A stretch of DNA of 64,000 nt from Roseomonas gilardii (lineage in GTDB: Bacteria > Pseudomonadota > Alphaproteobacteria > Acetobacterales > Acetobacteraceae), in assembly GCF_001941945.1 (NCBI RefSeq), contig NZ_CP015584.1:620001-684000 (forward strand), read 5' to 3'. Position numbers and translations under genes: made by a program. This document shows, in pieces, positions 1-64,000 of this stretch; the first letter of the stretch is position 1; the number at the start of each line of letters is the position of its first letter. The notes under the pieces were generated by a model, which searched no databases, had not been told where the DNA came from, and saw only the letters and a program-made list of their open reading frames with translations.

Positions 1-356
1 GAATAGGCCTGCCAGTTCGTGTTCGTCACGAAGCTCGCCGCTGTGTTGAAGGCGAGCGAGGAAGACATGCCGGGAAAGCCCTGCGGGTTCAGCGGCAGCA
101 GGCCCTGCAGGCGCAGGATGGCAAAGAGCAGCACGAAGCCCGCGGCATTCGCCGACAGCATGGCGAGGACATAGGCTTTCCAGTCCTGGCCACGTCCGGG
201 ATCGATGCCTCCGGCACGATAGAACACCGTCTCCAGGGGGCGCAGCCAGGTCGCGCGGCCATCGGCAACGGCCGCGATGTAGCGCCCGAGCGGCACCGCG
301 GAGGCGAGAATGCATGCGAGGACGAGCGCAATCTGCGCCCAGCCGATGAGTGTCAT
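1..356 (-). CDS. kdpA: KdpA, K+-translocating subunit of the Kdp ATPase (partial, 5' end only)
   Basis: Only about the first 118 codons are inside the window; the rest, and presumably kdpB and kdpC, lie beyond the left edge. KdpA is the channel-like inner-membrane subunit through which the KdpFABC P-type ATPase takes up K+ at very low external potassium. The visible N-terminus (MTLIGWAQIALVLA...) has a first hydrophobic helix, the PLGRYIA segment and ETVFYRAGGID. Further on come NPQGFPGMSSSLAFNTA and SFVTNTNWQ, the family's first pore-region signature. The start lies 4 bp after the kdpF stop, so the genes are very probably translationally coupled. Identification rests on recognised family motifs; only the truncation by the window limits it. 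Confidence 0.93.
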   Translation of the reverse strand, partial: MTLIGWAQIALVLACILASAVPLGRYIAAVADGRATWLRPLETVFYRAGGIDPGRGQDWKAYVLAMLSANAAGFVLLFAILRLQGLLPLNPQGFPGMSSSLAFNTAASFVTNTNWQAY

Positions 357-360
357 GGAA

Positions 361-447
361 TTAGAGGTCCTCGGGGCGCAGGAGCGCCCATAGCAGATAG
401 GCCAGCAGCCCGGCCGAAACGGCGCCGCCCAGGATCAGGTCGAGCAT
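361..447 (-). CDS. kdpF: KdpF, small stabilising subunit of the Kdp ATPase
   Basis: This 28-codon ORF encodes a single hydrophobic helix (MLDLILGGAVSAGLLAYLLW, then ALLRPEDL). KdpF is a one-helix inner-membrane peptide that stabilises the KdpABC complex. Length, the charged tail ending RPEDL and the position directly before kdpA (4 bp between stop and start) all match the family. The gene lies 6 bp downstream of another tiny membrane ORF. It is short enough to be missed by automated gene finders. Confidence 0.9.
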   Translation of the reverse strand: MLDLILGGAVSAGLLAYLLWALLRPEDL

Positions 448-453
448 GGCGCG

Positions 454-537
454 TCAGACCTGGTCACAACCGCGCACATAGGCCGCCAGCAGGGCGAAAA
501 GGCCGAGGCCGAGGGCAAGAGCAACGAGATCGTTCAT
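454..537 (-). CDS. 27-residue one-helix membrane peptide leading the kdpFA operon
   Basis: This 27-codon ORF starts at 537 and ends 6 bp before kdpF. It encodes MNDLVALALGLGLFALLAAY followed by VRGCDQV, a single predicted transmembrane helix with a short charged tail. An AGGGAAG-like ribosome-binding site stands just upstream of the ATG. Its place as first cistron of the kdp transcript, downstream of the putative KdpE sites, suggests a role in the same K+ uptake system, either as an accessory subunit or as a leader controlling translation of kdpF. I have the impression that similar short ORFs precede kdpF in other proteobacteria, but I cannot verify that here. The function is unproven. The hydrophobic design, RBS and tight spacing argue that it is really translated. 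Confidence 0.6.
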   Translation of the reverse strand: MNDLVALALGLGLFALLAAYVRGCDQV

Positions 538-626
538 GTTCCAGACTTCCCTGGTCGGCTCACGGCCGACACCTGGGAAGTCAATGGAAAAACGGGCGTA
601 AAGAGGCCATCCGAGATTTCGCCGGA

Positions 627-697
627 GCGCATAAAAAGCGCATAAACACGCGCGGCCACTGACCGGGACGGCCAGGATTTTTATGGGTTTTTTATGG
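627..697. promoter_or_regulatory. Putative KdpE operators in the divergent kdp promoter region
   Basis: Two pairs of direct repeats face each other between the divergent kdp units. GCGCATAAA occurs at 627-635 and 638-646, and TTTTTATGG at 678-686 and 689-697. In both pairs the copies start exactly 11 bp apart, about one helical turn, and all share a TTTATG core when read on the appropriate strand. OmpR-class response regulators such as KdpE typically bind T-rich tandem half-sites with this period. The arrangement would let KdpE control the leftward kdpFABC unit and the rightward kdpDE unit separately. Direct observation: the repeats. Inference: KdpE binding. Confidence 0.6.
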
Positions 698-776
698 CCC
701 TGGGAGGAATGGATGATCGCGCTTTTACACTTTTCGTCCCAGGCAGGTGGGAGGCCAGGGTTCAAGAACGGTCGCC

Positions 777-1076
777 ATGTCATCCATGATTTCGAAAGAG
801 CCGGAGCATCTCGCCGGGGAATCGTTTCCACGCCGCCACCAGGACATCGCCGGTCTCGCCAGCAACTCCCCGCGATGGCTTGGCAGAGGTGCGGTGGTGA
901 TGGCGACCCTGTGCCTGCTCTTCGCCTGGAGCTTCGTCGGGTCGCTGCTCATGGGCTTGCGGACACCGGTGACGACCCAGCCGCGCCTGGCCATGCTGTG
1001 GGCCGTCGTGGCAATGGCCATCGTCCTGGGTGGCTTCGTGATCGAGCTGCTTGTGCTGGCGCGGCCGGACGAGTGA
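777..1076 (+). CDS. Small two-helix membrane protein upstream of kdpD, unknown function
   Basis: The ATG at 777 gives 99 residues; a GTG at 747 is an in-frame alternative. After a hydrophilic start there are two predicted transmembrane segments (around residues 46-68 and 73-93), separated by a short loop containing LRTPVTTQPR. I do not recognise a family. It ends 37 bp before the kdpD start on the same strand and is probably the first gene of the kdpDE transcript, downstream of the putative KdpE sites. That position hints at a link with potassium sensing, but nothing in the residues shows it. No strong ribosome-binding site is visible, so both the start and reality of the gene are moderately uncertain. 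Confidence 0.5.
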   Translation: MSSMISKEPEHLAGESFPRRHQDIAGLASNSPRWLGRGAVVMATLCLLFAWSFVGSLLMGLRTPVTTQPRLAMLWAVVAMAIVLGGFVIELLVLARPDE

Positions 1077-1113
1077 TCTTCGGCACGGCACGCTCCCCGG
1101 GCCGGCATCCCGG

Positions 1114-3819
1114 ATGACGAGAGAGGCGGGGGCAGCGAACGGTGAGCCTGTCAGGCCCGATCCCGATGCACTGCTGGCCCTGGCGAAGCGGGAGCAACGG
1201 GGAAGGCTGAAAGTCTTCCTCGGTGCGGCGCCAGGCGTCGGCAAGACCTACGAGATGCTGACGGAAGCCCGCAGGCGTGCCCTGGGGGGTGCCGACGTGC
1301 TGGTCGGTCTGGTGGAAACCCATGGCCGTGCGGAGACAGCGGCCCAGCTCGCCGGGCTGGAAGTTCTGCCGCGCGCCAGTCTGCCCTATCGCGGCCAGAT
1401 GTTGAGCGAGTTCGATCTGGACGCGGCACTCGCACGCCATCCCGCCATCCTGGTGCTCGACGAGTTGCCGCACAGCAATGCGCCCGGCAGCCGCCATCCG
1501 AAGCGTTGGCAGGATGTGGAAGAACTGCGGGCGGCCGGCATCGAGGTCTGGACCGCCATGAATGTCCAGCATCTCGAGAGCCTGTCGGAAACGGTGGCGC
1601 GCATCACCGGCGTGCGCGTGGCCGAGACGGTCCCGGACCATGTGCTGGCCGGCGCGGATGCGGTGGAGCTGATCGACATCCCGCCGGCCGAGTTGCTGGA
1701 GCGGATGCGGCAGGGCAAGGTCTATCGCGCTGACCAGACGGCGCGCGCCCTGAAGGGCTTCTTCCGCGAAGGCAACCTCGCAGCCTTGCGGGAGATGGCA
1801 CTCCGCCGGACGGCCGAACGCGTGGATGCCGACGTCACGGGCTACATGCGGGCCAATGCCATCGCGGGCCCCTGGCCGGCAGGCGACCGGGTCATGGTCC
1901 TCGTGGGCGGTGGGCCGGAGGCCGAGACGGTGGTCCGGCAGGCCCGCCGCATAGCGGACGCATTGCGGGCGCCCCTGGTGGCCTTGCACATCGAACGATC
2001 GGGCAGGGCAGGAGGAGACCCGTCCCAGGCGCTGCGTCTGGCGGAGTCGCTCGGTGCCGAAACCGAGACGGTGGTCGAGACCGATCTGCCCCGTGCCATC
2101 CTGAGGGTGGCCCAATCGCGCAACGTCACGCATCTCGTTATCGGTCGTGGCCGGCCGTCGTTCTGGCGGCGCCTGACGGGGCGCACCTTCGCGACGATCC
2201 TGATGCGGCGCACCCCGGAATTCACGCTGCACCTTGTTCCAAGCCCTGCCGAGGCGGGTCGTCCGAAACCGGTCGCGGACCGGCGCGGCTACCCCGCCTG
2301 GCTCGGCTGGGCCAGCGTGGCCGTCGGCGTCCTGGCCGCGACAGGGATCGCCTTTGCCCTGGATGGCCGGGTGACCGAGGGGTCGCTCGGCATGGTCTAC
2401 CTCGCCACCACGGTGGCCGCGGCGGTCGGGTTCGGCCCCCTGCACGGTTTCGCCACCGCGCTCCTGTCCTTCCTCCTCTGGAACTACCTTTTCATCGAAC
2501 CGCGCTACACCTTGACCATCGACGGCCCCCAGGAAGTGCTCGGCGCCCTGGTCTTCGGCCTGGTGGCCCTGCTGCTCGCGGGGACGGCGGGACGGCTCGG
2601 GCGGACCGCCCGCACCGCCCAGGCCCGGGTCTTCGGGCTTCGGCGCCTGGTGGAGTTCAGCCGTCGTCTCGGTGCCCCCATGGACCGGGGCTCCCTGCTG
2701 TCCCTGATCGCGGAAGAGACCGGGCGGGTTTCCGGCTGCTCCTGTTGCGTCCTCGTGCCCCTTTCCGGGGAGGACCTGCCGGGTCTGGGCCTGCCGCGGG
2801 AGCGCAGGCCGGACGATACCGACCTGATCCTCCGGGCGGCGGTGCCGTCCACGGCCGAGCCCGACGACGCCTCCATGGCCGCCGCGCGCTGGGCCTACGC
2901 CAAGGGGAAGCCGACAGGGTGGGGGACGGATACGCTTCCGACGGCGCTCTGGCAGTTCCAGCCCTTGCCCAGCGGGCAGGGGATCGCGGGGGTGGTGGGA
3001 ATCCGCTTCGCGGACCGCTCGGAACCGCTCGACAGCGAGAGGTCGCGAACCCTGACCGCGCTTCTCGACCAGGCGGCCATCGCGCTCGAACGGGCGGAGC
3101 TGACGGAGGACCGGGCGCGAAGCGCCATGCGGGCGGAAGCGGATGCATTGCGAACGACGCTGCTCACCTCGCTCGGCCACGACCTGCGCACGCCGCTGAC
3201 CAGCATCAGGGGGTCGCTGGAAACGCTCCGGACGATGGGCGATGCACTTTCCCCGGCGGCCAGGGTGGATCTCATCCTCGCGGCCGAGGAGGAAACGGTG
3301 CGCCTCGGCCGCTTCACATCCAACATCCTCGACATGGTCCGGCTGGAAAGCGGGCAGGTTCCGCTGCGGCGCGAAGCGGTGGACCTGCCTTCCGCTCTGG
3401 AGGCTGCAGTGGCGCGGGCGGAACACGTGGTGGGGCGCAAGGTGGAGCGGCGCATCGCCGAGCACCTGCCGGAGCCCTCCCTGGACCCGGTCCTGTTCGA
3501 CCAGATCCTTGGCAACCTGCTCGACAACGCGATGAAGTTCTCGGGCCCAGAGGGGCAGGTTGCCGTTGTCGCGCGGCGCCTCGGCGCGAATGTATCGATC
3601 TCCGTCGAGGATGACGGGCCCGGCATCCCGCGCGAGGATCTCGCGCGGATCTTCGATCCCTTCTTCCGTGCTTCGCGCACCGACCGGATCGTGGCCGGCA
3701 GCGGCCTGGGCCTTGCCATCGCACGGGGTTTGACCCAGGCCATGGGCGGAGCGATCCTGGCCGAGAGCCCCATTCAGGGCGGGCACGGCACACGCATCAC
3801 GGTACGGTTTCCTGCATGA
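1114..3819 (+). CDS. kdpD: KdpD, K+-responsive sensor histidine kinase
   Basis: This 901-residue protein has the canonical KdpD layout. The N-terminal KdpD domain has a Walker A motif GAAPGVGKT (residues 37-45). A universal-stress-protein-like domain follows (about 250-370), then four closely spaced transmembrane helices (about 390-500), a GAF-like region, and a kinase core. The core has the phospho-acceptor histidine in SLGHDLRTPLTS (His689), an N box with NLLDNAMKFS and ATP-binding glycine boxes DDGPGIP and GSGLGLAIA. It autophosphorylates under K+ limitation and passes phosphate to KdpE. I chose the ATG at 1114 because upstream codons do not resemble the family. Its stop overlaps the kdpE start (ATGA). 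Unusually, kdpDE diverges from kdpFA rather than following kdpC. Confidence 0.96.
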   Translation: MTREAGAANGEPVRPDPDALLALAKREQRGRLKVFLGAAPGVGKTYEMLTEARRRALGGADVLVGLVETHGRAETAAQLAGLEVLPRASLPYRGQMLSEFDLDAALARHPAILVLDELPHSNAPGSRHPKRWQDVEELRAAGIEVWTAMNVQHLESLSETVARITGVRVAETVPDHVLAGADAVELIDIPPAELLERMRQGKVYRADQTARALKGFFREGNLAALREMALRRTAERVDADVTGYMRANAIAGPWPAGDRVMVLVGGGPEAETVVRQARRIADALRAPLVALHIERSGRAGGDPSQALRLAESLGAETETVVETDLPRAILRVAQSRNVTHLVIGRGRPSFWRRLTGRTFATILMRRTPEFTLHLVPSPAEAGRPKPVADRRGYPAWLGWASVAVGVLAATGIAFALDGRVTEGSLGMVYLATTVAAAVGFGPLHGFATALLSFLLWNYLFIEPRYTLTIDGPQEVLGALVFGLVALLLAGTAGRLGRTARTAQARVFGLRRLVEFSRRLGAPMDRGSLLSLIAEETGRVSGCSCCVLVPLSGEDLPGLGLPRERRPDDTDLILRAAVPSTAEPDDASMAAARWAYAKGKPTGWGTDTLPTALWQFQPLPSGQGIAGVVGIRFADRSEPLDSERSRTLTALLDQAAIALERAELTEDRARSAMRAEADALRTTLLTSLGHDLRTPLTSIRGSLETLRTMGDALSPAARVDLILAAEEETVRLGRFTSNILDMVRLESGQVPLRREAVDLPSALEAAVARAEHVVGRKVERRIAEHLPEPSLDPVLFDQILGNLLDNAMKFSGPEGQVAVVARRLGANVSISVEDDGPGIPREDLARIFDPFFRASRTDRIVAGSGLGLAIARGLTQAMGGAILAESPIQGGHGTRITVRFPA

Positions 3820-4529
3820 TCAATTCTGCCCCCGATCTTTCCTCCCCCCGTATCCTGGTGATCGACGACGAGCCGCAGATCCATCGCTTCCTGGGGCCGG
3901 CACTCGCTGCATCTGGCTATGCGCCCCTGCAGGCGAAGAATGCAGCAACAGGGCTCCATCTCGCAGCCACGCAATCGCCGTCCGCCGTGCTGCTCGATCT
4001 CGGACTGCCTGATCTGGACGGGCAGGACGTGATTCCCAGACTCCGTGCCTTCAGCGCGGCACCGATTATCGTGTTGTCCGCTCGCGACGGGGAAATGGCC
4101 AAGGTGGCGGCCTTGGATGCCGGCGCGGACGATTTCGTCGAGAAGCCCTTCGCGCTCGCGGAGCTGCTCGCCCGTCTCCGGGCTTCACTTCGCCGTGCCA
4201 CCGCAGCAGCCGGACACGAGGCGCTGACAGCGCTGATCCGTATCGGTCAGATCGAGATGGATCTCGCGACGAGGACGACGACGGTGAGCGGCACAGCCAT
4301 CAAGCTAACGCCCCGTGAATGGGACCTGCTGGCTGCTCTGGCAAGGGCCGGGGCGGGCCGCGTGGTGACCCAGCGCCAGCTCCTTTCGGCGGTCTGGGGG
4401 CCAGGGCACGCCGAGAGCCCGCAGTATCTGCGCGTCTATATCGGACATCTGCGTCAGAAGCTCGGCGAGGCCGGCACGTTGATCCGGACGGAACCAGGTG
4501 TCGGCTACCGGCTGGGCCCCGCCGACTAG
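3816..4529 (+). CDS. kdpE: KdpE, OmpR-type response regulator of the Kdp system
   Basis: This 237-residue regulator has a receiver domain with the acidic pair in LVIDDEP and the phospho-accepting aspartate in LLDLGLPDLDG (Asp61). The switch Ser/Thr is in VLSARDG and the lysine in EKPF. A C-terminal winged helix follows, with LTPREWDLLAAL and the end GVGYRLGPAD. Phosphorylated KdpE activates kdpFABC transcription. It overlaps kdpD by 4 bp, indicating translational coupling. The stop lies 2 bp before the IS5 remnant, so insertion landed almost at the end of the gene. The C-terminus still looks complete for the family. Confidence 0.95.
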   Translation: MINSAPDLSSPRILVIDDEPQIHRFLGPALAASGYAPLQAKNAATGLHLAATQSPSAVLLDLGLPDLDGQDVIPRLRAFSAAPIIVLSARDGEMAKVAALDAGADDFVEKPFALAELLARLRASLRRATAAAGHEALTALIRIGQIEMDLATRTTTVSGTAIKLTPREWDLLAALARAGAGRVVTQRQLLSAVWGPGHAESPQYLRVYIGHLRQKLGEAGTLIRTEPGVGYRLGPAD

Positions 4530-4531
4530 GC

Positions 4532-4840
4532 TCAGGATGCATTGATCCAAAAGAGGACGGTGGCGGCGAGGCAGATAGCCGAGAGGAAGGTACGGGTACA
4601 GCGGCCGTAGCGCACGGCGACGCGGTGCCGATCGTCGATGTGGCCGAACATGTTCTCGATGCGATGGCGCTGGCGGCAGAGTGCCTTGTCGTAGGGGATC
4701 GGGATCTTCCGGCTGCGGGTCGAGGGGATGCAGGGGGCGATGAGGGCCTTACGAAATCGGCTGCTGTCGTAACCCTTGTCGCCGAGCAGTTCCTTGGCTC
4801 GCAGCAGGTGAGGCCTCATCAGGACAGCGCTTAGGGTAAG
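4532..4840 (-). pseudogene. IS5-family transposase, 3' remnant
   Basis: Read leftwards, this stretch encodes the last ~100 residues of an IS5-type DDE transposase. It contains LLGDKGYDSSRF (second catalytic Asp region), a basic segment with IPYDKALCRQRHRIENMFG (catalytic Glu) and the family tail SAICLAATVLFWI. The N-terminal half, including the first catalytic Asp, is absent, and no intact terminal repeat is visible. The element is therefore dead. The right-hand limit (near 4840) is approximate, because sequence beyond it no longer reads as transposase. Confidence 0.8.
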
Positions 4841-4995
4841 GTGCATATGCGAGCCAGATGGTTGATGCCCCGGCTGCATGCGCGCCCTGGCAGCACGCAA
4901 TAAAATTTCCAGACGCCTCCTGAAATGCCCGGTTATGGCCATCAACCACAGCCAGCGTTCCGTTCGCTCCGCGAAGCTCCCTGACGGACAGAGGG

Positions 4996-5024
4996 GGGCG
5001 GAGTTGCGTTGGCAAACTCCGCCC
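4996..5024 (-). terminator. Hairpin terminator after glutamate dehydrogenase
   Basis: GGGCGGAGTT (4996-5005) pairs perfectly with AACTCCGCCC (5015-5024) across a 9-nt loop. It lies 43 bp downstream of the stop of the leftward glutamate dehydrogenase and probably ends transcription of that operon. No clear U-run is visible, so intrinsic termination strength is uncertain. Confidence 0.6.
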
Positions 5025-5066
5025 TCGGTTGCAGTGGCTGTCAGTCCGTACGAAAAACGCCTGCTA

Positions 5067-6323
5067 TCAAGGGAACAGCCCTCGCATACGCTTGCCGTCC
5101 AACACCTTTTCGACCCCAATGGCCATCGCTGCCACGCGCTGGGAGATCCGCTCCCGGCGCACGCGCTCCTGCACCTGGTGAAAGGCCCGGTCGAGGATCT
5201 GATTGGCCCTGCTCTTCACCTCGTCCTCCTCCCAGAAGAGGCGCTGGATATCCTGCACCCACTCGAAATAGCTGACGATCACGCCACCCGAGTTGCAGAG
5301 GATGTCGGGCAGCACGAAGATGTCGTCGCGTTCCTCCAGCACGCGGTCCGCATCCGGGGTGGTCGGCCCGTTCGCGCCCTCTGCCAGGATGCGGCAGCGC
5401 AGCCGGCGCGCGACATCGGCATCGATCACCCGCTCCACCGCGGCCGGCACCAGGATGTCGCAGGGCTGCACCAGCAGCGCCGCCGGGTCGCAGGCCAGTT
5501 CGCTGGAGAAGCCGGCGAGCACCCCATGCGCCGCGACATGCCGCTCGATCGCCGTGAGATCCAGGCCGCGCGGATCGTGGTAGCACGCGGTGTGGTCGCT
5601 GACGCCCAGGATGCGGATGCCCATCCCGGCCAGCGTCAGCGCGGAGACGGAGCCGACATTGCCGTAGCCCTGTACGATGGCCGTCGCGCCACGGGGATCG
5701 ATACCGAGCTGCTCCATCGCCCGTCCGACGAGATGCGCGACGCCGCGGCCGGTGGCTTCGCGCCGGCCGACCGTGCCGCCCACCGCGACCGGCTTGCCGG
5801 TCACCACCTCGGGTGTCGCCTGGCCCTGGTACATGGAGTAGGTGTCCATGAACCAGGCCATGACCTGCTCATTGGTACCCATATCGGGCGCGGGCACATC
5901 GGTCTGCGGCCCGACGAAGGGGATCATCTCCTGCATGTAGCGGCGCGAGAGCGCCTCCAGTTCACGCCGCGAAAGGGAATGCGGGTCGACCGCGATGCCC
6001 CCCTTGGCGCCGCCATAGGGCAGCCCGGCCAGGGCGCATTTCCAGCTCATCCAGATCGCCAGCGCCGCGACTTCGCCGAGATCGACATTGGCGGCATAGC
6101 GCGTGCCACCCTTGGTCGGACCGAAGGTCAGGTGGTGCTGGACGCGGTAGCCCTCGAAGACGGCGATGCTGCCATCGTCGCGATGGATCGGGCAGGCGAC
6201 GGTGATCGCCCGCTTCGGCATCAGGATGCGCGGACGCTCGTGCTGCGGAATGCCGATATGGTCGGCGATGGTCTCGAACTGGCTGCGCGCCATCTCGAAG
6301 ACGGGGCCGGAATAGGTGGACAT
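5067..6323 (-). CDS. Glutamate dehydrogenase (Glu/Leu/Phe/Val dehydrogenase family)
   Basis: This 418-residue enzyme interconverts glutamate and 2-oxoglutarate + NH3 with NAD(P). The N-terminal substrate domain has PTKGGTRYA (Lys71) and LPYGGAKGGI with the catalytic Lys107. The C-terminal Rossmann domain has the GYGNVGS dinucleotide motif. Length and motifs fit the hexameric ~420-residue class. It is the last gene of a leftward operon, 46 bp after an amino-acid ABC ATPase, with an aminotransferase further upstream. In that setting it would regenerate 2-oxoglutarate as amino acceptor and release ammonium. Coenzyme preference, and a leucine or phenylalanine preference instead, cannot be settled by eye. 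Confidence 0.92.
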   Translation of the reverse strand: MSTYSGPVFEMARSQFETIADHIGIPQHERPRILMPKRAITVACPIHRDDGSIAVFEGYRVQHHLTFGPTKGGTRYAANVDLGEVAALAIWMSWKCALAGLPYGGAKGGIAVDPHSLSRRELEALSRRYMQEMIPFVGPQTDVPAPDMGTNEQVMAWFMDTYSMYQGQATPEVVTGKPVAVGGTVGRREATGRGVAHLVGRAMEQLGIDPRGATAIVQGYGNVGSVSALTLAGMGIRILGVSDHTACYHDPRGLDLTAIERHVAAHGVLAGFSSELACDPAALLVQPCDILVPAAVERVIDADVARRLRCRILAEGANGPTTPDADRVLEERDDIFVLPDILCNSGGVIVSYFEWVQDIQRLFWEEDEVKSRANQILDRAFHQVQERVRRERISQRVAAMAIGVEKVLDGKRMRGLFP

Positions 6324-6369
6324 GCTGTCGCCTCTGATGCGGTTTGCGCTTCGTTGCCGGGGCGGTGGC

Positions 6370-7098
6370 TCAGTGCCTGATCTCGGCGAGGAACTTCCGG
6401 GCGCGCTCCGAGCGGGGCGCGGAGAAGAACCCGGCCGGGCTGCCGGTCTCGATGATCTCGCCGTGGTCCATGAACCAGACCTCGCTCGCCACCTCGCGCG
6501 CGAAGCCCATCTCGTGGGTGACGCAGATCATCGTCATGCCCTCGGCGGCCAGCGACTGCATCACCTGCAGCACCTCGCCGACCATCTCCGGATCGAGCGC
6601 CGAGGTGGGCTCATCGAACAGCATCACCGGAGGCTTCATGGCGAGCGCCCGCGCGATGGCGACGCGCTGCTGCTGCCCGCCCGAAAGGTGGTGCGGGTAG
6701 CGGTCGATCCGCGCCGCGAGGCCAACCCGGGTGAGGAGCGCGCGGGCCTGTTCGCGCGCCTCGTGCCAGGAGAGGCCGAGGATGCGGACCGGCGCGATCG
6801 CCACGTTGTCGAGCACGCTGAGATGCGGGAACAGGTTGAACTGCTGGAAGACGAAGCCGATATGGCTGCGGATCCGGTTGATTTCCCGGCCCTTCGCGGC
6901 ATGCACGTCCTCGCCGTTGACCAGGATCTGGCCGTCGCCGATCGGTTCCAGCCGGTTGATCGTGCGGATCAGCGTGGACTTGCCGGAGCCCGAGGGACCA
7001 CAGACGACGACCACCGAACCAGGCGCGACCTCCGCGCTGACCGACTTCAGGGCGTGGTACTGGCCGTACCACTTGTTGACCTTGCGGAGCGTGATCAT
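6370..7098 (-). CDS. Polar amino acid ABC transporter, ATP-binding protein (GlnQ/GltL type)
   Basis: This 242-residue ATPase has Walker [11 protein letters not shown]-loop region [10 protein letters not shown], signature LSGGQQQR, Walker [15 protein letters not shown] and the H-loop in [10 protein letters not shown]. These are hallmarks of the PAAT/GlnQ subfamily that drives uptake of polar amino acids at the inner membrane. Its start overlaps the stop of the upstream permease by 4 bp. It works with the two permeases and binding protein encoded just upstream in the same operon. Confidence 0.95.
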
Positions 7099-7811
7099 GC
7101 CGGTTGCACCTTCAGGGCGGGAGCGTTGCGCTGCCTCGCGACGCGCCGCTCCAGGAAGCGGGCGGCCGAGGTCAGGGTGAAGCAGACCAGGAAGTAGATC
7201 GCTGCCAGGATCAGGAAGACCTCGAAGGGCCGGGTCAGGAGCTGGCTGTTGATCTGGTTGGCGGCGAAGGTCAGCTCCTGCACCGCGATGATGTAGCCGA
7301 GCGAGGTTTCCTTGATGGTCGAGACGAACTGGCTGACCATGCTCGGCAGCATGGTGTGGTAGACCTGCGGCAGCACGATGTCGCGCGTGATGCGGCCGTA
7401 GCCGAAGCCGAGCGCCTTCGCCGCCTCGACCTGTCCCTTCGGCAGCGACTGGATGCCGGCGCGGATGATCTCCGAGAGATAGGTGCTCTCGTAGAGGATC
7501 AGCGCGACCAGGAGCGTCCAGAAGCCCGGGATTGCCTGGCCGGTCAGCGCCGGCAGGGCGAAATAGGCCCAGAACACCGCCATGACCGGCGGCAGGCCGC
7601 GCACGACATAGACCAGCGCCGTGGCCGGCCAGTACAGCAGCGCGATGCCGCTCGTCCGCGCCAGCGCGATCAGCGTGCCGAGGACGAAGGCCGCGGCGAT
7701 GGCGCTGACTGCCAGGATCAGGGTCATCGCCAGCCCGCCGAGCGGGCCGTTCGGGTACTGGCCGATCAGCAGCAGCACCCAGTTGTCGCGAAGGATGTCG
7801 AGCATGCTCAC
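7095..7811 (-). CDS. Polar amino acid ABC transporter permease (HisM/GlnP type)
   Basis: This 238-residue integral membrane protein has about five helices. It carries the EAA-type cytoplasmic loop of the family ([20 protein letters not shown]), which contacts the ATPase. It overlaps both neighbours by 4 bp (ATGA), so stoichiometric translation with the partner permease and ATPase is likely. It forms a heterodimeric pore with the 7808-8506 product. Confidence 0.93.
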
Positions 7812-8506
7812 CGCCGCAGGAAGTCGAGGCGGCGGCCGATCATCGCGCCGGCGCCCATGATGACGAAGGAGACGGCGAGGTAGATCGCGGTCGCGACGCC
7901 GAAGGCGGCGAAGGTGCGGAAGGTCAGGCTCTCGATCTCGCGCGTCCGGTAGGTCAGCTCGGCCACGCCGATGGCCATGGCGAGGCTGGTGTTCTTGAAC
8001 AGCAGCAGCGCCTGGTTCACGAGGCCGGGTGCTGCCACGCGGAAGACCTGCGGCATGATGATCCTCTGCATCAGGTCGGGATAGGTCATGCCGAGCGACT
8101 GCGCCGCCTCGTACTGCCCCTTCGGAACCGCGCGCAGGCCACTGCGCAGATCTTCGGAGATATAGGCTGCCATGCAGAGGCCGATGGCGATGCCGGCGAA
8201 GGCGAACTCGCTGCCGCGCTCGTTGATCCAGTCCGCCACCGTGTCGGGCAGCAGCGCGGCGATGCCGAAGTACCAGAACAGGATATGTACCAGCATCGGC
8301 ACGTTGCGCTGGAACTCGACATAGGCGGTGACCGCGGCTTCCGCGCCGCGTCCTCCCGCCACGCGGATGACGGCGAGCAGCGTGCCGAGGCCGAAGGCGA
8401 TGGCTCCGGCGAAGATGGTCAGGGCCAGCGTCGTCGCGAGCCCCATCCAGACCCAGGTGCCGCCATCCGCGGATACGATGCTGAGCATGTCGAGCATCTG
8501 GCCCAT
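7808..8506 (-). CDS. Polar amino acid ABC transporter permease (second subunit)
   Basis: This 232-residue membrane protein of the HisM/GlnP family has an EAA loop [20 protein letters not shown]. It overlaps the following permease by 4 bp and follows the binding-protein gene after a 29-bp gap. Together with its partner it forms the transmembrane pore for the same substrate. The substrate is not readable from the permease itself. Confidence 0.93.
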
Positions 8507-8535
8507 CCTCCCTCTTTCGCCCTGTTACGGCCCGG

Positions 8536-9342
8536 TCAGCCGCGCGGCTCGATCCGGAACTCGCGGGTCATGTGATAGGCCGAGCCGGCGCCGAGCCAGC
8601 GATCGAAGATCGAAGCCGCCTCGCCCGACTGCTCCATTCCCGTCAGCGCCTCGTTGACGGCGGCGAGCAGCCGTGCCTCGCCGCGCCGCACGCCGATGCC
8701 CCAGGGCTCGCGCATCAGCGAAGGTTCGAGGATGGTCAGCGTCCCATCCGGCAACTGGGCGCGGAAGCGGACCAGCATGATCTCGGAAGCGGCGAAGGCG
8801 ACGACACGCCGCTGCTGCAGCGCCAGGAAGGCGGAGGGCGCGTCCTGGAACGTCACCGTCTGGGCGGTGGGCACGCTCTCGCGCACCGCCAGCTCCGAGG
8901 TGGAGCCTTTGATGGTGCTGACGCGCCGACCACCCACATCATTTGCGACCCGGATGCTGTCGCCGGCGCGGGCCAGCAGCTTCTGCTGGCCCACATAGTA
9001 GAAGTGGCTATAGTCGATCTGCTGCGCGCGTTCCGGCGTATAGCCGAGATTGGCCGCCACCACATCCACCCGGCCCTGCGAAAGCTCCGGGATGCGGGCC
9101 TCCACCGCCAGCAGCTTCAGCTCCAGCTTCACGCCCAGATGCTCGGCGATACGCCGGCAGAAATCGACATCGTAGCCAATGGTCTGCCGCGTCGCGGGAT
9201 CCTGGAAGCTGAAGGGCTCGGCTGTGCCCAATGTGGCGCAGACCAGTGTGCCGCGCTGGCGGATGTCATCCAACTGGTCGGCTCGGGCGGCGGAGACACC
9301 AAGGACAAGCAAGGCAGTCAAAGCCACGGTGGCGAAGCGCAT
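8536..9342 (-). CDS. Periplasmic amino acid-binding protein of the ABC transporter
   Basis: This 268-residue family-3 solute-binding protein starts with a Sec signal peptide (MRFATVALTALLVLGVSAAR, cleavage after ...ARA). The mature part opens DQLDDIRQRGTLVCATL and has GYDVDFCRRIAEHLGV, typical of binding proteins for polar amino acids. It captures the substrate in the periplasm and hands it to the downstream permeases. The company of an aminotransferase, an RraA-like aldolase and glutamate dehydrogenase suggests an unusual acidic amino acid, possibly a 4-substituted glutamate; that is inference. Confidence 0.92.
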   Translation of the reverse strand: MRFATVALTALLVLGVSAARADQLDDIRQRGTLVCATLGTAEPFSFQDPATRQTIGYDVDFCRRIAEHLGVKLELKLLAVEARIPELSQGRVDVVAANLGYTPERAQQIDYSHFYYVGQQKLLARAGDSIRVANDVGGRRVSTIKGSTSELAVRESVPTAQTVTFQDAPSAFLALQQRRVVAFAASEIMLVRFRAQLPDGTLTILEPSLMREPWGIGVRRGEARLLAAVNEALTGMEQSGEAASIFDRWLGAGSAYHMTREFRIEPRG

Positions 9343-9414
9343 GGATCGGTTCCTCGTGACGGGGTGGGGTATCGGGGGAGGCAGGCCCCGCAGGCAGCGG
9401 GGCCTGCCTCTCGT

Positions 9415-10623
9415 TCAGCGCAGGCTCTCGCAGGCGCGCCGGATGCGGTCGCAGCCTTCCTTGATCTCGTCCATCGAGGTGGCGAAGGAGATGCGGAGAT
9501 AGGGGCTGAGGCCATAGGAGCTGCCATCGACCACGGCGACCCCGGCCTCTCGCAGCAGAAAGAGCCCGATCTCGACATCGCTGCCCAGCACCGCGCCGTC
9601 CTGCGTGCGCCGGCCGATCAGGCCACCGACATTCGGATAGACGTAGAAGGCGCCGCTTGGCGTGCGGCAGGTGATGCCGGGGATCCCGTTCAGGAGCGCC
9701 ACGATGCGGTCGCGGCGCTCCTGGTAGAGAGCATTCGCCTCGCGCACCATACCCTGGTCGCCGGTCAGCGCGGCCACGGCCGCCGCCTGGCTCACCGCCG
9801 AGGGGCAGGAGGTGCTCTGCGAGATCAGGTTGACGATGGTCCGCACCAGCGCCGCCGGCCCGGTAGCGTAGCCGATGCGCCAGCCGGTCATGGCATAGGC
9901 TTTGGAGACGCCATTGATCGTCAGGGTCCGGCCGGCCAGTGCCGGTGCCACGGCGGCGAAGGAATCCATGGTGGCGCCGTCGTAGATGAAGTGCTCGTAG
10001 ATCTCGTCCGTCATCACCAGCACCTGCGGATGACCGGCGAGCACCTCAGCGAGCGCCGCCATCTCCGCACGGGAATAGACGGCGCCGCTCGGGTTGTTGG
10101 GCGAATTCAGCACCAGCCACTTCGTTCGCGGCGTGATGGCGCCACGAAGCTGCTCCGGCGTCAGCTTGAAGTCATTCGCTTCAGCGCAATCCACGAAGAC
10201 CGGCACGCCCCCGTTCATCACGGCCATGTCCGGATAGGAGACCCAGTACGGCGCCGGCACCACCACCTCGTCGCCATCGTCCAGCGTCGCGGCGAAGGCG
10301 GTCGCGATCAGCTGCTTCGCGCCGCTGCCGACGACGATGCGGTCCGCCGGCACGTCCAGCCCGTTCTCGCGGCCGAACTTGGCGGCGATGGCGTCGCGCA
10401 GCGCCTGGGTGCCGGCCGGGGCCGTGTAGCGCGTCTCGCCCTTGCGCGCCGCGGCGAAGGCGGCCTCAGTGATGTGGGCGGGGGTGTTGAAATCCGGCTC
10501 GCCCAGTGTGAAGTCAACGATGCTGCGACCTTCGGCACGCAGCTTGAGGACCAGGGCACGCGCGGCCATACTGGGCGAGGGCTTGATGGCCGCCGGACGG
10601 CGGGCGATGGTGATGTCGGTCAT
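9415..10623 (-). CDS. PLP-dependent aminotransferase, class I/II (aspartate aminotransferase-like)
   Basis: This 402-residue fold-type I aminotransferase has SPNNPSG (about 174-180), DEIYEHFIYDG with the PLP-contacting Asp206 and Tyr209, and the Schiff-base Lys241 in NGVSKAYAMTGWRIG. The start at 10623 gives the usual MTDITIARR... entry; upstream in-frame codons run into the RraA-like gene and were discarded. It lies 17 bp after that gene and 72 bp before the binding protein in the same operon. Probable role: it removes the amino group of the imported amino acid onto 2-oxoglutarate, giving an oxo acid for the aldolase. The exact substrate is unknown. Confidence 0.92.
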   Translation of the reverse strand: MTDITIARRPAAIKPSPSMAARALVLKLRAEGRSIVDFTLGEPDFNTPAHITEAAFAAARKGETRYTAPAGTQALRDAIAAKFGRENGLDVPADRIVVGSGAKQLIATAFAATLDDGDEVVVPAPYWVSYPDMAVMNGGVPVFVDCAEANDFKLTPEQLRGAITPRTKWLVLNSPNNPSGAVYSRAEMAALAEVLAGHPQVLVMTDEIYEHFIYDGATMDSFAAVAPALAGRTLTINGVSKAYAMTGWRIGYATGPAALVRTIVNLISQSTSCPSAVSQAAAVAALTGDQGMVREANALYQERRDRIVALLNGIPGITCRTPSGAFYVYPNVGGLIGRRTQDGAVLGSDVEIGLFLLREAGVAVVDGSSYGLSPYLRISFATSMDEIKEGCDRIRRACESLR

Positions 10624-10640
10624 GGTGTCTGGTGCCTTCC

Positions 10641-11312
10641 TCAGACCTGGATGCCCATCTGGCCGAGCAGGCCGTGCAGCCAGCTCTGGCGCTCGGCGCC
10701 ACCTTCGATCTCGGCCATGATGGCCTGCTCGGCGCGCAGCTTCGCCTGTGCTGCAGCAATCGTATCGGCGAGGCGGTCTGGCGCGATGAAGACGAGCCCG
10801 TCCTCGTCGCCCACGACGATGTCGCCGGGACGAACCACCTGACCGCCGATGCTGACCGGCAGGTTCAGGAAGGCGGGGCCGGACTTGTACGGGCCGCGAT
10901 GGACGACGCCGCGCGCGTAGCAAGGGAAATCGCCGTTGGCGAAGCTGGCGACGTCACGGATGGCGCCATCGACCACGAAGCCGGCGCAGCCGCGCGAGAC
11001 GGCGTAGGCGCGCATCAGGTCGCCGCAGATGGCGTTGTTGAGATCGCCCCCCGCATCGACGACGATCACATGGCCCTGCTGCATCAGCGCCAGGGCCTGA
11101 TACATGCCGAGGTTGTCGCCCGGACGCGAGCGGACGGTCAGTGCCGTGCCCACCAGCATCCCCTGGCGATGATACTTGTTGAGGCCGGTCGCGCCGACGA
11201 GGCGATCCATGTTGTCGCTGAGCAACGGTGTGGCGAGAGCACGGAGAGCAGCGTCCTCCGCCGGCGTCAGGGTAGGCGGCAGGATCGGCTGGAAAGTGGT
11301 CGTGGCTGGCAT
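10641..11312 (-). CDS. RraA-family protein, probable 4-hydroxy-4-methyl/4-carboxy-4-hydroxy-2-oxo acid aldolase
   Basis: This 223-residue RraA-fold protein has the conserved GDLMRAYAVSRGCAG loop and FVVDGAIRD, with the Arg119-Asp120 pair that serves substrate and metal binding in class II HMG/CHA aldolases. Such enzymes cleave 4-hydroxy-4-methyl-2-oxoglutarate to two pyruvates and also decarboxylate oxaloacetate. Some family members only modulate RNase E, but a first-gene position in a catabolic operon favours an enzyme. It sits 17 bp upstream of an aminotransferase and diverges from a LysR gene. The pairing suggests transamination followed by aldol cleavage. No direct evidence fixes the substrate. 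Confidence 0.85.
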   Translation of the reverse strand: MPATTTFQPILPPTLTPAEDAALRALATPLLSDNMDRLVGATGLNKYHRQGMLVGTALTVRSRPGDNLGMYQALALMQQGHVIVVDAGGDLNNAICGDLMRAYAVSRGCAGFVVDGAIRDVASFANGDFPCYARGVVHRGPYKSGPAFLNLPVSIGGQVVRPGDIVVGDEDGLVFIAPDRLADTIAAAQAKLRAEQAIMAEIEGGAERQSWLHGLLGQMGIQV

Positions 11313-11384
11313 GGCGGTACCTCCGATGTCCGGGAGATGCCACAGCGGGAATTCAGAAAAAAAGGATTTGATCTACTGTTAGGT

Positions 11385-11401
11385 CATTCCTTTAGGGAAT
11401 G
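11385..11401. promoter_or_regulatory. Putative LysR operator in the divergent promoter
   Basis: The inverted repeat CATTCC-N5-GGAATG lies between the divergent RraA-like and LysR genes, about 43 bp upstream of the LysR start. Size and symmetry fit LysR-type recognition sites. Binding is inferred from position only. Confidence 0.5.
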
Positions 11402-11443
11402 GTATGGACCAGCGGTCGTCTCATGCAGGGGAGTGCCCAGGAC

Positions 11444-12346
11444 ATGCCCACCATCAAGCAACTGGAAGCGTTGCGCTGGATCGTGGCGCTGGGCAGCTTC
11501 GAGAAGGCAGCGGAGCGCCTGCACACCACGCAGTCCGCCATCTCGAAGCGGATCCAGGAGCTGGAAGCCGAGCTTCGCACGCCGGTTTTCGACCGGGCGC
11601 AGCGTAGCTCGCGCCTGACGGCGAAGGGCGAGGCCATCATGACGCTGGCCGAGGAGCTGCTATCGGTGCGCGACCGCATCCTCGCCGTTGGCACCAGCCG
11701 TGCCATCGCGATGCGGCAGTTGCGTTTCGGAGTGACCGAATTGACGGCCATGACCTGGCTTCCTGCCTTCGTCAGCGAGCTGCGCGCCTCCTATCCCAAC
11801 ATCGCACTGGAGCCGGAGGTGGAGATGAGCGCCGACCTCGTGGAATCCCTTCGGAAGGGCAGCCTCGACTTCATTATCGTCCCGGACACCTTCTGGACGC
11901 CTGGCCTGCGGCGCGTGCCGCTGATCAATGTGCAGAATGCCTGGATGTGTAGCCCAGAGCTGTTTCACGACCGTCGCATGCTACCGCTGCGCGAGCTGGC
12001 CCGCTTCAATATCCTGACGCAAGGGCGACGCTCCGGTTCGGGCTTGGTCTTCGGCAAATGGCTCGAGGAGAACGGTGTCGAGTTCCCGCGTCTGCTGACC
12101 AGCAACAGTCTCATGGCCATGGTGGGCCTGACCCTGGCGGCGGTAGGGGTCAGCTACCTGCCGCAGAGTTGCTTCGGTGGCTTGGTGGAACAGGGTAGGC
12201 TGTGGGTCATCTCGACTGACCCGCCGCTCCCCGCAGTCACCTACGCGTTAATGTTTCGCGGAACGGAATCCAGCAACGTCGTCGATTCCCTGGCGAACAT
12301 CGCAAGGTCGACCTGCAATTTCTCGGACCCCATCCGCTGGGCTTGA
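11444..12346 (+). CDS. LysR-type transcriptional regulator
   Basis: This 300-residue protein has an N-terminal winged helix (MPTIKQLEALRWIVALGSFE, then KAAERLHTTQSAISKRIQELE). A type-2 periplasmic-binding-like effector domain follows (about residues 90-295). The ATG at 11444 matches the usual LysR start and has an AGGGGAG-like RBS; the in-frame ATG at 11399 would add a non-homologous leader. It diverges from the RraA/aminotransferase/ABC operon and probably controls it. It also stands 158 bp upstream of the co-oriented MFS/Pxp operon, so control of that operon is possible too. Confidence 0.92.
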   Translation: MPTIKQLEALRWIVALGSFEKAAERLHTTQSAISKRIQELEAELRTPVFDRAQRSSRLTAKGEAIMTLAEELLSVRDRILAVGTSRAIAMRQLRFGVTELTAMTWLPAFVSELRASYPNIALEPEVEMSADLVESLRKGSLDFIIVPDTFWTPGLRRVPLINVQNAWMCSPELFHDRRMLPLRELARFNILTQGRRSGSGLVFGKWLEENGVEFPRLLTSNSLMAMVGLTLAAVGVSYLPQSCFGGLVEQGRLWVISTDPPLPAVTYALMFRGTESSNVVDSLANIARSTCNFSDPIRWA

Positions 12347-12504
12347 GCACCGCCCAGGCGACAGGAGTGTCACGCCGGCACGGCCTGGACCCACTGCCTT
12401 CGGTAAATTATATTCCTAAAAGCGATAATTCAACATGATGATAAATCTCTTTTAATACTGAATGCTCTGTCTTCTGATACGCGCTGATGACGCGAGGAAT
12501 TGTG

Positions 12505-13869
12505 ATGAGGGCCACGCATACCGCTTCGGTTTCGGAACGCCTGGACCGGCTTCCGATCCTGCCGTTCCACAAGAGGATCCTGCTGCTGGTGGGCGCCGGC
12601 CTGTTCTTCGACGCCTTCGACATCTACCTCGCCAATTCGGTCCTGGGCTCGATTGTCCAGAGCGGCTGGTCGACCGTCGAGAAGAATGCCGCCTTCCTGT
12701 CCGCCACGGCCTTCGGCATGCTGATTGGTTCGTTGATGGCGGGCATGCTCGGCGACCGCTACGGCCGGAAGTTCACCTACCAGTTCAACCTCCTCGTCTT
12801 CGGCCTTTCCTCGCTGCTCTGTGCGGTGATGCCGAACATGGAGCTGCTGATCGGTGCGCGCTTCCTCACCGGGATCGGTCTGGGCGCCGAGCTGGTGATT
12901 GGTTACGGCCTGCTCAGCGAGTTCGTCCCGCCGGCCTGGCGTGGCCGCTGGGCGGCGCTGCTCTCCTGCATTGCGCAGTTCGGTCTCTTCGCCGCCACTC
13001 TGATGAGTTGGATCGTGATCCCCACCCTGGGTTGGCGTGCCATGTTCGTCATCGCCGGGATTGGTGGCCTGATCGTTTTCATCGCCCGCAAGAACATTCC
13101 GGAATCGCCGCGCTGGCTGGAAAGGAATGGCCGACAGGCCGAGGCCGACGCGATTGTGGCCCGGATCGAGGCCGAGGCACCGGCCGCCGCCGCCGCCATG
13201 CCGGCGCCACAGCCGGCCGTCAGCCCCGGTGCGGCCGGGATCGGCCCGCTCGATCCGCGCTTCCGCCGGCCGCTCGTGATCGGCGCGATCACGCAGATCG
13301 TGCAGAGCGCCGCGATCTATGGCTTCATCGCCCTGCTGCCCACCTTCCTCGCTCGCCAGGGCATCCCGATCAACCAGTCGCTGGGCCAGTCGGTGCTGAT
13401 GACCCTGGGCGGTCCGGCCGGTGCCATCCTCGCCTACTTCCTCAGCGACCGCATCGGGCGCAAGCCGGCGATCGTCGGTGGCTCGCTGCTCGCCGCCATC
13501 ATCGGTCCGTGCTTCGCCCTGGTGGAATCCCAGGTCGTGGCGACCGCGCTCGGCTTCGTCATGTTCAGCCTCGTCTACTTCCTGGTCTCGGTGATCCAGG
13601 CCGGCTACCTTCCGGAGCTGTTCCCGACCCAGGTCCGCATGCGGCTGACGAGCTGGGCCGTGACCGCGGGGCGTCTCGCCTCGATCGGCATCCCCTTCGC
13701 CTCCGTGTTCCTGGTGCAGGCCGGCGGCATGCTGGCGGTGGTGAGCGGCGTGGCCGTGCTGCTGGTCATCCAGGCCGTGACGATCGGCCTGCTCGCGGTG
13801 GAGACCGGCAGCAGGAGCCTGGAGGCGATCGAGGCGGAAGAGGTAGGCGGAAGCGTGGCCAGCCGCTGA
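12505..13869 (+). CDS. MFS transporter (metabolite:H+ symporter family)
   Basis: This 454-residue protein has about 12 hydrophobic segments. It carries the MFS loop signature GDRYGRKF between helices 2 and 3 and a second SDRIGRKPA in the C-terminal half, with an RFLTGIGLGAE-type helix 4 motif. I chose ATG 12505 because GAGGAA (12494-12499) is well spaced before it; ATG 12487 is possible. It is the first gene of a unit containing biotin carboxylase and 5-oxoprolinase subunits, so it may import the substrate of those enzymes. The specificity is unknown. The AT-rich stretch upstream (about 12390-12480) is the likely promoter. Confidence 0.9.
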   Translation: MRATHTASVSERLDRLPILPFHKRILLLVGAGLFFDAFDIYLANSVLGSIVQSGWSTVEKNAAFLSATAFGMLIGSLMAGMLGDRYGRKFTYQFNLLVFGLSSLLCAVMPNMELLIGARFLTGIGLGAELVIGYGLLSEFVPPAWRGRWAALLSCIAQFGLFAATLMSWIVIPTLGWRAMFVIAGIGGLIVFIARKNIPESPRWLERNGRQAEADAIVARIEAEAPAAAAAMPAPQPAVSPGAAGIGPLDPRFRRPLVIGAITQIVQSAAIYGFIALLPTFLARQGIPINQSLGQSVLMTLGGPAGAILAYFLSDRIGRKPAIVGGSLLAAIIGPCFALVESQVVATALGFVMFSLVYFLVSVIQAGYLPELFPTQVRMRLTSWAVTAGRLASIGIPFASVFLVQAGGMLAVVSGVAVLLVIQAVTIGLLAVETGSRSLEAIEAEEVGGSVASR

Positions 13870-13985
13870 GCGGGCCGCCAGAGCCCCCCAAAGGGAGGGA
13901 TGGCCGGGCGGGCTGGCCCCGCCGGGCAATCCCGTTCCGCCATCCCCGGGGCAGTGCCCCGCCAAGACATCCGAGCGAGAGTGCG

Positions 13986-14438
13986 ATGGACATCGATGAG
14001 ATCAAGACGCTGATCCGCCTCGTGAGCGAGGCGCCCATCGCCGAGCTGGAATACCGAGAGGGCGAGACCAGCGTCAGGATCGTCAGGCACGGTGTGGCAT
14101 CGGCCGGGGAGGCCCCGCCTCCGGCGGCCGGAGCAGCGGCCGATCCCGCCCCCGTCGTCGCCGGCGGCGCATCACCGGGCGGGGTGGATGGCGCGGAGAC
14201 CGCGCCGCATCGCTGCGCGGCGCCGCTGCCCGGACTCTTCTACCGACGCGCCGGCCCCACGGAGCCGCCCTTCGCGGAAGTGGGAGCGGCCGTGGCGGCC
14301 GGCCAAACCCTCGGTCTCATCGAGGCAATGAAGATGCTGACACCGGTCAAGGCGCCGGCGGACGGCGTGGTCCTGCGGATCCTCGCCGAGAATGGCGCGA
14401 TGGTGGACGAGGGCGCGCCGCTCTTCGAGATCGGCTGA
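13986..14438 (+). CDS. Biotin carboxyl carrier protein (AccB-like)
   Basis: This 150-residue protein starts [13 protein letters not shown], as AccB proteins do, then has an Ala/Pro-rich linker (about 38-78). A C-terminal biotinyl domain with EAMKM (biotin-accepting Lys116) follows, and APADG after it. It carries the carboxyl group from biotin carboxylase. It sits 116 bp after the MFS gene and 10 bp before a biotin carboxylase gene. Location among Pxp genes suggests a dedicated carrier distinct from the housekeeping fatty-acid AccB. That distinction is inferred from context only. Confidence 0.9.
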
Positions 14439-14448
14439 GGGCGCATCC

Positions 14449-15840
14449 ATGAGTAATGGCGGAGCAGTGGGCGGCGGGACGGATGGCATGCTGAAACGGG
14501 TACTGATCGCGAACCGTGGCGAGATCGCGCTGCGCATCCAGCGGGCCTGCCGCCTGCTCGGCATCGAATCCGTCCAGGTCTTCTCCGAGGCCGACCGCGA
14601 AGCCCCCTATGTCGCGACCGCCAACCGGGCGCTCTGCATCGGGCCGGCGGCGGCCGCGCACAGCTATCTCAGCATCGACCGGCTGCTGCTGGCCGCGGAA
14701 CTGACCGGCGCCGACGCTGTGCATCCGGGCTACGGGTTCCTTTCCGAGAATGCCGGCTTCGCCCGTGCCCTGGAGGAAGCAGGCCTGGTCTTCGTCGGCC
14801 CGCCCGCCGCGGCCATCGAGACGATGGGCGACAAGATCGCCGCCAAGCGGGCGATGCGCGCCGCCGGGGTGCCGTGCGTGCCGGGCGTGGACGGCGCCCT
14901 GCCGGCCGACGACGCGGCCTGCCGCCGCATCGCCGCGGAAATCGGCTATCCCGTCATCATCAAGGCGGCCGGCGGCGGTGGCGGCCGCGGCATGCGGATC
15001 GTCGAGGCGCCCGATCGGCTGGTCGAGGCCGTCGCCACGACACGGGAGGAGGCCGCCCGGGCCTTCGGCAACCCCGACGTCTACATGGAGAAGTTCCTCC
15101 AAGCCCCCCGCCATGTGGAGATCCAGGTGCTGGCGGACGCGCATGGCAACGCGGTCTGGCTCGGCGAGCGCGACTGCTCGCTGCAACGGCGGCACCAGAA
15201 GGTCGTGGAGGAAGCGCCGGCGCCGGGCATCCCCCGCGCGCTGATCGAGGAGGTGGGCGCGCGCTGCGCTGCCGCCTGCCTCGACATCGGCTATCGCGGC
15301 GCCGGCACCTTCGAGTTCCTCTACGAGGGCGGCGCCTTCTACTTCATCGAGATGAACACGCGTGTCCAGGTCGAGCATCCCGTCACCGAGATGGTGACGG
15401 GGATCGACATCGTCGCCTGGCAGCTCCGTATCGCCTCGGGTCTGCCGCTCGGCTTCACCCAGGCCGAGATCCGGCGCAGCGGCCATGCCATCGAGTGCCG
15501 GATCAACGCCGAGGACCCCTTCACCTTCCGCCCCTGCCCGGGGCGGATCCTCCGCTGGCGGGCACCCGGCGGCCCCGGCATCCGCGTCGAGACGCATGTC
15601 GAGAGCGGCTACTCGGTGCAGCCCTACTATGACTCGATGATCGCCAAGGTGATCGCCCACGGCGCCGATCGGGAAGAAGCCATGGCGCGCCTTCGCGCCG
15701 CCCTGGCCGAGACGCGGGTCGAAGGCATCGCCACCAATATCGCGCTCCACGAGGCGATCCTGGCGGAACCCGGCTTCCGCCAGGGTGGCGTCGGCATCCA
15801 TCACCTGGAGCACTGGCTGAAGGAGCGCGACCATGGCTGA
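14449..15840 (+). CDS. Biotin carboxylase (AccC-like)
   Basis: This 463-residue ATP-grasp enzyme carboxylates biotin on the carrier protein using ATP and bicarbonate. It opens [16 protein letters not shown] and has [10 protein letters not shown], the glycine-rich ATP loop [11 protein letters not shown] (about residue 172) and the catalytic [14 protein letters not shown] (about 300-313). Family length is about 450. ATG 14449 has a GAGGG site upstream; ATG 14488 would begin closer to the conserved region. It overlaps the following pxpB start. No carboxyltransferase AccA/AccD is encoded here, so the carboxyl acceptor may be served by the PxpBC-like proteins. Confidence 0.93.
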
Positions 15841-16498
15841 GGCTCTTCCCCCGCTTCACACCAGTTGGCTGGGCGAAGGCGCCGTGCTCTGCCAGTCCGA
15901 CCCCGCACCGCTGGATACGGCCTTGCAGGAGCGGTTCTGGACCCTGGCGCGGGAGGTCGTCCGCCTCCCCTTCGTGCGCGAGGCGGTTCCGGGAATGAAC
16001 AACCTCCTGCTGGTGATCGACCCCTGTAGCGATGGCGAGGCGGCTGTGGCGGCGATCCGGCACTGCTGGGCCAGCGCCGGCCGCAGTGCCGTGACGGGCA
16101 AGGAGGTGACGATCCCCGTACGCTACGGCGGCACGTCCGGATACGACCTGGCGCATGTCGCCGCCGTGACGGGGCTCTCGCCCGAGGAGGTGGCGCGACG
16201 GCATAGCGCCGGCCGCTATGTCGTCTATGCCCTCGGCAGCCAGCCGGGCTTCGGCTACCTCGCCGGCCTCGATCCCGCCCTCGTCGTGCCGCGCCGCGAT
16301 GTGCCGCGTGTGCGGGTGGAAAGCGGGTCCGTGGTCATCGGCGGCGCGCAGACGGGCGTCATCTCCCGCACCTCGCCCTCCGGCTGGCATGTGATCGGAA
16401 CGACCGACCTGCCCTTCTTCGATCCCGGGGGCGACCCGCCGGCCCTGCTCGCACCGGGCGACATGATCCGCTTCACGATCGAGAGCCTCGCGCCATGA
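15833..16498 (+). CDS. pxpB: 5-oxoprolinase subunit PxpB (KipI family)
   Basis: This 221-residue protein of the KipI/allophanate-hydrolase-subunit-1 family has the conserved [27 protein letters not shown] and the C-terminal GGAQTGV. In the PxpABC complex it forms, with PxpC, the ATP-using part that opens the lactam ring of 5-oxoproline. Its start lies inside the end of the biotin carboxylase gene and its stop overlaps the pxpC start, so all three are coupled. Family identity is clear. The actual substrate in this carboxylase-linked version is open. Confidence 0.92.
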
Positions 16499-17490
16499 CC
16501 GCAGGAACCACCGCGGCAGCCGCGATCGAGATCTTCTCGCCCGGCCCGCTGGCCTCGGTGCAGGATCTCGGCCGCCAGGGCTTCCTGTCCCTGGGCGTCG
16601 GGCGCTCCGGCGCGATGGATCCCCTGGCGCTGGCCATCGCCAACCGGTTGACCGGGAACGAGGCCGGGACCGCCGGCATCGAGTTCACCCTCGGCGGCTT
16701 CGAACTGCGTTTCGGCGTGGATACGGTCTTCGCCCTCGCTGGCGCCGATTGCGCGGCGACGCTCGACGGCTGGGCCGTGCCGCCGATGTGGTGCATGACC
16801 GCGCGGGCGGGACAGGTCCTGCGGGGTGGCGCCCCGCGCATCGGCATGCGCAGCTACCTGGCAGTCTCCGGCGGCTTCGACCTCGCGCCGGTTCTCGGCT
16901 CCGCGAGCACGGATCTCAAGGGCGGCTTCGGCGGCTGGGAAGGCCGCGCCCTCCAACCGGGCGACCGGGTGCCGCTGCGGGCCCGGGGGCAGGCCGCGCC
17001 AGCCTGCGACTGGGGCCTGGCAACGGAGAGCCTGGAGGAACTGTGCGGGCCGGCGGATGCGCCGATCCGCCTCGTCGCGGCGGCGGAGCATGATCTCTTC
17101 GACGAGGCGGCGCGGCAGGCCCTGGTCGAGGCCGAATGGACGGTCCAGCCGGACAGCAACCGCGTCGGCTACCGGCTGGCCGGGCCGGGCCTGACACCCA
17201 CGCGCCGGATCGAGATGCTGTCGCACGGCATCCTGCCCGGCACCATCCAGGTGCCGCCCTCCGGCCAGCCGGTCATCCAGCTCAGCGACGCCAATACCTG
17301 CGGCGGCTATCCGAAGATCGCCGCCGTGATCGGCGCGGATCTCTGGCGTCTCGGCCAGGCCCGGCTGGGCGGCACGCTGCGCTTCACGGTGGTGGAGCGG
17401 GAGGCGGCCGTCACGGCCCTGCGCCGGCAGGTGCTGGCCGCTGAGCGGCTTTTCGCCCGGCTCGACCGGGTCAGGCGGAGCATGGCGTGA
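16495..17490 (+). CDS. pxpC: 5-oxoprolinase subunit PxpC (KipA, biotin-dependent carboxyltransferase family)
   Basis: This 331-residue protein of the KipA/allophanate-hydrolase-subunit-2 family has SVQDLGRQGFLSLGVGRSGA near the N-terminus, GGFELRF, and a C-terminal QLSDANTCGGYPKIA. The fold is shared with the carboxyltransferase part of urea carboxylase, which makes its pairing with biotin carboxylase and carrier protein in this operon notable. It overlaps pxpB by 4 bp. A 36-bp gap precedes the BCCP-like gene. Confidence 0.92.
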   Translation: MTAGTTAAAAIEIFSPGPLASVQDLGRQGFLSLGVGRSGAMDPLALAIANRLTGNEAGTAGIEFTLGGFELRFGVDTVFALAGADCAATLDGWAVPPMWCMTARAGQVLRGGAPRIGMRSYLAVSGGFDLAPVLGSASTDLKGGFGGWEGRALQPGDRVPLRARGQAAPACDWGLATESLEELCGPADAPIRLVAAAEHDLFDEAARQALVEAEWTVQPDSNRVGYRLAGPGLTPTRRIEMLSHGILPGTIQVPPSGQPVIQLSDANTCGGYPKIAAVIGADLWRLGQARLGGTLRFTVVEREAAVTALRRQVLAAERLFARLDRVRRSMA

Positions 17491-17526
17491 CGCCGCCGCA
17501 CGGAACGGAACAGGAGGAGGCGTTGC

Positions 17527-17922
17527 ATGGTTGAGGTGAAGGATATCGCCGGGCTGGCGCGCTTCGCGGCGGCCCATGGGATTGGTGAACTGGTGGTCGA
17601 GGCAAGGGGCCGCCGCATCGACCTCCGGCTCATGCCATCCCTGCCTGGACCGGTCGCGGCAGAGCCACGTGGCCGGTCGGCCGCGATGGCGGTCGCGTCG
17701 CCCTCCATGGGCACCTTCCGGACCGGGCCGGACACGCCCACCCCCGGCACGGCCGTCACCCGGGGCGCGATCCTGGGCCAGATCCAGCTCGGCCCGGCCC
17801 TGCTGGCCGTGCGGTCGCCAGCCGACGGCATCCTGCGGGACGCAGGCATTCCCGATGGGGCGCTGGTGGGCCATGGCGACCGGCTCTTCGAGATCGAACC
17901 GCTGGCGGAGACCACACCATGA
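17527..17922 (+). CDS. Biotinyl/lipoyl-domain (BCCP-like) protein lacking the biotin lysine
   Basis: This 131-residue protein resembles the AccB-like protein upstream in design: a short N-terminal helix region, an Ala/Pro linker and a C-terminal barrel with VRSPADG and GDRLFEIEP. At the place where the upstream paralogue has EAMKM it reads QLGPA, putting Pro90 where the biotinylated lysine should be. It therefore cannot be biotinylated in the usual way. It overlaps the pxpA start by 4 bp and follows pxpC, so it belongs to the operon. It may be a structural or regulatory subunit of a Pxp/carboxylase assembly. That is inference; degeneration of a duplicate is the alternative. Confidence 0.8.
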   Translation: MVEVKDIAGLARFAAAHGIGELVVEARGRRIDLRLMPSLPGPVAAEPRGRSAAMAVASPSMGTFRTGPDTPTPGTAVTRGAILGQIQLGPALLAVRSPADGILRDAGIPDGALVGHGDRLFEIEPLAETTP

Positions 17923-18680
17923 AGATCGACATCAATTCGGATCTCGGCGAAGGCTTCGGCATCTACAGCGCGGCCGATGACGCCGGCATCCTGGCCCTGG
18001 TCTCCTCGGCGAACATCGCCTGCGGCTTCCACGCCGGCGATCCGGTGATCATGGACAGGACCGTCCGCCTCGCGCTGGAACGCGGCGCGGATGTGGGCGC
18101 CCATATCGGCTATGCCGACCGCCAGGGCTTTGGACGCCGGCCCATGAGCATCGACGTCCGCGAGCTGGAGATGATGACGCTCTACCAGCTCGGCGCGCTG
18201 CGGGCGATCGCGGAGGCGGCGGGGCACCGGCTGACGCATGCCAATTTCCATGGCGCCCTCGGCAACCTCTCCTTCGTCGATGCAGAGGTGGCCGAGGTGC
18301 TGCTACGGGCCGTCCGGATCTTCGACCGCGACCTGATCTTCCTGGGCCTGCCAGGTACGGAGGCCGAGAAGGCCGCGGAGCGGCATGGCCTCCGGGTTGT
18401 GCGATCCTTCCTGGCGGATCGCGCCTATGACCGGCAGGGCCTGCTGGTGTCCCGGTCGGTGCCTGGTTCGGTGGTGAAGGATCCCAGCAGGATCCATGAC
18501 CGGATCACCAGGCTGCTCGGCGACGGCACCCTAGAAACCATCGATGGCGGGGTGCTGCGGATGTCGGTAGATTCCATCCTGGTGCACAGCGACACGCCGG
18601 GCGCCGTGCAGCTCGGCGAGACGATACGATCCGCGATCCTGGCAGCAGGGGCGCAGATCACCCCTCTGTCCAGGCTCTGA
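17919..18680 (+). CDS. pxpA: 5-oxoprolinase subunit PxpA (LamB/YcsF family)
   Basis: This 253-residue LamB/YcsF-family protein opens with the signature MKIDINSDLGEGFGIY and has SSANIACGFHAGDP, GAHIGYADRQGFGRR and a C-terminal VHSDTPGA. PxpA holds the lactam-binding catalytic site of the ATP-dependent 5-oxoprolinase PxpABC, converting 5-oxoproline to glutamate. It overlaps the BCCP-like gene by 4 bp and ends the operon. No obvious terminator hairpin follows. The 230-bp gap to the LacI gene is strikingly AT-rich (about 18780-18900). Confidence 0.93.
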   Translation: MKIDINSDLGEGFGIYSAADDAGILALVSSANIACGFHAGDPVIMDRTVRLALERGADVGAHIGYADRQGFGRRPMSIDVRELEMMTLYQLGALRAIAEAAGHRLTHANFHGALGNLSFVDAEVAEVLLRAVRIFDRDLIFLGLPGTEAEKAAERHGLRVVRSFLADRAYDRQGLLVSRSVPGSVVKDPSRIHDRITRLLGDGTLETIDGGVLRMSVDSILVHSDTPGAVQLGETIRSAILAAGAQITPLSRL

Positions 18681-18913
18681 CTGTCTGGTCGTGAAACCTC
18701 CTTTGCCGCTTCAACGACGAGGCATGAGCGGACGCTCTCCTGGCATCAAGGGCCGGTCACCCGAACGGTGTCCTTTTGCAATGCAAGAAATCGCCATGAA
18801 ATATATGTATAGGGGAGTGAAGTTTACCCGTTGGTCGGAACAATTATATAAAATATACTTACTTTATTTCGTCAGGTTGATTTAGTTTTTCTTATATTTA
18901 CTGAGTGGTATTT

Positions 18914-19942
18914 TCAGGAGCGTCCTGGTGACGCCGTGGATCGGCGCGGAATGAGGGTAGGGGTCGCGACGCGGATGCGCTCGCCCGTCGAGCCCTGCAT
19001 CATCAGCTCAAGTGCAGCACTCGCGATCTGATCGAAAGGAACGCGCACCGTGGTCAGTGGGGTGGGAAGCCGGCTGACGATCGGGATGTCGTTGTAGCCG
19101 ACCAGCGAGACGTCATCGGGCACGGAGAGGCCGAGCCGAGACAGCGCGGACAAGGCGCCGATGGCCGTGTTGTCGTTGACCGCGAAAATTCCCGTGGGCG
19201 GTTTCGCGAGCCCCATCAGCCTTTCGGTGGCCTCCGCGCCGGAATCGATCCCGAAAGTCGATTCGGACACCAGAAGCCGATCTTCCGGCAGGCCCGCTTC
19301 CCGCAGGGCCTGACGATAGCCGTCCAGACGGCCAAGGCTGCTCGACGCATAGTGCGGGCCCGCGATGATGCCGATGCGGCGGTGGCCGAGATCGATGAGG
19401 TGCCGCGTGGCGAGATAGCCTCCGAGCCGGTCGTCGCCGACCGATGCCAGGCTCCGCCCGTCGCTGCGCAGGGCCAGGACGCAAGGCACGCCGCGCTCCG
19501 CCAGTTCCTGCGCGAAATCGTCCCCTTCCCGCGCGGTGGAGAGAACAAGCCCGTCCACGCCCCGCTGCAGGAGGGCCTGGGCGGCGGCACGGTCAGCCTG
19601 GGGCTCGTCATCGGTCGTTGCCACGATCGCGAAGCGGCCGGAGCGGGTGCAGGCCCGGGCCAGTGCCTCGTAGAGCATGGCCATTACCGTGTCTGTGAGG
19701 CGCGGGACGATGACGCCGATCGTGTTGGTCTGGCCCCGGCGGAGGCTCGCCGCCGAGACGTCGCGGATGTAGCCGAGCTGGGCTGCCACCTGACGGACCT
19801 TCCGGGCTGTCTCGTTCTCCGAGCGGGGAAGGCGCTCGTCCAAGATGCGGGAGACGGTGGACTTCGACACTCCCGCCGCCGCAGCCACATCGAGGATCGT
19901 GACACGTCCGGGCCGCTCCTGGGTCTCATCGTCCTGGATCAT
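18914..19942 (-). CDS. LacI-family transcriptional repressor
   Basis: This 342-residue regulator has an N-terminal HTH and hinge (VTILDVAAAAGVSKSTVSRI, LDERLPRSENETARKV, LGYIRDVSAASLRRG) and a periplasmic-binding-like sugar/effector domain. The start at 19942 was chosen because it gives the usual ~15-residue lead before the HTH; an in-frame ATG at 20011 would overlap the operator. It diverges from the DapA-family lyase/MFS unit. The palindrome GGGAACGTTCCC in the shared promoter (20016-20027) is a classical LacI-family operator. Repression of the lyase operon and itself is therefore likely. The inducer is unknown. Confidence 0.93.
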   Translation of the reverse strand: MIQDDETQERPGRVTILDVAAAAGVSKSTVSRILDERLPRSENETARKVRQVAAQLGYIRDVSAASLRRGQTNTIGVIVPRLTDTVMAMLYEALARACTRSGRFAIVATTDDEPQADRAAAQALLQRGVDGLVLSTAREGDDFAQELAERGVPCVLALRSDGRSLASVGDDRLGGYLATRHLIDLGHRRIGIIAGPHYASSSLGRLDGYRQALREAGLPEDRLLVSESTFGIDSGAEATERLMGLAKPPTGIFAVNDNTAIGALSALSRLGLSVPDDVSLVGYNDIPIVSRLPTPLTTVRVPFDQIASAALELMMQGSTGERIRVATPTLIPRRSTASPGRS

Positions 19943-19984
19943 GCTCAGCCTCTCGAGCCACGTCGGGTTCCCTTCATTTATCGG

Positions 19985-20027
19985 TTGACAGGAACGGCCG
20001 CGCAAGATCATCTATGGGAACGTTCCC
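19985..20027 (+). promoter_or_regulatory. Promoter with perfect LacI-type operator palindrome
   Basis: A consensus -35 box TTGACA (19985-19990) is followed after 17 bp by a weak -10 region (TCATCT, 20008-20013). Immediately after it comes the perfect 12-bp palindrome GGGAACGTTCCC (20016-20027), which would cover the transcription start of the rightward lyase gene. The central CG and full symmetry are typical of LacI/GalR-family operators. Confidence 0.65.
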
Positions 20028-20113
20028 GGTAACGATCCTTGCAAACGTCATGAACAAGGATCGGCAGCTCTGGGTACGTCCCGCCTCAACACCTTCAGGG
20101 AAGGAATCAGGTC

Positions 20114-21046
20114 ATGGCCATCGACTGGAAGGGGCTGAACCCCGCCCCCGTAACGCTGTTCAAGGACAATGGCGACGTCGACTTCAAGGCGAACGCCCGG
20201 CTCGCCCAGTGGCTGGCCTCGATCCCCGGCGTGAAGAGCCTCGTCATCCTCGGCCATGCCGGCGAAGGCACTTTCCTCACCCACGACGAACAACTGGAGC
20301 TGATCCGGGTTTACAAGGATGCGACGCCGCTTCCCGTGGTGGCCGGCATCACCGGGGAAGGCACCAAGGTCGCGGAGATCGAGGCGCAGAAGAAGTTCGA
20401 TGTCGGCGCGTCGGCCGCTCTGGTCTATCCGAACCATGGCTGGCTGCGCTTCGGCTACCAGAAGGGCGCCCCACAGGACCGCTACAAGGCGATTGCCCAG
20501 TCCGGCCTGGAATGCATCCTGTTCCAGTACCCAGCCGCGACCAAGGCGAACTACGACCTCGACACTCAACTCGAGATCGCCGCCATCCCGGGCGTCACCG
20601 CCACCAAGAATGGCGTGCGCGACATGAAGCGCTGGTACAACGAGATCCCGGCCCTGAAGAACGCCTTCCCGGACCTGGCCATCATGTCCTGCCACGACGA
20701 ATGGCTGTTGCCGACCATGTTCGACGTCGACGGCCTGCTGGTCGGCTACGGCAACATGGCGCCGGAGCTGCTCATCGAGTACCTGGAGGCCGGCAAGGCC
20801 CAGGACTACAGGCTCGCGCGCAAGTACCACGAGCAGCTCCTGCCCATCACCCGGGCCGTCTATCACCGCGGCTCGCACATGGAGGGCTCGGTGGCGCTCA
20901 AGCATGCGCTGCGCGCCCGCGGGCTGATCGACAACGTCAATGTGCGCGAGCCCCTGAAGCCGCTGGGGGACGCCGCCGACGTGGAGATCCGCGCCGCCGT
21001 CAGGGCCTCCGGCCTGACCGTAGTGGAAGAGGCGCTGGCCGCCTGA
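20114..21046 (+). CDS. Dihydrodipicolinate synthase (DapA)-family lyase/aldolase
   Basis: This 310-residue class I aldolase of the DapA/N-acetylneuraminate lyase family has the substrate-binding GHAGEGTFLT, the base tyrosine in FQYPAAT (Tyr139) and the Schiff-base Lys165 in VTATKNGV. Members act on pyruvate or 2-oxo acids, including sugar-acid breakdown products. A LacI regulator and an MFS carrier as neighbours argue for a catabolic aldolase or dehydratase rather than lysine biosynthesis. It starts 87 bp after the LacI-type operator. The next gene on the strand is the MFS gene, after two hairpins. Confidence 0.88.
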   Translation: MAIDWKGLNPAPVTLFKDNGDVDFKANARLAQWLASIPGVKSLVILGHAGEGTFLTHDEQLELIRVYKDATPLPVVAGITGEGTKVAEIEAQKKFDVGASAALVYPNHGWLRFGYQKGAPQDRYKAIAQSGLECILFQYPAATKANYDLDTQLEIAAIPGVTATKNGVRDMKRWYNEIPALKNAFPDLAIMSCHDEWLLPTMFDVDGLLVGYGNMAPELLIEYLEAGKAQDYRLARKYHEQLLPITRAVYHRGSHMEGSVALKHALRARGLIDNVNVREPLKPLGDAADVEIRAAVRASGLTVVEEALAA

Positions 21047-21068
21047 TCCGGCTGCCATAGGCAGACGC

Positions 21069-21119
21069 TTCCCCGATACGGGGAACAGGCCCTGATCCCG
21101 CTCCTGACGGAGCGGGATC
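21069..21119 (+). terminator. Two consecutive hairpins between lyase and MFS genes
   Basis: TTCCCCG-ATA-CGGGGAA (21069-21085) is followed by GATCCCGCTCC-TGAC-GGAGCGGGATC (21094-21104 with 21109-21119), an 11-bp perfect stem. They lie 23 bp after the lyase stop. No T-run follows, so they may attenuate read-through or stabilise the upstream mRNA rather than fully terminate. Confidence 0.5.
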
Positions 21120-21206
21120 GAGGGCAGGCTCCGATCATCGCCTCCGGCGCCCCGAAGACAGCCGGCCATAACAAGAAGAACCAGGGCCAATCCAGGGAGA
21201 AGACAT

Positions 21207-22607
21207 ATGCTTATGCAGGCCGATCCACAGTTGATCGACCGTACGGCGGCAAAGACGATGGACGGCCCCGCCGACATCAGTGCCCGCCTCGAGCGCCTAC
21301 CCATCACGCGCAAGGTCTTCTGGACCCGCAACATCGTCGGCGCGGCGACCTTCTTCGATGGCTACACGGTCCTGGCGATCGCCTACGCCATGCCCGTGCT
21401 GGTGCGCGAATGGAGCCTGACGCCCCAGCAGGTCGGCCTGATCCTCGCCGCGGGCTATCTCGGCCAGTTGATCGGCGCGGTGCTTTTCGGCGGCTTGGCG
21501 GAGCGCTATGGCCGGCTGCGCATCCTCTTCTTCACCATCGTCCTCTTCGTTGCGATGGACCTCGCCTGTCTCTTCGCCTGGGGCGCCTGGTCGATGATCC
21601 TGTTCCGCTTCGTGCAGGGCATTGGGACCGGCGGCGAAGTGCCGGTGGCGAGTGCCTATATCAACGAATACATCGGCTCCAAGGGACGCGGACGCTTCTT
21701 CCTGCTCTACGAGGTGATGTTCCTGATGGGCCTGGTGGGGGCGGGCGCGATCGGCTACTTCCTGGTTCCGGTCTATGGTTGGCGGGCGATGTTCATCATC
21801 GGCCTGGTGCCGTCCCTGGTCATGCTTCCCTTGCGCTTCTTCATGTCGGAGTCACCGCGCTGGCTGGCTTCGAAGGGCCGCTACGAGGAAGCCGACCGCA
21901 TCGTCTCCTCGCTGGAGGAAAGCGCGCGGCGGCGCGGGCAGGAACTGCCGCCGCCTGTCCCTGTCGTGGCGCCGGTGCGCAAGGCTTCGGCGGAAGGCTG
22001 GCGGGAGCTGTTCCAGGGCATCTACCTGAAGCGCACCCTGATGATCTGGGCGCTTTGGTTCTGCGCCTATATCGTGGCCAACGGCACGATCACCTGGTTG
22101 CCCACGCTGTACCGCGAAACCTTCCAGTTGCCTCTCCAGACCAGCCTCGGCTACGGCTTCCTGACCTCCTTTGCCGGCGTGGTCGCGGCGGTCATCTGCG
22201 CCCTGCTGATCGATAAGGTGGGACGCAAGCGCTGGTACATCATGGCCTTCGTGGGAGGGGCGGTGCCGCTCCTGGCGCTCTTCGCGATCGGCGCCACGTC
22301 CGCACTCGAGGTTCTCATCCTGGCCGGTCTCGCCTATGCCTGTGTCCAGACGATTACCTTCTCGCTCTACCTGTACTCCGCGGAACTCTATCCGACGCGG
22401 TTGCGGGCGATCGGCACGGGCCTGGGCAGTGCCTGGCTCCGGCTCGGTTCCTCGGCGGGGCCGGTGCTGGCGGGCATGATCATCGGCGGACTCGGCATCC
22501 AGTATGTCTTCGCGGTCTTCGCCGCGGTCCTCCTGGTCGGTGCTTTCATCATGATGGCCCTGGGGATCGAGACCAAGGGTCGCGTGTTGGAAGAGTTGTC
22601 GCCCTAG
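21207..22607 (+). CDS. MFS transporter (sugar/aromatic acid:H+ symporter type)
   Basis: This 466-residue protein has 12 predicted helices. It carries GGLAERYGRLR in the helix 2-3 loop, RFVQGIGTGGEVPVASAYI in helix 4, the post-helix-6 signature FMSESPRWLASKGRYEEA, and DKVGRKRW in the second half. These features fit the sugar-porter/aromatic-acid symporter branch. It lies in the LacI-controlled unit after the DapA-family lyase and probably imports that pathway's substrate, such as a sugar acid. The specificity cannot be read from the sequence. A hairpin follows at 22654-22676. Confidence 0.9.
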   Translation: MLMQADPQLIDRTAAKTMDGPADISARLERLPITRKVFWTRNIVGAATFFDGYTVLAIAYAMPVLVREWSLTPQQVGLILAAGYLGQLIGAVLFGGLAERYGRLRILFFTIVLFVAMDLACLFAWGAWSMILFRFVQGIGTGGEVPVASAYINEYIGSKGRGRFFLLYEVMFLMGLVGAGAIGYFLVPVYGWRAMFIIGLVPSLVMLPLRFFMSESPRWLASKGRYEEADRIVSSLEESARRRGQELPPPVPVVAPVRKASAEGWRELFQGIYLKRTLMIWALWFCAYIVANGTITWLPTLYRETFQLPLQTSLGYGFLTSFAGVVAAVICALLIDKVGRKRWYIMAFVGGAVPLLALFAIGATSALEVLILAGLAYACVQTITFSLYLYSAELYPTRLRAIGTGLGSAWLRLGSSAGPVLAGMIIGGLGIQYVFAVFAAVLLVGAFIMMALGIETKGRVLEELSP

Positions 22608-22653
22608 CCGATCGATACGTTTTCCCTTGGATGGCATGACGCAGGAACTACCG

Positions 22654-22676
22654 CGCGGAGGCTTCCAGCCTCCGCG
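22654..22676 (+). terminator. Hairpin terminator after the MFS gene
   Basis: CGCGGAGGC (22654-22662), loop TTCCA, and GCCTCCGCG (22668-22676) form a 9-bp perfect stem 46 bp after the MFS stop. It is followed by TTCC but no long T-run. It is a likely end of the LacI-controlled unit. Confidence 0.55.
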
Positions 22677-22745
22677 TTCCGTGCACGGACCCGGACAGTA
22701 AGTGTGGCCGGTTTGAACCCCTCGTTCATGCGAGTGGCATGGGGG

Positions 22746-23066
22746 CTATGAACTCGCAGATGGTGACGGCACGCCCGCGGCCTGGGCGGCGAGTTCGCGG
22801 AGTTCGGCGGCGCGCGCGGCACCGTTCGGCATCAGGAGGTCAGTCGGTTCCCATCCGTCCATCGTCCCGCGGGATCGGCCGCGGCCACCAGTTCCTGCAT
22901 GTCACGGACGGCACAGGTCAGCTCGCGCGACAGCGAGTTGTCCAACCGGCGGGCGCACACCTCGGCCAGGGCGCCATAGTACCACAAGGTGCCCTCCGCC
23001 CTCGTCTTGAAGCGGTCGAACACCGCAGGACCCTCTTCGCGCAGGTCGAGGCCGATGATGCGGACA
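22746..23066 (-). pseudogene. Unrecognised gene remnant, 5'-truncated with a frameshift
   Basis: Leftward reading from about 23066 gives protein-like sequence (VRIIGLDLREEGPAVF, AEGTLWYYGALAEVCARRL, VRDMQELVAAAD). It then continues in another frame (DLLMPNGAARAAELRELAAQ) to a stop at 22746. The start is lost at the junction with a MocR fragment. I do not recognise the family, and no catalytic motif is evident. The stretch is best read as the 3' part of a gene cut by recombination. Confidence 0.35.
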
Positions 23067-23070
23067 TTGT

Positions 23071-23199
23071 TCAGTGCCGCCCGAGGCTGTTCGGATTGGG
23101 TTGGGTGCCGCCCAGGACCCACAGAGCCTCCGCGCTGTACTGCAGCAGAGGTCGGATATCCTGCCAGAGGCTCCTGCCATGTCTTCACCGATTGTATGA
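23071..23199 (+). pseudogene. 3' fragment of a second MocR-type regulator gene
   Basis: Rightward reading gives 42 codons, SVPPEAVRIGLGAAQ...EAPAMSSPIV and stop, closely matching the last residues of the intact MocR at 24554-25966 (PPEAVRIALGTAR...EAPAMSSLLV). Downstream similarity continues through the intergenic region into the first codons of a DUF983-like ORF. This is therefore a diverged, inverted, partial copy of the intact locus, cut at about 23066. Confidence 0.75.
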
Positions 23200-23311
23200 G
23201 ACAAATTGTCCCATTGCATGCATTCGTGCTGATTTTGTATGTTCCAAGGGAGCATGCGCCGATGCCTTGCATGCATGCAATGCTTGGTTCTGCGTCTCAA
23301 ACGAACACGCG

Positions 23312-23350
23312 ATGTCATCCGGCCAATGTGACAAAGAGCGAAGCTGCTGA
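23312..23350 (+). pseudogene. DUF983 gene 5' fragment
   Basis: ATGTCATCCG at 23312 matches the start of the intact DUF983 gene (ATGTCATCCGA, leftward from 24443), and the DNA before both starts is alike. After MSSGQCDKERSC the frame stops, so only the first codons survive. It follows the MocR fragment in the same order as in the intact copy. Confidence 0.55.
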
Positions 23351-23412
23351 AGCAGAAGTTCTGAGGCAATGCTCCTGACGATAGATAGTGTCATAGCCTG
23401 GAAGTATTCAAA

Positions 23413-23544
23413 ATGTGGGATTGGTTCCCTTTGGTCTTCTTTCCGTTCAAGATTCTCGTGTTAGGCACGGGCATGTTCTTCGCCATCAAGTGGCATCACG
23501 ATGAAGGGAAGAAAAAGAAGAAAAATGAAACCAGCGGACCGTAA
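23413..23544 (+). CDS. 43-residue membrane protein, unknown function
   Basis: The ORF encodes 43 residues: MWDWFPLVFFPFKILVLGTG, then MFFAIKWHHDEG, then a lysine-rich tail (KKKKK) ending NETSGP. One strongly hydrophobic helix followed by a positive tail predicts an inner-membrane peptide with a cytoplasmic C-terminus. It sits downstream of inverted fragments of a MocR-DUF983 locus whose other copy is followed by the start of cydA. An association with terminal oxidases is therefore possible. It does not resemble the usual CydX start that I know. No strong RBS is visible, and surrounding genes are decayed, so current expression is uncertain. Confidence 0.5.
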   Translation: MWDWFPLVFFPFKILVLGTGMFFAIKWHHDEGKKKKKNETSGP

Positions 23545-23581
23545 GTGCCCACCGAACACCCCATAGACGCCTCAGATTAGT

Positions 23582-23680
23582 CGATCGATATCCAGTGACG
23601 CGGCAGCAATTCACCAATGCGGCTTTGGGCAGCGTCGGCAGGCGGGTCAGTGCGTCCTGGAGATAGGCATGAGGCCGGTC
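23582..23680 (-). pseudogene. IS66-type transposase C-terminal scrap
   Basis: The leftward reading RPHAYLQDALTRLPTLP, and then in a shifted frame RIGELLPRHWISID, resembles the C-terminal tail found on IS66-family transposases. A frameshift lies within about 35 codons and nothing of the catalytic core remains. It is one of several scraps in this scrambled zone. Confidence 0.55.
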
Positions 23681-23884
23681 CAAGGTGGGTGTCGGTACGC
23701 GACAACTCGGCGGGCAACCGTAGACGACGCGGTGTCTGCGGTGCCGATGGCTAAGACGCTGGTGCGTCCCGCAATGCCTCCAGTTCTTCCTCGATGGCGG
23801 CGAGGTCCTTGTCCATCGTTTCTTCCAGCAGACTCAACAGAGCCACATTCGACTGTTCGCTGCGCCTGTCATTTTGCCTTTAGA

Positions 23885-23983
23885 ACTGGCCAGCCCGATC
23901 GTGATCGCCGGGAAGATGATGTGGAATGACGCGGTGAAGCCGAACTGGATCCGAGCCAGTATCAGCGCATTCAAGCCAAGCAT
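23885..23983 (-). pseudogene. cydA (bd-type quinol oxidase subunit I) 5' fragment
   Basis: From the ATG at 23983 the leftward reading is MLGLNALILARIQFGFTASF then HIIFPAITIGLAS. This matches the N-terminus of cytochrome bd oxidase subunit I, including the region of the heme-ligating histidine in SFHIIFP. After GLAS homology stops abruptly at about 23885. Only the first 33 codons survive. The fragment starts 25 bp after the stop of the intact DUF983 gene, on the same strand. This suggests the original order MocR-DUF983-cydA(-cydB), now lost by deletion. Confidence 0.75.
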
Positions 23984-24008
23984 GCGAATCTCCGGTGCCC
24001 GGTGACAG

Positions 24009-24443
24009 TCAGATCGGGCGCCGATCGGCGCCTTTGTGCGCGGCACCGGGCTGCTCCACCGACGCCACCATGTGGAAGCGTGCTTCCTCGGCTTTGAAGA
24101 AGAACTGGCTGGCCACCAACCATCCTTTCAGTGGGCGCAGAGGTGGGATGCAGGTCAGCAACATGAACGGCAGTGTCGTGACGAGGTGGACCCAGCTAGG
24201 CGGCGCGAAGCGGGCTTCGATCCAGAGTGCCAGGACGACGCTGGGGATGCAGGCGAAGCAGATGACGAAGAAAGCCGGCCCATCTGCCGGGTCCGCGTAG
24301 GAGTAATCCAGGCCACACACCTCGCAGCGGGACCGCAGCTTGAGGAAGCCGCGGAACAGGTGCCCCTGGCCACAGCGTGGGCAGTGTCCTTTCAGGCCGG
24401 TGCGCAGAGGGGGGAGGGGCGGCCACTCCGAGTCGGATGACAT
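24009..24443 (-). CDS. DUF983 family membrane protein
   Basis: This 144-residue DUF983 protein has GLKGHCPRCGQGHLF and RCEVCGLDYSYADPADGPAF, two CxxC pairs forming a zinc-ribbon-like motif. Two hydrophobic helices follow (about residues 58-78 and 84-104). Members are often found beside terminal oxidase genes; their biochemical role is unknown. The start at 24443 is supported by homology and by the same start in the inverted fragment at 23312. It lies downstream of the MocR gene and directly upstream of a cydA stub, consistent with an ex-oxidase operon. Confidence 0.85.
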   Translation of the reverse strand: MSSDSEWPPLPPLRTGLKGHCPRCGQGHLFRGFLKLRSRCEVCGLDYSYADPADGPAFFVICFACIPSVVLALWIEARFAPPSWVHLVTTLPFMLLTCIPPLRPLKGWLVASQFFFKAEEARFHMVASVEQPGAAHKGADRRPI

Positions 24444-24527
24444 CACGCATTCCTTTGGAGGGCACTGCCCAGCAATGCCTGCATGCAATTTCTATATGTA
24501 TGTGTTTTATTTTTTATCCTGTCAAAA

Positions 24528-24540
24528 TGTATGCATTCAA
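24528..24540. promoter_or_regulatory. Putative MocR operator, copy 1 (upstream of DUF983)
   Basis: TGTATGCATTCAA here is identical to the motif at 26011-26023 in front of mocR. On the minus strand it lies 85 bp upstream of the DUF983 start. The inverted partial copy of the locus holds a diverged version (TTGCATGCATTCG, 23214-23226). The near-palindrome and its two promoter positions suggest a MocR/GntR binding site. Confidence 0.5.
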
Positions 24541-24553
24541 TGGGAGGGAAGAT

Positions 24554-25966
24554 TCATACAAGGAGTGAGGACATGGCTGGCGCTTCGGCGAGGAGGTCCG
24601 CCACGAGCTGCAACGCATCGCGCAGGCTTGGCCTGTCCCTCGCGGTGCCAAGTGCGATACGGACCGCCTCGGGCGGCGCTGAGACGGCAAAAGCATCACT
24701 GCCGACGATGCCGACATCTGCCGGGCGCAGGCGCGCGGTGAACTCGCCCCGGGTCCACTCTCCGGGCATACGTAGCCACAGGTGGAAAGCCGAGGAACTG
24801 GCGGCGATCAGCTCCGCTGGCAACGTCTCCATGGCGACGGCGTGCCGCGCGGCGGTTTCCCGCCTGATGCCGGTGACGATTTCGGCAGCCATGCCGCTGC
24901 CGATCCAATGCGTTGCCAGGGCCGCGGTCAGAGGCGAGGCCATCCCCGTTGTCGCCCGCACGGCTGCGGCAAGCCGTGATAGCTGGCGGGGTTCAGCCAC
25001 GGCGAGATAGGCGATCCGTAAGGCGGGCGAGACGGGCTTGGCCAAGCCGGAGACATGGAAGACCACCTCTGGTGCCAGGGCTGCCAGGGGCGGCGGTCCA
25101 TCCGGTGCCAGGGCGCCGTAGGCGTCATCCTCGATGATGGGCACGCCATGCCTGCGGGCGATATCCACCAGTGCCTTGCGCCTTTCCAGCGGTAACGTCG
25201 CCGTGGTGGGATTGTGCAAGGTTGGGGTGCAATACAGTGCTTTGGGGCTATTGTCCCGGCAGGCCTCCTCGAAGGCATCGGGTAGTAGGCCATCGCTGTC
25301 CATGGCTATCGGGGCAAGCCGCAGCCGGAGATGGGCCGTTAGGCTGCGGAACCCCGGGTAGGTCAGCGCCTCACAGCACACCAGATCGCCCGGCTCGCAC
25401 AACACGCTCAGTAAAGCGAGCAGGGCACCTTGCGCACCCGCGCAAACCAGCACCCGCTCGGAGGGCACGTCCAAGCGCCCCCGCAGCCAGTCCGCCCCCG
25501 CCTGGCGGTCCGCCGGGCTACCTCCGACCTGTTGATAGCGAAGCAGAAGATCCAGGCTCAAGCCTGCGGCGAAGGTACCCATATCATGCCGCAGGGCATC
25601 CTGCAGGCCTTGCTCTCCCGGCAGAGGTGGCGCGTTCATCCGAAGATCGACGGAAGGAATTTCCTGCCGGAACCCAGCCCCCATCTCGGCCGGTCGATCG
25701 GCGCGATGGAGGCGCACGAAGGTGCCCTGGCCCACCCGTCCCTCCACCAAGCCGCGTCGGGCTGCCTCCGCGTAGGCGCGAGTCACGGTGGTGAAGTCGA
25801 CGCCAAGCCTCTCCGCGAGCAGTCGCTGGGGTGGCAGGCGAATACCCTCGGCAATGCGCCCAGCCTTGATGTCCAGATCCAGCGCATCCGCGATGGACCG
25901 GTACAAGGGACCCGCAGACCGATCGATAATGGGCAGCCAAGTCAGATCGTCAATGGAGCGGGACAC
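24554..25966 (-). CDS. MocR-type regulator (GntR HTH fused to PLP aminotransferase-like domain)
   Basis: This 470-residue protein combines a GntR winged helix (about residues 15-85: GPLYRSIADALDLDIKAGRI, LPPQRLLAERLGVDFTTVTR) with an aminotransferase-like domain. The latter has PTLHNPTT, EDDAYGAL and the PLP-lysine motif FHVSGLAKPVSPALRIAYL. MocR proteins sense PLP-linked ligands and control neighbouring genes. Identical near-palindromes stand about 45 bp upstream of its start (26010-26023) and between its stop and DUF983 (24528-24540), supporting auto- and operon regulation. The target operon appears to have been a cytochrome bd locus, of which only DUF983 and a cydA stub remain. The regulator itself looks intact. 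Confidence 0.92.
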   Translation of the reverse strand: MSRSIDDLTWLPIIDRSAGPLYRSIADALDLDIKAGRIAEGIRLPPQRLLAERLGVDFTTVTRAYAEAARRGLVEGRVGQGTFVRLHRADRPAEMGAGFRQEIPSVDLRMNAPPLPGEQGLQDALRHDMGTFAAGLSLDLLLRYQQVGGSPADRQAGADWLRGRLDVPSERVLVCAGAQGALLALLSVLCEPGDLVCCEALTYPGFRSLTAHLRLRLAPIAMDSDGLLPDAFEEACRDNSPKALYCTPTLHNPTTATLPLERRKALVDIARRHGVPIIEDDAYGALAPDGPPPLAALAPEVVFHVSGLAKPVSPALRIAYLAVAEPRQLSRLAAAVRATTGMASPLTAALATHWIGSGMAAEIVTGIRRETAARHAVAMETLPAELIAASSSAFHLWLRMPGEWTRGEFTARLRPADVGIVGSDAFAVSAPPEAVRIALGTARDRPSLRDALQLVADLLAEAPAMSSLLV

Positions 25967-26009
25967 GCCTGAACCTCATTCGCCTACAATATGTCATCTT
26001 ACTCCTTGA

Positions 26010-26023
26010 TTGTATGCATTCAA
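26010..26023. promoter_or_regulatory. Putative MocR operator, copy 2 (mocR promoter)
   Basis: TTGTATGCATTCAA is a 14-bp near-palindrome with one mismatched symmetric pair, 44 bp upstream of the mocR start. It shares 13 identical bases with 24528-24540, and both are followed 9-10 bp later by GATTCA. It probably mediates autoregulation. Confidence 0.55.
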
Positions 26024-26269
26024 GGTGGGTATGATTCACTTGCATATCCGTTAAGAGTAATCCAGAGCCGGATTAAAGCCGTCGGGATGTGGGGTTCCTG
26101 ACAGTACCGGATGCGGATTTTATTGCGACACAACAACATACCGCACGCGCCATTCTGGTCTTTTGCTGCCCCCTTGCCAGGATCAGCATTCGTCCTGCCG
26201 CCCTTTCTGATCTCATGGCTCGACCGTCACGCCCTGGCACTGGACGAAGGCAAAGCCGATTGGGGATCG

Positions 26270-26359
26270 GAGCAGCGCATCTTCTTCGGCGTCATCCGAC
26301 TGCTCGCCAATGCACTGGAGATGCCGCTGGTCTGCACTGGCACAGACCGAGGGCTGAGG
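26270..26359 (+). pseudogene. TniB-like transposition ATPase scrap
   Basis: An internal reading EQRIFFGVIRLLANALEMPL, continuing VCTGTDRGLR, resembles the conserved 'QRxFLNxIRFLxNxLxxPxVxxGT' stretch of TniB/TnsC-type AAA+ proteins from Tn5053/Tn552-like transposons. Flanking codons do not continue the match, and no Walker motifs are present. This is at best a short relic. It is the only content I see between the mocR promoter and the cytochrome P460 gene. Confidence 0.4.
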
Positions 26360-26459
26360 TGGTCCCCGGTCCGGCTTTCCCGCAGTTTGTGTTGGGCTGA
26401 TGTGACGATGCTATCGGTCAGGCGTCTGGCTGTGGATGGGTGAGGATGCAGCAGACATG

Positions 26460-26930
26460 TCAGGGGGTGTTCCTCATCCGGTCGGCGGTCCAGACGAAGT
26501 CCTGCCCCTCCCGCGACTTGTGGCAGGAGAAGCAGCGGGCGAGGTTCTCGCTCGTGTTGACGGTGCGGTCCGGGGCGAAGGACTGGTATTCCCACTCGCC
26601 GTTGCGCTGGGCAGGCGGGTACTCGGCGCCCCAGCCCGCGCGCTTTTCCATCACGACGAAGCGGTGGAGTTCACCGCCGCGGTGGTCCTCCATCGTGATG
26701 ACGGTGCCGCTGGGAAAAGGCTCACCACGCTTCACCGCCTCGATCGCCTCGCGGCTGGTGAAGAGTTCCTCGCGGATGTTGCCGCGGTTCACGGTCGCGT
26801 AGTGCACGCCGCGCCGGTAGTCCTCGGGGAAGTGAACGAGGTCTCCTCCCGCCCAGGCCTGCCAGGCGGCTGTGACGGCAGCACCGATCATCAACGCAGC
26901 CGACAGGCCGTGGAGCAGCATGGGCTTCAT
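26460..26930 (-). CDS. Cytochrome P460 family c-type cytochrome
   Basis: This 156-residue exported protein has a signal peptide (MKPMLLHGLSAALMIGAAVT ... cleaved near AWAGG) and a P460-like beta domain (HFPEDYRRGVHYATVNRGN, a family landmark). A C-terminal heme-binding CFSCH (Cys133-His137) follows. P460 and related cytochrome c' beta proteins bind heme c in the periplasm; some oxidise hydroxylamine or bind NO. It is the last gene of a leftward operon with tautomerase, two SDRs and a cupin, 89 bp after the tautomerase gene, so it may have its own expression. Whether the heme-crosslinking lysine of true P460 is present cannot be judged by eye. Confidence 0.85.
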   Translation of the reverse strand: MKPMLLHGLSAALMIGAAVTAAWQAWAGGDLVHFPEDYRRGVHYATVNRGNIREELFTSREAIEAVKRGEPFPSGTVITMEDHRGGELHRFVVMEKRAGWGAEYPPAQRNGEWEYQSFAPDRTVNTSENLARCFSCHKSREGQDFVWTADRMRNTP

Positions 26931-27019
26931 GCTCTGCCTTCCTCGTTGCCGATAAAGGGTGTTGGGACCGGGCCCGGTGACCTGTTGGTGCCGCCCTCAG
27001 GAGCGGGTGGCGGACGCCG

Positions 27020-27250
27020 CTAAAACGGGTTGTACCCCGGCTTCTTGTAGAGCGTGTCGGGCTTGCCCAGGATATCAGGCTTGTAGACCGTCTCGGCCCA
27101 GTCGCTCGGATGGATGTCCTCAATGCTGACCGACACCGAACGTTCCGCATTGCTCGTGGTGGCCGTGATGGCCTTGGTCACCTCCTCGGCGATCCGTGCC
27201 TTCTGCTGCTCGGACTTTCCGGCGTAGAGCTTGACGATGACGTGGGGCAT
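27020..27250 (-). CDS. 4-oxalocrotonate tautomerase-like protein
   Basis: This 76-residue protein starts MPHVIVKLYAGKSEQQKARI, with the catalytic Pro immediately after the initiator Met, the hallmark of the tautomerase superfamily. The C-terminal half (SVSVSIEDIHPSDWAETVY, then KPDILGKPDTLYKKPGY) resembles the slightly longer PptA/YdcE branch. Members tautomerise 2-hydroxymuconate-type enols or have promiscuous aldolase and dehalogenase activity. It follows an SDR gene by 24 bp in the cupin/SDR operon. The substrate is unknown. Confidence 0.88.
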   Translation of the reverse strand: MPHVIVKLYAGKSEQQKARIAEEVTKAITATTSNAERSVSVSIEDIHPSDWAETVYKPDILGKPDTLYKKPGYNPF

Positions 27251-27274
27251 GATCCTGCCTTTTCTCGGGGCCAG

Positions 27275-28036
27275 TCAGTGCGCGGTGAATCCGCCGTCGA
27301 CGGCGAGTGCATGGCCGATGACGAAGCTGGCACCAGGGCCGCACAGCCAGAGCACCGCCGAGGCGATTTCCTCCGGCCGTCCCAGCCGTCCGATAGGCTG
27401 GTCCCGCATGATCTCCTTCATCGCCTCCGGTTCCTGGGCCAGCATCTCCGCCACCATCGGTGTCTCGACGGTGCCCGGGCAGACGGCATTGATGCGGATG
27501 CCCTTCGCCGCGTACTCAAGGGCGGCGCTCTTGGTCATGCCGATCACGCCGTGCTTGGAGGCGTGGTACGCCGCCCGGCCTGGCAGGCCGATCAGCCCAC
27601 CAATGGAGGAGCAGTTGACGATGGCGCCGCTGCCCTGGGTCCGCATCTGGCGCAGCTCGTGCTTCATGCAATTCCAGATACCGCGCAGGTTCACCGCCAT
27701 GACACGCTCGTACTCGTCGTTGCCGACGTCGGCGATTTCCCGAGCGGGAGACTGGATGCCTGCGTTGTTGTAGGCGGCGTCCAGGCGCCCGAAGGCGGCG
27801 ACCGTCCGCTCGACGGCGTCGGCGACCTGCTCCTCGTCAGTGACGTCGCAGGTAACGCCGAGTACCTGGAAGCCGGAACCCTTCAGATGCTCGACCGCCG
27901 CGCCGAGCGCGCCCTCGTCGCGGTCGGCCAGGGCCACGGCGGCCCCGGCTTCGGCGAAGGCGCGCACGGTGGCAAGGCCCATGCCGGAACTCCCGCCGGT
28001 CACCAGGGCGACCTTGTCGTGGAAGGACAGGGTCAT
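27275..28036 (-). CDS. Short-chain dehydrogenase/reductase (SDR), classical type
   Basis: This 253-residue NAD(P)-dependent oxidoreductase has the cofactor motif TGGSSGMG (about residues 14-21), NNAG and the catalytic YHASK. The C-terminal ending GGFTAH is usual for the FabG-like class. The Asp after the second beta strand (LADRDEG) suggests an NAD preference. It lies 4 bp downstream of another SDR gene in an operon with a cupin and a tautomerase. Two different SDRs in one small operon suggest sequential oxidation or reduction steps on related carbonyl substrates. Confidence 0.92.
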
Positions 28037-28040
28037 GACC

Positions 28041-28778
28041 TCAGTACTCCTGGCTCGTGGGCCGGAAGAGGATCTCGTTGATGTCCACGTTGTCCGGCTG
28101 GCTGATCGCGAAGGCGACCGTGTCGGCGAAGGCGTCGGCCGGAATGGCGCCCTGGTAGCGCTTGCGGACCGCCTCGGCGATGTCGGGTTCGGTGATGCTG
28201 TCCACCAGCTCGGTGTCGACCATGCCGGGCGAAATGATGGTGCTACGGATGTTGTAGGGCTTCACCTCCTGCCGCAGGCCTTCCGAAATCACGCGGACGG
28301 CGTGCTTGGTGGCGGCGTAGACGACACCCGCCGGGTTCACCTTGTGGCCCGCGACGGAGGAGACGGAGATGATATGCCCGCTCTTGCGCGCCTTCATGTG
28401 CGGCAGCGCAGCGGCGATGCCATAGAGCACGCCCTTGACGTTGACGTCGATGGTGCGGTCCCATTCCTCCACCTTCAGCCGTTCCAGCGGCGAGAAGGGC
28501 ATGAGGCCCGCGTTGTTGAGCATCACGTCGATGCGGCCATGGATCTGCATCGCGCGATCCACCAGGCGTTGCACCTGCTCACGCTCGGTGACGTCGGTCT
28601 GCACGACGGCGTCCTGGCCGAGCGACAACTCCCCGGCGAGCGCCTGGAGCCGTTCCAGCCGCCGGGCGCCGAGCACCACATGGGCGCCGTCGCGGGCAAG
28701 CCGCCGCGCCGTCGCCGCACCGAGCCCGCTGCTGGCGCCGGTGATGACGACGACCTTGTCCTGAATGCCTTGGGTCAT
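28041..28778 (-). CDS. Short-chain dehydrogenase/reductase (SDR), YdfG-like
   Basis: This 245-residue enzyme has [16 protein letters not shown] (arginines favouring NADPH), [11 protein letters not shown] and the catalytic YAATKHA. The NPAG segment and the C-terminal [14 protein letters not shown] resemble NADPH-dependent aldehyde/3-hydroxy acid SDRs. It is 8 bp downstream of the cupin gene and 4 bp upstream of the next SDR. It may reduce the aldehyde or ketone linked to the cupin enzyme. The substrate is unknown. Confidence 0.92.
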
Positions 28779-28786
28779 GACCCGCC

Positions 28787-29182
28787 TCAGCGCCGGTACT
28801 GCTCGTCGGTGACGTGTTCCATCCAGTCCACGGGGGAGCCGTTGAACTTCTCCTGGATGGCGATGTGGCTCATGGCGGTGGTTGCCGTCGCGCCGTGCCA
28901 GTGCTTCTCACCCGGTGGGAACCACACCACGTCACCCGGGCGGATCTCCTCGATCGGGCCGCCCTCGCGCTGCACCCAGCCGCAGCCCGTGGTGACAACC
29001 AGCGTCTGCCCCAGCGGGTGCGTGTGCCAGGCGGTGCGGGCGCCAGGCTCGAAGGTGACCAGGGCGCCCGCGACGCGGGCCGGGTCCGGCGGGCTGAACA
29101 GTGGATCGATGCGGACGGTGCCGGTGAAGTACTCCGCCGGTCCCTTGTTGGAAGGCTGGGTGCCCGGGCGCTTGATGTCCAT
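28787..29182 (-). CDS. Cupin protein resembling manganese-dependent (R)-hydroxynitrile lyases
   Basis: This 131-residue single-domain cupin closely resembles, as I recall it, the acidobacterial cupin hydroxynitrile lyase (GtHNL type). Shared stretches include [29 protein letters not shown] and [16 protein letters not shown], and the end [12 protein letters not shown]. The metal ligands fall at His53, His55, Gln59 and His94, the same numbering as in that enzyme. Those enzymes bind Mn and cleave or form cyanohydrins in vitro. The natural role of the family is unclear, and many relatives may act on other carbonyl substrates. It is the first gene of a five-gene leftward operon and diverges from a LysR regulator. 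Confidence 0.85.
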
Positions 29183-29297
29183 TCGGCTTCTCCATCACGT
29201 CTCGAAGCGGAGCGCCCTGGCGGGTGACCGCGACATGTCTGTCAAAGAGGTAATGGATGGATTGCCCCAGGATTAGAGCCTAAAACCCGCATAGACT

Positions 29298-29314
29298 TTG
29301 AAGAGCTTCTTCAA
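29298..29314. promoter_or_regulatory. Perfect palindrome overlapping the LysR gene start
   Basis: TTGAAGA-GCT-TCTTCAA is a perfect 7+3+7 palindrome ending 1 bp before the ATG at 29316 and 115 bp upstream of the cupin start. It probably serves as an autoregulatory site for the LysR protein. If translation instead started at the TTG at 29298, it would be coding. Confidence 0.5.
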
Positions 29315-29315
29315 A

Positions 29316-30209
29316 ATGGTGAAAGCAAAACTGGATGATCTGAGTGCCCTGCTCGCCGTCGCGCGGGAGCGGAGCTTCACCAGGGCCGCCGCGAAGCTCG
29401 GCGTGTCGCCGTCGGCGCTGAGCCAGACGGTGCGCGAGGTGGAGGCCCGGCTCAAGCTGCGGCTGCTCACCCGGACCACCCGTAGCGTCTCTCCCACGCA
29501 AGCAGGGGAGCACCTGCTGCGCAATGTCGGGCCGCGGTTGGACGAGATCGACGCCGAGCTCGCCGCCCTGAGCGAGTTCAGCGAGAAGCCGTCGGGGACC
29601 ATCCGCATCTCTGCGACCGAGAACGCGGCCATGTCCGTGCTGATGCCTGTCCTGGGACCCCTCCTGTCGGAGTATCCGGACATCAAGGTGGAGATCTTTG
29701 TCGACTACGGCCTGACCGACATCGCCGCCGAGCAGTTCGACGCCGGGGTGCGACCGGGCGAGACACTCGCCAAGGGCATGATCGCCGTGCCCATCAGCCC
29801 ACCCATGCGCATGGCAGTGGTGGGCTCCCCCGCCTACTTCGAGAGGCGGCCGCAGCCGCGCAAGCCGCAGGACCTGACCGCGCACAACTGCATCAACCTG
29901 CGCCTGCCGACGCATGGTGGGCTGTACGCCTGGGAGTTCGAGAAAGGAAAGCGGGAGGTCAAGGTTCGCGTCGAGGGGCAGTTCGTGTTCAACAATACGA
30001 CGTTGATGCTGAATGCAGCCTTGGATGGACTTGGGCTCGTCTATCTCGCTGAGCAGCATGTACAGCCGTATGTCACGGATGGCAGGCTGGTGCGAGTGCT
30101 GGAGGACTGGTGCGAGCCGTTCTCGGGCTACCACCTCTACTATCCCAGTCGCCGTCAGCCGACGCCTGCATTTGCGCTGATAGTGGATGCACTGCGTTAC
30201 CGGGCCTGA
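29316..30209 (+). CDS. LysR-type transcriptional regulator
   Basis: This 297-residue regulator has an N-terminal winged helix (LDDLSALLAVARERSFTRAA, LGVSPSALSQTVREVEARL, LLTRTTRSVSPTQAGE) of the AaeR/DmlR-like branch, followed by an effector-binding domain (about 90-290). ATG 29316 is preferred; a TTG at 29298 is in frame but would place the palindrome inside the gene. It diverges from the cupin/SDR/tautomerase operon and most likely controls it in response to a carbonyl or aromatic metabolite. The effector is unknown. Confidence 0.92.
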   Translation: MVKAKLDDLSALLAVARERSFTRAAAKLGVSPSALSQTVREVEARLKLRLLTRTTRSVSPTQAGEHLLRNVGPRLDEIDAELAALSEFSEKPSGTIRISATENAAMSVLMPVLGPLLSEYPDIKVEIFVDYGLTDIAAEQFDAGVRPGETLAKGMIAVPISPPMRMAVVGSPAYFERRPQPRKPQDLTAHNCINLRLPTHGGLYAWEFEKGKREVKVRVEGQFVFNNTTLMLNAALDGLGLVYLAEQHVQPYVTDGRLVRVLEDWCEPFSGYHLYYPSRRQPTPAFALIVDALRYRA

Positions 30210-30340
30210 ACAGCGGCGGGTGCCGATGGCGTTTCATGCAGTCTGCTCGTGGCGTCATGGCTGCTATTGGGTACGGCCAGAAGTTATCCCGCCTGCCCTC
30301 GTCGTGCTTGGCTTACGCGCGCCGTCCCAGCTCAAGCTCA

Positions 30341-30499
30341 GAACCTATTAAATCTGACCTTGCGATCTGATAGCGTTGTGATTTCACGGCAGCCGAAGGT
30401 GCTGCCATGGCGAAGTTGTTCTGGCTGACGGAGACGCAAGTCGGGCGGATTTTGCCCTTCTTCCCGCTGTCGCAGGGGGTGCCGCGGGTGAAGGACTGA
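30341..30499 (+). pseudogene. IS5-family element, left end and transposase 5' fragment
   Basis: GAACCTATTAAATCTGACC at 30341 looks like an IS5-group terminal end. It is followed at 30407 by 30 codons, MAKLFWLTETQVGRILPFFP then LSQGVPRVKD and stop, the classic N-terminus of an IS5 transposase. The rest of the element is missing; 38 bp further the DNA reads as LysR. The element is dead and seems to have replaced the 5' part of that LysR gene. Confidence 0.75.
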
Positions 30500-30537
30500 A
30501 CCACTCCGGGTTCGGAGGAGACCTCAACCGGTGCGCG

Positions 30538-31281
30538 CCGGGCGCGGCTGAGCTGCGGGATCGCGTCCATGAGCTGGCCCGGGAAGCGCGGGCGGTCCTG
30601 CGGCCGCAGCCTGCCCGGGTGGACACCGCCTCGCTGGAGCGGAGCTTCACCATCCGGGCCAGCGAGGGCTTCCTAGAGGTCCTCTCCGCCCCGGTCGTGG
30701 CAGCCGTCGCGCGAGCGGCGCCGCAGGTCCAACTCCGCTTCGTTCCGAAGCCGGACAAGGAGGCGGGCCCGCTCCGCGAGGGGTTGATCGACCTGGAGAT
30801 CGGCCTGCACGGCACCTCCGCGCCGGAGATCCGCACCCGCTTCCTGTTCCGCGACCGCTTCGTCGGCGTGGTCCGGACGGGGCATCCGCTCCTGGCGGTC
30901 GGGGAGGTGACGCCGGAACGCTACGCCGCCTGTCGGCACGTCGCGGCATCGCGGGAAGGGGAGACGGGCGAGGCGGTCGATACCGCCCTGGGGCGGCTTG
31001 GCCTCGGGCGGCGGATCGCCGTCGCCGTGCCCGGCTATCCGGATGCCATGCGGATCGCGCGCCAATCGGACCTGGTGGCGCTGGTGCCGCGATCCTGCCT
31101 CGGCAACGGGCTGCTGGGCGATCCAACCGTCACATCCGGCTTGGAGGGGTTGGGTCTCCCGGTGCCGGCGCCGGAGTTCCTGATCTCGGCGATGTGGCAT
31201 CCTCGCCTGGACGCCGATCCGGCGCATCGCTGGCTGCGCGAGACGGTCGTGACGGTCTGCCGGGAGGCCTATCCCGGATGA
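30538..31281 (+). pseudogene. LysR-type regulator lacking its DNA-binding domain
   Basis: In frame from about 30538 the product reads AAELRDRVHELAREARAVL, the linker helix of LysR proteins. A complete effector domain follows (SFTIRASEGFLEVLSAPVVA to the end REAYPG). The winged helix is absent, and IS5-derived DNA stands in its place. A GTG at 30619 could start a 220-residue effector-only protein, so residual expression cannot be excluded. Without the HTH it cannot act as a normal regulator. Confidence 0.75.
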
Positions 31282-31311
31282 TGAAGGAGGGCCGCTGCCG
31301 GGAACGCGCGG

Positions 31312-31668
31312 TCAGGCGCTGCCCTGGCGCGCGTCGAGCACCCGCTCGATGGCCTCGCAGGCCCAGTTCCCAACCTTGGCACCGTCCGCCATCACGACGA
31401 CCTTGCCGCCAGTCCGCACCACCGCGGCGAGGCTGGCCAGCACGTGCTCTGGAAGGGTAGCGCCCGGGACCAGACCTTCGGGCAGGAGCCAGAGGCGGTC
31501 CCCTGGCTCGATCGTGTTTCCCGGCTCATCCAGGTTGTGCAGCACCGCCTGGAAGGCGCAATCCGTGACCAGGCCGAGCGAGAAGGTGGGACCACTGCCC
31601 AGGACCAGCCTGCCATCGCCGTCGTAGACAGCACCCATTGAGACTTCAGTTTCGCCATCTACGGGCAT
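31312..31668 (-). CDS. Hypothetical protein, 118 residues
   Basis: I do not recognise this protein. It has no signal peptide or transmembrane helix. The sequence alternates beta-like stretches (GAVYDGDGRLVLGSGPTFSL, DRLWLLPEGLVPGATLPEHV) with a C-terminal alpha/beta part (VVRTGGKVVVMADGAKVGNW). It sits between two IS remnants, convergent with the truncated LysR gene. Codon use looks like its neighbours (GC-rich third positions). It might be a translated gene or part of an imported fragment. Confidence 0.45.
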   Translation of the reverse strand: MPVDGETEVSMGAVYDGDGRLVLGSGPTFSLGLVTDCAFQAVLHNLDEPGNTIEPGDRLWLLPEGLVPGATLPEHVLASLAAVVRTGGKVVVMADGAKVGNWACEAIERVLDARQGSA

Positions 31669-31834
31669 AAAAACCTCATGATCTGATCGGAGAGCCCATC
31701 GTCAGGAGGCGACCTCTAGTCCAGGCTGAATCGAGACCCGTCGCCTCCTCAACGCTTCCTCGTACTCCTCTGCGGGCAGATGAGGGCACGGGCAAGGGTT
31801 TGCGGGGCGAGGTGCCGGCCGGCGCGGCGCTTGC

Positions 31835-31899
31835 AACAGACGATCGGGTACCGGAAACGGGCAAGCCGGGCGAAGGTGCGCTCCAGGGCAACACCTGAC
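31835..31899 (-). pseudogene. Transposase scrap (IS5-like)
   Basis: The leftward reading VALERTFARLARFRYPIVC resembles the 'VERTFAWLxRxRR' segment near the end of IS5-family transposases. Only about 20 codons are recognisable. The rest of 31669-31916 shows no gene. Confidence 0.4.
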
Positions 31900-31916
31900 A
31901 TGGTGCCACCGCCATT

Positions 31917-32996
31917 CTACCCGATCCGCCTGCCCTCCGCGGTGTTGAAGAAATGCAATCGGGCCGGATCGCCGGCGACGCTTACCGCATCGCCCGCCTG
32001 GACACCGCTACCGCGCGGGAATTCCAGTGTCAGGATGCGGTCCCCCTCCAGGCCGAGATAGCCGAAGACTTGGCTGCCCAGATGCTCCACCATGGTCAGC
32101 CGCCCCGAGAACCAGGCGCTTTCCTCGTCGCAGGGAAAGAGGTCCTCCGCCCGGATGCCCATCACGACGGCGCCGGTGGCGGGCACAGGGGTGGGCAGGC
32201 GGACCGGACGCACGGCACCGGCGGGCATCGCCATCCAGCCGCCGGTATCGTCCGGATGGATTTCGCAAGGCAGGGTGTTCATCGTCGGGCTGCCGATGAA
32301 GCGGGCGACGAAGAGCGTGTCCGGGTGGTGATAGAGGTCCAGCGGCGCCCCGACCTGTTCCATCCTGCCGCCGTTCATCACGACAATCCGGTCGGCCAGC
32401 GTCATCGCCTCCACCTGATCATGCGTGACGTAGATGGTCGTCGCCTTGAGGCGCCTGTGCAGCTTCGCGATCTCCAGCCGCATCTCGACGCGCAGCGCGG
32501 CATCGAGGTTGGACAGAGGCTCGTCGAAGAGGAAGGCATCCGGATGGCGCACGATGGCGCGCCCCATCGCGACACGCTGACGCTGCCCGCCGGAAAGCTG
32601 CGCCGGGCGCCGGTCGAGCAAGGATTCGATCTTCAGGATGCCGGCAGCGCGCCTGACCTCCGCCTCGACACCGCCGGGCGGCTGGTTTCGCATCTTCAGG
32701 CCGAAGCCCATGTTCTCGGCCACGCTCATATGAGGGTAGAGCGCGTAATCCTGGAAGACCATGGCGATGTTGCGCTCGCCAGGCGGCAGGTGGCCGATGC
32801 TGCGGCCGCGGATGCTGAGGTCGCCGGCGGTGATCTCCTCCAACCCGGCGATCATCCGCAGCAGCGTGGACTTGCCGCAGCCGGAAGGGCCTACCAGCAC
32901 GATGAACTCGCCGCTCTCGATGTCCAGATCGACCTGCTGGAGCACGTTCAGGGCACCATAGTCCTTCCGGATGCCACGCAGCGTGATGGCCGCCAT
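31917..32996 (-). CDS. Carbohydrate ABC transporter ATP-binding protein (UgpC/MalK type)
   Basis: This 359-residue ATPase has Walker A GPSGCGKST, Q-loop MVFQDYALYPHM, signature LSGGQRQR, Walker B DAFLFDEPLSNLDA and H-loop YVTHDQ. A C-terminal OB-type regulatory domain (about 235-359) is typical of the CUT1 family. The start at 32996 gives the usual MAAITLRGIRKDYG. It diverges from the GntR/esterase/binding-protein/permease operon and supplies its energy-coupling subunit. A shared promoter with palindromes at 33080-33103 points to joint control. Confidence 0.94.
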   Translation of the reverse strand: MAAITLRGIRKDYGALNVLQQVDLDIESGEFIVLVGPSGCGKSTLLRMIAGLEEITAGDLSIRGRSIGHLPPGERNIAMVFQDYALYPHMSVAENMGFGLKMRNQPPGGVEAEVRRAAGILKIESLLDRRPAQLSGGQRQRVAMGRAIVRHPDAFLFDEPLSNLDAALRVEMRLEIAKLHRRLKATTIYVTHDQVEAMTLADRIVVMNGGRMEQVGAPLDLYHHPDTLFVARFIGSPTMNTLPCEIHPDDTGGWMAMPAGAVRPVRLPTPVPATGAVVMGIRAEDLFPCDEESAWFSGRLTMVEHLGSQVFGYLGLEGDRILTLEFPRGSGVQAGDAVSVAGDPARLHFFNTAEGRRIG

Positions 32997-33079
32997 GGAA
33001 CCTTCCTCCTGTTCAAACAGGGTCTGTCCCGGGCTGGGATTGTCCCCGTTCAGCAATTTCATTGTTGCCTGTCTTGCAT

Positions 33080-33103
33080 ATTATCAATAATGATATCGAT
33101 ATC
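33080..33103. promoter_or_regulatory. Palindromes in the divergent ATPase/GntR promoter
   Basis: ATTAT-CA-ATAAT (33080-33091) adjoins the perfect palindrome GATATCGATATC (33092-33103), 22 bp before the GntR start. AT-rich symmetry in this GC-rich genome marks likely GntR operator and promoter elements serving both directions. Confidence 0.5.
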
Positions 33104-33124
33104 GAGTGACAAGGAGTTTCGGCC

Positions 33125-33817
33125 ATGGGCGAGGCGGTCCTGGCGCCCCCCAGTCGAGGCGCGGCCCGGGGGGCGGCCGGCAAGGCATCCCTGCCATTCC
33201 TGGTGCTGAAGCGGCAGATCATGCTGGGTGAGCTGGAGGCCGGGCAGGTGCTGACGGAACTCGACCTCGCCAACCGCTTCTCGTGCAGCCAGGGCATGGT
33301 GCGCGAGGCATTGCTCCAGCTCCAGGAGGAAGGGCTCGTCCAGCGCAAGGGCTATCGCGGCACCCAGGTTTCCGAATGCACGACGGACGAGGCGGTCGAG
33401 ATGTTCCACATCCGTCAGGCGATCGAGACGCGCGGCATCCGTCGCACCATGCGCCATCCGTCACGCAACCTCGTGCCCGACCTCCACGCCTTGATGAGGC
33501 AGATGGAGGAGTCCGCCGAAGGCGGGGACGAGCTTGAGCTCGCCGCGCTCGACCGGGATTTCCACCGACGCCTCTTCGCCGATGCCGGCCTCGCCGCGCT
33601 GGATCCGATCCTGCATCGCTGCCTGGTACACAACCACCGCTACAAGATCTCCCGCAGCCTCGGCCCACGCGACCTGCGCCAGACCGCCCTGCGTCACGAG
33701 GCCATCATCGCCGCCATCGCACAGGGCGATGCCGGGGCCGCCGCAACCGCTCTGCAGCACCACATCGCGACCATCGTCGATCTCGGCCCGAACATCTTTC
33801 CGGACATCGTCCCATGA
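33125..33817 (+). CDS. GntR-family transcriptional regulator (FCD domain)
   Basis: This 230-residue regulator has a winged helix (about residues 25-90: LKRQIMLGELEAGQVLTELD, LANRFSCSQGMVREALLQL). An all-helical FCD effector domain follows (about 95-220), with FHIRQAIETRGIRR and a conserved histidine-rich end. It diverges from the ABC ATPase and overlaps the following esterase by 4 bp. It is therefore likely the local repressor of this carbohydrate uptake and catabolic locus. Confidence 0.92.
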   Translation: MGEAVLAPPSRGAARGAAGKASLPFLVLKRQIMLGELEAGQVLTELDLANRFSCSQGMVREALLQLQEEGLVQRKGYRGTQVSECTTDEAVEMFHIRQAIETRGIRRTMRHPSRNLVPDLHALMRQMEESAEGGDELELAALDRDFHRRLFADAGLAALDPILHRCLVHNHRYKISRSLGPRDLRQTALRHEAIIAAIAQGDAGAAATALQHHIATIVDLGPNIFPDIVP

Positions 33818-34770
33818 GCGAACTCCCCACCGAACTGGCGCCGGAGATGCGGGCCCTGGCGGAGCGCGTGGCGGCGGAGGACGGGCCGCAGCCGGACACC
33901 ACCACCCTGCCGCCGGCCGAGGGGCGCGCCCTGGCGGCCCGACTGGCGGAACGATGGAACCGGAACCTCCCATCCCTGGCCGAGGCGCGCTGGGCCGTGG
34001 TCCCGGCCGATCCAGTGCTGGGCACGCCGGAGCAGGAGCTCCTCGTCCTGCGTCCGGAACAGGCGCGGCCCGGTGCCATCCTCTTCGTCCATGGCGGCGG
34101 CTTCGCCTTCTGCGACGCCCGCACCCATGAGCGCTGTGCCCGTGGCCTTGCCGTCGCCTCCGGACTGCCGGTGATCCTGCCAAACTACCGGCTCGCGCCC
34201 GAGCATCCCTTTCCCGCGGGGCTGCACGACGTGGTCGCGACGCGGCGGCGGTCCTTCGCCGCCTCCGGCTTGCCGGAAGGCCCTCTGCTGCTAGCGGGGG
34301 ATTCGGCGGGTGCTAATCTGGCCCTGGCCTCCGAACTCCACGAGCAGGCAGCGGGCGCATCCCCAGCCGCCGCGCTGCTGCTCTTCTACGGAGTCATGGA
34401 TGCGGATTTCGGCACGGAATCCTACACCGTCTTCGCCGAAGGGCCTGGGCTGACACGGGCCAAGATGCAGCGCTACTGGGATTTCTACCTCGCTGACCGG
34501 GACCGTCGCCGCGACCCCCTCGTGGCGCCGCTGCATGCCTCCGAGGCCGCGCTGCGCGCGCTGCCGCCAATGCATCTCATGGCGGCCGGGATCGATCCGT
34601 TGCTGAGCGACACGCTGAACTTTGCCGCCCGCCTCCGTGCCCTGGGCCGGACGGAGGAGGCGGTAGTGGTGCACGGCGTCGTGCACGGCTTCCTGCAGAT
34701 GTCGGAACACCTGCCGCAGGCCCGCGAGGCGATCGCCGCCGCCGGCGCCTTCGCCCGGCGGATCGCATGA
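33814..34770 (+). CDS. Alpha/beta hydrolase (hormone-sensitive-lipase-like esterase)
   Basis: This 318-residue esterase of the HSL family has the oxyanion HGGGFAF, nucleophile elbow GDSAGAN, a catalytic Asp in AAGIDPLLSD and His in VVHGVVHGF. It has no signal peptide, so it is cytoplasmic. Overlapping the GntR gene and preceding a sugar-binding-protein gene by 84 bp, it may deacylate the imported compound (for example an acetylated sugar). That role is inferred from context. Confidence 0.9.
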   Translation: MSELPTELAPEMRALAERVAAEDGPQPDTTTLPPAEGRALAARLAERWNRNLPSLAEARWAVVPADPVLGTPEQELLVLRPEQARPGAILFVHGGGFAFCDARTHERCARGLAVASGLPVILPNYRLAPEHPFPAGLHDVVATRRRSFAASGLPEGPLLLAGDSAGANLALASELHEQAAGASPAAALLLFYGVMDADFGTESYTVFAEGPGLTRAKMQRYWDFYLADRDRRRDPLVAPLHASEAALRALPPMHLMAAGIDPLLSDTLNFAARLRALGRTEEAVVVHGVVHGFLQMSEHLPQAREAIAAAGAFARRIA

Positions 34771-34854
34771 CCATCGCGCCTTAGCTGCCGCGCATTGGAA
34801 CGGCCGAACCGAATACGGCGGCCGTGTAGGAAACTTGTCTGGGAGGACACAGGA

Positions 34855-36126
34855 ATGATCGCACGACTGCGTGGACTTGCCTTCCGCCGCCATGCCGCCA
34901 GGCTGGGAACGAGCCGGCGCAGCCTGGGCCGGCTGGCCCTGGCGGGCCTGACGCTCGCGGGGCTAGCGGCCGGCGGTCTCTCCGCCCGCACGGCCCAGGC
35001 CGAGACGGTCCGCTTCTGGTACCACGTCGACAATCCCGAAAACCCGATGACGGCGCTGGTCCAGAAGTTCCAGGCTGCCCATCCGGGGATCACGATCCAG
35101 GCGGAGAACGTTCCCTGGAACAGCTACTACGACAATCTCTACACAGCGCTGGTCGGAGGCAATGCGCCCGACGCCGCGATGGTGAAGCTCTTCGCCCAGC
35201 CGCGCCTGGTGGAGATGGAGGCGCTGGAGCCGCTGGATGCCCGTATCGCCCAGTGGCCGGGCAAGGCTGACCTGCTGGACAACCTGCTGAAGCTCAATGC
35301 CGGCCCGAACGGCAGGCAGTACTATCTGCCGGTCCAGTATGTGGTGCTCTACCTCTACTACCGGGCCGACCTGCTTCAGGCTGCTGGCCTGCAGCCGCCG
35401 CGCACCTGCGACGAGTTCCGTGCCGCCGCCAAGGCGCTGACCCAGGCGCCGGACCGCTACGGCTTCGGCTTCCGCGGCGGCAAGGGCGGCTGGGACCAGT
35501 GGGGCAGTTTCGTCTTCTCCCGCGGCGCCTCCCTGACCAAGGGCGGACTGACCTCGCCCCAGGCGGTCACAGCCAATCAGTGGCTGCTGGACATGTTCCA
35601 GAAGGACAAGTCGATCCCGCCTTCGGCACCCAATGATGGATTCCAGGAGATCATCGGCGCCTTCAAGTCCGGCCGCACAGCGATGACCATCCATCATATC
35701 GGCTCGGCCAACGATCTCGTCGCGGCGCTGGGCGACAAGGTCTCCGCCGTGCCGGTACCGAACTGCGACGGCAAGGCCTGGACGTCCTACGGGGACGAAT
35801 CCCTTGCCATCTTCTCCGCCTCGCGGGTGAAGGACGCCGCCTGGAAATGGATCTCCTTCCTGGCGGAGGGCGAGAACAACGCGGCCTTCATCAAGGCCAC
35901 CGGGCAGTTGCCTGTGACGGAATCCGCTTCCGCCAACTGGACGGGGCATCCGAAGCGCTTCGTCGATGCGACCGTCTCCTCGCTGCCTTTCGCCGCCGTG
36001 CTGCCGCAGAATTCCGCCACGGCGGATTTCGTAAACACCGAGTGGCAGACGGCCATGCAGCAGGCGCTGACCGGGCGGATCACGTCGCAACAGATGATGA
36101 CGCAGCTCGAACAGCCCTTCCGCTGA
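34855..36126 (+). CDS. Carbohydrate ABC transporter substrate-binding protein (family 1)
   Basis: This 423-residue extracellular binding protein has a Tat-like signal (SRRSLGRLALAGLTLAGLAA, cleaved near ARTAQAE). The mature part starts ETVRFWYHVDNPENP and has the family features FQAAHPGITIQ, YDNLYTALVGGNAPDAAM and YYLPVQYVVLYLYYR. The start at 34855 was preferred over an upstream in-frame ATG because of the GGAGG-like RBS and signal structure. It delivers a sugar or polyol to the permeases encoded next. Confidence 0.93.
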   Translation: MIARLRGLAFRRHAARLGTSRRSLGRLALAGLTLAGLAAGGLSARTAQAETVRFWYHVDNPENPMTALVQKFQAAHPGITIQAENVPWNSYYDNLYTALVGGNAPDAAMVKLFAQPRLVEMEALEPLDARIAQWPGKADLLDNLLKLNAGPNGRQYYLPVQYVVLYLYYRADLLQAAGLQPPRTCDEFRAAAKALTQAPDRYGFGFRGGKGGWDQWGSFVFSRGASLTKGGLTSPQAVTANQWLLDMFQKDKSIPPSAPNDGFQEIIGAFKSGRTAMTIHHIGSANDLVAALGDKVSAVPVPNCDGKAWTSYGDESLAIFSASRVKDAAWKWISFLAEGENNAAFIKATGQLPVTESASANWTGHPKRFVDATVSSLPFAAVLPQNSATADFVNTEWQTAMQQALTGRITSQQMMTQLEQPFR

Positions 36127-36187
36127 TCGTGCCGGGGCAGGGGAGGGGCGTATGCCCCCGGCTCCGCCGCAAGAAGGGAAGATCCGC

Positions 36188-37126
36188 ATGAGCGAGACCG
36201 TTTCCATGGCGATGCCCGGCGGGATGACGACGAACGGATGGCGGGCGCGGGCGATGCTGCGCCTGCGCGCCATGCCCTATCTGCTGCTGGCGCCGGCGTT
36301 GCTCGTCACCCTGCTGATCGTCTTCGTGCCGATGGTGCAGGCCGTCTGGATCAGCTTCTACGACCTGGTGCTGTTCCGTCCCAATGCCAGCCGTTTCGTC
36401 GGGCTGGACAACTACCTGCGCCTGCTCTCCGATCCCGTCTTCTGGACGGCGCTTTGGCAGACCGCGCTCTGGATCGGCCTTACCGTGCCCTTGCAGATGG
36501 GGCTCGGCCTCGTGGCGGCACTGCTACTGAACCAGGACTTCGCCTGGCGCGGCATCGCCCGAGCGCTGGTGGTGATCCCCTGGGCGTTGCCCAGCGTGGT
36601 GATCGCACTGATGTGGCGCTGGATCTACGATCCCAGCACGGGCGTGGCGAACGACCTGCTGCTGCGCCTTTCCATTATCCAGTCGGCGGTGCCCTGGCTG
36701 GCCGATCCGGATACCGCCCTCTATGCCGTGATCGCCACCCTGACCTGGCAGGGCTTTCCCTTCTTCGCGGTGATGATCCTGGCCGGCCTCCAGGGCATCC
36801 CGAAGAGCCAGTACGAGGCCGCCTCCATCGACGGCGCCTCCCCCTGGCGGCAGTTCCGCTATGTCACCCTGCCTGGCCTGGCCCCGGTCCTGGCCACGGC
36901 CGGGCTGCTGCGGGTCATCTGGGTGGCCAATTCGATGGACGTCATCTTCGTGATGACCGGTGGCGGCCCCGGCTACGCGACTTATACCCTGCCACTCTAC
37001 GCCTTCGTGAAGGCGAGGCAGAACCTCGACTTCGGCTATGGCACGGCCATCGCCGTCACCTTCACCATCCTGCTGGCCGGGATCGTGGCGCTCTACCTGT
37101 CCCGCACGATGAAGGAAGCCGAGTGA
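36188..37126 (+). CDS. Carbohydrate ABC transporter permease (MalF/UgpA type)
   Basis: This 312-residue permease has six predicted helices and the EAA loop YEAASIDGASPWRQFRYVTL. It starts at 36188 after a 61-bp gap from the binding protein, and its TGA overlaps the next start (TGATG). It pairs with the 37126-37959 product to form the pore of a CUT1-type importer. Confidence 0.93.
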   Translation: MSETVSMAMPGGMTTNGWRARAMLRLRAMPYLLLAPALLVTLLIVFVPMVQAVWISFYDLVLFRPNASRFVGLDNYLRLLSDPVFWTALWQTALWIGLTVPLQMGLGLVAALLLNQDFAWRGIARALVVIPWALPSVVIALMWRWIYDPSTGVANDLLLRLSIIQSAVPWLADPDTALYAVIATLTWQGFPFFAVMILAGLQGIPKSQYEAASIDGASPWRQFRYVTLPGLAPVLATAGLLRVIWVANSMDVIFVMTGGGPGYATYTLPLYAFVKARQNLDFGYGTAIAVTFTILLAGIVALYLSRTMKEAE

Positions 37127-37959
37127 TGCGCCGCCACGGCTTCGCCCGCCGCCTGCTCACCATCCACCTGCCCGTGGCGCTGATCGTGCTACTGGCGATC
37201 GGTCCCTTCCTCTGGATGATCCTGACCTCGCTCACCCCCAGTGCGCGGATCGCGGCCAGCGGTGTGTCCGTCTCCCCGGCCGGATGGAGCGCGGACAACT
37301 ACCTGCGCCTGCTGCGGCAGACCTCCTTCCTCGGCAATATGGGGCACAGCCTCATCGTCGCGCTCGGGACGGTGGCGGTCGGGCTCACCGTCTCGGTGAC
37401 GGCGGCTTATGCCTTCTCGCGCTTCCGCTTCCGGGGTCGGCGGCTCCTGATGCTGCAGTTCCTGCTGGTGAACATGTTCCCGGTGGTGCTGCTGATCCTT
37501 CCGCTCTTCATCCTGATGCGGAAACTGGGGCTGCTGGACACGCATCTGGCGCTGATCCTGGCCAACTCCACCGTGGCGATCCCCTTCGCCGTCTGGATGC
37601 TGCGCAGCTATGTCGGTGCCATCCCGAAAAGCCTCGACGAAGCGGCGATGATCGACGGCTGCTCGCGTCTCGCCGCCTTGCGGCGCGTGGTGCTGCCGCT
37701 GGCTCTGCCGGGGATCATCTCCACCGGCATCTACATCTTCATCACCGCCTGGAACGAGTATCTCTATGCCTTGACCCTCGGCGGCAGGAATGTCCGCACC
37801 GTCACGGTCGCGATCCAGACGCTGATCGGCGAATACCAGATCGAATGGGGCCTCCTCGCCGCCGGCGGCGTGGTTGGTGCCCTGCCGGTCACGATCCTCT
37901 TCCTGCTCGTGCAGCGCCGCCTCGTGGGCGGCCTGACACAGGGCGCCGTCAAGGGATGA
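37126..37959 (+). CDS. Carbohydrate ABC transporter permease (MalG/UgpE type)
   Basis: This 277-residue permease has six predicted helices, EAA loop LDEAAMIDGCSRLAALRRVV and the family ITAWNEYLYALTL. It starts within the stop of the preceding permease (TGATG) and overlaps the isomerase gene by 4 bp, if that gene starts at 37956. It is the second pore subunit of the sugar importer. Confidence 0.93.
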   Translation: MRRHGFARRLLTIHLPVALIVLLAIGPFLWMILTSLTPSARIAASGVSVSPAGWSADNYLRLLRQTSFLGNMGHSLIVALGTVAVGLTVSVTAAYAFSRFRFRGRRLLMLQFLLVNMFPVVLLILPLFILMRKLGLLDTHLALILANSTVAIPFAVWMLRSYVGAIPKSLDEAAMIDGCSRLAALRRVVLPLALPGIISTGIYIFITAWNEYLYALTLGGRNVRTVTVAIQTLIGEYQIEWGLLAAGGVVGALPVTILFLLVQRRLVGGLTQGAVKG

Positions 37960-38885
37960 AACGGAACATCATGACAAGCGGACAAAGCGATGGCGGGCGG
38001 CACGTGAATCCCGTCGGTCTCATCTCCATGCAGTATGCGCGGCCCTTCACCGAAAATCACTTCCACCTCTTCGACCGCATGCGCGCGCTGGGCTTCGACT
38101 TCGTCGAGTTGCTGGTGCCGGAGCCGGGCGAGATGGACCTCGCCGTGGCCGCCAGGGCGCTGCGCGATGCCGGTCTGGGTGTGGTGCTCGCCGCCCGGGT
38201 CAATCTCGACCGCAACCTGTCCTCCGTCGAGGAGCCGAAGCGCCGCGCGGGCGTGGACTACCTGCGCTACGCTGCGGACTGTGCCGCTGCCCTGGGCGCC
38301 ACGATCGTCGGCGGGCCGCTGACCGGCAACCCCCTGGTCTTCGCCGGACGCCCCCCGGCGCCGGTGGCGGAGGAGGAACGCTTGGCCCGCAAGGCGCGCT
38401 GCGTGGACGGGCTGCGGGCCGCCGGCGAGCATGCGGCGGGCTGCGGCATCCGGCTGGCGATCGAGCCTCTCAACCGCTTCGAGAGCGACGTCCTCTGCAC
38501 CACGCAGCAGGCGATGGAACTGCTGGAGGCGGTGGAGCATCCCGCGGTCGGGCTGATGCTCGACACCTTCCACATGGCCATGGAGGAAGCCTCGATCGCC
38601 GAGGCGATCCGCCTGGGCGGTCGGCATCTCATTCATTTCCAGGCCAACGAGAATCATCGTGGCTTCCCGGGCACGGGCTCGATCGACTGGGTTCCCGTCT
38701 GCCGCGCGCTGCACGAGGTAGGCTACGAGGGGCCTGTCTCGCTGGAACCCTTCCGCCGCAACGACGACCGCTTCGGTGTGCCCTTCGCCCAGTGGCGGCC
38801 GCCGCATGAGGATGAAAGCGCGCGCCTGGACGCCGCGGTCCACTTCATCAAGTCCCACCTCCTGCTGACGGAGTACCGACGTTGA
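37956..38885 (+). CDS. Sugar phosphate isomerase/epimerase family TIM-barrel protein
   Basis: This 309-residue protein of the xylose-isomerase-like TIM-barrel family has metal-site residues in LAIEPLNRFESD, GLMLDTFHMAME, FQANENHRGFPG and VSLEPF. These resemble D-psicose/tagatose 3-epimerases and IolE/IolI-type enzymes. ATG 37956 overlaps the permease stop; ATG 37971 is an alternative. It is coupled to the following dehydrogenase gene. Together they suggest epimerisation plus oxidation of an imported sugar or inositol-like polyol. The exact substrate is unknown. Confidence 0.9.
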   Translation: MKRNIMTSGQSDGGRHVNPVGLISMQYARPFTENHFHLFDRMRALGFDFVELLVPEPGEMDLAVAARALRDAGLGVVLAARVNLDRNLSSVEEPKRRAGVDYLRYAADCAAALGATIVGGPLTGNPLVFAGRPPAPVAEEERLARKARCVDGLRAAGEHAAGCGIRLAIEPLNRFESDVLCTTQQAMELLEAVEHPAVGLMLDTFHMAMEEASIAEAIRLGGRHLIHFQANENHRGFPGTGSIDWVPVCRALHEVGYEGPVSLEPFRRNDDRFGVPFAQWRPPHEDESARLDAAVHFIKSHLLLTEYRR

Positions 38886-39877
38886 CCCTCAGGATCGGCT
38901 GGATCGGCTGTGGCACCCATGCGACGCAGATGCTGCTGCCGCAGTTTCTGCGGCATGACGTGGAACTCGCTGCCCTTTGCGACGTGGACGGGAACCGCCT
39001 GGCCCAGGCAGGGCGCCAGTTCGGCGTGCGTGAGCTGACCAGCGATGCGGCCAGCCTGATCGCCACACGCGGCCTCGACGCAATCGGCATGGCGGTGGGA
39101 CCGGACCAGCACCTGGCCTTCGGCAAGGCAGCGCTGGAACGTGGCCTGCCGGTCTTCATGGAGAAGCCCCCGGCCGGGACCGCAGCAGGGGCGAGGGAAC
39201 TCCTGGCCGCCTCCGAGCGTGCCCGCAAGCCGCTGCTCCTTGGCTTCATGAAGCGCTATTCGGTCGGCAACAAGATCACGAAGAACATACTGGAATCGGG
39301 GAAGTTCGGCCCGATCTATGGCCTGACCGGATATTACATGACGGCGCCCGGGTATTTCGAAGGGAACGTGGACTATACGGGCTTCCTGCTACACCACTGC
39401 GTCCACTACATGGACCTGGTTTCGCATCTCGTCTCGCCGGTCGTGGGCATGCAGGCCCGGAAGGTGGAACGCAAGCCGGGGCGCATCCTCTTCCACCTCG
39501 CCCTCGATTTCGAGTGCGGTGCGATCGGCACGGTCGCCATGGGCACGATGCAGAGCCGTGGTGCCCCCGTGGAGCGGATCGAGCTGATGGGCGACCACCA
39601 GCGCATCGAGGTGGACAATGTCGTGAACGTGACCTGGCACCGCAACCCGCCCTTCAAGGTCGCCGATCCCGCCGCGACCCTGCTGGAGAGCGAGGACACG
39701 CTCACTTGGCGCCCGAACTTCACCGCGGCCGCGAACGAGGATTACAAGGGCTATCATGCTCTTCTCGCCGATGTCGTCCCAGCCCTGGCGGGGCAGAAGA
39801 CCGGGGCACCGGATATCGCCGCCGGAGTCGTGGCCATGGAGCGGTTGGAGGTGATGCGGCGGCAACTCGGGATTTGA
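38882..39877 (+). CDS. Gfo/Idh/MocA-family oxidoreductase
   Basis: This 331-residue NAD(P)-dependent dehydrogenase has an N-terminal Rossmann fold (LRIGWIGCGTHATQML) and EKPPAGT, where the conserved Lys sits. A C-terminal alpha/beta domain follows, containing HHCVHYMDLVSHL. It starts with TTG at 38882 inside the stop of the isomerase gene, with GGAG at suitable spacing. It probably oxidises the imported sugar or polyol. It is the last gene of the operon; an MFS gene converges on it. Confidence 0.9.
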   Translation: MTLRIGWIGCGTHATQMLLPQFLRHDVELAALCDVDGNRLAQAGRQFGVRELTSDAASLIATRGLDAIGMAVGPDQHLAFGKAALERGLPVFMEKPPAGTAAGARELLAASERARKPLLLGFMKRYSVGNKITKNILESGKFGPIYGLTGYYMTAPGYFEGNVDYTGFLLHHCVHYMDLVSHLVSPVVGMQARKVERKPGRILFHLALDFECGAIGTVAMGTMQSRGAPVERIELMGDHQRIEVDNVVNVTWHRNPPFKVADPAATLLESEDTLTWRPNFTAAANEDYKGYHALLADVVPALAGQKTGAPDIAAGVVAMERLEVMRRQLGI

Positions 39878-39966
39878 GGCGTCCGGGAGCGAGGTGGGCC
39901 AGGGCCATCTGCAGCACAAGCCCACCCGTGGCCACAGGGCTTACGTCACCTTGCGCACCGTTCTCA

Positions 39967-41313
39967 TCACGCCAATTCGACGGGTTTGAACAGTTCTTCC
40001 GATGTCGCCTTGTATCCGGCGAAGCGTCGCAAGGTCCGCTCGGGAAAGATCAACAGCAGGCTTGCGACGGCACCGCTCAGCAACACCACTCCGGCCGTCA
40101 GCATGGCATTGATGAAGCCATGAGGAAGGTCGCCTCCCGCCATGTCCACGACCCAGCCGGTGACATAGTTCGCCAGGAGGCCGGACACCGAGTTCGCGGA
40201 ATAGATGACCACCACCAGCATGCCACGCTGCGCGGCGGGCGCGACATGGCTAAGCAGGACAGGACCGAAGATCGTGGTGAGGCTGGGCGCCGCGAAGGCG
40301 ATCGCGATCAACACGATCTGCGCGACGCCGGCTGTCTGAGTGGCCAGCACCAGGGCAAGGCCGCTGCAAGCAAGCGCCAATGTGCTGGCATGGCCATAGT
40401 TGGAGCGCATGCTCCAGCCGCGTGACTGCAACTGCTGCGTGACCCATGAGGCACCCAGCAGCAGGGGAGACTGGAAGAGATAGATAGCCGAGATGATCCA
40501 GCCGACGGTCAGTGGCGAATAACCGAGACCAAGCTGCAAATAGGGAGGCAGCCAAGTCGCGGCCATGCCGACGATCCAGTAGGACATCGTCGACATGATC
40601 ATCACGCCGAGGATGCTGGGATCAAGCCAGAGGACCCGCGCCGGAAGCCGGGTTTCAACAGCGGGGGCCAGCTTTTCGGTCGACCTCGGCTGGGCGAAAG
40701 GGCCTTCCCCACCCAGAAGCATCCAGGCAACCAGCCAGGTGGCGCCGAGCAGCCCGCAGGTCAGGAAGCCATAGCGCCAGCCGAACTCGTGGATGATGTA
40801 GCTGAGGACCGGGCTGCCCACCAGGAAGCCGACACTGATGCCCTGTAGGACGACGGCACTAGGCACGCTGCGGCGTTCGCGCGGGAACCAGTCGTAACAG
40901 GCATGCAAGGCGGTCGGCAGGCCCGGGCCCTCCCCGGCGCCGAGGATGACACGGCACACCACGATTACGGCAACGGAACTGCTGAAGAAGATCGGCAACT
41001 GAGACACGGACCAGATCAGGGCCATGCACATCAACACCCATCGCGTCTGTACGCGGCCGATGACGAAGATGCCAACCAAGGTCCCGGACAGCGAGAACAG
41101 CAGGAAGAAGCTGCTCCCGATCAGTCCGAATTCCTTCGGCGAGAGCGACAGCTCCTGCATGATCGGAACGGCCGACAGTCCGAAAACAAGCTTGTCGAAG
41201 AAGTTCAGCATCTGGAACAGAAACAACAGCACCAGCACCACATATGCCTTCGTTCTGCTGTCGGACGCTTTGCCGCGCGCTGGCAACGCGGAATTCTCGA
41301 TCTGATTTTGCAT
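39967..41313 (-). CDS. MFS transporter (anion:cation symporter-like)
   Basis: This 448-residue protein has 12 predicted helices. It includes FFDKLVFGLSAVPIMQELSL after helix 1, VILGAGEGPGLPTALHACYD in helix 4 and WFPRERRSVPSAVVLQGISV, landmarks of the ACS family that carries organic or aromatic acids. ATG 41313 follows a GAGGAAG RBS; a GTG at 41331 is an alternative. It reads leftwards from a 300-bp region carrying the same 12-bp repeat (41421-41432) as the ring-cleavage operon promoter. It probably imports that pathway's substrate. Confidence 0.9.
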   Translation of the reverse strand: MQNQIENSALPARGKASDSRTKAYVVLVLLFLFQMLNFFDKLVFGLSAVPIMQELSLSPKEFGLIGSSFFLLFSLSGTLVGIFVIGRVQTRWVLMCMALIWSVSQLPIFFSSSVAVIVVCRVILGAGEGPGLPTALHACYDWFPRERRSVPSAVVLQGISVGFLVGSPVLSYIIHEFGWRYGFLTCGLLGATWLVAWMLLGGEGPFAQPRSTEKLAPAVETRLPARVLWLDPSILGVMIMSTMSYWIVGMAATWLPPYLQLGLGYSPLTVGWIISAIYLFQSPLLLGASWVTQQLQSRGWSMRSNYGHASTLALACSGLALVLATQTAGVAQIVLIAIAFAAPSLTTIFGPVLLSHVAPAAQRGMLVVVIYSANSVSGLLANYVTGWVVDMAGGDLPHGFINAMLTAGVVLLSGAVASLLLIFPERTLRRFAGYKATSEELFKPVELA

Positions 41314-41420
41314 TCTTGGCTTCCTCGCCACAGGGGCAGGCTGGTGGCTCTGTTTCCTGGGCCTAATAGGCTTTCTGTCGAAGGCTGCGTGCCTCTCAGC
41401 CCTGGAGCCAAGCGGTCATA

Positions 41421-41443
41421 ATATGCATCATTTGTGTGATGCA
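41421..41443. promoter_or_regulatory. Putative GntR operator upstream of the MFS gene
   Basis: ATATGCATCATT (41421-41432) is repeated exactly at 42356-42367. Here it forms an inverted repeat TGCATCA-N6-TGATGCA (41424-41430 / 41437-41443). The site is 108 bp upstream of the MFS start, in an AT-rich stretch. The rest of 41314-41613 shows no gene. Confidence 0.6.
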
Positions 41444-41613
41444 AGACGAAAATATATAATCCGTGGAATGTGGATTGGATGGTGGATAAATAACTTTTAA
41501 TCTTGATCTGTTTGTTGCTGTTCTTGACTCGCGGTGCGAGCGCGCTCTGCCCTACGGCGCCTGCAGCGCGGCAGCTGTTCCACTCATGGTTTCAGTTCGA
41601 AAAATACAGGCTG

Positions 41614-42291
41614 TCAGTTGCGTCTGAACAAAGCCTCGTCTTCCAAGATCACGGCTGCCGTCCGCTGGTAATGCTCGGTCAGCAATGATGCCGCGCTCTC
41701 CACGTCATGTCGCAGCACCGCCTCCATGATCGCGGTGTGTTCGGCCGAGACATCACGCTCGGAAAAAGCCCGCAGCGCCGCCAGGCGCCGGTAGCGCTGG
41801 TGCCTATCCGTCAGTTGTTCGCAGAAGCCTATGAGCCACCTGGAGCCGCAGCGGCTGATGAGCAGCCGATGGAAGTCGCGATGCCGCTCCTCCCATTTCA
41901 TGGCTGTTTCCCCTTCCGACGCGCGTGGCGTTCTTGCCAGCCGGTGGCCCGCCAGTAGCACGGCCTCATCCCATTCCTCGGTGGCTGCTGCCATGGATTC
42001 GCGTAGGGCCCGGTCCTCCAGCCAGCAACGTGTGCGGGTGAGTTCCACCAGGTCCTCGGCGCTGATACCGGGCACGGTGAAGCCTCGCTGGTCCTCTGAC
42101 ACAACGAGACCTTCCGCGCTCAGGCGATTGAGCGCCTCGCGCAGAGGCGTCTGACCGATGCCATAGCTCTCCATCAGGTTCCGGATCTGCAGTCGGCTGC
42201 CCGGCAAAAGGCGGCCATCCAGGATGTCGGCGCGGAGGCGTTCAAAGACACTGGAAGCGTGGGTGGCGGGCGAAGGGCGGGTCAGACTCAT
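41614..42291 (-). CDS. GntR-family transcriptional regulator (FCD domain)
   Basis: This 225-residue regulator has a winged helix (about residues 13-75: VFERLRADILDGRLLPGSRL, LMESYGIGQTPLREALNRL) and a helical FCD effector domain with conserved histidines (RHRDFHRLLIS, SAEHTAIMEAV). It lies between the MFS gene it precedes and the divergent ring-cleavage operon. An exact 12-bp repeat in both promoters is its likely recognition element. It probably represses both until an aromatic acid or a metabolite is present. Confidence 0.92.
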   Translation of the reverse strand: MSLTRPSPATHASSVFERLRADILDGRLLPGSRLQIRNLMESYGIGQTPLREALNRLSAEGLVVSEDQRGFTVPGISAEDLVELTRTRCWLEDRALRESMAAATEEWDEAVLLAGHRLARTPRASEGETAMKWEERHRDFHRLLISRCGSRWLIGFCEQLTDRHQRYRRLAALRAFSERDVSAEHTAIMEAVLRHDVESAASLLTEHYQRTAAVILEDEALFRRN

Positions 42292-42355
42292 CCTGGCAGC
42301 ATATATCGCCTGATAGCCTTCGAGAAAATATACATTCTCCTTTACATGCCTTTAA

Positions 42356-42367
42356 ATATGCATCATT
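42356..42367. promoter_or_regulatory. Putative GntR operator upstream of the ring-cleavage operon
   Basis: ATATGCATCATT is identical to 41421-41432 and lies about 40 bp before the first gene of the operon and 65 bp upstream of the divergent GntR start. Here the second half of the inverted repeat is weaker. Confidence 0.55.
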
Positions 42368-42407
42368 CATGGCTCGACACCGGTAAGCAACCGGCAAGGG
42401 AATGTTC

Positions 42408-43415
42408 ATGCCGTTACCCGCCCCGCCCGCGGGCCCTATCGACCTGCATTCGCATGTCGTACCGGGAGGTTTCCCGGCCCGATCCGATGCACCGAGGGGT
42501 TGGCCCGCCATGGTGCCGGCCGGCGACGCGCAACGCCATGTCATGATCGACGGCAGGGCCTATCGCACCGTCTCCGAGCACTGCTGGAACGTCCAGGCCA
42601 GGCTCGCGGTCCTTGATGAACAGGGGATCGCGGCGCAGGTCGTTTGCCCGATGCCGGAACTCTTCTCCTACTGGATGCCTCCCGAGGCGGCGGACGACCT
42701 GCTGCGCTTCATCAACGACGATATCGCCCGCATGGTGAAAGAGGCGAAAGGCAGGCTCGTCGGCTTCGGGGCCCTTCCTCTACAACATATGGATCGCGCC
42801 CTCACGGAGTTGCATCGCCTCAAGACCGCGGGCTTCACCGGCGTGGAGATCGGCAGCAACGTCAACGGTACGGTGGTTGCCGACACGATCTTCGAACCCT
42901 TCTTCGCGGAGGCCGAGGCGCTGGACATGCCGGTGCTCGTCCATCCTGTCCGCCCTGTGGGAATGGAGCGGGTGATCGGCCCCAGGAACCTTGAGCAGGC
43001 CCTGGGTTATCCATCGGAGATCGGCCTCGCCGGCGCGGCCTTCATCACCGCCGGACTTCTCGCACGTCACCCGCGGCTGAGGCTCTGCCTGAGCCACGGT
43101 GGCGGAACTCTTGCCGCGCTGCTGCCACGCCTGGAGCAGGCCTGGAGGACCTTCCCGGCCCTGCGCGAGAGCATGCCGGAGAGCCCCGGGAGCATGGCGC
43201 GGCGGCTTTATCTCGACACGCTGGTCTTCGACGAACCGTTGCTGCGGCATCTCATCGAAGTTTTCGGAACGGAGCGGCTGATGCTCGGAACCGATGCCCC
43301 ATTTGCCTTCCGGGATGATGACCCGGCCGGGCGTATCTGCCGGATCTTCCCGGCCGGGGGCGAGCGCGACCGCATCCTTGCCGGCACGGCACGACATTTT
43401 CTCGGGATGGCCTGA
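42408..43415 (+). CDS. Amidohydrolase, ACMSD-like (decarboxylase/hydrolase)
   Basis: This 335-residue metal-dependent amidohydrolase of the ACMSD/gamma-resorcylate decarboxylase family has the HxH motif in IDLHSHVV (His14, His16), a barrel His in PVLVHPVRPVG, LSHGGG and the terminal Asp in LMLGTDAPF. Relatives decarboxylate aromatic or muconate-type acids, and a few hydrolyse. ATG 42408 is preferred because AAGGG is correctly spaced; ATG 42402 adds two residues. It overlaps the dioxygenase gene (TGATG). In this operon it may decarboxylate a ring acid or a ring-cleavage product. Confidence 0.88.
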   Translation: MPLPAPPAGPIDLHSHVVPGGFPARSDAPRGWPAMVPAGDAQRHVMIDGRAYRTVSEHCWNVQARLAVLDEQGIAAQVVCPMPELFSYWMPPEAADDLLRFINDDIARMVKEAKGRLVGFGALPLQHMDRALTELHRLKTAGFTGVEIGSNVNGTVVADTIFEPFFAEAEALDMPVLVHPVRPVGMERVIGPRNLEQALGYPSEIGLAGAAFITAGLLARHPRLRLCLSHGGGTLAALLPRLEQAWRTFPALRESMPESPGSMARRLYLDTLVFDEPLLRHLIEVFGTERLMLGTDAPFAFRDDDPAGRICRIFPAGGERDRILAGTARHFLGMA

Positions 43416-44308
43416 TGTCCGAATTTCCCCTTAGCGCCTTGCGAAGCGCCGAGCTGATCGTACCCGACCTTGCTATGGCAGAGCGTTTCTATACCGAGAC
43501 CTGGGGCCTCGCCGTGGTCGAGCGGATGCCGGGTTCATCATGGCTCCGCGCCACGGGGACGGATCACCATGTGCTCACCCTGCACGAAGGGGAGATTCCC
43601 GGCCTTGGCTCCATGACCTTCCGTGCTGCCAGTGCCGAGGCGCTGGAAGCCTTATGCCCTCAGGCCGTCGAGGCCGGAGCCACCATGGTGTCGCCGCCGG
43701 CCGCCCTTTCCGAGCCCGGCGGCGGCCTTGGTGCCAGTCTGCGCATGCCCGATGGCTTGGTGCTGCGTCTCGTCCATGGTGATACCCGGCGGGAAGCGCT
43801 GGCGCCGGACCCGGCGAAGCCCGAGCGCCTGGCACATCTTAATCTCAACTGTCGCGACGTGGATGAGACCGCCGCCTTCCTGCAGGCAGGGCTGGGCTTC
43901 GCGCTGAGCGACCGCTCCCGCCTGATGGCCTTCGAACGCTGCAACAGCGACCATCATGCCATCGTTCTGGCCGAGGCGCCGGTGAACGGGCTGAACCATA
44001 TCGCCTTTCTGATGCCGGGCTGGGAGGGCGTGATGCTGGGCGCGGGCCGCATGATCGATGCGGGCTTTCCCATTGCCTGGGGGGTAGGCCGGCATGGGCC
44101 GGGCGACAATGTCTTTGCCTACTTCATCGATCCCTCCGGCATCGTCATCGAATACACCGCTGAGGTGGAGCAGGTGGGCGATGGCCACCTTCCTCGTGGC
44201 CCGGAGCACTGGGTCTGGCCGCCGGGCCGCACCGACCACTGGGGCATCGCTCCCCCCAAGCCCGATGCCACAAAGAAAGCCCAGCTCGCGATCGGATACG
44301 CGCGATGA
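43415..44308 (+). CDS. VOC-family extradiol dioxygenase (type I)
   Basis: This 297-residue two-domain vicinal-oxygen-chelate protein has Fe(II) ligands of type I extradiol dioxygenases in place: His141 (LAHLNLNC), His195 (LNHIAFLM) and Glu246 (IVIEYTAE). The C-terminal domain binds the metal; the N-terminal domain is the degenerate repeat. It is expected to cleave a catechol-type ring next to a hydroxyl. It overlaps both neighbours. The hydroxylase encoded next would make its substrate. Confidence 0.9.
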   Translation: MSEFPLSALRSAELIVPDLAMAERFYTETWGLAVVERMPGSSWLRATGTDHHVLTLHEGEIPGLGSMTFRAASAEALEALCPQAVEAGATMVSPPAALSEPGGGLGASLRMPDGLVLRLVHGDTRREALAPDPAKPERLAHLNLNCRDVDETAAFLQAGLGFALSDRSRLMAFERCNSDHHAIVLAEAPVNGLNHIAFLMPGWEGVMLGAGRMIDAGFPIAWGVGRHGPGDNVFAYFIDPSGIVIEYTAEVEQVGDGHLPRGPEHWVWPPGRTDHWGIAPPKPDATKKAQLAIGYAR

Positions 44309-45873
44309 CAAAGCGCTCCTACGATGTCGCCGTCATCGGCTTCGGCCCCTCCGGTGCCGTGGCCGCTGGCCTCCTGGGCCGGGCCGGCTTCTCCACCCTG
44401 GTCATCGACCGCGACAAGGAAGTCTATGACCTGCCGCGTGCCATCGCGCTCGACCACGAGATCATCAGGCTCTTCGACAATATGGGCCTGCTGGCGGAGG
44501 TGCTGCCGTACACTGCGCCCTTCACCGCTTCCGAGCATTTCGGTGCCTTGGGACAACTCATCCGTCGGATCGACATGGTCCCGCCGCCCTGGCCGATGGG
44601 CTATACGCCGAGCCTCGTCTTCTCGCAGCCGCCGGTCGAGGCCATCCTCCGCCGCCACGCTTCGGCGCAGGAGAGCGTTACGGTCCTGCTCGGCACCACG
44701 CTTGTCGGCATCGAGCAGGACGAGGATGGCGTGATCCTGCAATTGCGGGCTGAATCTGGCGAGGAGGAAAGCGTCAGGGTCGGCCAAGCCATCGCCTGTG
44801 ACGGCGCCTCGAGCTTCGTGCGACGCTCGCTCGGCATCCGCTTCGAGGATCTGGGCTTCGACGAGCCCTGGCTCGTGGTGGACCTGTTGCTCACGGCAGG
44901 TACCCCGAACAGCCTTCCCAAAACCTCCGCTCAGTTCTGCAACCCCGCGCGGCCGACCACTTATATCCTTGGGCCCGGCGATCACCGGCGGTTCGAGATC
45001 ATGCTGCTGCCCGGCGAAGACCCGAAGGAGATGCAGCGAGAGGAGAATGTCTGGCGCCTGCTGACCCCCTGGGTCACGCCGGAATCGGCCCGGCTCTGGC
45101 GCGCGGCAAGCTACCGCTTCCATGCCCTGGTCGCGGCGGAATGGCGCCGGGGGCGCGTCTTTCTCGCTGGCGACGCCGCGCACCAGCAGCCTCCCTTCAT
45201 CGGCCAGGGCATGTGCCAGGGGCTCCGCGACGTGAGCAACCTCGTGTGGAAGCTGATGGCCGTGCGCGACGGTGCTGCACCGGCACTGCTCGATAGCTAC
45301 GCCGAGGAGCGTTCCCAGCATGTCCGGACCCTGACCGGACGGATCAAGGCGATCGGCCGGCAGATCTGCGAGCGTGACCCCGAGGCTGCCCGCAGGCGCG
45401 ACGAGGCCTTGCTGGCGGGGAACGGTGGCAGGGCTCCTGTTGTCACGCGGCAGGATATCGTGCCGCCGCTGGAGACGGGCTTTCTCGATGCGACCCCGCA
45501 TCCCGCACGTGGTACGCTTTTCCCCCAACCTCTCGTCGATGGGCTATCCGGGCCGGTGCTGATGGATGCGAGGGCCGGCACCGGCTGGCGGCTGGTACTG
45601 GCCAGGGACGTCGCAGTTCCGGCCGACCTTCCAGGAGAGTTGCGCGTACTGCGCCTCCCGCCATCCGATGGCGTGTCCGGGCCGTGCACTGTCCTCTCGG
45701 AGCAGGACCATGTGCTCGCGGACTGGTTCGGCCGTCATGGTGTCATCGCTGCCCTGGTCCGTCCCGACCATTATGTTTTCGGCACCGCAGGTGACCAACT
45801 GGCGCTCGAAGCGCTGGTCCGTCGCTTTGCCGGGCGCCTTCACCCTGAAACCGTCGCGCAGGAGATCGCATGA
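44305..45873 (+). CDS. FAD-dependent aromatic hydroxylase (MhpA-like)
   Basis: This 522-residue group A flavin monooxygenase has an N-terminal FAD motif (VIGFGPSGAVAAGLLG), the DG motif region CDGASSFVRRSLGI, and FLAGDAAHQQPPFIGQGMCQ with the GD motif. A C-terminal thioredoxin-like domain (about 395-520) is as in 3-(3-hydroxyphenyl)propionate hydroxylase MhpA. It inserts a hydroxyl into a phenolic ring using NAD(P)H and O2. It overlaps the dioxygenase gene upstream and the FAH gene downstream. The exact phenol is unknown. Confidence 0.92.
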   Translation: MTKRSYDVAVIGFGPSGAVAAGLLGRAGFSTLVIDRDKEVYDLPRAIALDHEIIRLFDNMGLLAEVLPYTAPFTASEHFGALGQLIRRIDMVPPPWPMGYTPSLVFSQPPVEAILRRHASAQESVTVLLGTTLVGIEQDEDGVILQLRAESGEEESVRVGQAIACDGASSFVRRSLGIRFEDLGFDEPWLVVDLLLTAGTPNSLPKTSAQFCNPARPTTYILGPGDHRRFEIMLLPGEDPKEMQREENVWRLLTPWVTPESARLWRAASYRFHALVAAEWRRGRVFLAGDAAHQQPPFIGQGMCQGLRDVSNLVWKLMAVRDGAAPALLDSYAEERSQHVRTLTGRIKAIGRQICERDPEAARRRDEALLAGNGGRAPVVTRQDIVPPLETGFLDATPHPARGTLFPQPLVDGLSGPVLMDARAGTGWRLVLARDVAVPADLPGELRVLRLPPSDGVSGPCTVLSEQDHVLADWFGRHGVIAALVRPDHYVFGTAGDQLALEALVRRFAGRLHPETVAQEIA

Positions 45874-46718
45874 AGCTTGCCACATTCCGCCTGAATGGAA
45901 AGACCAGCTGGGGCCTTGTCGAAGATGACACCGTGGCCGACCTGGGCGCCATCCTGGGCGGCCGCCTTCCGGACCTGAAATCAGCCATCGCCGCCGGCGC
46001 GCTGCCCGATCTTCCAGGCGAGGCTCCACGGGCTCCGCGCCATGCTCTTTCGGCTGTTGAATGGCTGCCGGTCATCCCGAATCCGGACAAGATCCTCTGT
46101 GTCGGCCTGAACTACGAGAACCATCGCAAGGAAACCGGCCGGAGCGAGGTCGAGAACCCCACCATCTTTGCCCGCTATGCCAATTCCCAGACGGGTCACC
46201 GGGCCAACATCATTCGTCCCCGCGTCTCCACGGATCTGGACTATGAGGGCGAACTCGCCGTGATCATCGGCCGGCCGGGCCGCTACATCACCCGCGGCGA
46301 TGCCTTCGCGCATATCGCCGGCTATGCGTGTTACAACGATGGCAGCGTGCGGGACTGGCAGCGGCACACGCATCAGTTCACGCCAGGCAAGAACTTTCCC
46401 GATACGGGCGCCTTCGGTCCCTGGCTCGTCACGCCTGACGAGGTGGGAGCGCTCGACAAGCTAAGGCTGCAGACGCGCGTGAATGGGGAAGTGGTACAGA
46501 GCGCCCTGATCGAGGAGATGCTCTTCGATATTCCGCGCCAGATCGAATACTGCTCGGCCTTCACACGGCTGGAGCCAGGCGATGTGATCGCGACCGGTAC
46601 GCCCGGCGGGGTCGGCGCCAAGCGCACGCCTCCACTCTGGCTCAAGCCCGGCGATACCGTGGAGGTCGAGATCGACAAGGTTGGCCTGCTCATCAACGGG
46701 GTCGCCGACGAGAGCTAG
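45870..46718 (+). CDS. Fumarylacetoacetate hydrolase (FAH) family protein
   Basis: This 282-residue FAH-fold enzyme has ILCVGLNYENHRKETG, metal-ligand region LDYEGELAVIIG, GKNFPDTGAFGPWLVTPDEV and TGTPGGVG. Family members hydrolyse or decarboxylate 2-oxo acids from ring cleavage, for example 2-hydroxy-6-oxo or 5-oxopent-3-ene-tricarboxylate products. Its start overlaps the hydroxylase stop. It likely catalyses a lower-pathway step after extradiol cleavage. Confidence 0.9.
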   Translation: MKLATFRLNGKTSWGLVEDDTVADLGAILGGRLPDLKSAIAAGALPDLPGEAPRAPRHALSAVEWLPVIPNPDKILCVGLNYENHRKETGRSEVENPTIFARYANSQTGHRANIIRPRVSTDLDYEGELAVIIGRPGRYITRGDAFAHIAGYACYNDGSVRDWQRHTHQFTPGKNFPDTGAFGPWLVTPDEVGALDKLRLQTRVNGEVVQSALIEEMLFDIPRQIEYCSAFTRLEPGDVIATGTPGGVGAKRTPPLWLKPGDTVEVEIDKVGLLINGVADES

Positions 46719-46757
46719 TCCAGGCTCTGCGGGGAACGTCCAGGAGGAAAACAAGTC

Positions 46758-47753
46758 ATGCCGAAAAGCGACATAGATCGCCGGGCGCTTCTGAGGGGGC
46801 TGACGGCTTTCGGCACCCTCGGTCTGGCCGGGATGCCAGCAATGGCACAGGAGGACTGGCCGAAGCGCCCCATACGGATCATCGTGCCGCAGCCACCCGG
46901 CGGCAATCTCGATCTGCTGGTGCGCGCGGTTTCCGAAGGGCTGCGCCCTGTCCTTGGCCAGCCCGTCGTCGTGGAGAACCGGGCGGGCGGCAACAGCGTG
47001 ATCGGCCTCGAGGCCTGCGCCCAGGCTGCGCCGGACGGGAGCACGTTCTGCGCCGTTAATGTGGAGGTCATGACCACCATGCCTTTCATCGAGCCACAGC
47101 TCTATCAGCGCTTTGCTTCGATCGAACCAGTCACGCAACTGGCTACGAGCCCTTCGGTGGTCCTGGCCAGCCTGGAGGCGCCACCCGGCAACCTGAAGGA
47201 CTTCATCGCCTGGGCCCGGGGGCGCAAGGGCCTGAACTACGGTTCTTCCGGCGCGGGTTCGACACCGAACCTCCTCTGGGAGTGGATCAAGAAGACAGAA
47301 GGGATCGAGCTGGAGCACGTACCCTATCGCGGTGTCGCCGACGCCATTCGTGAACTTTCCGCGGGGCGGGTGCAGGCTTCCTATGTCGGCATGGCGGTGG
47401 CCATGCCGCAGATCCAGGCAGGCAGGATCCGGCCGCTGGCGGTCCTCGGCGACCGGCGCTTGCCCGATCTCCCGGAGACACCCTCCATGGCTGAGCTGGG
47501 GTATGACTTTCCCTATGCCGGCGCCTGGTGGGGCCTGGCGGCGCCTCCGGGGATCGATGCAGGCATCTCGACACGTCTTGCCGCAGCCGTCCGTCAGGTG
47601 GTGACGGATGAGGAGTTCCGCCGCCGCGTCTTGCTGCCGCAATACTTCCACGGCGTCGGCAACTCGCCGGGTGAGTTCAAAGCGCTCATCGCGCGGGACC
47701 GGAGCAGCGGTGAGGCGCTGGTGCGCCTGACAGGAGTGGCCAGTAAAGGTTGA
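46758..47753 (+). CDS. Tripartite tricarboxylate transporter-type binding protein (Bug/TctC family)
   Basis: This 331-residue periplasmic binding protein has a Tat-like signal (DRRALLRGLTAFGTLG, cleaved after MAQ). The mature start WPKRPIRIIVPQPPGGNLDL is the Bug hallmark, followed by LNYGSSGAGSTPNL and VPYRGVADAI. No TctA/TctB membrane genes accompany it, as is frequent for Bug proteins. It may feed an unlinked TTT permease or act as a ligand sensor. It follows the FAH gene by 39 bp with an AGGAGG RBS and ends the operon. Confidence 0.92.
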   Translation: MPKSDIDRRALLRGLTAFGTLGLAGMPAMAQEDWPKRPIRIIVPQPPGGNLDLLVRAVSEGLRPVLGQPVVVENRAGGNSVIGLEACAQAAPDGSTFCAVNVEVMTTMPFIEPQLYQRFASIEPVTQLATSPSVVLASLEAPPGNLKDFIAWARGRKGLNYGSSGAGSTPNLLWEWIKKTEGIELEHVPYRGVADAIRELSAGRVQASYVGMAVAMPQIQAGRIRPLAVLGDRRLPDLPETPSMAELGYDFPYAGAWWGLAAPPGIDAGISTRLAAAVRQVVTDEEFRRRVLLPQYFHGVGNSPGEFKALIARDRSSGEALVRLTGVASKG

Positions 47754-47812
47754 GGTGATGGGCAACCCTGAGCAGTGTCACCAGCCCATGAGGCGGGTTC
47801 TCTGGTCCAGGG

Positions 47813-48147
47813 TTACCGACGAGGAACGGGCGGCATCGGCCCTCGGCGCCAAGGGGATTGCGTCCGGGGCGGCAGGCGGCGGCGGTAGATCGTGGCCCGG
47901 GCCGCGCGCCAGACACGACACACCCGGGCCAAGCCATAGGATGCGCCGTTGCTATGCGGCATGACTTGGCTCGTGGCCTCGATCTCCTTTGGGCCAAAGG
48001 GCAGCCGCTCTCCAGGGCTGCGACTCTGGCCTCCAGCAGCTCACGCTCGAGTAGCATCTCCCCCAGTCGTGCCTTGAGCCGTGCGCTCCTCAACCTCTCG
48101 CCGCCGGTGGGCCGTGTCGCCGGGAAGGCGTCACCCCAGCCGTTCAG
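47813..48147 (-). pseudogene. IS3-family element remnant (orfA end plus orfB start)
   Basis: Leftward, the end of an orfA is readable (coiled-coil region SARLKARLGEMLLERELLEA, LESGCPLAQRRS). It is followed by an orfB start at 47962, MPHSNGASYGLARVCRVWRA, RATIYRRRLPP, ending at a stop at 47813. Both parts are typical of IS3-type transposases. No DDE catalytic domain or terminal repeats remain. It fills much of the gap between the ring-cleavage operon and aroQ; I see nothing else in 48150-48361. Confidence 0.7.
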
Positions 48148-48361
48148 AGTGGCTGCCGTCACGGTCAACGCCCGCGAGCCCTGCCTTCAAGAAAGAGATC
48201 CAGGGCCTCTACCAGGAGACCGACCGGCTTGGTTATTGAGCGAACCAGTTCCGGTCGTCACAGCAAACATCAACATAGCATCGTTGGCAAAAACGCGATC
48301 GCTGAGCTTGCTGGAACGTAGAAAAGCGCCGATGCATACCATACGGAGCGTCGCAGAGCCG

Positions 48362-48808
48362 TTACGCTTCCTCATCGCAGAGGTAGTGCATGGCATCGAC
48401 GGCCATCTCGTAGCCATAGGCGCCGAAGCCAACCACGAGGCCAGTGACAACAGCACTCATCAGGGATTTGTGGTAAACAGGCTCCCGCTTATGCACATTG
48501 CTGATGTGGAGCTCGATCTTGGGACCGTTGAACATCTTCAAGGCATCCATGAGCGCGACTGAAGTGAAGGTATAGCCAGCTGGATTGATAATGATGCCAG
48601 ATGCCACATCGCGCGCTTCATGCACGCTCTCAACCAGGGCGCCTTCGTGATTGCTCTGCCGGAATTCAATAGTCTCGCCCAGGGCATTGGCACGGGCGGC
48701 ACATCGTTCGCGGATCATGTCCAGCGTGTCGTAGCCGTAAATCTCGGGCTCGCGCTGGCCGAGCAGATTTAGGTTCGGACCGTTCAGGATGAAGATGGAC
48801 TTATTCAT
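48362..48808 (-). CDS. aroQ: Type II 3-dehydroquinate dehydratase (AroQ)
   Basis: This 148-residue enzyme has the family opening FILNGPNLNLLGQREPEIYG with the catalytic Arg19 and Tyr24, NPAGYTFTSVAL, and the catalytic His101 in IELHISNVHKREP. It dehydrates 3-dehydroquinate to 3-dehydroshikimate. Type II enzymes serve the shikimate pathway or catabolic quinate use. Here it closes an operon encoding a polar-compound ABC importer, 21 bp after the ATPase gene, which favours a catabolic role. The housekeeping enzyme may be elsewhere in the genome. Confidence 0.93.
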   Translation of the reverse strand: MNKSIFILNGPNLNLLGQREPEIYGYDTLDMIRERCAARANALGETIEFRQSNHEGALVESVHEARDVASGIIINPAGYTFTSVALMDALKMFNGPKIELHISNVHKREPVYHKSLMSAVVTGLVVGFGAYGYEMAVDAMHYLCDEEA

Positions 48809-48829
48809 TTGGTGCTCCTGCTCATCGCT

Positions 48830-49588
48830 TCAATGGTTGAGGATCTGTCCCAGGAAGTTACGTGTCCGCTGATGCTTCGGTGAGGAGAAAAACTCCCCAG
48901 GCGGCCCTTCCTCGACAATCTCTCCATCCGCCATGAACACGACGCGATCAGCGACAGCGCGTGCAAATCCCATCTCATGGGTGACGCAGACCATCGTCAC
49001 GCCTTCGCTGGCGAGGTCCGTCATTGTATCGAGGACCTCTTTGACCATTTCCGGATCGAGAGCGGAGGTCGGCTCGTCAAACAGCATGATACGTGGCTGC
49101 ATGCAGAGAGCCCGTGCAATCGCGACACGCTGCTGCTGGCCGCCGGAAAGCTGGGCGGGGTACTTCTCCGCCTGTTTGCCAATCTGCACCCGATCGAGCA
49201 GTCGCTGCGCCACTGCCCGGGCTTCCTGAGCCGAAAGCCCACGCACCCGCATCGGTGCCAGCATGCAGTTCTGCAGCACCGTCATATGCGGGAACAGGTT
49301 AAACTGCTGAAACACCATGCCGACATCACGACGCACCTGGTCGACATTATGCCGACCGCCACCCAGGTCCACGCCATCCACCACGATCCGGCCGGACTGG
49401 ATAATCTCGAGGCGGTTGATGCACCGGACAAGCGTCGATTTTCCGGAGCCGGATGGGCCACAAAGCACAACGCGCTCGCCGGTCCCGACGGTGAAATCCA
49501 CATTCCGAAGGGCATGATAAGAGCCGTAGTGCTTGTTGACCTTCTCCATAAGAATGGCCGTTTGCGTCTCAATCGGCATGGTGTTCAT
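48830..49588 (-). CDS. ABC transporter ATP-binding protein (GlnQ/HisP type)
   Basis: This 252-residue ATPase has Walker [20 protein letters not shown], signature LSGGQQQR, Walker [15 protein letters not shown] and [10 protein letters not shown], the PAAT subfamily pattern. It lies 12 bp downstream of its binding-protein gene and 21 bp upstream of aroQ. Codons here are less GC-biased than in the first ABC operon (5-11 kb). Confidence 0.94.
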
Positions 49589-49600
49589 TTCATCCCAGCC

Positions 49601-50425
49601 TTATGCGCTGAACGGAACACCCTCGATCTGCGTCGGGAAGACCGGAAGTTTCTGGCCAATCCAATGCTGGCTGATCTTCTCCAGCTCCCCATTCGCCTTG
49701 ACTTCATCGATGAACGCGTTGAGCCAATCCACAAGTTCCTTCTGTCCCGGCTTCACCGCGATGCCCATCCATTGCTCGTTGAAGACGAGCTTTTGCTCGA
49801 AGTTGTTGTTGGGGAAGATCTTATTAATATTGATCATATAGGTCGTATTGGCGCCGATGGCGTCCACCTGGCCGGTGATAAGCGCCTGAATGGCCGCGGA
49901 ATCATCATCGAAGCGGCGGATGTCGGCATTCTTCAGGGCAGCAGAGATCGCCGTGTCCTGAGCCGAACCACGTGTGACTCCAATGCGCAAACCGGAGGCA
50001 TCGTCGATCTTCTCGATTTTTTGGTCCTTCTTTGCCAGAAGTATGATCTTCAGCCCGGCATAGGGCTTGGTGAACTGCACGACCTTCGCGCGATCCGGAT
50101 ACATGCCCATGGTGGCAAGGAGCATGTCCACTTTGCCGGTCATGACCTGCGCGATACGCGCAGCGACCGTCATGCCGACGAACTCGACCGGAACGCCGAG
50201 CTTCTTGCCGATGAGCTTGCCGACATCGACATCATAGCCAGCCGGCTGCCCACCGGCGTCTAGAAACCCCCAAGGCGGTAGTTCCGAAAGCACGCCGATC
50301 CGGAGGCTGCCGCGCTTCTTGATGTCGTCCGGCGTCAGGGCAAAAGCTGGGCTCGCCGCCATCAGCCCGGTGGCGGTCAGGGCGAAGGCACCCAGAAGAT
50401 GGCGCCGGTTCAAATGAAGGGTCAT
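49601..50425 (-). CDS. Periplasmic substrate-binding protein (family 3)
   Basis: This 274-residue binding protein has a signal peptide with a twin-arginine look (NRRHLLGAFALTATGLMAAS, cleaved near PAFA). The mature start TPDDIKKRGSLRIGVLSELP is followed by GYDVDVGKLIGKKLGV. Family 3 proteins bind polar amino acids, but relatives also bind hydroxylated ring acids. Linkage to AroQ makes quinate/shikimate-like ligands worth testing. It lies 25 bp downstream of a permease gene. Confidence 0.92.
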   Translation of the reverse strand: MTLHLNRRHLLGAFALTATGLMAASPAFALTPDDIKKRGSLRIGVLSELPPWGFLDAGGQPAGYDVDVGKLIGKKLGVPVEFVGMTVAARIAQVMTGKVDMLLATMGMYPDRAKVVQFTKPYAGLKIILLAKKDQKIEKIDDASGLRIGVTRGSAQDTAISAALKNADIRRFDDDSAAIQALITGQVDAIGANTTYMININKIFPNNNFEQKLVFNEQWMGIAVKPGQKELVDWLNAFIDEVKANGELEKISQHWIGQKLPVFPTQIEGVPFSA

Positions 50426-50450
50426 TGGTGTCCTCCCAATTGCTTTTCCA

Positions 50451-51107
50451 TTATCTCGCCGGAGTCAGTCGGCGCTCCATCGCCTTGCCGAGCCGTGAAA
50501 GAGGCCAGCAGGCAGCGAAGTAGATCAGGCCGACGATCGCGTAGATCAGCAACGGCCTATAAGTGATGTTGGACAGGATCTGCCCGGTCCTGGCGAGTTC
50601 GGTGAAGCCCACGATGGCTGCCAGAGAGGTTCCTTTGATCAACTGGACCAGGAAGCCGATCGTGGCAGGGATCGAGATCTTGAGCGCCTGTGGGAGGATG
50701 ATGTACCGCAGGCGATCTGCGTACCGCAGGCCGAGCGCGACAGCCGCCTCGCTCTGGCCCCCCGGAATCGCCTGAATGCTTCCTCGCCAGATCTCACCGA
50801 GAAAGGCACTGGCATGCAGCATGAAGGCGATCGAAACTGCAAGCCATGGATCGATGGAGAAGTTGAGCAAAGCCACGCCGTAATAAACAATGAAGAGCTG
50901 CAGCAGAAGCGGTGTGCCCCTGAAGATCTCGATAAAGCCGGCAGCCAGAGTCTCCAGCCACCGGAGACCTGAGCTGCGGCAAAGGGCAATCATCAGACCG
51001 CCCAGCGCACCGGCAACGAAGCCTATGCCCGACAGCGCCAGCGTCCAGAGAAGACCTCTGAAAAGCAACTCGAACTGCGCAGGGCCAAGTGAGGTGATCA
51101 TCGGCAT
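50451..51107 (-). CDS. ABC transporter permease (HisM/GlnP type)
   Basis: This 218-residue permease has four to five helices, the FRGTPLLLQLFIVYYG family motif and EAA loop GQSEAAVALGLRYADRLRYI. It lies 18 bp after the other permease gene and pairs with it. The substrate is as for the operon. Confidence 0.93.
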   Translation of the reverse strand: MPMITSLGPAQFELLFRGLLWTLALSGIGFVAGALGGLMIALCRSSGLRWLETLAAGFIEIFRGTPLLLQLFIVYYGVALLNFSIDPWLAVSIAFMLHASAFLGEIWRGSIQAIPGGQSEAAVALGLRYADRLRYIILPQALKISIPATIGFLVQLIKGTSLAAIVGFTELARTGQILSNITYRPLLIYAIVGLIYFAACWPLSRLGKAMERRLTPAR

Positions 51108-51125
51108 TCTTCCATTGATCGGCGC

Positions 51126-51797
51126 TCAACGGCTGGTGGGATAGGAGAAGCTCAGGCGGCCAATCACCGCGAATATTTTCGACAGGAAGATCGACATCAG
51201 CAGATACAGTCCCGTGATCACGAAATAGACCTCGAAGCTCCGGAAAGTCGTCGCTTCGATCTCCGCTCCGACATGGGTGAGCTCGCGTGCGGTTATGGAT
51301 GACGCGATGCTCGACGTCAGCATGAGGAAGATGAACTGGCTCGTGAGCGCCGGATAGATGGTCCGCAATGCCGGCTTCAGGATGATGTGGCGAAAGATCT
51401 GGAACGGCCTCATCCCAAGTGCCTTGCCAGCCTCGACTTGGCCTTTTGGCAGAGCATCCACGCCGGAACGGATGATCTCGATTGCATAGGCCGCTCCGTT
51501 GAGGCCGAGCGCCAGGACGGCCGCGATGTTCGGGTCCAGGCGGATGCCGATCGTGGGAAGGCCGAAGAAAAGGAAGAAGATTTGTACGAGGAAGGGGGTA
51601 TTGCGTACGATTTCCACGAAGGCCTGGATGATGGTCGTACTGACGCGCTCTCGCACCTGCAGCACGAATACTGCCAGGATTGCGATAGCCAGTGTAATAG
51701 GAACAGCCAACGCCGTAAGCTGCAGCGTCAGGAGGCAGCCCCAGAAGAGCTCCCGCCACTGGTCGATGACAACAGCGAAGTCGAAGCTGTATTCCAA
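51126..51797 (-). CDS. ABC transporter permease (HisM/GlnP type), first gene of the aroQ operon
   Basis: This 223-residue permease has VEIVRNTPFLVQIFFLFFGL and EAA loop GQVEAGKALGMRPFQIFRHI. It is the first gene of the leftward unit permease-permease-binding protein-ATPase-AroQ. It diverges from an SDR gene across 162 bp that hold a likely TetR operator. Confidence 0.93.
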   Translation of the reverse strand: MEYSFDFAVVIDQWRELFWGCLLTLQLTALAVPITLAIAILAVFVLQVRERVSTTIIQAFVEIVRNTPFLVQIFFLFFGLPTIGIRLDPNIAAVLALGLNGAAYAIEIIRSGVDALPKGQVEAGKALGMRPFQIFRHIILKPALRTIYPALTSQFIFLMLTSSIASSITARELTHVGAEIEATTFRSFEVYFVITGLYLLMSIFLSKIFAVIGRLSFSYPTSR

Positions 51798-51870
51798 GCT
51801 TCCTCCCGGTTTTTCTAAGGCCGTTTACGGCATTGCCATGCGACGCTGGACGAACGTCTGGTATGCTGTT

Positions 51871-51885
51871 AACCGACTGGTTGGT
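51871..51885. promoter_or_regulatory. Candidate TetR operator in the divergent aroQ-operon/SDR promoter
   Basis: AACC-GACT-GGTT (51871-51882), followed directly by TGG, gives overlapping inverted half-sites GGTT/AACC in the 162-bp divergent region. The adjacent SDR-TetR unit suggests a TetR site. The symmetry is short, so the assignment is tentative. Confidence 0.35.
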
Positions 51886-51959
51886 TGAGGTCAAGTTATT
51901 GGTCAGTATCGGCTCCGCCCTTTACTGCAACGCAGCAAAACAAACGGAGGAAGCCCAGG

Positions 51960-52691
51960 ATGGAAGCCGCGCAGCAGGTCTCAGTCGTGACGGGCGGCAG
52001 TGGTGGCCTTGGGCTCGCCATCGCCCGCTATCTGGCGAAGCGTGGTGACAGGATTGTCCTGTGGGACCTGGATCGGCACGTCGCCGAAAAGGCGGCGGAG
52101 TTTGAAGGGGGTCTAGGCCTGATCGTGGATGTGACGGATCAGGCCTCCGTCGCACGCGGCTTCGAGGAGACAATCGAGAGGGCTTCGGGCATTGCCAACC
52201 TGATCAACTCGGCTGGCATCACCGGGCCGAATTTCTCCGTGGCCGAATACAGCCTCGATGACTGGCGGCGTGTGATGTCGATCAACCTCGATGGCACCTT
52301 CCTGTGCTGCAGGGCAGTCGTTCCCCATATGACGGAAGCAGGCTACGGCCGCATCGTTAATATCGCGTCGATTTCCGGGAAGGAGGGAAACGCCTATGGA
52401 GGTGCCTATTCCGCGTCGAAGGCGGGTGTCATCGCGCTGACCAAATCCCTCGGCAAGGAACTCGCTCTGACCGACGTGCGGGTGAACTGCATCGCGCCGG
52501 CCATGATTGAGACCGAGCTTCTTCAACAGATGACCGAACAATATATCGCTGCCATGAAAGGGAAGATCCCCATGGGCCGCCTGGGCCGGCCGGAAGAAGC
52601 CGCGGCACTGGTGGGATGGCTTGCTTCGCCCGCATGCTCGTTCTCTACAGGTGCGGTGTTCGATCTCTCAGGCGGCCGTGCTACCTATTAA
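51960..52691 (+). CDS. Short-chain dehydrogenase/reductase (FabG-like)
   Basis: This 243-residue SDR has TGGSGGLG (about residues 10-17), LWDLDRH (Asp suggesting NAD), NSAGITG and the catalytic YSASKAG. The end GAVFDLSGGRATY is typical of FabG-like enzymes. ATG 51960 has a strong GGAGG RBS; the in-frame ATG at 51885 would add a leader without homology. It diverges from the aroQ/ABC operon. A plausible task is oxidation of a hydroxyl on the imported ring acid (for example quinate to dehydroquinate), feeding AroQ. That is inference. Confidence 0.92.
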   Translation: MEAAQQVSVVTGGSGGLGLAIARYLAKRGDRIVLWDLDRHVAEKAAEFEGGLGLIVDVTDQASVARGFEETIERASGIANLINSAGITGPNFSVAEYSLDDWRRVMSINLDGTFLCCRAVVPHMTEAGYGRIVNIASISGKEGNAYGGAYSASKAGVIALTKSLGKELALTDVRVNCIAPAMIETELLQQMTEQYIAAMKGKIPMGRLGRPEEAAALVGWLASPACSFSTGAVFDLSGGRATY

Positions 52692-52728
52692 GCCTGGGAA
52701 AGCCGGAACTGAAGCAAGTCATCGGACC

Positions 52729-53415
52729 ATGACATCGCCGCGCGCACCGGGATCACAACTTCGGCGCCGCAAGCCCACAGTCACATTGGTAGCGCCAGGC
52801 GAACGCGCACCAGAGCGTCGCCGAAGGGAACTGCTGGAATCGGCGATTGCCGAGTTTGCGAAGCATGGATATGGCGGGGCACGGATCGACAGCATCGTCA
52901 GCCGCACCAACAGCAACAAGGCTGTCCTGTACCATTATTTCGGCAGCAAGGAGCAGCTTTACGTAGCGGTCCTGGAAGAGGTCTATGCTGGTATCCGATT
53001 GAGTGAGGAAGCCGTCGAGTTCGCATCCCTCAGCCCGACCAAGGCTCTTGCCAAACTCGTCCAGTTCACCTTCCACTATTATGTCGAGCATCCCGACTTC
53101 GTGCGTATCCTCAACATCGAGAACCAGAATGGTGCGCGGTATCTGAAGTCTTCCAGACTGGTGGAAAAACTGAATCGACCGATCATCGATATCGTCGAGA
53201 ATATTCTAAAGCGCGGTGCTGCTGGCGGTGAATTTCGCGATGGGATAGACGCGCTCGATCTTTACATCAGCATTTCCGCCCTGGGTTTCATGTACGTCTC
53301 GAACAGGCATACCCTGTCGGCTGTCTTCGGACGCAACCTGTTCGATCCAGCCGTTCTCGCGCAGAGGCAGGATGCCATTGTTGATATGGTCTTGCGTTTC
53401 GTTCGCGCGCCATAG
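52729..53415 (+). CDS. TetR-family transcriptional regulator
   Basis: This 228-residue regulator has a TetR HTH at about residues 26-75 (ELLESAIAEFAKHGYGGARI, SNKAVLYHYFGSKEQLYVAV). A C-terminal domain (about 90-225) resembles TetR_C_6/RutR-like ligand domains. It follows the SDR gene by 37 bp on the same strand and likely represses the divergent ABC/aroQ operon and the SDR gene. ATG 52729 was chosen; the upstream in-frame region overlaps the SDR gene. Confidence 0.92.
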   Translation: MTSPRAPGSQLRRRKPTVTLVAPGERAPERRRRELLESAIAEFAKHGYGGARIDSIVSRTNSNKAVLYHYFGSKEQLYVAVLEEVYAGIRLSEEAVEFASLSPTKALAKLVQFTFHYYVEHPDFVRILNIENQNGARYLKSSRLVEKLNRPIIDIVENILKRGAAGGEFRDGIDALDLYISISALGFMYVSNRHTLSAVFGRNLFDPAVLAQRQDAIVDMVLRFVRAP

Positions 53416-53527
53416 ATCGCAGTCGGGGGAAAAGTGAAACCCAGACCAGTGTCTGCGTCGCTAGACCCCGTCATCGTCAGCCAGCACGCGCAGCATTAGG
53501 AGACAGCAGTGCCTTCACGCAGTGGAA

Positions 53528-53698
53528 CAAGCGCAACAGCAGGTCGGGGCTGGGTGGCATAGTCAGTCGTCCGGTGAACCGGGCTCCAGCCGCGCCGCAC
53601 AGCGCGAGGCCGACCTGGCACTGGACATTCGCTGGCCGTACCGTCCGGCGTGAGCAACCGGGATTGACGCAGCGGAAGCGACGTACCGTGGATACCTC
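53528..53698 (-). pseudogene. ISL3-family transposase N-terminal remnant
   Basis: The leftward reading STVRRFRCVNPGCSRRT, continuing QVGLALCGAAGARFTGRLTM and PPSPDLLLRL, matches the zinc-finger/HTH front part of ISL3 transposases ('RRFRCxNPxCxRRTF...GARLAxRLGMPxSPDTLLRL'). A short internal deletion removes the usual segment between RRT and GLALGG, and the catalytic part is absent. It accounts for most of the 53416-53787 gap, together with the hairpin at 53750-53778. Confidence 0.65.
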
Positions 53699-53749
53699 GC
53701 AGCAATCGGAACGGGCTGCGGTATCGTGAGACTCGATCTCTCCATGAGC

Positions 53750-53778
53750 GGGGCGGGGTGGCTGTGCCATCCCGCCCC
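53750..53778 (-). terminator. Strong hairpin terminator after the autotransporter gene
   Basis: GGGGCGGGGTGG (53750-53761) pairs with CCATCCCGCCCC (53767-53778) over a 5-nt loop, giving a 12-bp stem with one G-T pair. It lies 9 bp after the autotransporter stop. No T-run follows on the minus strand. Confidence 0.65.
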
Positions 53779-53787
53779 ACGAACATA

Positions 53788-56700
53788 TCACCAGCTGTAA
53801 CGCAGGCCGCCGGTCACGGCCTGGCCCGTCATATTGCCACGTGCCTCGGCCACATAGTTGACGAAGGACGAGACACCGGATGGCATGCTGAGGTTCAACC
53901 CCAGTTGCAGATCTCCGCCGTCCCGGCCCAAATGAGCCGAAGCCTGACGGAACCGGCTTCCGGAACCACCGACGAAGGCAGCGTCGGTGCTCGTTCCATC
54001 GTCCGCGAACTCATGCGAGTAACGGACGCGAAGCGCGGGAGCGAGACCCCATCCCTCCGCGAGGCGGAACGAACGCTCCACACGGAAGCCCAGCGACCCA
54101 CGGAGAGAGGCCACATCGCCATCCTCCGTGCGAAGCGAAAGCGCGCCGGCCCCTGCTTCCGTGAGGCCGCCCCGGCTTGCCGTATCAAGCTGCAGACCGA
54201 CTGCAGGCTGGATCCGGAAGCCAGCGAGGCTATAGGAAGCCTTCGCTTCCAGTCCGGCCATGGCGCCGAAGCCCGAACCATGCCCTTCCGCCTCGGTCCG
54301 GAAGACACCCAGGTTCCGCTTGATCCGCATTTCGGAGAAGCTGGCACCTGCATGGCCGGTGATGCTGTAGCGCTCTCTCTCCCAGACACCATAGGCGGCG
54401 GCATGCGTATTATCCATCCGCGCGCTCGACGCTGTGTCGTTCGAGGAGACCCTCATGCCATCATAGCCGATGGCGCCGCCGAGGCGGATCTCGCTGTTGG
54501 CCCGTGTCTCGGCACCCACCGCGACACCGCCACCGGACGTCTTGTAGCCGGTGTTGCCGTCGGCGCCGATGCGGGACGAAGCGCCAAAGCCGGAGATCCA
54601 GCTGGTGTAGCGTCCATCGGCGGAGGACACCGAGCTGCGTTCGGTCGTACGACCGGCAATCGCATCTCCGAACATCCGGCTGCTGGAAGCGGCCGAGACC
54701 AAGGCATCGCCATAGACGGTGCCGCCGAGCCGGTTCATGGCCTGCGGCATCGCATCAGGCGACATCGGAAACAGCGTGCGGAGCTCCTTCGTCACGGCCT
54801 CGCTGACCCGCTGCCCAGCAACGGGACGCAGAGCATTCAGTGCCTCGCCCACCGCAGTCTGGTTGCCGCGGAGCGAAATACCGAAGGCGGACAGATCGGC
54901 ATAGTTCCGGGGTGTCACGTAGAGCGTGACATCCTGGCTACCGTAGAGGGCGTCGAAGCGCGTGCCGACCGGCAGTCCCGCAGCAGGCTGTGCCAAGCCG
55001 GAGAAGCTGCCGAACACACCTGCATCGGCCTGCACGATCCGGAAGGCCTGGCCGATGGAGGGCGTATAGGCATTGCCCGCATCGCCGCTGATACCCCGGA
55101 GCTGGGGCCGGATCTCGCCACCAGCGGTGAAGGATGCCCCCTCGACCACGAGCGCGTCGTGATGACCCGCACCGGTGCCGGCGGTAGGCCCATCGATGTC
55201 CACGGCATAGGACGAGTTCGCTGCCATCGTGACGGGAGCGGTCGCGTACAGCACGCCCGGACTGTTGCCAGGTGCCAGTGTGCCCCGGACGGTGGTGGCG
55301 AGGGAAACCGTACCCGTGCCGTTAAGTGTGCCCCCTTCGAAGACGGTGAGCCCCTGTGCGTCCACGGTCATCGGCCCATAGACGCCAACCGTGCCAGCGA
55401 AGAGACGCACACCCCCTGCGATGCTGTCCTTCTTCTCGACAACGATGTCTCCGCGCAGATCGACACGGTAGCCGTCGGTCTGGAGTGTACCACCTTCCCT
55501 GACCACGATGGTGCGTTCGGTGGAGAAATCACCGGTCGCGAGAAGCCGTCCGCTTTCCACCACCAACGCGCCCTGCTTGGCACCCAACGCCTGGTCGGTG
55601 CCGACGGCGAGGGTGGTCTGCTCCTTCACCAACGTGCCACCAGAATAGGTGTTGTTGCCACTGAGCGAGAGCTGTCCGCCACCGGCGGCGATCAGCCCAC
55701 CTGTCCCGCTGATGGTACCGGACAGGGAAACGGTCTGCCGGGCGGTGTCCACCATGTTGGCGTTGGTCAGCGAGATGTCACGGGCTGAGACGAGGCCCTG
55801 TGGCGTGACGAGCCGGGCATTGTCCAGGCCCAGTGGGCCGGACGCGGCACCGAGCGCGGCGTCGCCGTTCACGGAAAGCGTCGCGTTGCTGACGAAAGTG
55901 CCGCCGGTGTGGGTGCTGGCGCCCGTCAGAACTTGGGTTCCGCCGGTCACGGAAAGCGCACCCGTGCCCGCGATCGTTCCCGAGAAGCTTCCGGAAGCAT
56001 CGGTGAGCGTCAGCGTCCTCGCACCGAGATCGATACGTCCGGCGCCGGACAGGGTCCGGATGGCCGCCCCGTCGGCGGTGCCGCCGATATCGAAGCTGCC
56101 GTCGTTGATCAACCCCGCCGAGGTCGCGATGGAGCCCGGCCCGCTCAGCGCTAGCCCCGCTCCCGACGCGATGACGGTCGAGCCAGTATAGATGTTGCTG
56201 CCCGACAGGACCTGCGTGCCCGCGGCGATCTGCAGGCCGCCGCTTCCCGCGATGGTTCCGCCGAACTCGGTGGACCCTGCCGAGATGTTCAGCGTATTGG
56301 AGCCCAGTGCGATGACACCCGTACCGGCGACCGTCCGCAATGATTGGACGGGCAGGCCGGGAGACAGGTCGAGGGCGCCGTCGATTCTGGCGACGGCCGA
56401 CTGATCGATCGCGCCAGCGCCTTCCAACCTCAGGATAGCCCCAGGATCGACCCGCGTCGTGCCGGTATAGGTGTTTGCGCCCGTGAGCGACTGCTCGCCC
56501 GCCTCGACAGCCAGGCCACCGGCACCAGCGAGGATACCGTCGAAACGGTCGGCGGCTGCGGTCAGGCTCAGCACGCGCTCGCCGAGCTCCACCCGGCCCT
56601 GACCGGAAAGACTCCGCACGCGGGCACCTGCCGAGGTTGCCGCGATGTCGAGGACACCGTCGTTGCCGATGGCCGAGGAGTGCTCGATCGCGCCATCGCC

Positions 56701-59700
56701 ACTCAGAGCCAGGGTGGCACCCACAGCGATCTGCGTATGGCCCGTATAGGTGTTGTTGCCGGACAGGCCTTGCGTTCCGCCCGAGACAACCAGCCCCCCC
56801 GTGCCGTCGATCGTGCCGGCGAAGGTGGATGCACCATTCGTCACCTCAAGCGTCGAGTCCCCAAGCGCCACCCGGCCGATGCCGTCCAGGTCCCGGATGG
56901 AGCGCAGCGCGACATCGCCCGACAGATCGAACAGGCCATCGACCTGGACCCGGGCGGAGTTGGCGACACTGCCGCCGGCCACCAGGCCGAGGCCAGCCCC
57001 GGCCATGACATGTGTCACGCCCGCATAGGTGCTGGCGGCGGCGAGGTCCAGCCGCCCGCCTTCCACGATCAGGCCGCCATTGCCGGCGATGCCGCCATCG
57101 AAGCGGTCCGAACCTGCCGTCACCGTGAGGTCGCGATCGCCCAGGGTGACGGCACCGGCACCCGACAAAGTACGGATGCGTGCACCGGCGTTCGTCGCGG
57201 CGATGTCGAAAACACCATCGGTCCGGATAGCGGAGGCATTCTCCACCGAACCGGCGCCGGACAGGGCGAGGGTGGCACCCGCGGCGACGCGCGCATCGCC
57301 GGAGAAGTTCTGGACGGCCGTCAGCTCCTGCCGCCCGGCCAGCACGGTGACGCCGCCCGCGCCTGCGATAACGCCGTCGAAGCGCGTATCAGCGCCGTTC
57401 AGGGCCAGCGTCTTGTCGCCGAGAAGCACGGAACCGCTTCCCGAGAGGGTGCGTATCGCCGGCGCGTCACCCGCCGCAACATCGAGGGTCCCGTCGACCA
57501 CCACTTCGGATTCACCGACGGAGCCAGCACCGGCGAGGCCGAGATTCGCTTCTGCCGTCACCCGGGTCTGGCCGGTGTAGTCGCTCACGCCGGAAAGGAT
57601 CTGCGTGCCCCCACTCACCGTCAGGCCGCCCGACCCGGACATCCGCCCGGAGAAATCGGTGCCTGCGCCATTCGTGACCGTGAGGATACGATCGCCGAGT
57701 GTGACGGCCCCGGTGCCGGCCAACGTGCGGATGCGTGCGCCGTCATCCGTCGCGGCGATATCGAAACTCCCATCCGCCACGACGCGCGAGGCTGCGGCAA
57801 CGCCACCTGCGCCGGCCAGGGCCAGCCTGCCATCCGGCCCGATATAGGCCTCGCCGGAGAAGGTGTTGCTGCCGCTGAGCGTCTGAGTTCCGCCCAGAAT
57901 GTCCAGGTTGCCGGTGCCGGCGACGACACCTGCGAAGGTCGTCGATCCGCCACCGACCGCAAGGGTTCTGTCGCCGAGCTGCACCTGCCCGCTACCGGAG
58001 AGGGTCTTCACCAGAGCACCGACGACGGTGGAGGCAATATCGAAGGTGCCATCCACGTTCAGGCCGGCGGAAGCAGCCACGGAGCCTTCACCCGCCAGGC
58101 GCAGGATGGCACCGGCCCGTATGTTCGTCTGGCCGCTGTATGTGTTGGTGCCGGAGAGAGTCATGTCGCCCGCCTGGACGGCGAGGCCACCGGAGCCCGT
58201 GATGGCGCCGGCGAAAGTCCCGGACCCATTGGTGATCGACAGGTCGTGGACACCAAGGCGGACCTCGCCGTTGCCTTGCAGCGCAACGAGGTGCGTGTCG
58301 CGGCTGGCACCGGTCGCGTCGAGCAAGCCGTCGGTCTGAACGACGGCGGAATGTGCGATGCCACCGTCGCCCACCAGCACCAGCGTCGCGCCGGCATTGA
58401 TGGTCGTCTTGCCGGCATAGGTGTTCTCGGCCGTCAGCATCAGCCGGCCGGTGTGGCCGGCATCGCCGACAGTCAGGCCACCATTCGCCAGCACTCCGCT
58501 GATCACCGCATAGCCACGGCCGTCGGCATTGGGCGAAACCAGGATAGTCCGGATGCCGCCGTTCAGGTCGATGCCGTTCTCCAGAAGCACGTTGCCGAGG
58601 CTCGTGTCGGAGCCGAAGATCAGCGCATGGCCATCCGGCACGAAGCTGTCCTCGGCCCAGGTGAGCGCCATGCCACCCTGAAGCCGGACTCGCAGCGTAT
58701 CCGCGTTGGACGAGGCAAAGCCGCCGCTGCCGCTCCACTGGATCCGATCGCTCTCGGTGCCCAGGAACCGGTCGAAGACCCCGGAGGTCTGCAGGACGCC
58801 GCCATTCAGGCGGATGTTACTGTTGCGGTTGATGCCGACGCCGTCCTGAGCCTCCAGCGCGCCGCCATCGATGACGGTCTGGCCGGTATAGGTATTGGCG
58901 CCGTTCAGGCGAACCAGGCCGCTCTTGACATGGACGTCCGCCCCCGCACCCTCTGCGACGGAGCCCCCGATGCTGGCCTCGCTGTCATCGGCGATCGTGC
59001 CGTTGATGGTCACGACATGGCCCGTGCCGGGGTCCAGCACCACATTGCCGCCCGTCATGACGAAGATGTCGGTGCCGGCGGAATCGCCTGCCTTCCCGCC
59101 GTTCAGGCTTGCGCCGCCCGTGACGTTGTTCTGGCCGATGGTCGTATCGCCCGTGACATGGAGCGTGCCGCCCGCCTGGACGAAGACCGCACCGCCATAG
59201 GCCGAGCCGCCACCGCCGCCAGTGGAGGTGGGTTGGTCCTTGCCGACGCCGCTGCTGCCCTGGCCGCCGCCGAAGCCTCCCGCGCCACCCGCGCCTGCCG
59301 CGCCCGCGATGCTGCCGGAGCCTCCATTGCCACCGCTGCCGCCGCCGGCACCGAAGCCACCGGCACCGCCGGTTCCACCGTCTCCGCCGACCCCAGCCTT
59401 CGCGCCACCACCACCTGAGGCTCCTCCGGTGCCGCCGTTCCCGCCGCGACCACCACCATAATAGGCGGAGCCATCCCCGCCGGTCCCGCCAGCGCCGCCA
59501 TCGCCGCCCAGGCCCACCGAACCGCGATCCAGTGCGTTGTTCCAGGCATCCAGCAGGGCGGACGCCTGACCAAGGGTGATCCCGGCCTGCGCCACATCGA
59601 GGCCGAGCTGCACCGCCTCGGCCGCGGAGCCCGGGCATGCCGCCACGGTGAAGGGGCTGGCGCAGAGCGCCGTGGACTCGGTCAGCTTGGCCGCGAGGGC

Positions 59701-60333
59701 TGCCGCCACGGAGGCTGCCCCGATGGAAGCGTTGGTCACATCCAGGATGAGTTGCGGGTTATGGCCCCAACCCTCTTGCCCGTTGCCTCCACGGCCACCG
59801 GTGCCGCCCGTACCCAGGGCGACCGTCCCGCCGCTGCCGCCCACGGTGCCGGCCAGGCCGTTGCCGTTGCCATCCCCCATCAGGCTTTCGTTGTCGGGGA
59901 AGGTGATTCCCGCCGCGCCCGTGGCGCCAATGGAACCGCCACCCAGGCTGTTCATCGTGCCGCCAATGGCGGAACCGTTCCCGCCGGCGCCGCCGATCGC
60001 CGAGTTGCCGATCACCGTGGCGTTGTTCAGAGTCAGGGTCGCGCCGTTGTCGATGAAGGCAAGGCCGCCGAGCCCGGCACCGCCACCACTGCCGGCGCCG
60101 CCGACCGTGCGGAAGTTATAGAAAGTGCCATCCGACAGGCCCAGCGATCCGCCGTTGAGGATCACGTACCCTCCCTGGCGATTACCGTTCACGGACCCCG
60201 CAACGTCGAGGCTGCCTGTAAGAACCTGCTGGGCGGAGATCGGCGTGGTTGTACCGACAGCGAAGACCGCACTGGCTGCCGCCGCACCCATCCTCTTGGT
60301 GCGGGTGGAGCGTTTCGGGGATTTCTTCGACAA
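53788..60333 (-). CDS. Large autotransporter adhesin with tandem beta-strand repeats
   Basis: This 2181-residue surface protein reads in four parts. (1) A basic n-region and signal (MSKKSPKRSTRTKRMGAAAA ... TTPISAQ). (2) A glycine-rich passenger segment (about residues 70-450), densest at about 288-370, with runs such as GGAGGTGGDGS and GAGGAGGFGGG. (3) About nine tandem ~93-residue autotransporter-associated beta-strand repeats (about 634-1469), each with NTYxGxT, RTLSGxGxVxLGD and GGLxVxGGTQxLSG, then two shorter ones. (4) A C-terminal beta-barrel domain (about 1890-2181) ending in aromatic Trp (VTGGLRYSW), the outer-membrane insertion signal. The start codon is TTG, with AGAGG suitably upstream; ATG at residue 15 is an alternative. 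A hairpin follows the stop. It probably mediates adhesion or aggregation. The ligand is unknown. Confidence 0.92.
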   Translation of the reverse strand: MSKKSPKRSTRTKRMGAAAASAVFAVGTTTPISAQQVLTGSLDVAGSVNGNRQGGYVILNGGSLGLSDGTFYNFRTVGGAGSGGGAGLGGLAFIDNGATLTLNNATVIGNSAIGGAGGNGSAIGGTMNSLGGGSIGATGAAGITFPDNESLMGDGNGNGLAGTVGGSGGTVALGTGGTGGRGGNGQEGWGHNPQLILDVTNASIGAASVAAALAAKLTESTALCASPFTVAACPGSAAEAVQLGLDVAQAGITLGQASALLDAWNNALDRGSVGLGGDGGAGGTGGDGSAYYGGGRGGNGGTGGASGGGGAKAGVGGDGGTGGAGGFGAGGGSGGNGGSGSIAGAAGAGGAGGFGGGQGSSGVGKDQPTSTGGGGGSAYGGAVFVQAGGTLHVTGDTTIGQNNVTGGASLNGGKAGDSAGTDIFVMTGGNVVLDPGTGHVVTINGTIADDSEASIGGSVAEGAGADVHVKSGLVRLNGANTYTGQTVIDGGALEAQDGVGINRNSNIRLNGGVLQTSGVFDRFLGTESDRIQWSGSGGFASSNADTLRVRLQGGMALTWAEDSFVPDGHALIFGSDTSLGNVLLENGIDLNGGIRTILVSPNADGRGYAVISGVLANGGLTVGDAGHTGRLMLTAENTYAGKTTINAGATLVLVGDGGIAHSAVVQTDGLLDATGASRDTHLVALQGNGEVRLGVHDLSITNGSGTFAGAITGSGGLAVQAGDMTLSGTNTYSGQTNIRAGAILRLAGEGSVAASAGLNVDGTFDIASTVVGALVKTLSGSGQVQLGDRTLAVGGGSTTFAGVVAGTGNLDILGGTQTLSGSNTFSGEAYIGPDGRLALAGAGGVAAASRVVADGSFDIAATDDGARIRTLAGTGAVTLGDRILTVTNGAGTDFSGRMSGSGGLTVSGGTQILSGVSDYTGQTRVTAEANLGLAGAGSVGESEVVVDGTLDVAAGDAPAIRTLSGSGSVLLGDKTLALNGADTRFDGVIAGAGGVTVLAGRQELTAVQNFSGDARVAAGATLALSGAGSVENASAIRTDGVFDIAATNAGARIRTLSGAGAVTLGDRDLTVTAGSDRFDGGIAGNGGLIVEGGRLDLAAASTYAGVTHVMAGAGLGLVAGGSVANSARVQVDGLFDLSGDVALRSIRDLDGIGRVALGDSTLEVTNGASTFAGTIDGTGGLVVSGGTQGLSGNNTYTGHTQIAVGATLALSGDGAIEHSSAIGNDGVLDIAATSAGARVRSLSGQGRVELGERVLSLTAAADRFDGILAGAGGLAVEAGEQSLTGANTYTGTTRVDPGAILRLEGAGAIDQSAVARIDGALDLSPGLPVQSLRTVAGTGVIALGSNTLNISAGSTEFGGTIAGSGGLQIAAGTQVLSGSNIYTGSTVIASGAGLALSGPGSIATSAGLINDGSFDIGGTADGAAIRTLSGAGRIDLGARTLTLTDASGSFSGTIAGTGALSVTGGTQVLTGASTHTGGTFVSNATLSVNGDAALGAASGPLGLDNARLVTPQGLVSARDISLTNANMVDTARQTVSLSGTISGTGGLIAAGGGQLSLSGNNTYSGGTLVKEQTTLAVGTDQALGAKQGALVVESGRLLATGDFSTERTIVVREGGTLQTDGYRVDLRGDIVVEKKDSIAGGVRLFAGTVGVYGPMTVDAQGLTVFEGGTLNGTGTVSLATTVRGTLAPGNSPGVLYATAPVTMAANSSYAVDIDGPTAGTGAGHHDALVVEGASFTAGGEIRPQLRGISGDAGNAYTPSIGQAFRIVQADAGVFGSFSGLAQPAAGLPVGTRFDALYGSQDVTLYVTPRNYADLSAFGISLRGNQTAVGEALNALRPVAGQRVSEAVTKELRTLFPMSPDAMPQAMNRLGGTVYGDALVSAASSSRMFGDAIAGRTTERSSVSSADGRYTSWISGFGASSRIGADGNTGYKTSGGGVAVGAETRANSEIRLGGAIGYDGMRVSSNDTASSARMDNTHAAAYGVWERERYSITGHAGASFSEMRIKRNLGVFRTEAEGHGSGFGAMAGLEAKASYSLAGFRIQPAVGLQLDTASRGGLTEAGAGALSLRTEDGDVASLRGSLGFRVERSFRLAEGWGLAPALRVRYSHEFADDGTSTDAAFVGGSGSRFRQASAHLGRDGGDLQLGLNLSMPSGVSSFVNYVAEARGNMTGQAVTGGLRYSW
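55925..58435 (-). repeat. Tandem coding repeats (~279 bp, about nine units) in the autotransporter gene
   Basis: Nine diverged units of about 91-94 codons follow one another in frame. Each begins near an NTYTGxT motif and ends near GGTQxLSG, with a central DGxxDIAATxxGARIRTLSG-like stretch. Units are related but not identical, so unit number may vary by recombination. They encode beta-helix rungs of the passenger. Confidence 0.85.
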
Positions 60334-60804
60334 GTGATCGACCTCTGGGACGCCGTGTTGACGGTGCAGGGCCTCTCAGCCGAGAGCACCCCGCCGCCTC
60401 GGCCGGTCGAATCAGGAACATGACCCGAGCCGAGCGAAGCGGGGTCGAATTAGGTCGCCACCAAATAAATTTTGGTTGATGAACCGGCTGAATTTTCGGG
60501 GGGGAGCGGATTTCATCCGCCGCATGCCCGAGACGGCACGCACGCTGAAGGGCCACCGGCAACGGGTCCGGCTCGGGCCCATCGGCGTCTCCTCGCCGAG
60601 AGGCCAGCCGCGTTCCCCGACGCGGCTGGCACGGGATCGATCAGGCCGCGGGCCCAGACTTCTCAGCCCCTGCGATGATCCGGGGGGGCGCTTCCGACCA
60701 GTTACCAGCCAATCAGTACCATCATACCCGTGCAGAAGCCTTCCAGGCATTGCGGGGAGGGATGACCCGCGTCCGGATGACAGCCGGCCATCCTTGAAAC
60801 ACCC
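60334..60804. other. Intergenic region between autotransporter and TRAP operon
   Basis: No gene is supportable in these 471 bp. Open frames here lack family-like residues or good starts. The part near 60440-60480, less GC-rich (CCACCAAATAAATTTTGG), is the likely leftward promoter of the autotransporter. The part near 60780 follows the TRAP permease stop without a clear hairpin. Confidence 0.5.
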
Positions 60805-62694
60805 TCAAAGAAATCCGATCGAGATCCAGGGTACGACGGCAACGATGACAAGCCCGACGAAGAGGGCAATCATGTATCCCACGATCGGCTTCATACCCTC
60901 GTCGGGATGGATGCGGCTGATGGCGCAGGCGGCGTAGTAGCCGACCCCAAACGGCGGTGCGAAGAGGCCGATGCCCATCGCCAGGATGACCACCATCGCA
61001 TAATGCACCTCATGCACGCCGATCTGCCGGGCGATCGGGAAGAGCAGCGGGCCGAAGAGCACGATGGCCGGAATACCCTCCAGCACCGATCCCAGCACGA
61101 TGAAGGCCAGGATCGAGACCACGAGGAAAGCGGGCGCGCCGCCGGGGAGACCCTTCATGATCTCGGCCAGGGAGCCCGAGAAGCCGGATTGGGTGAGCGC
61201 CCAGGCCATGCCGGTCGCGGCCCCGATGATGAGCAGGATCGCCCCGGACAGCGAGGCCGTATCCACCAGCATCGGATAGACACGCTTCCAATCGAAGCGC
61301 CGATAGATCAGCAGCCCGGCCACCACCGCATAGACGATGCCGATGGTGGACACCTCGGTCGCCGTCGCGACCCCCTCGATGACCGCCGCCCGGATGATGA
61401 AGGGCAGGGCGATCGCGGGCAGGGAGATCAGGAAGGCCTTGCCGATCTCGCGCCCCGTGGCACGCCGCACGGAGGACAGATCGTCGTTCCGGTAGCGCCA
61501 CCAGACCAGCGCCGCGAGGGTCAACCCCAGCACCACGCCCGGCAGCAGTCCGCCGGTGAAGAGCGCCGCGATCGAGACGCCTGTCACGGAACCGATGGTG
61601 ATGAGCACCAGGGAGGGCGGGATCGTTTCCGTCTGGGCCCCGGTGGCCGAGAGCAGCGCGACCAGGTCGCCCGGCTTCGCCCCGCGCTGCTTCATCTCCG
61701 GGAAGAGGACGGGGGCGACCGCTGCCATATCGGCCGCCTTCGACCCCGAGATGCCGGAGACGAGGTACATCGCGCCGATCAGCACATAGGAGAGTCCACC
61801 GCGTACATGCCCCAGCAGGCTGGCCAGGAACCCGACCATCGCGCGTGCCATGCCCGTCATCTCGATGAGCAGGCCCAGCAGCACGAAGAGCGGGACGGCG
61901 AGCAGGATCAGGTGGCTCATGCCCTCATCCATGCGGCCCACCACAACGACGATCGGCGTCGTGGTCGTGAGCGCCAGGTAGGCGAAGGTCGCGAGGCCGA
62001 AAGAGAAGGCGATCGGCACACCCAGAAGCACCATGCTGCCGACGCCGAAGACGAAGAAGATCAACAGGTTCCAGTTGCCGAGCCCCCTGAGTGAAGGGCC
62101 TACCAGCGCGGCGATGCCGACAAGGGCCGCCACCGTCGCCAGGGCGAGGAGGGCGTCGCGGGCGCGGCCGAGGCGGAAGATCTGGATGACGCCGACCAGG
62201 ATCATCAGCGCCATCCCCACCGGTAGTGCGGCAGCGCGCCAGGAATTGGCGATCTCCATGGCCGGAGTCGTGACCCAGACCTCCTCCGCCGCGAATTCAT
62301 AGGCCGGGTGGACGACCAGCAACAGGAAGGCCAGGGCGGCCGCAATTGCGATCAGGTCGAGAAAGGCACGCTGCGGTGGCGCCAGCTTGCCGACGATGGC
62401 CGTCATACGCATGTGCTCGCCACGCCGGAGCGCCACGACCGAGCCCAGCATCGCGAGCCAGAGGAAGAGGATCGAGGCCAGTTCGTCTGACCAGATGAGC
62501 GGCTGATGCAGGAAGTAGCGCCAGATCACGCCCATGAGGAGGACGACGACTTCCGCCAGGACCAGCATCGCCGCCGGGAACTCCACCAGCACGCCGACAA
62601 TGTTGTTCAGCCTTTCGACCCAGGCCTCCGGCCGGTGCCGGCTCGCCGGCACGCCATGCGGCGAGACCTCCACGCTGTCGCTCGGAATGCTCAT
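60805..62694 (-). CDS. TRAP transporter fused small and large permease (DctQM)
   Basis: This 629-residue membrane protein starts with a four-helix DctQ domain (about residues 25-185, with WRYFLHQPLIWSDELASILF). It continues into a DctM domain (about 200-629) with LLGVPIAFSFGLAT, AVPLFVLLGLLIE, GHVRGGLSYVLIGAMYLVSG and a C-terminal PPFGVGYYA. TRAP transporters take up organic acids by Na+ gradient with a periplasmic binding protein. Fusion of Q and M is a known variant. It follows the DctP gene by 102 bp in the same direction. Confidence 0.94.
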   Translation of the reverse strand: MSIPSDSVEVSPHGVPASRHRPEAWVERLNNIVGVLVEFPAAMLVLAEVVVLLMGVIWRYFLHQPLIWSDELASILFLWLAMLGSVVALRRGEHMRMTAIVGKLAPPQRAFLDLIAIAAALAFLLLVVHPAYEFAAEEVWVTTPAMEIANSWRAAALPVGMALMILVGVIQIFRLGRARDALLALATVAALVGIAALVGPSLRGLGNWNLLIFFVFGVGSMVLLGVPIAFSFGLATFAYLALTTTTPIVVVVGRMDEGMSHLILLAVPLFVLLGLLIEMTGMARAMVGFLASLLGHVRGGLSYVLIGAMYLVSGISGSKAADMAAVAPVLFPEMKQRGAKPGDLVALLSATGAQTETIPPSLVLITIGSVTGVSIAALFTGGLLPGVVLGLTLAALVWWRYRNDDLSSVRRATGREIGKAFLISLPAIALPFIIRAAVIEGVATATEVSTIGIVYAVVAGLLIYRRFDWKRVYPMLVDTASLSGAILLIIGAATGMAWALTQSGFSGSLAEIMKGLPGGAPAFLVVSILAFIVLGSVLEGIPAIVLFGPLLFPIARQIGVHEVHYAMVVILAMGIGLFAPPFGVGYYAACAISRIHPDEGMKPIVGYMIALFVGLVIVAVVPWISIGFL

Positions 62695-62796
62695 GGCATC
62701 CTCCTCCCGTTCTTTTCTTGCCAGGAAGAACGCGGATGGCGGGGCGCGCGCGCCCGGCCATCCACGCCCGCCGGTCCCGTGTTTCCGGGTGTCCGC

Positions 62797-63819
62797 TCAG
62801 CCGAGCTTGCCGGAGACCTTCTCCAGATACCCCCAGGCCGTGGCGCCGTACTTCTGCTTCCACTCCGCATAGAAGCTCGTATCGGCCAGGGCCTTTCGGA
62901 ACTCGTCCCGCTGGACGTCGATGAAGGTGATGCCCTTGGCCTTGAGATCCGCCTGCAGGCTTTCGCTCAATCGCGCGATGTCCGCCCGCTGGTCCAGCGC
63001 CGACTTGTCGAGCTCCCGCGTGACGATCGCCTGCATGTCGTTCGGCAGGCGGGCGAAGGAACGTTTGTTGCCGAGCACCCAGTAGCCGTCCCAGACATGC
63101 CCGGTCAGGCTGCAGGTCTTCTGCACCTCGTAGAGACGCGTGGTGGCGATGATGGCGAGCGGGTTCTCCTGTCCTTCCACCACCTTGGTCTGCAGGGCAG
63201 TATAGACTTCGTTGAAGTTGATGGGGGAGGGCGCGGCATCGAGCGCCTTGAACAACGAGGTCAGCGGTGGCGCCGGCGGCACGCGCAGTTTGAAGCCCTT
63301 CAGGTCGGCTGGTCCCCTGATCTCGCGGGTCGAAGAGGTGATGTGGCGGAAGCCGTTGTCCCAGACCCGGGAGGCCGTGAAGATCGGTGTCTTGGCGATC
63401 TCGGCCCGGATGTGATCGCCGAGTTCGCCATCCATCGCCCCCCAGACCTCGTCATAGCTCTTGAAGGCGAAGCCAAGGCTGGTGATGCCGGAAAGAGGCA
63501 CGAAGGTCGCCAGGATCAGCGAGGACAGGTTGAAGAAATCGACCGCCCCGCTGCGGACCTGCGACAGCAGGTCCGTATCGGAGCCGAGCTGGTTCGCCGG
63601 GAAAAGCTTGATATCGACGCGACCTGAGCTGGCCTCGCGGATGCGGTTCAGTGCCTCCTGCGCGCGCAGGTTCACGGGATGGGTCGGGTCCTGCCCTGTG
63701 GCGTACTTCATCTCGAACTCGGCGGCCCGGACGGGGCGACCGAAGACGGCGACGAGGGGCAGGGCGGCCGCACCCGCGAGAAGGGTGCGACGGCTTTGCC
63801 GGAACGTTGTTGTTGTCAT
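62797..63819 (-). CDS. TRAP transporter substrate-binding protein (DctP family)
   Basis: This 340-residue periplasmic protein has a Tat-like signal (SRRTLLAGAAALPLVAVFG, cleaved near VRA). The mature start FEMKYATGQDPTHPVN and the segments GAVDFFNLSS, LKGFKLRVPPAP, the family's conserved Arg region, and VVEGQENPLAI are DctP landmarks. The conserved Arg usually salt-bridges a carboxylate, so an organic or sugar acid is the expected ligand. It lies 35 bp downstream of a dehydrogenase gene and upstream of DctQM, in one operon. Confidence 0.94.
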   Translation of the reverse strand: MTTTTFRQSRRTLLAGAAALPLVAVFGRPVRAAEFEMKYATGQDPTHPVNLRAQEALNRIREASSGRVDIKLFPANQLGSDTDLLSQVRSGAVDFFNLSSLILATFVPLSGITSLGFAFKSYDEVWGAMDGELGDHIRAEIAKTPIFTASRVWDNGFRHITSSTREIRGPADLKGFKLRVPPAPPLTSLFKALDAAPSPINFNEVYTALQTKVVEGQENPLAIIATTRLYEVQKTCSLTGHVWDGYWVLGNKRSFARLPNDMQAIVTRELDKSALDQRADIARLSESLQADLKAKGITFIDVQRDEFRKALADTSFYAEWKQKYGATAWGYLEKVSGKLG

Positions 63820-63854
63820 GGTTTCCTCCTTGTTGGTTATGGTTCGCTAAGGCG

Positions 63855-64000
63855 TCAGCCGGTGCCGTTGAGGGCCCGGTAGGCGCGGATGACCTGACTG
63901 TCGTCGGCGGCGCCTTCGCCGCGGCCCGAGGTGGCGTTGAAGAGTTGGAAGGCCAGCGCCGTCATCGGCAGCGCCGCCTTCGTCTCCCGCCCCGCCTCCA
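63855..64000 (-). CDS. NAD-dependent 3-hydroxyisobutyrate/threonate dehydrogenase-type protein (partial, 3' end)
   Basis: Only the last ~47 codons are present; the gene continues beyond the right edge. The tail (ALPMTALAFQLFNATSGRGE, then GAADDSQVIRAYRAL) matches the C-terminal helices of the beta-hydroxyacid dehydrogenase family, including L-threonate dehydrogenase LtnD. It stands 35 bp upstream of the TRAP binding protein in the same direction. This suggests oxidation of the imported sugar acid. Subfamily assignment from so short a piece is tentative. Confidence 0.7.
   Translation of the reverse strand, partial: EAGRETKAALPMTALAFQLFNATSGRGEGAADDSQVIRAYRALNGTG

Follow-up and report, generated by a model that had tools for sequence, protein, structure and literature searches.

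A conserved lysine-less relative of the biotin carboxyl carrier protein as a probable non-catalytic subunit in proteobacterial carboxylase/5-oxoprolinase-type operons

Organization of the Operon

The window, by which we mean the whole stretch of 64,000 nucleotides of Roseomonas gilardii DNA that was analyzed (contig NZ_CP015584.1, positions 620,001 to 684,000), harbors an operon on its + strand (13986-18680) with the gene order BCCP1, AccC, PxpB, PxpC-like protein, lysine-less protein and PxpA. Its features are the following:

13986..14438, + strand: BCCP1, true biotin carboxyl carrier, 150 aa, with EAMKM and Lys116 (Biotin_lipoyl, 58.8 bits; AlphaFold)
14488..15840, + strand: AccC-type biotin carboxylase, its start placed at a stretch of 11 protein letters that is not reproduced here (TIGR00514 accC, 650 bits, above cut-off)
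15833..16498, + strand: PxpB / CT_C_D subunit, one UCT half (TIGR00370, above cut-off)
16495..17490, + strand: PxpC-like / CT_A_B subunit, one UCT half (304.5 of 500 bits, below the PxpC equivalog cut-off)
17512..17517, + strand: AGGAGG, likely ribosome-binding site of the lysine-less gene (sequence)
17527..17922, + strand: lysine-less BCCP paralogue, 131 aa, with N-terminal helix-hairpin, linker and biotinyl-type barrel (sequence, AlphaFold, profile comparison)
17785..17799, + strand: QLGPA (Q87-A91) at the EAMKM site, with Pro90 aligned to the lysine and Gly89 to the Met before it (sequence, alignment, AlphaFold)
17866..17877, + strand: VGHG, corresponding to VG[Y/F]G of the family (alignment)
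17919..18680, + strand: PxpA (LamB/YcsF), whose start codon shares ATGA with the stop of the lysine-less gene

BCCP1 matches the carrier model TIGR00531 (BCCP) with an E-value of 4.6e-28, below the curated cut-off. At bccp1 the longest open frame (12462-14438, 658 aa) was rejected as an artefact, as it overlaps an MFS gene in another frame, and the carrier start was set at 13986. The AccC of the window is an extra copy, because the genome contains another AccC beside an AccB-type protein elsewhere, and PxpC was found in a single copy by a genome search. Among the curated PxpABC models, those for PxpB and for one PxpA subfamily are matched above cut-off; since the PxpC-like protein remains below its equivalog cut-off, 5-oxoproline is a candidate substrate at most.

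Genes around the operon, assigned by eye, encode a LysR-type regulator (11399-12346) and an MFS transporter (12487-13869) on one side, and a LacI-type regulator (18914-20011), a dihydrodipicolinate-synthase-like protein (20114-21046) and a second MFS transporter (21207-22607) on the other. In related loci the neighbors include a NAC regulator, an aminotransferase, an amino-acid ABC transporter, an SDR and an aldolase/oxaloacetate decarboxylase, which suggests that an amide or lactam derived from an amino acid is catabolized.

A Carrier-Like Protein Without the Biotin Lysine

The lysine-less gene (17527-17922, + strand) is an open frame of 131 codons, its ATG preceded by AGGAGG and its G+C by codon position resembling that of its neighbors, and its product contains GQIQLGPALLAVRSPADG. 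The initial annotation had pointed to an uninterrupted frame overlapping pxpA and to the letters QLGPA at the site where the carrier of the same operon has EAMKM (Lys116). Both observations hold when the ORF is read: the frame of 131 aa is open and ends in the ATGA overlap, and the (E)AMK of a biotin-accepting lysine is absent from the window copy, which has Pro90 at the site.

As a single sequence, the window copy gives a weak match to Pfam Biotin_lipoyl (13.2 bits, cut-off 22.1) and reaches at best 16.6 of 87 bits in NCBIfam, with no family matched at E 1e-3. Its identification as a second biotinyl-domain protein, likewise part of the initial annotation, is confirmed by full-length profile-profile alignment with the carrier and by the barrel of its AlphaFold model. 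The family profiles of the lysine-less protein and BCCP1 align end to end (E 1.7e-27), and the lysine-less profile also matches the E. coli BCCP in the crystal of the BC-BCCP complex (4HR7) over its full length, N-terminal domain included (E 6e-21).

Structure prediction, which the initial annotation had proposed for the complex, was carried out for the lysine-less protein as a single chain and yields a complete BCCP architecture with mean pLDDT 85.8, a barrel at about 95 and an N-terminal helix-hairpin. The models of BCCP1 and of the lysine-less protein are alike, both consisting of a helix and hairpin at the N-terminus that a linker connects to a barrel, and Gly89-Pro90 is placed at the same beta-hairpin turn as Met115-Lys116 of BCCP1. 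With the lysine-less model as query, Foldseek finds BCCP domains (1bdo, TMt 0.82; 2ejf_C, TMt 0.91), in agreement with a biotinyl barrel fold. The thumb loop is shortened in the window copy, with 12 residues vs 17 in most relatives; it is of full length in 47 of 64 lysine-less proteins, the window copy being among those in which it is shortened.

Conservation of the Lysine-Less Family

Relatives were collected by tblastn of plasmids, which found them in rhizobia, Agrobacterium, Bradyrhizobium, Microvirga, Paracoccus, Variovorax and others, and each of the twelve plasmid loci that were read contains a BCCP with EAMK and a second protein without it. As a family probe, a three-sequence profile was dropped, since it retrieved mainly AccB-like carriers, and an alignment of 15 rows offered no stretch conserved enough for a contig scan, so that PxpC was used as the probe. 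The final alignment comprises 64 lysine-less proteins and 62 partner carriers from all loci, including the plasmid loci selected by the trait.

At the aligned site lysine is present in none of the 64 lysine-less relatives, which come from Alpha-, Beta- and Gammaproteobacteria, vs 62 of 62 partner carriers, and thus no orthologue with an intact EAMKM, which the initial annotation had named as the observation that would speak for a simple mutation of this copy, occurs among the 64. Matches to the text "MK" in L069, L073, L122, L126, L127, L129 and L138 were discarded, as they lie outside the aligned site. Proline is the commonest residue at the former lysine site (34 of 64), followed by Gly, Val, Gln and others. 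The aligned sequences show that the missing lysine is not an accident of a single protein.

The family has gained motifs of its own. A glycine precedes the former lysine site in 51 of 64 proteins, and the VG[Y/F]G motif near the C-terminus has its Gly in 61 and its aromatic residue in 60 of 64, where most carriers show an acidic and then a small residue. The Glu and Met of EAMKM are mostly replaced too, and no conserved lysine column exists anywhere in the 64-sequence alignment. The two glutamates that are mostly lost would correspond to Glu119 and Glu147 of E. coli BCCP, which are reportedly important for recognition by BirA.

Between close relatives the dN/dS of the lysine-less gene ranges from 0.19 to 0.63 with a median of 0.28 (BCCP1 about 0.21), the Variovorax pairs being the loosest (0.48-0.63); the window copy was left out of this comparison, as it has no close relative. 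In a maximum-likelihood tree, the lysine-less proteins lie on one side of one branch (SH-aLRT 98), and the same split keeps an SH-aLRT of 97 once four long branches and the diagnostic columns are taken out. A single origin of the lysine-less proteins is therefore likely, for sequences that are short and partly on long branches, that of the window included. Relaxed selection, broken or scattered copies and a lysine in intact relatives, as they would mark a pseudogene, do not characterize this family. The initial view of a domain that is preserved and not decayed is thus sustained by selection, the apparent single origin, the family's own motifs and its strict co-occurrence with a true carrier, and there is good support for the lysine-less protein being conserved and functional as a subunit.

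Co-Occurrence With the Carrier and Gene Order

Scanning genome contigs with PxpC is blind to the lysine, and the 80 loci retrieved in this way were therefore not chosen by the trait. BCCP1 and the lysine-less gene are both present in 49 of these loci, both absent from 28, and cut or decayed in three. AccC is encoded in cis at 45 of the 49 loci, and it is also missing from the 28 loci without the pair, some of which are possibly cut and none of which has a lysine-less copy. No intact operon of the BCCP1 type with the carrier alone or the lysine-less copy alone was found among the 80 PxpC-fetched loci. Two of the three special loci (L105, L131) are cut by contig ends. In the third (L084, 5855-8300, a MAG), the carrier and the lysine-less copy are truncated and AccC is a fragment, with pxpB, pxpC and pxpA open, and thus the carrier, accC and the lysine-less gene have apparently decayed jointly; such shared damage was counted in favor of the subunit model favored below.

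The position of the lysine-less gene varies: it lies behind accC in 29 loci, behind pxpC in 18 and behind bccp1 in four, and the arrangement of the window, between pxpC and pxpA rather than beside accC/bccp, is found in 17 of 51 loci. Where PxpB-PxpC are encoded on the opposite strand, the lysine-less gene stays with BCCP1 in nine of nine loci, a tenth (L100) having been set aside from this count as it has a second pxp set. In four loci no accC is present in cis, and all four keep the pair of BCCP1 and lysine-less gene. One of these pairs is on the complete annotated plasmid of Agrobacterium vitis CG78 (L103 / L180), which has no accC between bccp1 and the lysine-less gene; the related strain VAT03-9 (L066) has one there. 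With the pair kept in CG78, the housekeeping AccC may serve in that strain. Gene linkage thus ties the lysine-less copy to the carrier half of the system, with which it may be in contact. Distance correlations of the Mantel type single out no partner (partial r 0.37 for PxpC, 0.29 for AccC and 0.21 for BCCP1). One genome of the window's family (G019) has two lysine-less copies, one in each of two pxp loci (L002 and L003) that differ in gene order; the contig of L003 matches L081 from Acidisphaera.

Systems of pxp and AccC with a single Lys-bearing carrier and no lysine-less copy occur in Lactiplantibacillus (L178, its carrier being full-length), Halomarina (L159), Rhizobium (L160) and Shinella (L161). 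Those of L160 (2711-6966) and L161 (2706-6966) represent another rhizobial type, with the order pxpA-BCCP-AccC-CT-CT, in which the carrier has 80 aa (VMK) and a lysine-less partner is absent. As these related systems do without it, the lysine-less subunit is not required by the chemistry generally, and the third subunit is particular to one proteobacterial type.

Discussion

The lysine has been lost consistently and the proteins are nevertheless kept by selection, and the lysine-less family therefore probably provides a non-catalytic assembly or regulatory subunit in many proteobacterial carboxylase/5-oxoprolinase-type operons. It would derive, probably once, from a BCCP that lost its biotin lysine and retained the whole BCCP architecture. 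For the protein of the window we consider it rather likely that it belongs, as a non-catalytic subunit, to a split biotin enzyme resembling urea carboxylase, in which it would assemble with BCCP1 and biotin carboxylase. The host enzyme would consist of BCCP1, AccC and PxpB/PxpC and act with PxpA. Assembly would most likely proceed via the BCCP-type N-terminal helix-hairpin and barrel, the lysine-less subunit taking a carrier-like position without biotin, where it would stabilize or space the BC-BCCP subcomplex and possibly tune the number of its biotinylated arms, as plant BADC does in the plastid acetyl-CoA carboxylase. The physical partnership with BCCP1 and AccC is presumed, and of the structural or gating role suggested by the initial annotation, a structural or glue role is what we infer, rather than that of an inhibitor or gate. 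The model is weakened by the gene's place between pxpC and pxpA in 17 of 51 loci, by distance correlations that favor no single partner and by the related pxp-AccC systems that have no such subunit.

As an inhibitor or gate, the lysine-less domain would compete with biotinylated BCCP1 for docking on biotin carboxylase or on the PxpBC carboxyltransferase, and the ratio of the two would throttle the enzyme. The predicted fold, identical in kind to that of the carrier, the full-length homology and the new conserved residues at a turn that would enter an active site all agree with such competition, and inhibition is also the role of BADC in one published model (PMC11926652); however, one-to-one co-occurrence, mostly within one operon, and retention where AccC has been lost in cis fit a stoichiometric subunit better, no separate regulation was seen, and we regard this role as unlikely.

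A subunit of the PxpBC/PxpA half, which would dock on the carboxyltransferase or feed PxpA and be unrelated to BC-BCCP assembly, could be read from the gene's position between pxpC and pxpA in a third of the loci (17/51) and from PxpC having the highest partial distance correlation. Against these stand the loci with PxpBC on the other strand, in all of which the gene stays beside BCCP1, and the 28 PxpB-PxpC loci without BCCP1, which have no lysine-less copy, and such an assignment appears improbable. The family-specific residues in place of the biotin turn might also serve another cargo attached at another residue, or a free ligand bound via the Gly-Pro / VG[Y/F]G face, but no lysine column is conserved in the family and we give this very little credence. 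A decaying duplicate of the carrier gene, as the lost modified lysine, branches longer than the carrier's and the divergent window copy with its shortened thumb might indicate, is hardly credible, being contradicted at the family level by open frames in relatives that all lack the lysine, by a dN/dS well below 1, by the motifs gained and by an apparent single origin across three proteobacterial classes.

The assembly subunit favored here finds its closest counterpart in the plant BADC proteins, noncatalytic subunits of the plastid heteromeric acetyl-CoA carboxylase, which are BCCP homologues without the biotinylation motif and likewise occur together with a true BCCP and with biotin carboxylase as a separate protein (PMC11926652). 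They lack the AMKL motif and serve as glue or, according to other models, as inhibitors, and such subunits are said to exist in the plant enzyme only (PMC11926652). In the window, too, a BCCP homologue without the motif is accompanied by a true BCCP and by a biotin carboxylase encoded separately; unlike BADC, it is bacterial, encoded in an operon and associated with a carboxyltransferase of the PxpB/PxpC kind in a urea-carboxylase/5-oxoprolinase-type system, not with AccA/AccD. The lysine-less gene is not a decayed one, and its product is probably a bacterial form of a subunit type so far known from plants. That it evolved independently of plants, its Gly-Pro turn and VG[Y/F]G loop forming a new interface which positions or gates the real carrier in the split urea-carboxylase-like enzyme, is a tentative but quite conceivable extension. 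Our literature search, which covered few subscription papers, returned no account of lysine-less BCCPs encoded in bacterial pxp operons, which does not prove that none exists.

With bacterial AccB / BCCP (E. coli, 4HR7, 1BDO), the family shares the N-terminal helix-hairpin domain, the linker, the biotinyl barrel and, in most members, the thumb, but it lacks the biotin lysine and has VG[Y/F]G where most carriers have an acidic residue. AccE of some bacterial acyl-CoA carboxylases is also a small noncatalytic subunit, which aids subunit interaction in biotin carboxylase; in contrast to the lysine-less protein, it is described as a helix-containing subunit that takes the place of a BT domain, and not as a relative of BCCP (PMC3199775). 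The PxpABC 5-oxoprolinase and its urea-carboxylase-type relatives likewise combine PxpA, PxpB and PxpC homologues in one operon, to which the window operon adds its own AccC, BCCP1 and lysine-less subunit. The enzyme of the window resembles urea carboxylase with its parts separated into a biotin carboxylase, a carrier and, as the two UCT halves, PxpB/PxpC (PMC3199775).

Database names such as "acetyl-CoA carboxylase" or "biotin/lipoyl-containing" are misleading for the lysine-less proteins. Whether PxpB/PxpC (UCT) homologues work with biotin is described as an open question (PMC3199775); of relevance to it, these homologues are accompanied here by a carrier of their own, by a third subunit and, in most cases, by a biotin carboxylase. 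A conserved bacterial counterpart of BADC in an easily handled six-gene operon would furthermore make the glue-or-inhibitor dispute testable by simple reconstitution.
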